Shown here in pieces: positions 1-35,992 of a stretch of 35,992 nucleotides of DNA. A model generated the notes under the pieces. The model saw only the letters and a list, made by a program, of their open reading frames with translations, was not told where the DNA came from and did not search any database. The position numbers were made by a program, and so were the translations under genes. The number at the start of each line of letters is the position of its first letter. Within the stretch, counting starts at the first letter, position 1. Location of the stretch: assembly GCF_002848135.1 (NCBI RefSeq), contig NZ_PKGB01000022.1, positions 1-35,992 on the forward strand, in the 5' to 3' direction. This DNA comes from Hydrogenovibrio sp. SC-1. Its GTDB lineage: Bacteria > Pseudomonadota > Gammaproteobacteria > Thiomicrospirales > Thiomicrospiraceae.

Positions 1-420
1 TAAAAGCCAATAAACTTGAAGAGATATGGTTATTTTTCCTTTTTCAAAAAGAAGTGCACCAATCTGGGATTTTTGAACATCGCAGAAAAAAGCAAAATCT
101 CCCCATAATTGACAGTATTTAAAATGACTAACAGCTGATTCTTCGATTTCAATCCTCAGTTCCAATTTTTTAATCTTTACGTGAAAATTATTAATGAGTT
201 GTTCTTTTTCAGAGATAGACATCTTCAAGGCGATATTTTCTTCCTTGATTGCACCAACACGATTATCAATTTCTTGCTGATAGAATTTTTCTACTCTTTG
301 TTGATAGTCTTTATATTCAGCTTGACATTGCCTTAGCCGATCTTCTGTTGTCGAGCAGCCAAACAGGGATAAAGCTACAAACACACTCAGGAATATTTTT
401 TTCAATTGTTGTTTTTTCAT
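1..420 (-). CDS. Putative lipoprotein, C-terminus beyond window
   Basis: The frame stays open for 140 codons from the ATG at 420 to the window edge, so the end is not seen. The N-terminus is a lipoprotein signal: Lys-rich n-region (MKKQQLKK), hydrophobic core, lipobox LSLFGC with the lipidated Cys at residue 22, then a polar stretch starting STTED. Residues about 30-90 are rich in Glu, Lys and Gln and look helical or coiled-coil. The ATG overlaps the stop of the preceding gene (ATGA), so the two are probably translationally coupled. No family recognised. Small lipoproteins of this kind occur in conjugative and phage-like elements as entry-exclusion or lysis proteins, but that role is only a guess. 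The placement beside a Replic_Relax-like gene and a broken integrase supports a mobile-element origin. Confidence 0.7.
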   Translation of the reverse strand, partial: MKKQQLKKIFLSVFVALSLFGCSTTEDRLRQCQAEYKDYQQRVEKFYQQEIDNRVGAIKEENIALKMSISEKEQLINNFHVKIKKLELRIEIEESAVSHFKYCQLWGDFAFFCDVQKSQIGALLFEKGKITISLQVYWLL

Positions 421-1232
421 GCTCGTTTCCCCCTAATGATCTGTTCAAGAACACCAGAAACGATTACTTGAAAAAGGTTTGCATTGTTGATGTCGTTAGA
501 TTTGTTCAATGATTTAAGTTGTCGATCAATGCTCCTTTTAAAACCAGCGGTTGGCACAAGATAAAACACATAATCTACTTCGCCATCCTGAATCATAGAG
601 TCAGCTGTTTTTAGTGCTGATCTAAGTCGTGCAGTATTCTTTTGACTGAGTTCTACTTCGATTCCAATTGTCACGACCCTTTCATTTTCGTAATTTGCTT
701 TGAGTGTTTTTTCACAGATCGCATCAAACGTTTTGCCATTAAAATTTTGAGATTTAAAATGGCGTCTGACTTCCCATTCATTCGCAAAACCTATCTTGTG
801 TTTGTCAGAATGAATAAAATCAATAATCTGTTCTTGAATGGCTAAATTATGCACAAAGTTTGAAGCCGTAAGCTTATGACTTTCTTTAAACACTCTTTGA
901 GTAAAGGTTCGATCTGGTTGTGATTGTTGCAGTGTCAAAAATCCAGATTCAGTTAAGACATAACCGTATTTTGTGAATCCAGTAATTAGTGGGAATTTTC
1001 TGATCTCATTTCGCTTTTCCATTCTGTTCAAAAGTTTCTGAATTTGACTTGCTGTTTTTCCTTTTGAATCGCCAGCCACTTTGACAAGAGCGGGAATAGA
1101 TGAATATCTAAAACGATATAGCCAATCTAAGATCGCTAGCTTTCTGAGATAGCCTTTTTCTAAATGGCTGAGTTCTGAAACAGGGTTGTGCAAGTTGTAA
1201 ATACAAAATGCTTCATAAAGTTTTATAGACAT
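417..1232 (-). CDS. Replic_Relax-like winged-helix protein of a mobile element
   Basis: 271 residues. Residues about 25-100 look like a winged helix (LAILDWLYRFRYSS, then a recognition-helix-like stretch and a wing around TKYGYVLTESG). Residues about 165-230 contain TFDAICE and IGIEVELSQK followed by YVFYLV, a D...E-x-E...K pattern resembling PD-(D/E)XK nuclease folds (D170, E192, E194, K198). This architecture matches what I know of the Pfam 'replication-relaxation' (Replic_Relax) family of plasmids and integrative elements. The start is well supported: AGGAG lies seven bases upstream of the ATG. The stop overlaps the start of the lipoprotein gene by ATGA. The likely role is DNA binding or nicking during element replication or transfer, inferred from the fold only. 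A plain wHTH regulator is the alternative. Confidence 0.6.
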   Translation of the reverse strand: MSIKLYEAFCIYNLHNPVSELSHLEKGYLRKLAILDWLYRFRYSSIPALVKVAGDSKGKTASQIQKLLNRMEKRNEIRKFPLITGFTKYGYVLTESGFLTLQQSQPDRTFTQRVFKESHKLTASNFVHNLAIQEQIIDFIHSDKHKIGFANEWEVRRHFKSQNFNGKTFDAICEKTLKANYENERVVTIGIEVELSQKNTARLRSALKTADSMIQDGEVDYVFYLVPTAGFKRSIDRQLKSLNKSNDINNANLFQVIVSGVLEQIIRGKRA

Positions 1233-1306
1233 ATTTTTTCTCCTTTTTTTATGTCTGAAAAGTGAATAAAAAATTCAATCTCAGCTATTAATAGGGAGGT
1301 CAAAAA

Positions 1307-1384
1307 ATGGGTAAAAAAAATGTCAAAATTATTCAATTAGCTTATCCAGTCATTTGGAGAAAGCATGATATGTCTTCTCGCTAG
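1307..1384 (+). CDS. Possible 25-residue peptide with strong Shine-Dalgarno site
   Basis: A very short frame running divergently from the Replic_Relax-like gene. AGGGAGG at 1293-1299 sits seven bases before the ATG, a better ribosome site than most in the window. The product begins MGKKNVKIIQLAYPVIWRK and ends at TAG 1382-1384; the same frame then stays open for about 31 more codons to 1480. It could be a small peptide, a leader, or the surviving start of a decayed gene. There is no family match and nothing but the ribosome site supports it. Confidence 0.3.
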   Translation: MGKKNVKIIQLAYPVIWRKHDMSSR

Positions 1385-1734
1385 TTCTATTCGCTAATGT
1401 CTGATTTAAAGATGAAGTGCGCCGCAGGTTTAAGACTGTCTGTCTTAAAGATCAGATTTAAAGACGTTTGCACTCTTTAAAAATTCTTGCAGTCAGGCCG
1501 TTATCACGCCTAACAACCACGATTTCAAGGGTGATTAACATCCCTCGAAACACCATGTTTTAAAGGGTTTTACCCTTTAATATCCCAATTTAAGGGTATC
1601 CCTTAAAGAACCCCTCCATCAGATAAATCTGCTTTCGCAATCGGCTCTGGACGCTCCGATCTTGACCTCTGAAAGATAGCTTGGGGCTATGGTTTCTCCG
1701 CAGTCTTTCCGCTGGACGCTACATTCCTTTGCCG

Positions 1735-1769
1735 GGGGGGGCGTCAGGGAACCTGACTTCCCCCGTTTC
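1735..1769 (+). repeat. 35-bp hairpin unit A (GAA triloop)
   Basis: The core GTCAGG-GAA-CCTGAC lies at 1743-1757. A G-run and GGGCGTC precede it, and GACTTCC then GTTT follow. It is about 80% identical (28 of 35 by eye) to unit B on the opposite strand at 1829-1863. Unit A can fold on itself or pair with unit B. Confidence 0.6.
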
Positions 1770-1828
1770 AAGGGGTCTTTTCTAAGTTGTGGCTGTCGGG
1801 GCAGCTCAACACTAAGAACGACCGCCAG

Positions 1829-1863
1829 AAAACGATGGAAGTCAGCTTCGCCGACGCCCCTCC
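1829..1863 (-). repeat. 35-bp hairpin unit B (GAA triloop, inverted copy)
   Basis: Read on the minus strand the core is GTCGGC-GAA-GCTGAC (plus 1841-1855), flanked by GGGGCGTC and GACTTCC as in unit A. Relative to unit A one stem pair changed from G-C to C-G on both sides and another from A-T to G-T wobble, so pairing is kept while the sequence changed. Confidence 0.6.
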
Positions 1864-2104
1864 GAGACAGATCAATTTTCATCTTGGGAGATTCAAATTT
1901 TCTCAACGTTTGGACGTTTCAACTGTCTCTCTCGCAAGCGTTCTAAAAATTTGGGAATTTTTATTCACTACTAATTGGCTAGGGCAATTGGTTTGCTTAC
2001 AGCTACAAAATAAGTCATCACTGAACGTGAATGATTATTTTGTTCTCAAGCATTTTATTTTGCTGAACGCTCAAACAATGCTTTCACACCGTCACCAACA
2101 AAAA

Positions 2105-2132
2105 GTAAGGGAACCTTACCTTTTCTTTTTAT
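2105..2132 (+). repeat. Third GAA-triloop hairpin with T-rich tail
   Basis: GTAAGG-GAA-CCTTAC at 2105-2119, followed by a T-rich stretch to about 2132. Compared with unit A one C-G stem pair has become A-T, again with pairing kept. The T-rich tail on the plus strand would suit an intrinsic terminator; the minus strand also has T's after the stem, so it may act both ways. Confidence 0.5.
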
Positions 2133-2286
2133 TGGTTCTCCTCTCGTGCATTGCGGAGCAAGCACTCACTTTCGGATATGGATAACCATCCCGACCAATT
2201 TTTCAATTTGGTTTAGACTCGTTTGTCTGACGAGAGCAGAATTTCTTTGTGTCGTAAAGAAGTCAAATCGAGTGTTTTAAGGCTAG

Positions 2287-2316
2287 ACTGCCCTGTTGAT
2301 TAGGGCAGTTTGTTTT
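2287..2316 (+). terminator. Intrinsic terminator-like hairpin
   Basis: ACTGCCCT (2287-2294), a 7-base loop, AGGGCAGT (2302-2309), then TTGTTTT on the plus strand. It lies just past the integrase stop and could end a plus-strand transcript from the structured block, or insulate the integrase end. Confidence 0.5.
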
Positions 2317-2333
2317 GACAGAAAGGCTAGGTA

Positions 2334-3545
2334 TTAGGCAAAACTTTGAGACAAGGTATCGTCTAGCATATCGTCCTCTTCTTCTTCGAGAATATCTAAA
2401 CTAGCAAGATAGGTTTGAGTTTGCTTTAACGACTTGTGACCAAGTCGTCTTTTAACAACATTGAGTTCTTTAGTTTGTTTATAAAGAAATACGGCAAATG
2501 AGTGCCTAGCATCATGTGCGGTAAAGTGGTCAAGATGGAAGTGTTCTTTGAGTTCATCACAAATAGGTTTTAGATCACAGATTCCGTACAAAGTGCCTGA
2601 ATCATAAAAAACATAGTCGTCTAGGTCTTTACCCTCAATGATCCTTTTTATTGCATTCTCGGCATTCTGAATGAATATGCGGGCGGTTCTGGCTTCGCTG
2701 TTCTTGGTTTTTTTCAATAAAAGACTGATAAGAGAAGAATTATCGGATTCTAAAAACTTGATATCTCTTACCGGTAGTTCCGCCAGTTCATTTTTTCGAG
2801 CACCCGTTGCAAACAATAGTAGTAGATAATCCGCTTCTTGAGTATTCTTCTCATATAGAAAGTCGATGACATCTTTATATAGAGTATGGTGAATGGCGTT
2901 TTGTCTCGGTTTTGAGGTATTTGCTCAACGATACTTGGTAAACGGCATTTTGGAAACGACTTTTTTATCGACGAGGAAGTTTAGAAAACCACGCAATGCG
3001 TTAATTTTTCGTCTTGCTGTTTCTTCTACAGCGCAAGTTTTACATTGATCGAAAACGGCTTGTTGAAAGTCATCATTGTATTGTTCGATGCTTGTTTGAC
3101 TAACCAGTTTGTATGCTTTGTTTCTGTTGTGACTACTGAATAGAGAATTGAGCGTTTGTATATTGGATGGCTTTTTAGCACGAGTATTACAGTTCTTTAA
3201 TTGAAATTGATAATATTCATCAAAGTATTGGCGGTATAGATCAATGATCGTTATTTTTTGATGTTGAGTGTTTTCTCGATAAGTTTTTAGAAAATCTAAT
3301 GCTTGTTACCTAAAGGCAAGTAAAGACAACTCATCAATGGAAACATCATGGCGGGTGTCTTTTCTGAGTTGTTTTGATGTGTAATTGCCTAGATGGGTTT
3401 TATATTTTAAAACGGATGTAACATGATCTTTTTTGATCTCGTATCTGAGGCCAGATACATAGCCGTCTTTAAACTGTTTTAACCCTGTATCTTTTGCATT
3501 GAGAATATTGCGATTGAACTGCTCGACAGTAATTGCTTTTGACAT
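2334..3545 (-). pseudogene. Tyrosine recombinase/integrase broken by two in-frame stops
   Basis: One frame of 403 codons from ATG 3545 to 2334, interrupted only by TAA at codon 80 (3308-3306) and TGA at codon 207 (2927-2925); no frameshift. The N-terminal part (MSKAITVEQFNRNILNAKD) looks like an arm-binding domain, the middle (about 81-205) like a SAM-like core-binding domain, and the C-terminal part is the catalytic domain. Catalytic residues are all present: R250 (ATGARKNEL), Lys about 278, H344 and R347 (HDARH), H370 (GHKSL) and the nucleophile Y379 (QTYL). Both stops are one C-to-T change from a sense codon (CAA or CGA), so decay looks recent. The 160-codon C-terminal fragment could still be translated from an internal ATG at 2816, but would lack the DNA-binding domains. 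Probably the integrase of the element lying to the left. Confidence 0.85.
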
Positions 3546-3585
3546 AATTGAATACCTTTTTAAACTTAAAAATTAAAGGGTTCTG

Positions 3586-3605
3586 TGTACATTTTTGTAT
3601 GTACA
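3586..3605. promoter_or_regulatory. Inverted repeat upstream of integrase (operator-like)
   Basis: TGTACAT (3586-3592), six-base spacer, ATGTACA (3599-3605), about 40 bp upstream of the integrase ATG. Size and position suit a repressor operator or an integrase/excisionase arm site. No cognate regulator is seen in the window. Confidence 0.35.
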
Positions 3606-3653
3606 AATTGCCCCGATAGGTTTAATAGGGTATTTAAAAAATAAGAATTGCTC

Positions 3654-3705
3654 GTAATTACACTTATAAAAACTACCAAAAAGACAGTTTATTAAGTGTA
3701 ATTAC
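3654..3705. repeat. 13-bp inverted repeat at element boundary
   Basis: GTAATTACACTTA at 3654-3666 and its exact reverse complement TAAGTGTAATTAC at 3693-3705, with 26 bp between. It sits between the integrase and the first backbone-type gene, where recombinase binding sites or an attachment site would be expected. No second copy was found in the window, so an att role is unproven. Confidence 0.4.
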
Positions 3706-3717
3706 TTATATATATTC

Positions 3718-3740
3718 GCCCAGGCCTGGGCGGTTTTTTG
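3718..3740 (+). terminator. Palindrome with T-run, contains CCAGGCCTGG
   Basis: A 14-bp perfect palindrome GCCCAGGCCTGGGC (3718-3731) followed by GG and six T's. It looks like an intrinsic terminator read left to right, though no plus-strand gene precedes it directly; phnA ends nearby on the other strand. First of five exact copies of the CCAGGCCTGG 10-mer. Confidence 0.4.
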
Positions 3741-3776
3741 TCATTCAAACAAACGAAATATCTGTTCTGTAACGGC

Positions 3777-4346
3777 TTAAGCTTTCTTTAGAAAAGCCGC
3801 GACGAGTACGATTTGGGTGCCGTTGACTTTACCTTCAATGTGTAAAGGATTATCCGTTAGGTGAATATTTTTCACCAAGGTGCCACGCTTCGCGGTGAAG
3901 CCCGCACCTTTCACATCTAAATCTTTAATGAGTGTGACGTCATCCCCTTCGTTTAAGATGGTTCCGTTACTGTCCTTATGAACAATTGTGTCTTCATCCT
4001 CGTCTGAAATTCCTGCTTCAGCCCACTGCTTAGTGTCATCTTCCATGTACATCATGTCTAATAAGTCTTGTGGCCAGCCTTCGGCACGTAAGGCGTGTAG
4101 TAAGCGATAAGCCATGACTTGTACCGCCGGAACCTGAGACCACATACTGTCGTTTAGACAACGCCAATGATTTGTATCCATAGTTTCTGGGGCTTCAATT
4201 TGACTTTTACAAGTCGAACAGACAACAATGCTTTGCTCATCAGAACCATCTGAAGGCGGTACTTCATAGGCAGAGAGAGCTTCTTCTGATCCACATAGTT
4301 CACATTTGTGTTGACTTCTTTCTTGTAGCGCTTGAGAAATAGGCAT
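3777..4346 (-). CDS. yjdM: PhnA/YjdM-family zinc-ribbon protein
   Basis: 189 residues. The N-terminal zinc-ribbon Cys pairs are CELCG (about residues 15-19) and CSTCK (about 43-47). The middle section is helical. The C-terminal 70 residues (from VHKDSNGTILNEGDDVTLIK to the end) are a clear PhnA domain, close to the E. coli PhnA/YjdM C-terminus in pattern (IKDL.VKG....RGT.VKNI). It is longer than the 111-residue E. coli protein, as in many proteobacterial homologues with an extended N-terminal ribbon. Despite the name, the E. coli protein is not part of the phosphonate lyase pathway, and its function is not settled. The gene stands alone, divergent from the deaminase gene. Confidence 0.9.
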   Translation of the reverse strand: MPISQALQERSQHKCELCGSEEALSAYEVPPSDGSDEQSIVVCSTCKSQIEAPETMDTNHWRCLNDSMWSQVPAVQVMAYRLLHALRAEGWPQDLLDMMYMEDDTKQWAEAGISDEDEDTIVHKDSNGTILNEGDDVTLIKDLDVKGAGFTAKRGTLVKNIHLTDNPLHIEGKVNGTQIVLVAAFLKKA

Positions 4347-4440
4347 GATTGTTTCCTTTAAGTGAAGGGCGCTTATTATGCATAAAATCCATCAAATTTA
4401 AAGACTTTCTCCTTAGTGGATCGATTCAATGCGATAAACA

Positions 4441-4447
4441 GTCTATA
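4441..4447 (+). promoter_or_regulatory. Candidate -10 element for deaminase gene
   Basis: A consensus TATAAT lies within this short AT stretch (CTATAATG), about 85 bases before the deaminase ATG. No good -35 hexamer is visible at 16-18 bases, so this is a weak call. Confidence 0.3.
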
Positions 4448-4533
4448 ATGCAAAGTTATTTTTTCGTAAAAAGCGCTGTTTTATTTCGCTTGTTTTCGCA
4501 TAAACATTCATTTTTGGAGGGTAGATTGAGCTA

Positions 4534-4995
4534 ATGGATTATATAGCTTTATTAGAACCGGCTTTAGAGCAAGCGCAAATAGGCTTTGACGAAGGCGGCG
4601 TACCAGTTGGCGCGGCTATGTTTAGCGCAGAAGGTGCTTTATTAAGTGTGGGTCGTAATCGGCGCGTTCAAGAAAGCGACCCGTCCATTCATGGCGAAAC
4701 GGATGCGTTTCGTAAGGCGGGGCGTCAACAAACTTATCGTGATAAAGTATTGGTAACTACTTTAGCGCCTTGTTGGTATTGTTCTGGGCTAATTCGTCAG
4801 TTTAATATCGGTACCGTCGTGGTGGGAGAGTCTGTTAATTTTTCAGGTCATCTCGATTGGCTCATCGAAGCAGGCGTAAAGGTGGTGGAACTGAATGATG
4901 CTCGTTGTATTGAACTGATGGCGCGCTTTATTGAGAATAGACCAGATATATGGAACGAAGATATTGGTGAATGTGATTGTGCTGCAATTGATTAA
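4534..4995 (+). CDS. FCY1-like cytosine/nucleobase deaminase
   Basis: 153 residues of the zinc-dependent cytidine-deaminase fold. Zinc and catalytic residues: H53 and E55 in IHGETDAF, C80 and C83 in TTLAPCWYC. The whole protein follows yeast cytosine deaminase Fcy1 rather than TadA or bacterial CodA: EGGVPVGAAMF near the start, VVVGESVNF after the second Cys pair, and a C-terminal RPDIWNEDIGE in which D143 matches the Fcy1 residue that contacts the base. Expected reaction: deamination of cytosine or a related aminopyrimidine in the cytosol. GGAGG is 13 bases upstream of the ATG, longer than usual, but no better in-frame start exists. It overlaps the next gene, which has a periplasmic NMT1/THI5-type domain, so a pyrimidine-related substrate is plausible. 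The substitution of Trp for Asp after C80 may shift specificity. Confidence 0.85.
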   Translation: MDYIALLEPALEQAQIGFDEGGVPVGAAMFSAEGALLSVGRNRRVQESDPSIHGETDAFRKAGRQQTYRDKVLVTTLAPCWYCSGLIRQFNIGTVVVGESVNFSGHLDWLIEAGVKVVELNDARCIELMARFIENRPDIWNEDIGECDCAAID

Positions 4996-6907
4996 AGCAG
5001 TGGGTTTATGGATAGTCTGTGGCTTGAGTTGTATCGCAATGGCTTCTCCATCGCAATTAACGCCCGTTAAGCTTCAACTAAAATGGCAACATCAATTTCA
5101 ATTTGCTGGCTATTATGCGGCACTCGAGCAAGGCTATTATCGTGATGCTGGTCTGGATGTGACTCTGGTTGAAGCGGATGTCGGCAAAGATTCGATTCAA
5201 GCAGTCATTAATGGCGAAGCCGAATTTGGTGTTGGAACCAGTGAGCTGGTATTAAATTATTCTAACGGTGATCCAGTCGTCGTATTAGCTGCCATTATGC
5301 AACATTCACCATTGGGGCTAGCCACAATTAAGTCTAACAATCGGTTTAATATTCATCAACTTGCCAGTCAAACCATGATGATTGAACCCAGTTCTGCTGA
5401 ACTGTTTGCTTACTTCAAAAGTGAAGGGGTTGATATCGACCAGCTCAATCTTGTGAAACACTCTCATAATACTCAAGATTTGATTGATGGTAAGGTTCAG
5501 GCGATGTCAATTTATACTACCGATGAAACCTATGATTTTGAGTCGAAGGGGATTGATTATCAACTATTCCGTCCCATTATGAGTGGTATTGACTTCTATG
5601 GCGATAATCTATTCACTACCCAAGATATGGTGGATCGCAACCCAGAATTGGTTGAGGCCTTTCGCCAGGCTTCCATTAAGGGGTGGCAATATGCTATGCA
5701 ACACTCTGAAGCCATGATTGATTTAATCATTGCTCACTATTCACAACGTAAAACTCAGGCGCATCTTCGTTATGAAGCCGATAAAATGCGGGAGTTAATG
5801 AAACCGAATTTAGTTGAAATTGGCTACTTCAACCCGGGACGTTGGCAACAAATTTCGCGAACCTATGTCCAATTGGGCTTATTGTCTGAAAAATTTGATG
5901 TCAGTGGAATGCTCTACCAGTTTGATCAGGATCGGGCTTATCAGCAATTAAAGCAGTGGCTTTATTGGATGTTGATGGTCTTGAGTGTGGTCACATTGAT
6001 TGCGGGTGTGGTTTATCACCAATATCGTTTGGCGACGATCCGTAGAAAGCAGTTTGAGTCTTTGTTTTTAAATGCGCCTGTGAGTTTAATGGAGCTGGAT
6101 CAGAGTGGTTGTGTCGTTAGCTGGAATCGAGAAGCTGAAAATACCTTTCAATACACTGCCAAAGAAGCGATTGGCCGGAATGCTTATGACTTAATTGTTG
6201 CTAAAGATAAGGTGTCGACAGTCGATGCGTTGATCGCTTCTGCTTGGAAGCAGAATACCATGACCTATTCTGAAAACCATAATATTCGTAAAGATGGTAA
6301 AGAAATATTGTGCAGATGGGCTAATATGCCATTTGAAAATGAACACAAGAATCAAAAGCATGTCATTTCGATGGCGAGAGATATTACATCGGAAAAAGCC
6401 CTAGAAGGACAGCTCTATCATGCAGCGCATTATGATGAATTAACCGAACTGCCCAATCGCGCTTTAATCTTGGCTCAGTTAAAAGATGCACTTGAAGATG
6501 CTAAGCGCTATCAAAGTCAATTAGCCGTTTTATTTATTGATCTTAATAAATTCAAGCCGGTCAATGACCGTTATGGCCATCATGTCGGAGATGAAGTACT
6601 TAAACAGGTTGCTCTGCGCATAAAGCAAACGTTCAGAAAAAATGACTTGGTAGGTCGTTTGTCAGGTGATGAGTTTATTGCTGTTGTTAAAGATTTAAAG
6701 CAAGAGGCTTATCTGCAAAAGGTAATCGAAAAAGTTTGCCAGGCGATCGACCAGCCAATCCAGTATGACGCTTTAACACTCCACACTTCAGCAAGCATTG
6801 GATCCAGTCAGTATCCAAAAGATGCAGAATCCGAGCAAGCCCTTATTCGCATTGCTGATCATGCCATGTATCAGGTTAAATCTAATGATCACAGTGACAG
6901 TAACTAA
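4979..6907 (+). CDS. NMT1/THI5-like periplasmic sensor with PAS and GGDEF domains
   Basis: A GTG at 4979 is chosen because it gives a compact signal peptide (LQLIKAVGLWIVCGLSCIAMA) with GGTGA eight bases upstream; an ATG at 4931 is in frame and would add 16 residues. Order: signal peptide; NMT1/THI5 substrate-binding domain from about residue 30 to 240 (KLQLKWQHQFQFAGYYAALE); membrane helix about 325-350 (LYWMLMVLSVVTLIAGVVY); PAS domain about 365-480; GGDEF domain to the end. The signature is SGDEF rather than GGDEF, a variant known in active cyclases, and the inhibitory RxxD site (RKND) is five residues upstream. No EAL domain. Predicted role: inner-membrane diguanylate cyclase that senses a periplasmic ligand. 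THI5-type domains bind thiamine-precursor pyrimidines or similar compounds; the ligand here is unknown. It overlaps the deaminase gene by 17 bases. Confidence 0.85.
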   Translation: MLQLIKAVGLWIVCGLSCIAMASPSQLTPVKLQLKWQHQFQFAGYYAALEQGYYRDAGLDVTLVEADVGKDSIQAVINGEAEFGVGTSELVLNYSNGDPVVVLAAIMQHSPLGLATIKSNNRFNIHQLASQTMMIEPSSAELFAYFKSEGVDIDQLNLVKHSHNTQDLIDGKVQAMSIYTTDETYDFESKGIDYQLFRPIMSGIDFYGDNLFTTQDMVDRNPELVEAFRQASIKGWQYAMQHSEAMIDLIIAHYSQRKTQAHLRYEADKMRELMKPNLVEIGYFNPGRWQQISRTYVQLGLLSEKFDVSGMLYQFDQDRAYQQLKQWLYWMLMVLSVVTLIAGVVYHQYRLATIRRKQFESLFLNAPVSLMELDQSGCVVSWNREAENTFQYTAKEAIGRNAYDLIVAKDKVSTVDALIASAWKQNTMTYSENHNIRKDGKEILCRWANMPFENEHKNQKHVISMARDITSEKALEGQLYHAAHYDELTELPNRALILAQLKDALEDAKRYQSQLAVLFIDLNKFKPVNDRYGHHVGDEVLKQVALRIKQTFRKNDLVGRLSGDEFIAVVKDLKQEAYLQKVIEKVCQAIDQPIQYDALTLHTSASIGSSQYPKDAESEQALIRIADHAMYQVKSNDHSDSN

Positions 6908-6939
6908 TAAATGCCTGGCGAGAGATAGTCGATATTGTT

Positions 6940-7227
6940 TTAGTCAAAATACTTTTGCTTACTATCTTCACTCAAGATTAAATTTCGAATAATTTGATCG
7001 AGCGCTTGATCAAAGGTGTAATCGGGGTTGGTTAGGGTAAACACATTGTGCGAAGCCACAACGAGATACCTAATATATTGTGAGTGTTTAAGATTAACCA
7101 TTTCAATGCCTAAGCTTGTCAAATAGGGTTCTTCCGTACTAATCGTTTTAAAGGTAGGGTGACCATTGTGGCCGAGTACAACTAAAACATGGTCGTCAGG
7201 GTGCGGCTGCCTTGTCGCAAATGTCAT
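6940..7227 (-). CDS. Small hypothetical protein
   Basis: About 95 residues. AGGA is seven bases before the second ATG (7227), whereas the first ATG (7233) is almost on top of it, so the second is preferred. The sequence starts MTFATRQPHPDDHVLVVLGH and ends with an acidic/basic tail. It has alternating hydrophobic strands (VLVVLG, YIRYLVVASHN) and looks like a compact cytosolic alpha/beta protein. No signal peptide, membrane helix or known motif. Convergent with the NMT1-GGDEF gene, with a 32-base gap. I do not recognise the family. Confidence 0.65.
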   Translation of the reverse strand: MTFATRQPHPDDHVLVVLGHNGHPTFKTISTEEPYLTSLGIEMVNLKHSQYIRYLVVASHNVFTLTNPDYTFDQALDQIIRNLILSEDSKQKYFD

Positions 7228-7233
7228 TGCCAT

Positions 7234-7499
7234 TTCCTATGCGTTGGTTTGAAGTATTAGATGATTGGGAATTTTATAATTTTTATGAAATGATAGCGCA
7301 AATAAGGAAGTTTTATATAAAAAATGTATAGTTTTGGTCAAGTGAAATGTTAGCGCCTTGTTTTAAGTTTAAAAGCGCTTTGATTCAGTCCAATACATTA
7401 TTCTTGGTAGGGCTGTTTAAATGCAAGCAGCAGCTATGCAGAAATCTTTGGGCGTGCCCTTGCTGACATTGTATAGGATTGTTGATTAGAGAAATAAAA
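7234..7499. other. Intergenic, no gene seen
   Basis: AT-rich spacer between the small hypothetical gene and the tRNA-Arg terminator. It contains an imperfect inverted repeat AGCGC...GCGCT near 7351-7380 and no frame with a ribosome site. Confidence 0.5.
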
Positions 7500-7530
7500 A
7501 AGGCCTGTAGCATAAAATACTACAAGCCTT
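7500..7530 (-). terminator. Intrinsic terminator after tRNA-Arg
   Basis: On the minus strand: AAGGCTTGTAG, a 9-base loop, CTACAGGCCTT, then a T-run (plus 7495-7499 are A's). One mismatch pair in an otherwise 11-bp stem. It lies directly downstream of tRNA-Arg. Confidence 0.8.
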
Positions 7531-7538
7531 ACAAATAA

Positions 7539-7615
7539 TGGTGCGCCCGAAGGGAGTCGAACCCCTAACCGCTCGGTTCGTAGCCGAGTACTCTATCCAA
7601 TTGAGCTACGGGCGC
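7539..7615 (-). tRNA. tRNA-Arg (anticodon ACG)
   Basis: 77 bases including encoded CCA. Acceptor GCGCCCG pairs with CGGGCGC, D-arm GCTC..GAGT, anticodon stem CTCGG/CCGAG with loop CTACGAA (ACG), T-arm GGGGTTCGACTCCC. The ACG anticodon is normally edited to ICG by TadA. Confidence 0.97.
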
Positions 7616-7687
7616 TTACTAAGATGTTATGCGCATTCTAGAGAGGACGTTATCAATTGTCAAGCAATCAATAGGTCAACTGTAAAA

Positions 7688-7778
7688 TGGCGGTGGACTA
7701 GGGATTCGAACCCCAGGTAGGCTACTAACCTACAACGGTTTTCAAGACCGCCGCCTTCAACCACTCAGCCAGTCCACC
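7688..7778 (-). tRNA. tRNA-Ser (anticodon TGA)
   Basis: 91 bases including encoded CCA, class II with a long variable arm (GTAGGTT...AGCCTAC). Acceptor GGTGGAC/GTCCACC, anticodon loop CTTGAAA. It lies 72 bases upstream of tRNA-Arg, so the two probably share a transcript. Confidence 0.97.
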
Positions 7779-7790
7779 AAACAGGTGCGT

Positions 7791-7818
7791 ATTATAGAGA
7801 CATGCCCCACAAATGCAA
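7791..7818 (-). promoter_or_regulatory. Sigma-70 promoter for the tRNA-Ser/tRNA-Arg unit
   Basis: Minus strand: TTGCAT (7818-7813), 16-base spacer, TATAAT (7796-7791), 12 bases before the mature tRNA-Ser 5' end. Confidence 0.75.
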
Positions 7819-8013
7819 GCTTTTCAGGCGTGTTTTATTAAAAAAAAGCATTATTGGTGGTGCTTGTTTGGCTAATTACTTGTTTTTAATCTTGTTTTTG
7901 ATAGATGTTTTTTTGGAACTTTAGCGCAGTTAGGATTGTCCTATCGGCTAGTTGATAAATAAGGGTGGACGCTTTTAGATTACACAGCCTTTGATTCTAA
8001 TGAATGCTTTTTT

Positions 8014-8157
8014 TTACATGGAAAAACCGTTAAAATGATTTGCATTAATTAAACCCATTTTGGGCATTTCTGATACTTTTCGGGCGGCAATTTGATTTTG
8101 GTTTGAGTCGAGTTGGGTTGCCCAGTTAAGTTCTTTCTTAATTTGAGACAATGACAT
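8014..8157 (-). CDS. Possible 47-residue protein, head-to-head with the J-protein gene
   Basis: A short frame starting MSLSQIKKELNWATQLDSNQ with protein-like composition (several Gln, Asn and Ala, no odd runs). Its ATG is only six bases from the J-domain gene's ATG on the other strand and no clear Shine-Dalgarno site precedes it, so one of the two starts would need a promoter inside the other gene. Nothing else occupies 7819-8163. Unknown family. Confidence 0.3.
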   Translation of the reverse strand: MSLSQIKKELNWATQLDSNQNQIAARKVSEMPKMGLINANHFNGFSM

Positions 8158-8163
8158 CGATTC

Positions 8164-8958
8164 ATGTTTAACACTCGTTACGATATTTCTAAAGATTATT
8201 TCGCCTTATTAGGGGTACATCATCAGGCGTGTGAAAAAACCATTAAGCAGGCTTATCGTAAGATGGCACGTCGCTATCATCCTGACGTCTCAAGGATCCA
8301 TAACGCAACTGAAAAATTTCAAGAAATTGCCGAAGCTTATGAAGTGTTAACGCGGTTTAGAGACGCCTATTGGCGCGATTTTTGTCGGGTAAAGGGCCGA
8401 GGCCAGAGTCATCGGTCAGACACTGAGGGGGCTGGTTATGCGAACCGTCGTTCAGCTCGAGGGACACATCAATATACTAACCCAGGGTGGAAACGTCAAA
8501 AGCCAATTCGAGGCAAAGATCGAGTGATCACTTATCCTTTAACTTTGCGGTATGCGATTCGGTTGTTGAAATTAGGATATTTTTATATTCCAGGCTTAAA
8601 AGTTAAAATGAAATTTACCCGCGAGGCATTTTTGAATAAAACCTTTCGCTTAAAGGGGAAGGGCTATCATGGCTTGTTTGGGGGAGAGCCTGGTGATTAT
8701 TTAGTGAAATTTAATTTAAAGCTGGAATCGATTAATTGGCGCCTTGAAGGCTCTGATATTTATGGCACGATTGAGGTCCCCAGTACTCTATTGGTTCCTG
8801 GCGCGGAACTCTCTTTACAGTCACCGGCAGGGTGCATGAATGTGTTGGTTCCAGATGACTATTCGCCAGATGAGTATATTGTCGTTCATAATATGGGGCT
8901 GCCCGGTGATGGCGTTTATAAACCTGGGCATTTATACGCTCGCTTAATAGCCGCATAG
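8164..8958 (+). CDS. CbpA-like J-domain co-chaperone
   Basis: 264 residues. The N-terminal J-domain (about 11-70) carries the HPD motif at 39-41 (RRYHPDVS), needed to stimulate DnaK ATPase. A basic Gly/Arg-rich linker follows (about 75-115), then the DnaJ C-terminal substrate-binding domains (from about 120; ITYPLTLRYAI, RLKGKGYHG, PGDYLVKFNL). There is no zinc-finger domain, which places it with the CbpA/DnaJ type II group rather than DnaJ itself. It is shorter than E. coli CbpA (306 residues), mainly in the linker, and the linker has few Phe residues. No good ribosome site precedes the ATG, but the J-domain begins just after it. The gene runs in the same direction as clpS-clpA, about 75 bases upstream, so co-expression with the protease machinery is possible. 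Confidence 0.85.
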   Translation: MFNTRYDISKDYFALLGVHHQACEKTIKQAYRKMARRYHPDVSRIHNATEKFQEIAEAYEVLTRFRDAYWRDFCRVKGRGQSHRSDTEGAGYANRRSARGTHQYTNPGWKRQKPIRGKDRVITYPLTLRYAIRLLKLGYFYIPGLKVKMKFTREAFLNKTFRLKGKGYHGLFGGEPGDYLVKFNLKLESINWRLEGSDIYGTIEVPSTLLVPGAELSLQSPAGCMNVLVPDDYSPDEYIVVHNMGLPGDGVYKPGHLYARLIAA

Positions 8959-9034
8959 CGCTTGTGCTGTGTCGATTCGTTTGAAGATACTACAACGCGC
9001 TTTATAAATTTATTGTTTGGATGAAGGAATACCT

Positions 9035-9352
9035 ATGGCTCAACAGCCGTATCAAGATGATGACAGTCTATTATTAGATGACGCAAAAACACAAATCAAG
9101 CCGCCTAAGCGTTACCAGGTGGTCTTGCTAAATGATGACTTTACACCGATGGATTTTGTGGTGGAGGTGTTAACACGTTTTTTTGGTATGGATGAATCTA
9201 AGGCAAATGCGGTGATGTTAGCGGTTCATACCCAGGGTAAAGGGGTTTGTGGTGTTTATAGTAAAGAAGTGGCAGAAATGAAGGTGATGCAGGTGAATCA
9301 GTTTGCGCGACAAAATCAGCATCCGCTGCAATGTGAAATGGAGGTGGTTTAA
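9035..9352 (+). CDS. clpS: ATP-dependent Clp protease adaptor ClpS
   Basis: 105 residues, the usual length. The ATG at 9035 is chosen over an upstream TTG (9017) because AAGGA lies seven bases before it. ClpS binds proteins with N-terminal Leu, Phe, Tyr or Trp and hands them to ClpA. The substrate pocket is intact: N33-D34-D35 (LLNDDFTPM), M39 and H65 (LAVHTQGKG). An acidic, flexible N-terminal extension (about 1-24) is present, needed in E. coli to engage ClpA. The stop TAA shares one base with the clpA ATG, indicating translational coupling. Confidence 0.97.
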
Positions 9353-11586
9353 TGCTGAGTAAGGAACTGCAACTGACGCTCAGCAATGCGTTTAGCCTCG
9401 CCAATGAGTACGAGCATGAGTATGTCACTTTAGAGCATTTATTAATCGAACTGTTGGGCTTGCCCATGGTAAGAGAGGCGATTGAAGCCTGTGGGGTGAA
9501 TCCGAAGGTGATTGAAACCGAATTAGAGCATTATTTAGATACCGAATCGCAGGGGCTAAAGGTTGAAGAGCTATTACCAACGATGGCTTTTCAGAGGGTG
9601 GTTGAAAGGGCGATTTATTTGGTGCAATCGAATGGTTATTCAGAAGTGACGGGACTGCATGTTTTAGCTTCTCTATATTCTGAACAAGATTCACACGCAG
9701 TTTATGTGCTGGAAAGTGCAGGGGTTCATCGTGTGGATGTTTTAAGTTATATTTCTCATGGCGTGACGGCCCAACAGCAGGAAGATTTTTTAACCACTGA
9801 AACGCCCTCGTCTGAAGAAGGTCAAGCTTCGGAGCCGCAAAAGGATCCCATAAAGAGTTACAGTACCAATTTGAATGAAGCCTTTAAGCAGGGCGAACTG
9901 GATCCGATTATTGGTCGGGATTGGGAGCTAACCCGAACTCTGGAAGTGTTAAGTCGACGCCGAAAGAATAATCCACTGTTAGTGGGCGAGCCAGGCGTGG
10001 GCAAAACAGCTGTTGCGGAAGGGTTGGCGCAAAAAATCGTTGAACAAGCGGTTCCAGAGGATTTATTTGAGGCAGAAGTCTTTAGTTTGGATATGGGAGC
10101 CTTATTGGCTGGCACCCGATATAGAGGCGATTTTGAAAAACGCTTTAAAGCCTTAATCAAGGCATTGGAGTCCCGTCCGCATGCCATTCTATTTATTGAC
10201 GAAATTCATACCATTATTGGTGCCGGCGCCGTTCAAGGCGGAGCGATGGATGCGTCAAACTTAATGAAACCTGCCTTGTCGTCTGGTAAGTTACGTTGCG
10301 TGGGCGCAACCACGTACGAAGAGTACCGTGGTATTTTTGAAAAAGATCGAGCCTTAGCAAGACGGTTTCAAAAAATTGATGTTAGCGAACCGACGATACT
10401 TGAAACGTTTGAGATTTTAAAAGGTTTGAAGTCGCAATTTGAGAATCACCATCACGTCAAATATACCTTACCAGCATTAAAAATGGCCGTTGATTTATCA
10501 TCACGCTTTATTACCGATCGACATCTGCCAGATAAAGCCATTGATGTAATTGATGAAGCGGGTGCAAAACAGGCATTTAAAACCAAATCGAAAAGAAAAA
10601 AACAAATTTCGGTCGCAGAAATTCAGCAGGTGGTGGCTGATATTGCACGTATACCGGTTTCACAAATTACACAAAAAGAAAAAGATAAACTGGCAACGCT
10701 TGAGGAAAGTCTAAAACGCGTCGTTTTTGGTCAAGAACAGGCTGTTCAGTCTGTGGTTTCTTCAATAAAATTGGCTCGATCTGGTCTAAAGGATCCAGCA
10801 CGCCCAACGGCAGCTTTTTTATTTGTGGGGCCAACAGGGGTTGGTAAAACCGAATTGACCCGCCAATTAGCAACTCACCTCGGGATAGAGTGTTTACGAT
10901 ATGATATGTCGGAATATATGGAACGTCATTCGGTATCACGATTGATTGGTGCGCCACCAGGGTATGTTGGGTTTGACCAAGGCGGCCTCTTAACTGAGGC
11001 GGTCAATAAGCACCCTTATTCAGTAGTACTGCTAGATGAAATTGAAAAAGCGCACCCTGATGTCTTTAATTTGTTGTTACAAGTTATGGATAGTGGCACT
11101 TTGACTGATAATAATGGTCGAAAAGTCGATTTTAGAAATGTGATTTTGATTATGACCTCGAATGTAGGTGCGGAAGCTGCGACAAGATCCAGTATCGGTT
11201 TTGCTGAACAGGATCATTCTTTGGATTTCCAGGCAGAGCTGAAAAAGGTCTTTACCCCAGAGTTTCGCAATCGTTTGGATGGTGTGGTGCAATTTGACCG
11301 CTTGTCTTCTGAAGTGATGAATTCGGTCGTCAATAAATTTATTTATGCGTTAGAAGCCAGCTTGGAAGATAAAAGTGTCACGATTAAATTGACTCAGTCA
11401 GCACGTGACTGGTTAGCCAAGTCGGGTTATGATCCGTTGATGGGGGCACGCCCGATGGCTCGATTGGTTCAGGAAAAAATAAAACAACCTTTAGCCGAAC
11501 GATTACTGTTCGGAGATCTACAAAAAGGCGGTAATGTGCAGATTGACGTTAAAGAGAATGAGTTGGTGTTGGTGACAGAAAAGTAA
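9352..11586 (+). CDS. clpA: ClpA, AAA+ unfoldase of ClpAP
   Basis: 744 residues (E. coli ClpA 758). An N-domain (1-140) docks ClpS. D1 AAA+ has Walker A GEPGVGKT near 211-219 and Walker B LFIDEIH. D2 AAA+ has Walker A GPTGVGKT near 492-499 and Walker B VLLDEIEKAHPD. The IGF tripeptide in the SSIGFAEQ loop is the ClpP-docking motif, so it is a ClpP partner and not a ClpB-type disaggregase. The inserted coiled middle domain of ClpB is absent. It unfolds N-degron and ssrA-tagged substrates in the cytosol. The start overlaps the clpS stop by one base. clpP is not in the window, as is usual. Confidence 0.98.
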   Translation: MLSKELQLTLSNAFSLANEYEHEYVTLEHLLIELLGLPMVREAIEACGVNPKVIETELEHYLDTESQGLKVEELLPTMAFQRVVERAIYLVQSNGYSEVTGLHVLASLYSEQDSHAVYVLESAGVHRVDVLSYISHGVTAQQQEDFLTTETPSSEEGQASEPQKDPIKSYSTNLNEAFKQGELDPIIGRDWELTRTLEVLSRRRKNNPLLVGEPGVGKTAVAEGLAQKIVEQAVPEDLFEAEVFSLDMGALLAGTRYRGDFEKRFKALIKALESRPHAILFIDEIHTIIGAGAVQGGAMDASNLMKPALSSGKLRCVGATTYEEYRGIFEKDRALARRFQKIDVSEPTILETFEILKGLKSQFENHHHVKYTLPALKMAVDLSSRFITDRHLPDKAIDVIDEAGAKQAFKTKSKRKKQISVAEIQQVVADIARIPVSQITQKEKDKLATLEESLKRVVFGQEQAVQSVVSSIKLARSGLKDPARPTAAFLFVGPTGVGKTELTRQLATHLGIECLRYDMSEYMERHSVSRLIGAPPGYVGFDQGGLLTEAVNKHPYSVVLLDEIEKAHPDVFNLLLQVMDSGTLTDNNGRKVDFRNVILIMTSNVGAEAATRSSIGFAEQDHSLDFQAELKKVFTPEFRNRLDGVVQFDRLSSEVMNSVVNKFIYALEASLEDKSVTIKLTQSARDWLAKSGYDPLMGARPMARLVQEKIKQPLAERLLFGDLQKGGNVQIDVKENELVLVTEK

Positions 11587-11642
11587 GCGTGAACAGGCAT
11601 CTATTGGAAGGGCTGGTTGCGACCAGCGCTTTTCCAAGAACT

Positions 11643-11669
11643 AAAAAACCCGCAAAAGCGGGTTTTTTT
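11643..11669. terminator. Bidirectional intrinsic terminator between clpA and infA
   Basis: AAAAAACCCGC, AAAA loop, GCGGGTTTTTT, with T-runs on both strands. It lies between convergent clpA and infA. Confidence 0.92.
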
Positions 11670-11697
11670 ATAAGCACATTTTAGCGCTGCAGTCAGG

Positions 11698-11916
11698 TTA
11701 TTTTCCGCGGTAAGTAATGCGGCCTTTTGTCAGGTCATAAGGTGTCAGTTCTACCTTGACCTTGTCACCTGCAAGGATACGAATATAGTTTTTTCGCATG
11801 CGCCCAGAAATGTGTGCCAGTATTTCATGACCATTCTCTAAGCGGACTTTAAACATGGTGTTGGGTAAAGTTTCAATTACTTCCCCATCGAATTCAATAA
11901 CATCTTGTTTTGACAT
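11698..11916 (-). CDS. infA: Translation initiation factor IF-1
   Basis: 72 residues from ATG 11916 ([13 protein letters not shown]), exactly the E. coli length. An upstream in-frame TTG would add eight residues without support. The OB-fold signature is intact: [47 protein letters not shown]. It binds the 30S A site and assists IF2 and IF3 at initiation. It is co-directional with aat, 82 bases downstream, so the two likely share a transcript. Confidence 0.98.
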
Positions 11917-11998
11917 AGACTTAAGCTTTAACTGCCCCAATAAAAATTAAGCGGCGATTATAGCAATGGTTTCAGGGTTTATCAATCTTTTACAAAAA

Positions 11999-12754
11999 CT
12001 ATTTTTCAGCTGGCGTTTTATGGGGGAGAAAGGGGGCCTGCCAGTCGATTTCCATTTGCCAATGTTTGGGGGGGAAGGCGAGTTGGGTTTGTTGATGTAA
12101 AAGGGTTTCAAAATGTTCGCGAGATATGAGTTTTGCCCCCAGAGATTTAAGATGAGGGGTTTCAATTTGGGTATCAATGATTAAAAACCCCCAGGCCTGG
12201 AGTTGCTGGCTCAAAGCAATGAGAGCAATTTTCGAGGCATCGGTTTGGTGTGCAAACATGGATTCGCCATAAAACATCTTGCCAATAGCCACCCCATACA
12301 AACCGCCAACCAGTTTTTGGTCTTGCCAAACTTCGACCGAATGAGCATGACCTTTTAGATAGAGTTGATAATAGGCATCCATCATGGCATCACTAATCCA
12401 AGTGCCATCCTGACCGTGTCTCGGAGTCGTGGCGCAATGGTTGATAACAGACATAAAATCACGATCCAATGTCACACTAAAACGTTGTTTACGGATGACT
12501 TTTATCAAGCTTCGTCGAATTTTAAGTTTATCTAAAAATAAAACGGATCTCGGGTTAGGTGTCCACCATAGAATAGGATCGTCTTCATTAAACCAAGGAA
12601 AGATACCATTATGATAAGCCGTGAGTAGCCATTCCGGCGTCAAGTCCCCTCCAACAGCTAACAAACCATCTGGTTCGGTTAACGCAAGGTGAGTGGGTGG
12701 AAACATCACCGGTTTTGGATCAAGCCAAAAGGGTTGGTTAGATAAGCTATTCAT
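11999..12754 (-). CDS. aat: Leucyl/phenylalanyl-tRNA-protein transferase
   Basis: About 251 residues from ATG 12754 (MNSLSNQPFWLDP). The frame extends upstream to 12853 but lacks family similarity there. Aat transfers Leu or Phe from aminoacyl-tRNA to N-terminal Arg or Lys, creating the degron that ClpS reads. Family motifs: FPPTHLALTEPDGLLAVGGDL, YHNGIFPWF, WWTPNPRSVL, GLYGVAIGKMFYGESMF and FLIIDTQIETPHL. The catalytic Asp/Gln region IDTQ is intact. The CCAGGCCTGG palindrome falls inside the gene at 12191-12200, encoding QAW. Upstream lies the divergent dnaE. Confidence 0.96.
   Translation of the reverse strand: MNSLSNQPFWLDPKPVMFPPTHLALTEPDGLLAVGGDLTPEWLLTAYHNGIFPWFNEDDPILWWTPNPRSVLFLDKLKIRRSLIKVIRKQRFSVTLDRDFMSVINHCATTPRHGQDGTWISDAMMDAYYQLYLKGHAHSVEVWQDQKLVGGLYGVAIGKMFYGESMFAHQTDASKIALIALSQQLQAWGFLIIDTQIETPHLKSLGAKLISREHFETLLHQQTQLAFPPKHWQMEIDWQAPFLPHKTPAEK
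12191..12200. repeat. CCAGGCCTGG palindrome, copy 2 (inside aat)
   Basis: Exact 10-mer within coding sequence, read in the frame CAG GCC TGG (Gln-Ala-Trp) on the minus strand. Confidence 0.6.
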
Positions 12755-12782
12755 CAAAATTCTTATTATTAAATGGGATTTG

Positions 12783-12813
12783 TTGCTAAATTTAATCTTG
12801 TTGCAATTATAAT
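12783..12813 (+). promoter_or_regulatory. Candidate promoter in the aat/dnaE divergent gap
   Basis: TTGCTA (12783-12788), a long 19-base spacer, TATAAT (12808-12813), about 80 bases before the dnaE ATG. The -10 lies in ATTATAAT, which also reads TATAAT on the minus strand, so it could serve aat too. Confidence 0.4.
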
Positions 12814-12894
12814 GCATTTGCATCACCTTGCAGTGACGCGATGAGTTTCTCATATCAATTTTCTTTAGTACTTCAAAGCGAACGCAAAACTAAT

Positions 12895-15800
12895 ATGTCT
12901 CAATTTGTTCATCTTCATCTTCATTCCGAATATTCCGTGGTCGATGCGACCTTAAAAGTGAAATCGGCAATCGCTCTGGCAAAAAGCTCTGGGCAACCTG
13001 CTATTGCCTTGACGGATGAAATGAATATGTTTGCGCTTATCAAGTTTTACAATGCCGCTATTCAAGCTGGTATTAAACCCATTATTGGCGCGGATTGCTT
13101 GATTGAAGGTGATGATGGACAGGTATTTAAAGTCACTTGTTTATGTCAAAACAATCAGGGGTACTTAAATCTTTCACGTTTAATTTCGCGAGCTTATTTG
13201 CAAAACCAAAAGCTGGTTGAAAATGCGATGAAGCCATTGATCAAGCAAGACTGGTTGGCCGATTTGAACGAAGGATTGATTATCCTTTCAGGTGGTACGG
13301 ACGGGGATGTCGGTCAGGCGCTATTATCAGAAAAACTCAACTTAGCAGCGAAAAGAACCAACTGGTGGATGCAGTACTTTCCTGATCGATTCTATTTGGA
13401 ATTGGTTCGTAATGGTCGCCCTGAAGAATCCATTTACATTGCGGCGGCTGTTGAGTTGGCGCAAAAATATGAATTGCCCGTTGTTGCAACCAATAATGTG
13501 CGTTTTGAAAAATTAGAAGATTTTGATGCCCATGAAGTCCGAGTCTGTATTCATGATGGCTATATTTTGGAAGACCCGAATCGTCCGCGCCGCTATACCG
13601 AAGAGCAGTATTTTAGAAGCTCAGAAGAAATGGTCGAACTGTTCAAGGATTTTCCAGAAGCGATTGAAAACAGTGTGGAAATTGCCAAACGCTGTAATGT
13701 CACGCTAACGTTAGGTACTTACTTCTTACCCGATTTTCCTGTGCCGGAAGGGCACACTATTGAAAGCTATTTCATAGAAGAATCTCAGAAGGGTCTAGAA
13801 GAACGTTTGCAATTTCTATATGGCCATTTGTCGCCCGAAGATTTTGCTCAGACCCGCCAACCCTATGATGATCGCTTAAAGTTCGAGTTGGATATCATTA
13901 TTCAAATGGGGTTTCCGGGTTACTTCTTTATCGTTGCCGACTTTATTCAATGGGGTAAAAATCACCAAGTGCCCGTTGGGCCTGGTCGAGGATCAGGGGC
14001 TGGGTCACTGGTGGCCTATGTTCTAAAAATTACCGATCTAGATCCTCTGCAATATGATTTGCTTTTTGAGCGGTTTTTGAACCCTGAAAGGGTTTCTATG
14101 CCCGATTTCGATGTCGATTTTTGTATGGAACGTCGGGATTTAGTGATCGATTATGTCTCCAAGCAATATGGACAAGACCATGTGTCACAGATTGTGACCT
14201 TCGGCACCATGGCCGCAAAAGCGGTGGTACGAGATGTGGGCAGAGTGCTCGGCTATGGCTATGGTATGGTGGATAGTATTGCCAAGCTCATTCCAAATGA
14301 TTTGGGTATTAAGCTGTCAGGTGCTTTAGAACAGGAACCCCAGCTGCAAGAAAGGTATGATCAAGACGAAGACGTTAAAGAACTACTTGATCTTGCTTTA
14401 ACCTTAGAAGGCACTGTCCGTAATACAGGTAAACATGCTGGCGGTGTGGTCATTGGTCCTAAACCGCTTGACCATTTCTGTCCGCTATCCTGTGAGCCGG
14501 ACGGCACCAGTGTCGTGACCCAACTCGATAAAAATGATGTTGAAACCGCAGGCCTGGTTAAATTTGACTTTTTAGGGTTGCGGACCCTCACCATTATCGA
14601 CTGGGCTTTGCAGTTTATTAACGAGGGCAAACAGCCAGGTGATGATGGCTTTATTGAAATTGAACGAATTCCTTTAGATGACCCCTTAACCTTTGATTTA
14701 ATCAAAACTGGTAAAACCACAGGGGTTTTCCAGTTGGAATCTTCTGGTATGCAAAACCTGATTGTGCGTCTACGCCCTGACTGTTTTGAAGACATTATCG
14801 CTTTAGTGGCCCTGTTCCGTCCTGGACCACTGGAATCGGGCATGGTGGATAACTTTATTGCGCGTAAGCATGGTAAAGAAAAAGTCTCATACCCAGATGC
14901 GCAATATCAGCATGAGTCATTGAAAGAAACGCTTGAACCCACCTACGGCGTTATCTTATATCAAGAGCAGGTTATGCAAATTGCTCAGATATTGGCCGGT
15001 TATACGCTAGGTGGCGCGGATATGTTACGTCGAGCCATGGGGAAAAAGAAGCCTGAAGAAATGGCGAAGCAGCGTTCGATTTTTAAAGAAGGGGCTATTA
15101 AAAACGGGGTTGATGGCGATCTAGCCATGAAGATATTTGACCTGGTAGAAAAATTTGCCGGTTACGGGTTTAACAAATCGCATTCCGCTGCCTATGCATT
15201 GGTGTCTTATCAGTCTGCTTGGCTAAAAACCCATTTCCCAGCCGAATTTATGGCAGCCCAAATTTCTTCGGATATGGATACCACCGATAAGGTGGTTCAT
15301 ATGGTGAATGAATGTCATGCGATGGGGATTGGCGTTGCGCAACCCAGTATTAATGATGGAGAAATTCACTTTAAAGCCATCCGTGGAGAGCGGAAAATTC
15401 GGTATGGACTCGGAGCGATCAAGGGGGTTGGCGAGTCAGCTTTACTAGGGATTATTGAAGAACGAAATCAGCATGGCGCTTATCAAGATTTATTTGATTT
15501 TTGCCTTAGGGTTACACGCAAGGTCAATAAGCGGGTGATTGAAGCACTGATTGTTGCGGGTGCCATGGACTGTTTGCACGATAATCGCAATGCGATGTTG
15601 CATAGTGTTGGCTTGGCACTGCAAAAAGCAGAACAACATCATAAAAATGAAGAGGCTGGCCAAGCCGACCTTTTTGGTGATGTCAGCACGTTCGAGGCCG
15701 AAAACCTAGCTGAGTTGGTATCCGTGCCAGAGTTGTCAGACAAACAACGTCTTAAAGCCGAAAAAGAGGTGTTGGGGCTTTATATGACGGGACACCCCAT

Positions 15801-16371
15801 CGAAATTTATCGTGAAGAACTCGATAAAATGGTTGAGCAAAAACTGTCCGCATTACGGCCAGAAAAATGGCAGAAAAAATGGGTAGCCGGTTTAATTGTC
15901 GAAGCGCGTAGTAAAGTCACTAAAAGTGGCAGCCGTATGGGCTTTTTAGCAATAGATGATCAAACGGCACGGTTGGATGTGGTGCTACGTCCAGCGGTGT
16001 TTGAATCGAGTCGCGATTTATTGTCGCCGGATTCCGTGGTACTGGTGTATGGTGAAGTCGCAGAGGACACCTTTAATGGCGGTATTAAAATTGATGCTGA
16101 ACAGTTGGTTTCGCTTGCTGAGGCTCGGGTTGAAAAGGCTAGAGCGATAAAACTCTATGCCAATAACACGATTGAAGTAAACCAGATTCAAGCGCTGGCA
16201 GCGACACTATCGGCTTATCGAGCGGAACAGGGGTTACCTTTAGTGGTTGATTATCAATGTTCGGAAGCCAAGGCTCAGCTCAAATCCGATGACAATACAC
16301 AGTTTTTACCCGATGATGAGCTGTTAGAAGCCCTGAGAGCCGATGGCTGGGAACTGGAAGTGGTCTATTAG
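12895..16371 (+). CDS. dnaE: DNA polymerase III alpha subunit
   Basis: 1158 residues from ATG 12895 (MSQFVHLHLHSEYS), close to E. coli (1160). The upstream frame to 12841 adds 18 unlike residues. Domains: PHP (1 to about 280, HLHSEYSVVDATLKV), polymerase palm/fingers with catalytic D404 and D406 in PDFDVDF and D558 in KFDFLGL (E. coli D401, D403, D555), GPGRGSGAGSLVAY, and YTLGGADMLRRAMGKKK. A helix-hairpin-helix follows (AIKGVGESALLGI). The internal beta-clamp-binding motif QADLF is at 923-927. An OB domain and a tau-binding C-terminus complete it. It is the replicative polymerase in the Pol III holoenzyme, with all key residues conserved. Confidence 0.99.
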   Translation: MSQFVHLHLHSEYSVVDATLKVKSAIALAKSSGQPAIALTDEMNMFALIKFYNAAIQAGIKPIIGADCLIEGDDGQVFKVTCLCQNNQGYLNLSRLISRAYLQNQKLVENAMKPLIKQDWLADLNEGLIILSGGTDGDVGQALLSEKLNLAAKRTNWWMQYFPDRFYLELVRNGRPEESIYIAAAVELAQKYELPVVATNNVRFEKLEDFDAHEVRVCIHDGYILEDPNRPRRYTEEQYFRSSEEMVELFKDFPEAIENSVEIAKRCNVTLTLGTYFLPDFPVPEGHTIESYFIEESQKGLEERLQFLYGHLSPEDFAQTRQPYDDRLKFELDIIIQMGFPGYFFIVADFIQWGKNHQVPVGPGRGSGAGSLVAYVLKITDLDPLQYDLLFERFLNPERVSMPDFDVDFCMERRDLVIDYVSKQYGQDHVSQIVTFGTMAAKAVVRDVGRVLGYGYGMVDSIAKLIPNDLGIKLSGALEQEPQLQERYDQDEDVKELLDLALTLEGTVRNTGKHAGGVVIGPKPLDHFCPLSCEPDGTSVVTQLDKNDVETAGLVKFDFLGLRTLTIIDWALQFINEGKQPGDDGFIEIERIPLDDPLTFDLIKTGKTTGVFQLESSGMQNLIVRLRPDCFEDIIALVALFRPGPLESGMVDNFIARKHGKEKVSYPDAQYQHESLKETLEPTYGVILYQEQVMQIAQILAGYTLGGADMLRRAMGKKKPEEMAKQRSIFKEGAIKNGVDGDLAMKIFDLVEKFAGYGFNKSHSAAYALVSYQSAWLKTHFPAEFMAAQISSDMDTTDKVVHMVNECHAMGIGVAQPSINDGEIHFKAIRGERKIRYGLGAIKGVGESALLGIIEERNQHGAYQDLFDFCLRVTRKVNKRVIEALIVAGAMDCLHDNRNAMLHSVGLALQKAEQHHKNEEAGQADLFGDVSTFEAENLAELVSVPELSDKQRLKAEKEVLGLYMTGHPIEIYREELDKMVEQKLSALRPEKWQKKWVAGLIVEARSKVTKSGSRMGFLAIDDQTARLDVVLRPAVFESSRDLLSPDSVVLVYGEVAEDTFNGGIKIDAEQLVSLAEARVEKARAIKLYANNTIEVNQIQALAATLSAYRAEQGLPLVVDYQCSEAKAQLKSDDNTQFLPDDELLEALRADGWELEVVY

Positions 16372-16521
16372 TATAGTAGCAAGTTACTTTATGTGAAGTG
16401 ATGCCGCCCGGATTGCACATTGAGTGTGTTTATTAAGGATATAAGCGATTTTTGTTCCTAATTTTAGAACGATCCCGATAGAATAGTGATACAACTTAAC
16501 CGATTGACACAGGAGACCTGA

Positions 16522-18486
16522 ATGTCTAATAACATCGAGTCGATTTTGCAAGAAAATCGTATTTTTCAACCATCCGAATCTTTCAAGCAACAAGCCAATA
16601 TTTCTGAAGCAGATTATCAAGCGTTACTGAAAAAAGCCGAAACCGACTATGAAGGGTTTTGGTGTGACTTGGCGAGGGAAAAATTATCTTGGTCAAAACC
16701 CTTTACGATGGGATTGGATGATCGTAATCCGCCATTTTACAAGTGGTTTAGTGACGGTGAGTTAAATGCTTCTTATAACTGTATTGATCGCCATTTAGAG
16801 GATAAAGAAGATAAATTGGCGATTATTTTTGAAGCCGATGACGGCACGGTTGAACACTATACCTATAAAGATCTGCACGATGAAGTGTGCCGTTTAGCAA
16901 ATGCCTTAACGGCACAAGGCATTACTCAAGGCGATCGCGTGGTTATCTATATGCCAATGATTCCGCAGGCCGTTTTTGCGATGCAGGCCTGTGCGCGAAT
17001 TGGGGCGATTCATTCCATCGTGTTTGGTGGTTTTTCAGCAGAAGCCTTACGTGACCGAATTGAAGATGCCAGCGCGAAAATGGTGATTACCGCAAATGCG
17101 GGTCGTCGTGGTGGTAAGTCAGTTCCATTGAAATCTGCAGTGGATGAAGCACTCGAAAAAGGTGGGAATTCTGTCCGTAAGGTTTTGGTTTATAAGAGAA
17201 CAGATGATGCCATCTCTTTAAAAGAAGGTCGCGATATTACTTGGCATGATGCGATTGCAGGAATGAGCAACTATCATGATGCAGTGATGGTGAATGCTGA
17301 GCACCCATTGTTCCTACTCTATACTTCCGGTTCAACCGGCAAGCCAAAGGGGATTCAACACAGTACGGGTGGGTATTTACTCAATGCACATCTGACTAAT
17401 GAATGGGTGTTTGATTTAAAAGACAGTGATGTCTTTTGGTGTACCGCTGATGTGGGCTGGATAACCGGTCATACCTATGTCGCCTATGGCCCTTTATCCA
17501 TGGGGATGACCATGGTTATGTTCGAAGGGGTTCCGACTTATCCGGATGCCGGACGTTTTTGGCAGGTGTGTCAAGATCATGGCGTGACCGTCTTCTATAC
17601 CGCGCCGACAGCCATTCGCGCATTAATGAAGTTTGGTAATGACTTACCAAATCAATATGACTTGTCAAAATTGCGATTACTGGGAACCGTTGGTGAGCCG
17701 ATTAACCCTGAAGCTTGGATGTGGTATCACCAAGTGATTGGTCGGGGTGAGTGTCCTATTATGGATACCTGGTGGCAAACAGAAACCGGAGCTCACATGA
17801 TTGCACCGATTCCGGGTGTTACCGCATTAAAACCGGGATCTTGTACCAAACCGTTACCCGGTATTGATGCGCACATTGTGGATGAATCCGGCGAAGAATT
17901 AACACATGGTGAGGGTGGTTACTTAGTGATCCGCAAACCATGGCCGTCAATGGTGAGAACCATCTGGGGGGATGATGATCGTTTTGTCGATACCTATTTT
18001 GCGATGTTCAACAATAAATATTATGTTGTCGGCGACAGTGCCCACTTAGATCTAGACGGTAATTTTTGGATAATGGGTCGTATTGATGATGTCTTGAATG
18101 TTTCAGGGCATCGGTTAGGCACGATGGAAATCGAGTCGGCACTGGTTTCGCATGAATGGGTGGCGGAAGCCGCGGTGGTTGGTAAGCCGCATGATGTGAA
18201 AGGCGAGTCGGTATTTGCGTTTGTGGTACTTAATATTGAAATTCCTGAAGATGGAAATGCGCGTTCTGAGTTGGTTCAAGCCTTGCGCAATCACGTTGCG
18301 AAAGAGATAGGACCAATTGCTAAACCGGATGATATTCGTTTTGGCTCGAACTTGCCTAAAACCCGCTCTGGAAAAATTATGCGGCGTTTACTGCGCAGCA
18401 TTGCCAAGGGCGAAGAAATTACCTCGGATACTTCGACGCTGGAAGATCCGGGGATTCTTGATCAATTTATGCAACCTAATAAATAG
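16522..18486 (+). CDS. acs: Acetyl-CoA synthetase (AMP-forming)
   Basis: 654 residues (E. coli Acs 652), AGGAG before the ATG. It makes acetyl-CoA from acetate, ATP and CoA via acetyl-AMP in the cytosol. ATP-binding P-loop [10 protein letters not shown] begins at T268. DTWWQTETG and the hinge/A8 region [16 protein letters not shown] are present. The catalytic Lys that is commonly acetylated by Pat enzymes lies in TRSGKIMRR at K618. [12 protein letters not shown] stretch (about 194-204) fits the CoA-binding P-loop-like region of Acs. The genes for a DUF485 protein and the acetate symporter follow in the same direction, an acetate uptake and activation module. A terminator-like hairpin lies between acs and the DUF485 gene. 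Confidence 0.98.
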
Positions 18487-18516
18487 ATAATAGGGTTGTC
18501 TGAGAGAAATAAAAAA

Positions 18517-18561
18517 CTAGCTGGGATGGGGGGTAAAAGACCCAGGCCTGGCTATTTTTTT
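18517..18561 (+). terminator. Terminator-like hairpin after acs, contains CCAGGCCTGG copy 3
   Basis: CTGGG (18521-18525) pairs with CCCAG (18541-18545), and outer TAG with CTA, with the rest of CCAGGCCTGG (18542-18551) bulged, then seven T's. The palindrome can also fold on itself. It would reduce read-through into the DUF485-actP pair. Confidence 0.55.
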
Positions 18562-18645
18562 ATCCGCTGTGTTGTTTCAACACATTTTTGACTTTGCATG
18601 GAGCAAAACACTCTGAGCAAATGTTTACCGTTAGGAGGAAAGACA

Positions 18646-18951
18646 ATGGAAACGTCAAAAATTGAGAAGATAAAAAATCTTCCAGAGTATCAGCAGTTAG
18701 TGCGGGAGCGGACAAGCTTAGCTTGGAAGCTGTCGATTCTTATGTTAGTGGTTTATTATGGCTATATTTTATTGTTGGCTTTCAACCCGGAATTCTTTAC
18801 CGCGATTGTGAGTGGTGAGTATGTTTCAATAGGATTTCCTGTTGGCGTTGGCATTATCGTATTTGCCTTTTTATTGACGGGCTACTATGTAAAACGTGCC
18901 AATTCAGTTTTCGATGAATTAACCGCAAAAATTAAAAAAGAGGTCGAATAA
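18646..18951 (+). CDS. yjcH: DUF485 inner-membrane protein (YjcH-like)
   Basis: 101 residues from ATG 18646, preceded by AGGAGGA, the best ribosome site in the module. Two membrane helices ([18 protein letters not shown] and [19 protein letters not shown]) with a charged N-terminus and basic C-terminus, the DUF485 pattern. In E. coli YjcH is encoded between acs and actP, the same arrangement as here. Its role is not firmly established; it is presumed to assist the symporter. The stop overlaps the actP ATG by one base. Confidence 0.92.
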
Positions 18952-20612
18952 TGAAACAGCTCTTCAATTTAAAATATTTGGCTGCGTTTGCATTACTGTT
19001 ACTGCCTTTGTCAGCGATGTCTTCTGGTATTGACGTGGCGGCACCAACTGAAAAAGTGACTAACTGGCCTGCGATTTCGATGTTTATTATTTTCGTCGGC
19101 TTTACGCTCTTTATCACCTATTGGGCGGCACAAAGAACCAAGTCGGCAAAAGACTTTTATGCAGCCGGTGGCGGTATTACCGGTATGCAGAATGGTTTGG
19201 CCATTGCGGGTGATTATATGTCGGCTGCGTCTTTCCTAGGGATTACTGGGATGGTCTATCTCAAAGGCTATGATGGGTTGATCTTTGCCATTGGTTTCTT
19301 GGTCGGTTGGCCGATTATTTTGTTCCTCATGTCAGAACGGTTAAGAAATCTAGGTAAGTTTACCTTTGCCGATGTGGCTTCTTATCGTTTTCAGCAAACG
19401 CCAATCCGTGTGCTATCGGCATTTGGTGGGATTGCCGTGGTTATCCTATATTTGATTGCTCAAATGGTGGGTGCTGGAAAACTGATTGAGTTGCTTTTTG
19501 GCCTTGATTTCAACTATGCCGTGGTCATGGTGGGTATCTTGATTATTGCCTATGTGACCTTTGGCGGTATGTTGGCAACCACTTGGGTACAAATCATTAA
19601 AGCTGTGTTGTTATTATCAGGGGCCACTTTCATTGCACTCGCGGTTATGTATAACATGGATTTCAGTTTTGAAACCCTATTTAAAACGGCAGTAGAAACC
19701 CGTGATGGTGATATGAATATTCTCTTCTCAGGTGGATTTGTTTCTGATCCGGTTAATGCTATTTCCTTAGGGATTGCTTTAATGTTTGGTACAGCGGGTT
19801 TACCGCATATTTTGATGCGATTCTTTACCGTGCCGGATGCCAAAGAAGCCCGTAAATCGGTGTTTTATGCCACCGGCTTTATCGGTTATTTCTATATTCT
19901 TGCCTTTATTATTGGCTTTGGGGCGATTGCAATGGTTGTTGCCTCTGAATATATGGATGGCTCGAAGTTGATTGGCGGTAATAATATGGCGGCGATTCAT
20001 TTATCACATGTTGTCGGAGGGGATTATTTCCTTGGCTTTATTTCAGCTGTTGCATTTGCAACCATTCTTGCCGTGGTATCAGGCTTAACGCTTGCAGGCG
20101 CCTCGGCCATATCACACGATATCTATGCGAATGTCATCAATAAAAATGCGACAGATGAGCAAGAAACCAAAGTAGCACGATTTGCAACGATTGTAATTGG
20201 TGCCTTGGCCATTTTATTTGGGATTGGCTTTAAGGACCAAAACATTGCGTTTGTGGTTGCCTTAGCCTTTACCATTGCGGCATCGGCAAACTTCCCTGTG
20301 TTGATTATGTCAATGTTCTGGGGCAATATGACCACACGTGGTGCGGTGATTGGTGGCTGGTTAGGCTTAGTGTCTGCTGTGGTAATGGTGATTCTGGGTC
20401 CAGTGGTCTGGACACAAATCTTAGCTATGGGTGATCCAATTGTGCCGTATAAGTTCCCAGCTTTATTCACGGTTGTGATTGCGTTTGTGGGTATCTGGTT
20501 CTTCTCCATTACCGATAACTCCGCAAGAGCCAAACAGGATCGAGAAGGCTTTGAAGCACAGTTTATCCGTTCTCAAACGGGGATTGGTGCTGAAGGCGCT
20601 TCGAGTCACTAA
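18951..20612 (+). CDS. actP: Acetate:cation symporter ActP
   Basis: 553 residues, sodium:solute symporter family. A signal-peptide-like N-terminus ([19 protein letters not shown]) precedes the transporter core, as in E. coli ActP (549 residues). About 13 membrane helices. Family motifs: [33 protein letters not shown], and [20 protein letters not shown]. It imports acetate and possibly other short carboxylates, and Acs then activates it. The start is coupled to the DUF485 gene. A strong terminator follows. Confidence 0.96.
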
Positions 20613-20632
20613 TCGTTTGATCATAACGTATT

Positions 20633-20660
20633 AAAAAAGGAGGTTTTACCTCCTTTTTTT
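20633..20660 (+). terminator. Intrinsic terminator after actP
   Basis: AAAAAAGGAGGT, TTT loop, ACCTCCTTTTTT with T-run to 20660. Strong stem, 20 bases after the actP stop. Confidence 0.93.
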
Positions 20661-20710
20661 ATATGAGAAACGGATAAGATAATGGAAGTTTTTAGATAGG
20701 GAATAGTTGA

Positions 20711-22558
20711 ATGTCGACACAACAAGCATTGAATTTCTTACATCAAGTTTCCCCTTTTTCGTCATTGAATGACAAGGTGTTGGCAACCATTGCAGATGCG
20801 ATGGATGTGGTGTATTTTGCTTTGGGTTCTCAGTTAGAAATAACGCAATCGCAGAGCGAAAAGCAAAATGGCTACTTATATTTTGTGATTAAAGGCCATG
20901 TGGCTGAGTACGATGCCGAGCAACAACAACGAGCCGTCTATGGACACAATACTTTTTTTGGGGAAGCCACCTTATTACAAAAAGAAAGCTTTCTTCGCTA
21001 TGAAGTCATTGAAGAAGCGATTCTCTACCGATTACCTCAGTCGGTATTTATCGCGTTGTTGGAGCAACCCAATATAGAAGGGTATTTCGTAGACGATATC
21101 CTAACCAAACTCAATCGATTGCAGTCTCAACGCCAAGCTGAGGCGTCCAGTGATGCCTTAATGGGGATTGTTTCCGATGCGCCTTGGCAGAATTTAGTAG
21201 TGGTGTCCGCTGAACAGTCGATTCGTGATTGTGTTGAACAAATGCACAAACAACAAACCGATGCGAGTGTGATTGAACAACCGGATAACGAACCGGGTAT
21301 TGTTACCTCGATTGATTTATTAAATGCCCTGGCTTTAAACGAACACCAGCTTGATGATGCTGTGGGCCCGATTGCAAATCGACCTTTAGTTACCGTGCAT
21401 CAACTCGATTATTTATTTAACGCCTTACTCAAGATGACAAAATATCGAGTTAACCGGTTGGTGGTGCGTTCAGATGAGGAATTGATCGGTGTTTTGCATC
21501 AAAAAGAGTTGATGAGTGTCTTTGCTAATCAGTCTGGATTGGCGGTTGTGAAAATCCAACAGGCGCAAACGGTGGCAGATTTAAGAGCAGTGGTTGACGA
21601 AATTGACCGCCTTGTTATTCATTTAAATAACCGAGGGGTAAAAACCCACTATATCGCAAAATTAGTCAATGAATTACACCGTAAATTAATTCAAAAAGTC
21701 TTTGAATTGCTGACAATTGATAGGCCTGAGGTACAGCAGGGCTGTTTGATGGTGATGGGCAGTGAAGGGCGTGCTGAACAGGTAATTCGAACCGACCAGG
21801 ATAATGCCTTTATTCTGCCAGATTCCGTGCAAAAACACCCAGGCCTGGGTGTTTTCATGCAACAATTCAGCCAAGCTTTAATTGATTTAGGTTTTCCTCG
21901 TTGCCCTGGCAATATTATGGTTTCAAATCCAGAATGGTGTTTAACCTTGTCTGAGTTTAAACAGCAATTGCGGGATTGGTTAAACCACCCCACGGCAGAC
22001 ACGCTAATGAAAGTCTCGATTTTATTCGATGCCGAAGCGATATTGGGCGATGCCAACTTATTAGCCGAACTCAAGCAAACGCTGTTTAAATGGGTCGCAG
22101 CCAACCAACATTTCTTGCCGCATTTTGCCAAGCCAGTGTTGATGTTTGATACGCCCATTAACTTTTTTGGTCATTGGGTTAAAGAGAAACCATCCGGTCA
22201 GGCTCAAATTGATCTTAAAAAAACCGGTATCTTTCCTATCGTGCATGGTGTGCGGTGCTTGGCTTTAAAGCATGGCATCACTAAAACCAATACCCATTGG
22301 CGCATTAAAGCGTTAATGGATATGGGCGTTCTGGACGAGACCTTTGGTTTTGAATTGGGAGAGGTGCTTAATTTTATGAATACCTTGCGGCTGGAAGCCA
22401 TGATCGTGCAGTTAAATTGTGAAAAAACGCCTGACAATCTCATACAGGTGACGCAATTGTCCTCATTACAACAAGATTTACTTAAGGATGGTTTTAAAGT
22501 GGTCAGTCGGTTTAAACAACGAATTGATCACCAGTTTAAGGTCAGTGCGGTGTTGTAA
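20711..22558 (+). CDS. cNMP-binding/CBS/DUF294 nucleotidyltransferase-like protein
   Basis: 615 residues. Order: cyclic-nucleotide-binding-like domain (about 10-125; VYGHNTFFGEATLL), CBS pair (about 155-285), DUF294 nucleotidyltransferase-like domain (about 310-450) and DUF294 C-terminal domain (about 475-610). The nucleotidyltransferase signature is intact: MGSEGRAEQ at 349-357 and TDQDNA at 361-366, the same arrangement as the GlnD/GlnE-like fold, so transferase activity on a protein or small molecule is possible. Genes of this type commonly sit beside acs/actP in gammaproteobacteria, suggesting control of acetate metabolism by nucleotide signals. It abuts the exonuclease gene with no gap. 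A perfect 24-bp palindrome sits in codons 374-382. Confidence 0.92.
   Translation: MSTQQALNFLHQVSPFSSLNDKVLATIADAMDVVYFALGSQLEITQSQSEKQNGYLYFVIKGHVAEYDAEQQQRAVYGHNTFFGEATLLQKESFLRYEVIEEAILYRLPQSVFIALLEQPNIEGYFVDDILTKLNRLQSQRQAEASSDALMGIVSDAPWQNLVVVSAEQSIRDCVEQMHKQQTDASVIEQPDNEPGIVTSIDLLNALALNEHQLDDAVGPIANRPLVTVHQLDYLFNALLKMTKYRVNRLVVRSDEELIGVLHQKELMSVFANQSGLAVVKIQQAQTVADLRAVVDEIDRLVIHLNNRGVKTHYIAKLVNELHRKLIQKVFELLTIDRPEVQQGCLMVMGSEGRAEQVIRTDQDNAFILPDSVQKHPGLGVFMQQFSQALIDLGFPRCPGNIMVSNPEWCLTLSEFKQQLRDWLNHPTADTLMKVSILFDAEAILGDANLLAELKQTLFKWVAANQHFLPHFAKPVLMFDTPINFFGHWVKEKPSGQAQIDLKKTGIFPIVHGVRCLALKHGITKTNTHWRIKALMDMGVLDETFGFELGEVLNFMNTLRLEAMIVQLNCEKTPDNLIQVTQLSSLQQDLLKDGFKVVSRFKQRIDHQFKVSAVL
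21832..21855. repeat. Perfect 24-bp palindrome inside the DUF294 gene (CCAGGCCTGG copy 4)
   Basis: Half-site AAAACACCCAGG followed by its exact reverse complement. The core 10-mer is at 21839-21848. It is read as KHPGLGVF in the host gene. Confidence 0.8.
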
Positions 22559-23176
22559 ATGTTAAAAAAATGGCGACGAAATTGGCAGAAAAAACGCCTA
22601 AAAGATCCGAGTTTTCAGTTTTTATTTGAAACGCCCCCCGATGAGGATCTGGTGTGTTTTGATTGTGAAACCAGCGGACTGAACCCGAAAAAAGATGTAT
22701 TGATTTCATTAAGTGCAGTGAAAATTCGTGGTCAAAGCATTTTGACCAGCCAGGCCTTAAATCTAACCTTTTCTCAAGCGCAACCCATTTCGGAAGCCAG
22801 TATTAAAGTACATATGATTCGTAATCAAGACACATTAACCGGACTGCCACCACAGCAAGCGATACAACAGTTTTTGCAGTTTATTGGGAGTCGACCATTA
22901 GTGGGGTACTATTTAGAATTTGATGTAGCAATGGTCAACCAAGTTATTCGACCCTGGTTAGGAATTCAGTTACCGAACCCACAAATTGAAGTATCAGAGC
23001 TGTATTATGATCTAAAATTTTCTCAGCAGTCGCATGCTATTCCGCAGCCTGCCATCAATTTATCCTTTCAAACCATTTTAGACGATTTGAAAATTCCAAA
23101 TTTCGGCCAACATGATGCCTTTAACGATGCATTGATGACCGCACTGGTTTATTTAAAACTCACTCAACTCAAGTGA
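22559..23176 (+). CDS. DEDDh 3'-5' exonuclease (DnaQ-like)
   Basis: 205 residues. Exonuclease motifs: ExoI with D35 and E37 (VCFDCETSGL), ExoII with D122 (YYLEFDVAMVNQ), ExoIII with H185 and D190 (GQHDAFNDAL). All four metal/catalytic residues of the DEDDh class are present. The N-terminus is strongly basic (MLKKWRRNWQKKR). Its ATG follows the DUF294 stop directly. Homologues are often annotated as Pol III epsilon, but the length and pairing with a DUF294 gene point to a separate family member. The substrate is unknown; RNA, DNA or a nucleotide product of the DUF294 protein are all possible. Confidence 0.92.
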   Translation: MLKKWRRNWQKKRLKDPSFQFLFETPPDEDLVCFDCETSGLNPKKDVLISLSAVKIRGQSILTSQALNLTFSQAQPISEASIKVHMIRNQDTLTGLPPQQAIQQFLQFIGSRPLVGYYLEFDVAMVNQVIRPWLGIQLPNPQIEVSELYYDLKFSQQSHAIPQPAINLSFQTILDDLKIPNFGQHDAFNDALMTALVYLKLTQLK

Positions 23177-23181
23177 GAAAT

Positions 23182-24534
23182 TTAGATGGTAACGCCATCT
23201 TTACCATTATGTTTGGTCTGATACAGTTTTTCATCGGCTAAGGCGATGGTTCTTTCATAGTCGGGGTGACCGTCAAATTCGGCTATGCCGATAGAAATGG
23301 TTACTTTGAGTTGCCGACCATTTCTGATAGAAACGATCATTTTACGAACTTTGTCGAGCATTTTTACCGCAGCTTTCTGAGCATTCTCTAAGTTGGTTTC
23401 AGGCAGTAAAATCAAGAATTCTTCGCCGCCATAACGAAAAGCATAATCGGTAACGCGTAAGGCGTTTTTTAGTAATCGGCCAATCATTGACAAAACCTCA
23501 TCTCCCGCTTGATGACCGTGGATGTCGTTGATGTGTTTGAAGTCATCAATATCGATCATCATTAAGCTAAATGGGGTTTCAGTGCGCATTGCCATTTGCG
23601 ATTCATTTTGTAAAATCGGGTCAAGAAAACGACGTTCAATTAAAAATGTCAATGAATCTTCTCGGGTTGAGGTTTCAATATTGGCATTGGCAATCTGCGA
23701 TAACATCCAGCCAGATTCCTTGGTCAGGTCGCTGATAGTTTTAAGTGCCTGATTTCTGTGTTCAGGGTCATTGTTTTTAATGGCGGTGAGTTCGGACTGT
23801 ATGGCGGTGAGGTTGGCTTGGATTTTTTGTGTAGTGCTGGATTCCGCACAAACAAAATTCAATTTATGTCGAATCCATAATGCAAAATCTTGTTGATGGA
23901 TATCAAAGTAAGTTGATGAGGGGTTTTCAAATAACAAAGCCCCCATGAATTGGCTTAACCAACCGTAAAAATCGCCTTTAATGCGTTCAATCTCAATGGC
24001 CAATTCTTGCGCTGTGGAATGGCTTCGAAATTCTTGAGCCGTGCGCTCATTTTGTAGGTGACCTTCCATATAGGATTCATTGATTAAACTTAAGCTGGCA
24101 TCCAAAAGTTGATCCATTAATGGAATAAAACGCAGTTTATCACTGTCTGAATAGTCAGGGCTTGCACTGAGCGTTTGGTAGAGCACCTGCTTAATAATAT
24201 TCATTGCGCAATTTACCAGCGACATTGGAACGTCTACTCGAGTATGAACAGCTCCGACATGGCGTTGTGTTTGTACAATTTCAACACGGGCTTCAGGTGT
24301 CATTTTGGGTGTTAGGGTTTGTAAAATCCATTTTTGGAGTTCTGCTTTAAGTTTGACCTCAACTAATTCATTGGAAATATAAGGCTGGCTCTTTGGATCC
24401 GAAAGCAAAACGTCGTAAAAATGATCGGCACATTCAGCGGTAGTATCAGTTATAAGCGGGGAGAAAAGTGATAATAATTGATTGTTTTCATCCGTATAGA
24501 AATTGCCAATATAGAATTGCTGAAGAGTGTTCAT
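23182..24534 (-). CDS. Globin-coupled haem sensor diguanylate cyclase (DosC-like)
   Basis: 450 residues (E. coli DosC 460). The N-terminal sensor globin (about 1-160) has a proximal His at H97 in RHVGAVHTRVDVP and a distal Tyr at Y40 in DHFYDVLL, matching DosC H98 and Y43; L62 matches DosC L65. A helical middle domain (about 175-290) is followed by a GGDEF domain (about 291-450) with the active-site GGEEF at 369-373 and I-site RVTD at 360-363. Expected role: cytosolic oxygen-responsive c-di-GMP synthesis. No phosphodiesterase partner (DosP) is adjacent. It is transcribed away from acnB, and converges on the exonuclease gene with a five-base gap. The FNR-like box upstream suggests oxygen-linked transcription as well. 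Confidence 0.93.
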   Translation of the reverse strand: MNTLQQFYIGNFYTDENNQLLSLFSPLITDTTAECADHFYDVLLSDPKSQPYISNELVEVKLKAELQKWILQTLTPKMTPEARVEIVQTQRHVGAVHTRVDVPMSLVNCAMNIIKQVLYQTLSASPDYSDSDKLRFIPLMDQLLDASLSLINESYMEGHLQNERTAQEFRSHSTAQELAIEIERIKGDFYGWLSQFMGALLFENPSSTYFDIHQQDFALWIRHKLNFVCAESSTTQKIQANLTAIQSELTAIKNNDPEHRNQALKTISDLTKESGWMLSQIANANIETSTREDSLTFLIERRFLDPILQNESQMAMRTETPFSLMMIDIDDFKHINDIHGHQAGDEVLSMIGRLLKNALRVTDYAFRYGGEEFLILLPETNLENAQKAAVKMLDKVRKMIVSIRNGRQLKVTISIGIAEFDGHPDYERTIALADEKLYQTKHNGKDGVTI

Positions 24535-24625
24535 TGCGGAGCGCCTTATTTTTCGAGAGTCATTGTTTTTTAGATAAGTGATAGATAACTCACATCCTAA
24601 ATCGAATCTGCTATTTAAACGGTTG

Positions 24626-24639
24626 TTGCATTAGATCAA
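24626..24639. promoter_or_regulatory. FNR/CRP-like box between the globin cyclase and acnB
   Basis: TTGCA-TTAG-ATCAA matches nine of ten fixed bases of the FNR consensus TTGAT-N4-ATCAA. It lies about 92 bases upstream of the cyclase ATG and about 190 upstream of acnB. Which gene it serves is not clear from the sequence. Confidence 0.45.
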
Positions 24640-24830
24640 GCTAGCCTATCAATTTTTAAGAGCACTGTTTGATGAAATTGCACAGGAACGGGTGTTAAAA
24701 AAGCAAAAATTGAACGACATCAAGTTCAATAAGGTATTGATTTGGCAGGGTGCGTTTTTTGTCTTTCAGCGGATAGGGATGACTGTGGTAAAATACCGTG
24801 AATTAATTTTTTAAAAAGGATGCAAAGACG

Positions 24831-27404
24831 ATGTTAGAAGCTTATCGCCAACAGGTTGCCGAACGTGAAGCAGAAGGGATTCCCCCTTTACCAATGGATG
24901 CAGAGCAAACTGCACAATTGGTGGAGTTGATTAAAAACCCGCCTGCTGGAGAAGCCGATTTTGTACTCGATTTATTTGAAAATCGTGTTCCGCCTGGGGT
25001 GGATGAAGCGTCTTATGTTAAGGCCAGCTTTTTGGCAGACATCGCAGCTGAAAAAGTAGCTGTCGACTTGATCTCACCTGTAAAAGCGGCGTTCTTATTG
25101 GGAACCATGCTGGGTGGCTATAATGTGCAGCCTTTGATTGCGTTGCTAGACAGTGAAAACGCTGAAGTTGCTCAAGAATCGGTTAAAGCCTTGTCAAAAA
25201 CCTTATTGGTTTATGAGGCATATCATGATGTGGTTGAAAAAGCGAAGACTAATGACTATGCGATGCAAGTATTGAAGTCTTGGGCAGAGGCGGAATGGTT
25301 TTTATCTAAGCCCAAAATGCCAGAGCAAATCACGGTTTCCGTATTTAAAGTAGAAGGGGAAACCAATACCGATGATCTTTCGCCGGCGACCGCTGCCTGG
25401 TCGCGTCCCGATATTCCATTACATGCCAAAGAAATGCTCAAGTCGCGAATGGATGATGTTGATGGTGTGATTGCGGATTTAGAAGCTAAAGGACATCCAG
25501 TTGCCTATGTTGGCGATGTGGTTGGAACGGGTTCTTCTCGTAAATCAGCGATGAACTCGGTGATGTGGTTTTTTGGGAATGACATTCCTTTTGTGCCAAA
25601 TAAGCGTCAAGGTGGTGTGGTATTGGGTGGCAAAATTGCCCCAATTTTCTTTAATACCGCTGAGGACTCTGGCTCTTTACCCATCGAATGTGATGTAAGC
25701 CAAATGAATACTGGCGATGTGATTACCATTTATCCCTACGAAGGTAAAATTACCAACGAAGCAGGCGAAACCATTTCCACGTTTGAATTGGCTCCTGAAA
25801 CCATGCCGGATGAAGTTAGAGCTGGCGGTCGTGTGCCATTAATTATCGGGCGAGGGCTCACCGACAAAGCGCGTCGAGCTTTGGATTTACCGCCTTCGGA
25901 TGTCTTTATTCGTCCAACTGATAAGTCCCAAGCGGCACATGGCTATACGCTGGCACAGAAAATGGTTGGTAAGGCTTGTGGTATCGAGGGTGTTCGCCCT
26001 GGCATGTATTGTGAACCACATATGACCACTGTTGGCTCTCAAGATACCACCGGAGCCATGACCCGTGATGAAATGAAAGAACTGGCCTGTTTAGGGTTCT
26101 CTGCCGATTTAGTGATGCAATCATTCTGTCATACGGCAGCATACCCAAAACCGGTTGATATTAAATTACAACATTCTTTACCTGACTTTATGACCCAGCG
26201 TGGCGGGGTGGCTTTACGTCCTGGTGATGGCGTGATTCACTCTTGGCTTAACCGTTTGTTATTACCCGATACGGTCGGTACGGGGGGGGATTCTCATACC
26301 CGTTTCCCAATGGGGATTTCCTTTCCAGCAGGGTCAGGCCTGGTTGCTTTTGCAGCCACTTTAGGGGTGATGCCGTTAAATATGCCTGAGTCGGTATTGG
26401 TACGTTTTAAAGGCGAAATGCAACCAGGTATTACGCTGAGAGATTTGGTGAATGCCATTCCTTATCAAGCGATTCAAGAAGGCTTATTAACCGTTGAAAA
26501 GAAAGGCAAACAAAATATTTTCAATGGTCGAGTGCTTGAAATTGAAGGCTTGGAGCATTTAAAAGCGGAACAGGCTTTTGAATTGTCAGATGCTTCTGCA
26601 GAAAGATCTGCAAATGGCTGCGTGGTTAAATTAGGTGAAGAGTCAATCATTGAATATCTGCAATCCAATATCGCTTTGATTAATTGGATGGTTGAAAATG
26701 GTTATCAAGATGCAAAAACCTTATTACGCCGTCGTGATGAAATGCAGGCATGGATTGATAATCCAGCCTTGTTAGAAGCCGATGCAGATGCAGATTATGC
26801 TGCGGTTATTGAGATTGACTTGAACACCATTAAAGAACCAATTGTGGCTTGTCCAAATGATCCAGATGATGTGAAGTTGTTATCTGACGTCGAAAATACC
26901 AATATCGATGAAGTCTTCATTGGGTCTTGTATGACCAATATCGGTCACTACCGAGCGGCGGGGAAAGTATTAGAGCAAATGGGCAATGTGCCCACGCGTT
27001 TGTGGATTGCCCCTCCAACTAAAATGGACGAGCATCAATTAATTGAAGAAGGTTTCTACAGTATCTTTGGTAAAGTCGGCGCGCGTACTGAAATGCCAGG
27101 CTGTTCTTTGTGTATGGGGAATCAGGCTCGTGTTGCAGATGGCGCAACCGTGTTTTCAACCTCAACACGCAATTTCCCGAATCGCTTAGGAAATGGGGCT
27201 AATGTATATCTTGGGTCGGCGGAACTGGCCGCTGTTTGTTCGGTATTAGGTCGTATTCCAACAAGGTCTGAATATTTAGATGCGGTTAGGTTGTTGGATA
27301 CCATGACAGGCGATGTCTATCGTTATTTGCAATTTGATCAATTGCCAGACTACAAAATAGAATCTCCTAAGACGTTATCAGAAATTGCGGTTGCTGTCGG
27401 CTAA
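24831..27404 (+). CDS. acnB: Aconitate hydratase B
   Basis: 857 residues (E. coli AcnB 865), with AAGGA before the ATG. AcnB interconverts citrate and isocitrate in the TCA cycle. The N-terminal HEAT-like domain ([21 protein letters not shown] to about 160) is the hallmark of the B type. The swivel domain (about 165-380) includes the [13 protein letters not shown] loop. The catalytic domains carry the three 4Fe-4S ligands C700 (GSCMTNIGH), C758 and C761 (GCSLCMGNQ). VGGDSHTRF-type substrate motif is seen as [13 protein letters not shown]. Followed by a strong bidirectional terminator. Confidence 0.98.
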
Positions 27405-27430
27405 CAGTCGTATTAGATCGCTTTAAAAAT

Positions 27431-27470
27431 AAAACCGCTTGTCAGACTCAAACTGGCAAGCGGTTTTTTA
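27431..27470. terminator. Bidirectional terminator between acnB and sppA-type gene
   Basis: AAAACCGCTTG, one mismatch, CAG, loop, CTG, CAAGCGGTTTT, with T-runs on both sides. It serves two convergent genes. Confidence 0.92.
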
Positions 27471-27486
27471 TTTTATGAGAAGTTTG

Positions 27487-28428
27487 TTACTTTAAAGTGG
27501 TTAGATACAGACTTAGCTGAGTTGCGGTTTGGGCTGCGAAGTCACCCATAAACTGTTCCAGCAAGCTTTTTTCGGATTCATAATAACGCGTGTTGGTTTG
27601 CGTTAATAACTCGCGTTGGACATAGCCCATATCGCCTAGCCCATCGATTAATCCCAATTCAATGGCTTCATCGCCCAGCCATACCAAGCCAGTGTAGGTG
27701 TCTTTGGTTTCTTTTATGCGGTTACCACGGCCCGCGCGAACCGTTTCAATAAACTGTTGATGTGTTCTTTCCAAAACGCGTTCCTTAAAGAACTGACGTC
27801 CTGCCTCATCCTTTGGTCCCATTGGGTTAATAAAGGTTTTATGATCGCCAGCGTGCATCGAGCGGTTTTCAATGCCCAATTTTTCCATTAATTCGGTAAA
27901 ACCTAATACGTCCATTCGTACACCGATAGAACCGATTAATGAGCCTTTGTTGGCATAAATTTCATCAGCGGCAACGGCAATATAATAACAACCTGAGGCA
28001 CACATATCCTGTACCACTACATACACAGGTTTGTTGTAGAGGGTTTTGAGTCGAGTGATTTCATCATTAATGAGTGCAGATTGTACTGGGCTGCCACCGG
28101 GTGAATTGGCATTGATAATGACCGCTTCAGAATCGGGATGTTTAAACGCCTTTGCCAATAACGGATTTAAGGTGTCGGCACTGGTTTGGCTACCAGGCAT
28201 AATCGGACCTTGTAAATTGACAATTGCGACATGCTTGGCGGTATTAGTCGGTGCCTCATCAGCAAATTGCCCCGTGAAAATCGCAATTGAGCCGATTAGG
28301 TAAATAATGACTGCCAGTTTTAATAAATTTGACCAACGTCGGCTCGAACGCTCTTGTTTAATAAAGGTTTCAGCTGCGCCTGCAAGGCGGTCTAAGCCGT
28401 CATTTTGATCTCTCACCTGATTCTCCAT
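27487..28428 (-). CDS. sppA: Signal peptide peptidase SppA-type S49 protease
   Basis: About 313 residues from ATG 28428 (MENQVRDQNDG). One membrane helix near the N-terminus (LLKLAVIIYLIGSIAIF) anchors a periplasmic or membrane-facing S49 domain. Catalytic Ser S145 in DMCASGCYYIA and Lys K197 in MHAGDHK form the Ser/Lys dyad. NANSPGGSPVQS and GSLIGSIGVRMDV are S49 motifs. It is half the length of the E. coli SppA (618) and fits the short single-domain form. The start is uncertain: GTG 28455 also opens the frame, while GTG 28416 has GGAG six bases before it and lies below a TATAAT at 28443-28438. Divergent from uvrC. Role: degradation of cleaved signal peptides. Confidence 0.9.
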   Translation of the reverse strand: MENQVRDQNDGLDRLAGAAETFIKQERSSRRWSNLLKLAVIIYLIGSIAIFTGQFADEAPTNTAKHVAIVNLQGPIMPGSQTSADTLNPLLAKAFKHPDSEAVIINANSPGGSPVQSALINDEITRLKTLYNKPVYVVVQDMCASGCYYIAVAADEIYANKGSLIGSIGVRMDVLGFTELMEKLGIENRSMHAGDHKTFINPMGPKDEAGRQFFKERVLERTHQQFIETVRAGRGNRIKETKDTYTGLVWLGDEAIELGLIDGLGDMGYVQRELLTQTNTRYYESEKSLLEQFMGDFAAQTATQLSLYLTTLK

Positions 28429-28523
28429 TGACAAACGATTATAATAACGGGGCACTTTGTTATGATGCGTAATCGCAAAGCTGTCCGCATTTAGTTTTTA
28501 AAAAGAGATTTATTTTACCTTAT

Positions 28524-30362
28524 ATGTCTGAACAATCCGAAAGCCAATTTGACATCAATGCCTTTTTAAAACATTTAACGGAGCGTCCGGGCGTATATCA
28601 AATGCTCGATACCGACGGGCAAATCATTTATGTGGGCAAAGCCAAAAACTTAAAGCGGCGGGTGTCGAGCTATTTTAAAAAGCGTCATGCAGAGATCAAA
28701 ACTGAAGCTTTGGTTGCGCAGGTTGCGCGAATTGAAGTGACGGTGACTGATACGGAATCTGAAGCGCTCATTCTTGAAAATACGCTAATAAAACGTCATA
28801 AACCAAAATATAATATCTTATTTCGAGATGATAAGTCTTATCCCTATATCTTTGTTTCTACAGCAAAAAAATACCCTGCTTTAAGTTATCATCGCGGTGC
28901 GAAACGGCGAGTCGGCCGCTATTTTGGTCCTTTCCCAAATGCTTCAGCGGTTCATCAAACCTTACAGGCTTTGCAAAAGATTTTTCCTGTGCGTCAATGT
29001 GCAGAAAGTGTTTTTAATCACCGGTCTCGGCCTTGTTTGCAATATCAGATCAAACGGTGCTCTGGGCCTTGTGTAGCGGGGTTTGTCACAGACGAAGACT
29101 ATGCAGAAGATGTTCGTCATACACTGGCTTTTTTAGAAGGGAAAAGTTTTGAGGTAATTGAGTCTTTGGGTGAAAAAATGCAGCAGGCATCAGAAGCTTT
29201 TGAGTTTGAAAAAGCAGCTGTTTATCGTGATCGCATTTCAGCACTTAGAGCTGTTCAAAGCCAACACTTGATTAACCAGCCGGGTAATCAAGATTTAGAC
29301 GTAATTGCTGTTGCCGAAGAGGCCAATATGGTTTGTGTGTCCTTAATGATGTATCGGGGCGGCAATCTCTGGGGGAGTCAAAACGAATTTCCTAAGCATG
29401 TGACCGATGCATCGATAGATGAAATCCTCACGGCGTTTATCACTCAGCATTACACAGATTTTCCAATACCGAATCGCGTTCTGGTGTGTGACAAGCTGGC
29501 TGATCAGTCAGCGTTACAAAATTGGTTAACTGAGAAAAAACAGCAAAAAGTTCAACTTCGTCAAGCTAGCTCTCAAACCGATAAAGGCTTAATGAAACTG
29601 GCAGACACCAATGCGAAGTCAGGATTGAAGCAACAATTAACTCAGAAGGCCTCACAAGCACAGCGAGTTTCTGCGCTGCAAGAGGTCCTGAGTTTGGCTG
29701 CCGCGCCAAATTGGATGGAATGTTTTGATATCAGTCATACTCAAGGTAATCAAACTGTTGCCAGTTGTGTGGTCTTTAAAGAAGGCGTGCCTGACACAAA
29801 TGCCTACCGTAAATTCAATATTGAATGCATTCAAGGCGGTGATGATTATGCTGCCATGCATCAGGTACTGACGCGGCGTTATCAGCGCTTAAAAGCCGAA
29901 TCAGAATCCTTTCCTGACTTAATCGTGATAGATGGCGGTAAAGGACAGTTAAATCAAGCGATAGATGTCTTAAAGCAGTTGGATTTGGATTATCTTCCTT
30001 TGGTTTCCGTGGCAAAAGGCGAGGGGCGAAAAGCAGGCTTAGAGATTCTATACACCCCCAGCAATCAAGCAGGGATTGATTTAGAAGCTGATAATATCGC
30101 GCTTCATTTGCTTAACCATATCCGTGATGAATCTCATCGGTTTGCCATTACCAGCCACCGCAGCCGTCGTCAGAAGGCACAAACCCATTCACGTATTGAA
30201 GACATTCCAGGCGTGGGTGCCAAAACGAGACAAAAACTATTAACGCATTTCGGCGGGCTCGCTGATGTCAAAAATGCCGCCGTTTCAGAGTTACAGAAGG
30301 TGCCCGGCATCAGTCCTAAGATTGCTCAATCCATTTATGATTTTTTTCATGGTGAACTTTAA
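28524..30362 (+). CDS. uvrC: Excinuclease ABC subunit C
   Basis: 612 residues (E. coli 610). GIY-YIG nuclease domain at 15-95 (RPGVYQMLDTDGQIIYVGK, KNLKRRVSSYF) for the 3' incision. A Cys-rich stretch in the linker (VRQCAESVFNHRSRPCLQYQIKRCSGPC) matches the Fe-S Cys set reported for UvrC. A UVR domain at about 211-240 (AFEFEKAAVYRDRI) for UvrB contact. The RNase-H-like endonuclease domain at about 380-530 (ECFDISHTQGNQTVAS, VIDGGKGQL) for the 5' incision. Tandem helix-hairpin-helix at the C-terminus (IPGVGAKTRQKLLTHFGG, VPGISPKIAQSIYDFF). Followed by pgsA, as in E. coli. Confidence 0.98.
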   Translation: MSEQSESQFDINAFLKHLTERPGVYQMLDTDGQIIYVGKAKNLKRRVSSYFKKRHAEIKTEALVAQVARIEVTVTDTESEALILENTLIKRHKPKYNILFRDDKSYPYIFVSTAKKYPALSYHRGAKRRVGRYFGPFPNASAVHQTLQALQKIFPVRQCAESVFNHRSRPCLQYQIKRCSGPCVAGFVTDEDYAEDVRHTLAFLEGKSFEVIESLGEKMQQASEAFEFEKAAVYRDRISALRAVQSQHLINQPGNQDLDVIAVAEEANMVCVSLMMYRGGNLWGSQNEFPKHVTDASIDEILTAFITQHYTDFPIPNRVLVCDKLADQSALQNWLTEKKQQKVQLRQASSQTDKGLMKLADTNAKSGLKQQLTQKASQAQRVSALQEVLSLAAAPNWMECFDISHTQGNQTVASCVVFKEGVPDTNAYRKFNIECIQGGDDYAAMHQVLTRRYQRLKAESESFPDLIVIDGGKGQLNQAIDVLKQLDLDYLPLVSVAKGEGRKAGLEILYTPSNQAGIDLEADNIALHLLNHIRDESHRFAITSHRSRRQKAQTHSRIEDIPGVGAKTRQKLLTHFGGLADVKNAAVSELQKVPGISPKIAQSIYDFFHGEL

Positions 30363-30440
30363 CCCCAACTGTGCGAGCAGTATGGTAATATTTTGCGTTA
30401 ATTCAGAATGTTGTCACAGACAACCCAAAAAGATAATTTT

Positions 30441-31019
30441 ATGACGTTGCAATCTATTCCTATGATGATGACCTGGTCTCGTGTCATCTTAATCCCTGTT
30501 TTTTTAATTTGCTATTATGCGCCTATTGAAGACGCGCGTTTTTGGGCAGGCCTAGCTTTTATGATCGCTTCCATTACCGATTGGTTTGATGGCTATTTGG
30601 CACGTAAACTCAATGTGAGTAGTAAGCTGGGCGCCTTTTTAGATCCTGTCGCCGACAAGCTGATTGTAGCCGCTGCGGTGGTGGTGGTTGCTGTGGAATA
30701 TCAAAACTTATGGGTGAGCTTGTCGGCGATTGTTATTATGATGCGTGAAATCAGTATTTCGGCACTGAGAGAATGGATGGCTGAAAATAATGCCAGAGAT
30801 GTGGTTGCAGTGTCCGGCCTTGGCAAAGTTAAAACAGCTTCCCAGCTTGCCGCATTAACTTGGTTACTCTATGGTGGTGAACTTTGGGGAGTAAACTGGG
30901 GGGCATTAGGGTTTCCTATGCTGTATTTTGCAGCTATTTTGACCGTGGTTACTTGGGTGCAATATGCCAAAGCGGCTTATCCAGTGTTATTAGAAACGGT
31001 CTCAGAACAAAAAAACTAA
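30441..31019 (+). CDS. pgsA: CDP-diacylglycerol-glycerol-3-phosphate phosphatidyltransferase
   Basis: 192 residues from ATG 30441 (MTLQSIPMMMTWSR), close to the E. coli 182; the frame opens at 30408 but the first 11 codons are unlike the family. The CDP-alcohol phosphotransferase signature DG-x2-AR-x8-G-x3-D-x3-D is seen as DGYLARKLNVSSKLGAFLDPVADK. Several membrane helices. It makes phosphatidylglycerol-phosphate, the committed step to phosphatidylglycerol and cardiolipin. No clear Shine-Dalgarno precedes the start. Gap to uvrC is 78 bases. tRNA genes follow, as in E. coli. Confidence 0.96.
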   Translation: MTLQSIPMMMTWSRVILIPVFLICYYAPIEDARFWAGLAFMIASITDWFDGYLARKLNVSSKLGAFLDPVADKLIVAAAVVVVAVEYQNLWVSLSAIVIMMREISISALREWMAENNARDVVAVSGLGKVKTASQLAALTWLLYGGELWGVNWGALGFPMLYFAAILTVVTWVQYAKAAYPVLLETVSEQKN

Positions 31020-31135
31020 ACCGATTCTTTTTCACACGTAAGTGAAAGATTCATAGAATCATAGTCTTAACATTCACCCATCGGAAAAATGACAAAAAAC
31101 GCTGTAAAAAAGCGATAAATATGTCATAAAAAAAC

Positions 31136-31163
31136 TTGTATTTTTTCTGCCAGCCCCTATAAT
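31136..31163 (+). promoter_or_regulatory. Sigma-70 promoter of the tRNA Gly-Cys-Leu unit
   Basis: TTGTAT (31136-31141), 16-base spacer, TATAAT (31158-31163), 18 bases before the mature tRNA-Gly 5' end. Confidence 0.8.
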
Positions 31164-31181
31164 ACGGCCTCATTATGTTAT

Positions 31182-31256
31182 GCGGGAATAGCTCAGCGGT
31201 AGAGCACAACCTTGCCAAGGTTGGGGTCGCGAGTTCGATCCTCGTTTCCCGCTCCA
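31182..31256 (+). tRNA. tRNA-Gly (anticodon GCC)
   Basis: 75 bases with encoded CCA. Acceptor GCGGGAA/TTCCCGC, anticodon loop TTGCCAA, T-arm GAGTTCGATCCTC. First of three clustered tRNAs. Confidence 0.98.
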
Positions 31257-31259
31257 TAT

Positions 31260-31333
31260 GGCGGAATGGCAGAGTGGCTATGCAGCGGATTGCAAATCCG
31301 TGGACCTCGGTTCGACTCCGGGTTCCGCCTCCA
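31260..31333 (+). tRNA. tRNA-Cys (anticodon GCA)
   Basis: 74 bases with encoded CCA. Acceptor GGCGGAA/TTCCGCC, anticodon loop TTGCAAA. Only three bases after tRNA-Gly. Confidence 0.98.
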
Positions 31334-31387
31334 TTATGGTTTTATAACGTAATATCACATTTACTCTGATAATCATCAGAACACCCT

Positions 31388-31474
31388 GCCCAGGTGGCGA
31401 AATAGGTAGACGCAAGGGACTTAAAATCCCTCGGTAGCAATACCGTGCCGGTTCGATTCCGGCCCTGGGCACCA
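31388..31474 (+). tRNA. tRNA-Leu (anticodon TAA)
   Basis: 87 bases with encoded CCA, class II with a variable arm (TCGGTAGCAATACCG). Acceptor GCCCAGG/CCTGGGC, anticodon loop CTTAAAA. The order Gly-Cys-Leu matches E. coli glyW-cysT-leuZ after pgsA. Confidence 0.98.
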
Positions 31475-31845
31475 TTTATCCTTTTATATCATTCTGATAT
31501 TTACAAAAAAGCAATTTTTTTTAAAATTCTTAAAAACTAATTTTAGTCTTATTCCGTATCAGGTCAATTCAGTTGTTTTATGAAAAATTTCGGGATAAAT
31601 CCTGTTATTTCATAATTCTTTAAACCTTCATGACTAAATCTTTATTTACATCAACGGCAGTATAAAAAATCTTCTTATATATAGTTTTCTGACCGGTAAA
31701 GAAAATATATTTGAGTTTTGTATCTTTATTAAGGTTTTATAAAAGAAGGATAAGTTATACTTATATCGAAACATAAGCATTACTTTTGCAGAAGCTAATG
31801 ACTGTAATCGTTTTCTAATTGAATATCCAAATAGGAGCACTGACT
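31475..31845. other. AT-rich intergenic, no gene seen
   Basis: About 370 bases after tRNA-Leu with no frame that has a ribosome site and no clear terminator. It begins the 1.5-kb gene-poor segment before the chemoreceptor genes. Confidence 0.5.
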
Positions 31846-31989
31846 ATGAAAAAAGATACAAAAGTCAAAATCAATACAACTTCTCAAACAAAGTCTCGAT
31901 TTACTACGCTTTTCGTAACAGGGATAGCTTTTATCGCAACCAGCTATGCTATTAATGAAAAGTTAGTTCTAGCGAGCTCTATTGCTTAA
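31846..31989 (+). CDS. Small membrane peptide, 47 residues
   Basis: ATG at 31846 with AGGAG at 31833-31837, eight bases upstream, an ideal ribosome site. The product is MKKDTKVKINTTSQTKSRF followed by a hydrophobic stretch (TTLFVTGIAFIATSYAI) and a short polar end (NEKLVLASSIA). The N-terminal half is basic and the single helix suggests an inner-membrane peptide with a cytosolic N-terminus, or a small-protein or toxin-like peptide. Too short for most gene finders. A short palindromic stretch (AGAAGACTTCTTTCTTCTTT region) follows. No family recognised; no partner gene or antisense RNA could be shown. Confidence 0.6.
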   Translation: MKKDTKVKINTTSQTKSRFTTLFVTGIAFIATSYAINEKLVLASSIA

Positions 31990-32182
31990 ATTAACAATAA
32001 GCCGGCCCTAGAGAAGACTTCTTTCTTCTTTAGCGCCAAACCTCTAGTTTGTTGTTAACAACTTTTCGCGTCGACTCATCTATCTTGGCGGTTGAGTTAC
32101 CACTCATTTCCCAGACACTTCTTAGTTATTTTCAATGATGAATAACTTATCGATATAACAGATTTTACCAATCTTCAGAAAA

Positions 32183-32373
32183 ATGAATAAGTTCATTGGT
32201 ATCCTCCTTATCCTTTTCGTAGCCGGATGTGAAAGTCGGTTTTTAACTCTGATCCTAACGAGGCCATCATCTATCTAAAGGCTGAAAGCGTTGCGGTTAA
32301 AAGCCAAACTATACTTATACAATGCTTCCCGTTAATAGATCTGCCAGTTCTCCATAATTTGTTTTATCTTTAA
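32183..32373 (+). pseudogene. Frameshifted small lipoprotein remnant
   Basis: MNKFIGILLILFVAGCESR is a textbook lipoprotein signal (lipobox FVAGC, Cys 16), but the frame closes at 32278 after only 31 residues. One frame over, starting at about 32245, the reading NSDPNEAIIYLKAESVAVK is protein-like and open to 32373. A one-base change in the run of five T's at 32240-32244 would join them. Alternatively the 31-residue frame is a chance match. No good Shine-Dalgarno site precedes the ATG. Confidence 0.35.
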
Positions 32374-32524
32374 TAAAAAAACACGCCCAATCATTTTTCA
32401 GATATACCACCCAAGTATTGCCACACTTTTTTACGATGTTTGGCATTTCTCGTCGCTTATTTTTACCCCTAAACTGCGTGATCATGTGGCAACCAAGACG
32501 TAAAATCCGATACGTGGTTAACAT
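32315..32524 (-). CDS. Possible small hypothetical protein, 69 residues
   Basis: The central part (MPNIVKKCGNTWVVYLKNDW) and the end (TNYGELADLLTGS) look like real protein, with Trp, Tyr and Cys in balanced use. Two starts are possible: ATG 32524, or the internal MPNIVKK about 26 codons on. Ribosome sites are poor for both. It overlaps the tail of the frameshifted lipoprotein remnant on the other strand, so they cannot both be complete genes. Possibly a fragment left by earlier transfer. Confidence 0.35.
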   Translation of the reverse strand: MLTTYRILRLGCHMITQFRGKNKRREMPNIVKKCGNTWVVYLKNDWACFFIKDKTNYGELADLLTGSIV

Positions 32525-33039
32525 TCAATCCAAAGGATACTTTCACTGTTGTGCTTTGTTCTATTGATAGGGTATCAATAATCGGATGAACATTGAGTTC
32601 ATCCATCTTTCGAGTTAAATCTGCTGTTGCGAAATTATTCTATTTTTCACAAAGCAACGAGTTTTTGTAGGGTTTTGTTATTAAATTATGCTAATCTGCC
32701 GCCTTTTTTATGCAAAGACAATATGTATGTCATTTAAAAAAATCGCATTTGTCGAGCTGATGGGGTGTCAAAATTGGATGGCAGCTCAGGTGACAGGTTT
32801 TGTTCGCAAGGCGTGACATATTTTGCATTCAATTGAATTTATACACTAAGGGCTTTAATCGCACGATTCAATTCGATATGGAATGAGTGACAAGCTGGTT
32901 TACGTTAAATCAAATACCTTCCAGGCCTGGTGGTTTTTGTTTTGAATTTAGCAAAATTACTTTATCCAGGCGTATTTATACAGTTTGGCTCTCTGTTGGC
33001 TGCTAGCAGCTTTCAAATAATATATTAAGGAAATTAAAA
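32525..33039. other. Gene-poor upstream region of the chemoreceptor gene
   Basis: It holds a hairpin GGATGAAC-ATTGA-GTTCATCC (32584-32604), a possible extended -10 (TATGCTAAT, about 32687), a 29-residue frame at 32727-32816 with no ribosome site, and CCAGGCCTGG copy 5 (32921-32930), which is followed by a short T-run. No intact gene. Confidence 0.5.
32921..32938. repeat. CCAGGCCTGG palindrome, copy 5, with T-rich flank
   Basis: Exact 10-mer followed by TGGTTTTTG, an arrangement like the terminator-type copies at 3718 and 18542. Confidence 0.6.
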
Positions 33040-35205
33040 TTGGATAATGAGTACCAGTTAGATAAGGATGTGGTTATTCTGTCTACCGCTGACTTAGCGG
33101 GCAATATTGTTGATTTTAATAAAGGATTTGTTGAGGCATCGGGTTTTACCGAGTCTGAACTAAAAGGCAAGCCGCACAATATTTTGCGCCATCCCGATAT
33201 GCCAAAGGAAGCCTTTAAGGATCTTTGGCAAACCATTCAGTCCGGCAAGCCTTGGTTTGGGATTGTCAAAAATAAACGCAAAAATGGCGACTATTACTGG
33301 GTGGCAGCCAATGCTAGCCCAATTTGTGAAAATGGCAAAATTACAGGTTATGTTTCAGTCCGTTATCCAGCAACGGCAGAGCAAAAGCAGACTGCTTCAA
33401 AACTGTATGCAGACATTCGTGCTAGCAAGCAGAAGATGCCTTGGACGCGCCCGGAATCGATGTTGAAACGTCTATTTTCGACTGGGGTTGCAATAGGTAT
33501 GGGTTTGATCGCGATAGGGTTGTTGGTTGTGCAAACCGGTTTTAACAGCTTGACCGCGCTAGCATTGATTTTAGCTGCGATCAGTTCAGGCGTTATGATT
33601 TTCAATCAGTTACGTTCTCAGGCTATTCCAGAAACATTAATGGGGGGGATTGAAGACTTAGCTAATGGACGTTTCAAAGAGCCCATTCAGGATCGTTCTG
33701 CGTGGGGGTTTGCTTTAAATATGGTACGTTCAAGGATCGCAGAATTGGCCGCCCGAAATTATGATGCCTTGCAAGCTTCACAAGTTTTAGCAACGGCGTT
33801 TGAAGCTGCCAGTACCAACATTATGGTAGCAGACGAAGAATTTACAATTCAACAAATGAACAAAAGCCTAAAGGAAATGTTTGTACGAAACGAGGCTCAG
33901 CTCCAGCAAGTTTTACCAAACTTTTCGGTCGAGAAAATCATTGGTTCTAATATGGATATTTTCCATAAAAACCCACAGCATCAGCGTCAGGTGCTCAGTC
34001 AGTTAGCAAAACCTTGGACAGCAGAATTAGATGTTGCGGGGCTTGTTTTAAGTCTCACGGTTGTCCCGATTAAGCATGGCGAAAGAACCGTAGGCTATGT
34101 TGTTGAATGGCTGGATCGTACTGAAGAAGCAGGTATCTCCAGAGAAATTGTCAGGATTATGGACAAGATGCAACAAGGGAAATATCAACACCGGGTGACT
34201 GTTGAGGCTGAGGGTGAGTTGCTGGTTATAAAAAATGCTATTAATAACTCTATGGAATCACTTGAAAGTGCAATGAAAGACATTACCCGAATTGTTGTCG
34301 CACAATCACAAGGTGATTTGAGGAATCAGATTACAGCTGATTATCATGGTGAATTGCGCACTCTTAAGGAAGCTGTCAATACTTCGGCTGATAAGTTGGT
34401 TGAAGTGATTGTACGGGCAATCGAGTCATCTGATATTGTGAGTTCGGCCGCGCATGAGGTTTCAAGTGGTTCATTGAGTTTAAGCCAGCGCGTGCAAGAG
34501 CAAGCGGCAGCTCTAGAGCAAACTTCCGCTACGATGGATGAGATGAGCTCAGCCGTTGAAAATAACACAGAAAATGCACATCAAACCGCTAAAGTGGCGC
34601 AAGAGGTGCAAGTCCAGGCCAGCCAAGGTGCAGCGGTGATGAAGCAAACCATTGTCGCAATGAATAGCATTCAAGAATCGAGTCGTAAAATATTTGAAAT
34701 TGTTGGTTTGATTGATGGCATTGCCTTTCAGACCAATCTGTTAGCATTAAACGCCGCTGTTGAGGCTGCTAGAGCAGGCGATGAAGGTCGCGGTTTTGCT
34801 GTGGTTGCTGGAGAAGTAAGAGCCTTAGCACAAAAATCTGCAGCTGCCGCCAAAGATATCAAAGAGTTAATTGATGAAAGCGTCAGTCGTATTGACGACG
34901 GTACTAAGCTCGCTTCTCAATCGGAAAAAGTACTTCAGGGAATTAACCAATCAGTACACAGTGTTACTGAAATGGTCAGCCAAATTGCGCAAGCATCAGC
35001 AGAACAGTTTGAGGGCATAAAGCAGGTACATCTTGCGATTAACCAAATCGACAGTGCGACACAGCAAAATGCGGCCCTGGTAGAAGAAACCAGCGCCTCT
35101 TCGGAAAGTTTAAGCGAGCAAGCACGGTTATTACAGCAAGATATGGCGTTTTTTAATACAGGTGAAAAGTCATCTTTGACTAAGACCTTACCAGACCATT
35201 CTTGA
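33040..35205 (+). CDS. Aer-like PAS-domain methyl-accepting chemotaxis protein
   Basis: 721 residues from a TTG start with AAGGA eight bases upstream; no ATG fits. The N-terminal PAS domain (about 10-115; ILRHPDMPKEAFKDLWQTI, RKNGDYYWVAANASP) is of the Aer type that can hold FAD. Two membrane helices follow (about 148-195), leaving no large periplasmic domain, so it senses internal redox or energy state. A second PAS-like domain lies at about 245-370, then HAMP-like repeats (IVRIMDKMQQGKYQHRV, ITRIVVAQSQGDLRNQI), and the MCP signalling domain to about 690 with the hairpin tip EIVGLIDGIAFQTNLLALN. No C-terminal CheR/CheB-docking pentapeptide. A second receptor gene follows in the same direction. 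Confidence 0.95.
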   Translation: MDNEYQLDKDVVILSTADLAGNIVDFNKGFVEASGFTESELKGKPHNILRHPDMPKEAFKDLWQTIQSGKPWFGIVKNKRKNGDYYWVAANASPICENGKITGYVSVRYPATAEQKQTASKLYADIRASKQKMPWTRPESMLKRLFSTGVAIGMGLIAIGLLVVQTGFNSLTALALILAAISSGVMIFNQLRSQAIPETLMGGIEDLANGRFKEPIQDRSAWGFALNMVRSRIAELAARNYDALQASQVLATAFEAASTNIMVADEEFTIQQMNKSLKEMFVRNEAQLQQVLPNFSVEKIIGSNMDIFHKNPQHQRQVLSQLAKPWTAELDVAGLVLSLTVVPIKHGERTVGYVVEWLDRTEEAGISREIVRIMDKMQQGKYQHRVTVEAEGELLVIKNAINNSMESLESAMKDITRIVVAQSQGDLRNQITADYHGELRTLKEAVNTSADKLVEVIVRAIESSDIVSSAAHEVSSGSLSLSQRVQEQAAALEQTSATMDEMSSAVENNTENAHQTAKVAQEVQVQASQGAAVMKQTIVAMNSIQESSRKIFEIVGLIDGIAFQTNLLALNAAVEAARAGDEGRGFAVVAGEVRALAQKSAAAAKDIKELIDESVSRIDDGTKLASQSEKVLQGINQSVHSVTEMVSQIAQASAEQFEGIKQVHLAINQIDSATQQNAALVEETSASSESLSEQARLLQQDMAFFNTGEKSSLTKTLPDHS

Positions 35206-35219
35206 CAATAAATAATAAC

Positions 35220-35282
35220 CTTATAGAATGAATTGTTTATTTTTTAGCAAAAATACCAAATTCTATAAGTTGTGTTTTTTTA
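35220..35282 (+). terminator. Hairpin and T-run after the first chemoreceptor gene
   Basis: CTTATAGAAT (35220-35229) and its exact complement ATTCTATAAG (35260-35269), 30-base loop, then TTGTGTTTTTTTAT. The loop is long for an intrinsic terminator. The rest of 35283-35440 shows no gene. Confidence 0.45.
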
Positions 35283-35440
35283 TAGGGCAAACCGAAGGGT
35301 TTAGTTTAGTAAGAATAATAGTATTAGAAAGTACTGTTTAGATTTGATCTTTTCAAAATTTCAGGACTCTAGTTACTAATGGGTTGTTTCGCGTTACTGA
35401 TTAGTAATGAAGGTTTTTAAAAAAAGGTAGACAGATAATA

Positions 35441-35992
35441 ATGCAATGGTTAAGAGATTTATCATTACCGAAGAAAATGCTTACTTATGTGAGCGGTATT
35501 TTAGCTATTTTATTAATTTTTGGCATTTTTAATATCAAAACAATGAGTGATTTGCAGAAAAAACTTGATTCTGTTGAGCAAGAATATTTACCCAACGCTC
35601 TCATTGCTAAAGATATGAAGCGCAATATTGTGCAAATACAACAATGGTTAACCGATATTTCCGCCACCCGGGGAATGGACGGTCTAAATGATGGCTTTGA
35701 TGAAGCCGCTAAAAGCTATTCTGATGTATTGAACAACTATACCGATTTTAAAGAATTTTACGCTAATAATCCTGCGAAGCTTCAACAACTCAATGAGGTT
35801 AAAAGCGCGCTAGATGCTTATTATGCTCAGGGTAAAATAATGGCACAGGCCTATATCGATGGCGGACCGGAATCCGGAAATAAAATTATGGGAAGTTTTG
35901 ATTCTGCCGCTGAAAAAATGGATAGCCTCGTTACGCCTTTCCTAGATGAACAGGTATTACTGGTAAATGATTCTGTTACCAAGACTAATGCG
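35441..35992 (+). CDS. Methyl-accepting chemotaxis protein, N-terminal part (cut by window)
   Basis: 184 codons open to the window edge. The start MQWLRDLSLPKKML is followed by a membrane helix (YVSGILAILLIFGIFNI) and a helical periplasmic domain resembling four-helix-bundle receptor sensors (VEQEYLPNALIAKDMKRNIV, QQWLTDISATRGMDGLNDGF). The signalling domain would lie beyond the edge. The ATG has only a distant Shine-Dalgarno-like AAAGGT about 13 bases upstream. A tandem of two receptors with different sensor types (cytosolic PAS and periplasmic helical) suggests a small chemotaxis locus. The MCP assignment rests on the N-terminal pattern and the neighbour. Confidence 0.8.
   Translation, partial: MQWLRDLSLPKKMLTYVSGILAILLIFGIFNIKTMSDLQKKLDSVEQEYLPNALIAKDMKRNIVQIQQWLTDISATRGMDGLNDGFDEAAKSYSDVLNNYTDFKEFYANNPAKLQQLNEVKSALDAYYAQGKIMAQAYIDGGPESGNKIMGSFDSAAEKMDSLVTPFLDEQVLLVNDSVTKTNA

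Follow-up and report, generated by a model that had tools for sequence, protein, structure and literature searches.

A non-coding region of about 0.9 kb in Hydrogenovibrio sp. SC-1 (NZ_PKGB01000022.1, positions 1400-2330), flanked by a broken integrase gene and a gene for a MobC-like protein, is folded far beyond its shuffled counterparts. On MOBC plasmids, the regions in the corresponding place fold just as strongly and show covariation, and they have in common with it hairpins with C-GUYCA-G loops and an arrangement in which a very long hairpin is followed by this motif. All coordinates refer to the window, the whole stretch of 35,992 nucleotides that was analysed.

We lean towards the view that the region specifies a large RNA, transcribed towards mobC either as a free molecule or as a long leader, that acts in mobilization, with the GUYCA loops as protein docking sites. 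The structured region would belong to the MOBC-type mobilization module of an integrative element in decay, and would overlap or abut a putative origin of transfer (oriT). Its repeated GUYCA loops may dock a mobilization protein or a host RNA-binding protein, and the RNA would help in the assembly or regulation of the transfer complex of MobC and MobB, comparable to sgm-sRNA, which SGI1 needs for its transfer.

Genomic setting and folding of the region

The MobC-like gene (417-1232, minus strand; MOBC relaxase-like, replication-relaxation) lies downstream of the folded region, and positions 1233-2333 are directly 5' of it in the sense direction; mobB is absent from the window. Its product matches NF041423, the 'MobC family replication-relaxation protein' (E 1.9e-12, 47 bits, under the curated cut-off of 200), and Pfam Replic_Relax (PF13814; 22.4 bits, just under the cut-off of 25.3), so that the cut-off of neither curated MOBC relaxase family is reached. 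Upstream of the folded region on the minus strand is a tyrosine integrase gene (2334-3545, minus strand; matched fragment 2334-2816) that is interrupted by two in-frame stop codons, which points to an element in decay. Overall, the surroundings resemble an integrative mobilizable element that is decaying and is truncated at the end of the contig. An SGI1-like MpsA was considered as the recombinase and is unsupported: by eye, the integrase looks ordinary, with an N-terminal domain. On the 3' side of the MobC-like gene, positions 1-420 hold a probable lipoprotein gene (by eye), truncated by the contig end, with a weak match to a superinfection-exclusion family (E 0.0004).

On the minus strand, i.e., in the direction of mobC, the 931 nt of region 1400-2330 have a minimum free energy (MFE) of -318.1 kcal/mol, with z-scores of -7.9, -9.3, -8.9 and -9.2 in separate shuffle runs. 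The corresponding values for the plus strand are -296.4 kcal/mol and -5.2, -7.3, -9.6 and -6.9; the spread between runs means that z-scores from few shuffles are rough, and in one run the plus strand scored -9.6 against -8.9 for the minus strand. Four control stretches of about 930 nt from the window gave +1.2 to -3.7. The strand preference of folding in the window is modest: the paired difference of -21.7 kcal/mol favours the minus strand (null 1.6 ± 8.1; none of 60 shuffles as extreme; z -2.1). This bias comes from 1400-1960, while the domain at 2036-2250 is unbiased (124 of 200 shuffles as extreme) and the segments 1960-2036 and 2250-2330 lean the opposite way.

The inverted repeats beside the mob-like gene include a long unbranched hairpin of 50 pairs and 129 nt (1735-1863), with a z-score of -8.7 on the minus strand. 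Of 179 tiles of 200 nt that cover the window, 2001-2200 had the strongest folding, and those that split the long hairpin did not stand out. A hairpin followed by a T-rich tract at 2287-2309 (plus strand), a possible end signal by eye, was not listed by the terminator scan.

Three open reading frames within 1233-2333 gave no Pfam match, and no Rfam family scored above its cut-off in the folded stretch. GOLLD, ROOL, OLE and other large Rfam RNAs had no match in the window at E up to 1. LOOT RNA (RF03000) aligned over its full length to 2064-2219 on the minus strand and was rejected at 26.8 bits against a gathering score of 46.4; the relative on contig C10 described below has no LOOT match, a genome-wide search at E up to 1 reported none, and two further weak matches were seen in genomes G022 (22.3 bits) and G159 (29.7 bits). 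A coding sequence at 2038-2250 on the plus strand was also considered and rejected, as this stretch and its copy on C10 look protein-like for about 40 codons, but the frames part at an indel (by eye) and nucleotide conservation continues; the translation has no Pfam and no plasmid match. The sole foreign tblastn match, among 274 class genomes, is antisense to a respiratory-chain-like gene (by eye) and was judged to be due to chance.

The 5' domain of the region (2036-2246, minus strand; z -4.8 for 2030-2250) has a single copy in the same genome, 70% identical, at G000:C10:78062-78255, which is the only relative found. A duplication of the domain inside the folded region was not significant (smallest P 0.07). 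The C10 copy forms a stand-alone unit of about 205 nt (G000:C10:78059-78263, or 8060-8264 of the stretch L004) between lrp-like and GGDEF-like genes (by eye). According to the list of open reading frames, again by eye, it is not beside a recognisable mob gene. Long matches to congeners stop in or just after the lrp-like gene, ahead of the unit; the unit has short inverted ends (by eye), and a reading as a MITE was considered. An inverted repeat of the CCCAGGCCTGG type followed by T's was seen by eye to recur beside genes, at 3717-3737 of the window and at about 7920-7945 of L004; the L004 stretch has short matches at several places in its own genome and in congeners. Folding of the C10 paralog gave z-scores of -1.8 and -2.4 in two runs, and the two-sequence alignment with the window scored -2.3 on either strand; of 67 pairs in the window, the paralog breaks 25. 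The evidence for covariation between the window's two copies is weak.

Corresponding regions of MOBC plasmids

The only plasmid match of the window's MobC-like protein at E 0.01 is on p23023 from Vibrio sp. 23023, which is typed MOBC (31.8% identity over 65% of the query, E 3e-7). According to its gene table, p23023 carries, in this order, a 948-nt gap, a mobB-like gene, an ORF and a mobC-like gene; the z-score of the gap is -12.8 in mob sense and -8.3 in antisense. Relatives of the p23023 MobC-like protein are present in 1253 plasmid records. We fetched 23 plasmid stretches and measured folding z-scores in 13 of them. In 17 of the 23, the PLSDB table places a gap of 0.71-1.03 kb just before the mobB-like gene; these tables are incomplete, and small ORFs in the gaps may be unlisted. 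As to the other stretches, L075 was left out of the analysis, L080 is truncated where its record begins, a small annotated ORF follows the gap in L082, L087 is unannotated (699 nt between ORFs), L094 stops with no mobB, and in the CloDF13-like L096 the gap measures 1480 nt and includes RNAI as well. On the Arsenophonus plasmid (L088, 7225-7785), a gene for a ProQ/FinO-family protein, a candidate binder of RNA hairpins, is located near mobC.

The mob-sense strand of 12 plasmid regions upstream of mobB-mobC has z-scores of -7.8 to -19.7, and the CloDF13-like plasmid has -6.3 in sense and -11.9 in antisense. Five control stretches of plasmid DNA ranged from +0.8 to -3.3 on either strand, and one intergenic plasmid control gave -1.2/-1.0. 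Many of the plasmid regions are closely related to one another. Folding favours the sense strand in all 11 plasmid regions with a measured difference, leaving aside the CloDF13-like plasmid; the differences lie between -0.4 and -4.6 sd (about -1.9 in one control), and the CloDF13-like plasmid is reversed at +4.4 sd. In the K. michiganensis, Serratia and one E. coli region, the antisense z-score exceeds the sense one. No Rfam family was above its cut-off in the p23023 or K. michiganensis region, and in the CloDF13-like plasmid only RNAI reached it. For one region type, the plasmid records with DNA similar to parts of it number 92 (91 Vibrio, 1 Aeromonas); for another, they number 276 and are mostly enterobacterial. 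Only one record in each search matched at least 80% of the query. Some plasmids hold a second similar place (94 places in the 92 records and 298 in the 276).

Covariation was analysed in an alignment of 10 Vibrio regions (A3), out of 12 stretches fetched; L080, cut by the record start, and L086, by choice, were omitted, and L082 was used from position 1100, its gap starting at 996. The consensus has 271 pairs, 55 of which (20%) are changed on both sides with pairing kept, vs 15-27 among 157-187 pairs (9-16%) in eight column-shuffled alignments. The alignment energy is -257.8 kcal/mol against -93 to -112 for the shuffled ones, and the share of standard pairs is the same in both (94.6% vs 92.6-94.9%). 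The antisense strand of the same alignment reaches -251.8 kcal/mol, with two-sided changes in 56 of 262 pairs; since it covaries nearly as well, covariation does not choose the strand. Nine enterobacterial regions have two-sided changes at 67 of 160 pairs, a count made without a shuffled control. Pantoea L094 is included in alignment A4 and stands outside the motif, long-hairpin and loop counts.

The window carries four copies of the motif CGTYCAG on the sense (minus) strand and none in antisense, with 0.09 expected. Two copies of CGUUCAG, at 2063-2069 and 2021-2027, form C-GUUCA-G pentaloop hairpins on the 5' side of the long hairpin; on its 3' side, CGUCCAG at 1712-1718, which follows after 17 nt, is in no loop of the local MFE fold, and CGUCCAG at 1647-1653 forms a C-GUCCA-G pentaloop hairpin. 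The C10 paralog has one copy of the motif. Over all 22 regions we counted 52 sense and 6 antisense copies, with 2.4 expected. The motif had been spotted by eye in the Vibrio alignment and the window ahead of counting; nine regions with sense motifs that were counted unseen (V. nigripulchritudo, Serratia, Arsenophonus, K. michiganensis, Klebsiella sp., two E. coli, Hafnia and K. pneumoniae 2020S09-154) have one or two sense copies and no antisense copy each. The CloDF13-like plasmid has none in sense and five in antisense, its hairpins being oriented opposite to mobB (L096 1572-1909, minus strand).

In local folds, the C-GUYCA-G pentaloop was formed in 34 of 43 distinct contexts (three of the four in the window), compared with 14 of 1500 random positions; this test covered 20 of the 22 regions, Hafnia and DHO76 being part of the motif count and outside the loop test. 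The C-GUYCA-G pentaloop hairpin is a repeated unit of the locus, constant in the loop and variable in the stem, that recurs in MOBC plasmids. As its stems differ, it is a unit of the very kind that the preliminary description of this DNA had looked for in hairpins with GAA loops.

The long hairpin is likewise recurrent. In all 15 regions given, out of the 22 (14 from plasmids and the window), the largest unbranched hairpin, of 36-54 pairs, is followed by the motif within 17-50 nt. Two motifs precede the 50-pair hairpin of the window and two come after it (17 and 82 nt further), which is the order also seen in V. campbellii and V. owensii pVOWZ1. Other regions have none to three motifs before the long hairpin, the enterobacterial ones none.

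These regions may, alternatively, work at the level of DNA, as an origin of transfer whose repeats and hairpins act in supercoiled or single-stranded form for relaxase or for priming, with no functional RNA; we regard this as quite possible, if on the doubtful side. In pMET1, the putative oriT is described as preceding mobB, and its two nic sites as falling within inverted repeat 2 (PMC2262945); inverted repeats are common in oriT regions (PMC6414798). A motif with strand preference might just as well label the strand that is transferred, the long hairpin has high stability as DNA too, and the Vibrio covariation is as strong in antisense. However, 0.7-1.0 kb of near-continuous folding far exceeds the minimal oriT of SGI1, reported as 125 bp (PMC6414798), and with G-U pairs allowed, the strand that bears the motif is mostly the better folded one, which an RNA would lead one to expect. 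The position of the stand-alone C10 copy, away from any recognisable mob gene by eye, also argues against a DNA-level oriT. The RNA and oriT readings may coincide, as the primary transcript of SGI1 runs through oriT (PMC9299015).

That the window region and the plasmid regions form one family is an assignment that we make provisionally from place, extreme folding, C-GUYCA-G hairpins on the sense strand and the long hairpin followed by the motif. It is provisional because searches by sequence and by model gave no link between them. Blastn found no nucleotide similarity between the window and the plasmid regions. A covariance model (R2), built from seven double hairpins of the enterobacterial type, did not list the window at E up to 5; with filters off, its best score there was 5.7 bits (E 0.12 in 1.1 kb). 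R2 is insensitive: out of seven Vibrio loci searched, it listed only two (E 0.015 and 0.32), and its match to the CloDF13-like plasmid (14.9 bits, E 0.023) was on the opposite strand.

A further reading, which we consider improbable, is that the folded region of the window and those of the plasmids are not related: it would belong to a decaying element, with an array of inverted repeats of its own, and the motif and architecture would be shared by coincidence. The missing sequence and model link would agree with it, as would the broken integrase and the outcome of the searches for relatives. Apart from the C10 copy, there was no convincing relative in 61 other genomes of the family or in the class samples (368 other genomes, and 320 others in a second sample), and plasmids and phages held no DNA relatives of the region. 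Beyond its own two copies, model R1 matched only G022 (24.2 bits) and G043 (21.6 bits), both judged to be chance, and found nothing else at E 0.01 in 321 class genomes. Eleven viral loci in IMG/VR with CTCTCGTCARACAAAC were examined and set aside, as they had no convincing similarity beyond the pattern, and two more patterns gave no match to viral sequences. Against coincidence stand the four motif sites on one strand, three of them in C-GUYCA-G loops, the long hairpin with a motif shortly after it, an order also present in each of the 14 plasmid regions analysed for it, and the MobC-like gene directly downstream of the folded region.

Hairpins with GAA loops

The preliminary description had proposed three hairpins with a GAA loop, in which stem bases differ on both sides with pairing kept, as copies of one element under selection for the folded form. 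All three are present at their positions: hairpin 1 (1743-1757, plus strand) and hairpin 3 (2105-2119, plus strand) have perfect 6-bp stems, but that of hairpin 2 (1841-1855, minus strand) includes one G.T pair and so departs from strict Watson-Crick pairing. When the 1.1-kb stretch was simulated 2000 times with a first-order Markov model, at least three GAA-loop hairpins of 6 bp on either strand, with G.T allowed, occurred with P=0.002, a value obtained after the fact, as the motif was picked once seen. Hairpins with other loops (TTT, TAT and longer) are also dense in the 1.1-kb stretch.

Hairpins 1 and 2 lie opposite each other in the two arms of the inverted repeat 1735-1787/1811-1863, i.e., of the long hairpin, and these arms pair with each other in minimum-energy folds of both RNA and DNA. 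As DNA, the 129-nt hairpin has -36.6 (plus) and -39.3 (minus) kcal/mol, while the local stretches of hairpins 1 and 2 have -10.3 and -2 kcal/mol (plus). With the two hairpins being opposed arms of a single repeat, and the long form far more stable, the 'compensatory change' between them comes down to one G-C to C-G swap and one wobble.

Hairpin 3 sits in the separate domain of about 210 nt, near the tip of a longer helix on the minus strand. Pairing was expected to be kept in homologous loci; in the C10 relative, the sole one found, four of its six pairs are lost in the BLAST and in the MAFFT alignment alike. The two alignments differ by one base at this site, and the loop is changed in the former and reads TTC, as on the minus strand of the window, in the latter. 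A GAA-loop hairpin of 6 bp is absent from the 442-nt stretch of the C10 relative that was scanned. The pattern GTNRGNGAANCYNAC has four matches in the own genome, three of which are these hairpins, vs eight for the reversed pattern, and 24 vs 75 in 10 congeneric genomes; there is no enrichment.

The claim of a GAA-triloop family thus largely fails by the tests that came with it, and the three hairpins do not behave as homologous copies of one unit. Two broader points of the preliminary description fared better, as folding does seem to matter at this locus and its setting is a mobile element.

Of 20 regions scanned, among them that of the window, 17 have GAA-loop hairpins of 6 bp (G.T allowed, either strand), e.g., AATTTC-GAA-GAAATT in enterobacterial plasmids. 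Their stems are unrelated to those of the window's three and many copies come from close relatives, so we read them as part of the general hairpin density, although they may have a role. A repeated TTCAATTT..GAA..AAATTGTTAA hairpin, with the GAA loop in many members, was noticed in enterobacterial MOBC regions (A4 columns 330-350 and 397-417), and a similar repeated TTTCAATCC..GGATTGTTAAA hairpin in Vibrio MOBC regions. A literature search on the GCGAAGC mini-hairpin gave no useful lead. Three copies of a GAA-triloop element kept by selection would agree with the presence of the hairpins, their low P value and the wide occurrence of such loops, but it is a most improbable account given the shared inverted repeat of hairpins 1 and 2, the broken pairs of hairpin 3 and the lack of enrichment in 11 genomes.

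Significance and comparison with known systems

MOBC relaxases are atypical, and a large conserved structured element before the mob genes would be an overlooked part of element movement. CloDF13 MobC appears to cut DNA without the usual covalent intermediate (PMC9299015). In the open-licence literature (titles and abstract openings among the matches listed, with most subscription journals outside), no large conserved structured RNA upstream of mobB-mobC was found. The combination of GUYCA hairpins and one very long hairpin offers a search handle for relatives that lack detectable sequence similarity. A bolder and rather unlikely extension is that an unrecognised class of structured RNA of 0.7-1.0 kb is encoded in MOBC modules of all kinds, whether on small cloacin plasmids, on large plasmids of Vibrio or in integrative elements. 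Its repeated C-GUYCA-G hairpins would recruit the atypical relaxase MobC and/or MobB, and conjugative DNA processing of the MOBC class would need this RNA as a scaffold.

The nearest functional precedent for the RNA predicted in the window would be sgm-sRNA of SGI1, which comes from the mob region, next to oriT, is derived from a longer primary transcript and is required for transfer (PMC9299015). In both cases, the RNA (a candidate in the window) belongs to the mobilization module of an integrative mobilizable element, by a putative oriT and a mob gene. In contrast with the window, SGI1 uses MpsA/MpsB, of the tyrosine-recombinase-like type, and not MobC (PMC9299015); the comparison drawn here is by description.

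In its place relative to the mob genes and in its inverted repeats, the region is comparable to the oriT-mobB-mobC structure of pMET1, which resembles that of CloDF13 (PMC2262945). The folded regions and GUYCA hairpins described above are carried by plasmids of this MOBC type. The pMET1/CloDF13 regions are, however, described as putative oriT DNA with two nic sites, and not as a large, conserved structured RNA (PMC2262945), and the window differs from the MOBC plasmids in being without mobB and without detectable sequence similarity, pMET1 being compared by description.

GOLLD, ROOL and OLE are alike in size class and elaborate fold, and GOLLD and ROOL are encoded in phages and prophages (PMC12286853). 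Unlike the window, the context of these RNAs is described as phages, often near tRNA islands (PMC12286853). The PLE IIR transcript and the ncRNA of about 800 nt from ICP1 are abundant, have no predicted coding sequence and are also encoded in mobile elements; the latter lies in an ORF-less gap of about 1 kb, and the former between inverted repeats (PMC7567579). PLE and ICP1 are a satellite and a phage, respectively, not MOBC elements (PMC7567579), and are likened to the window by description.
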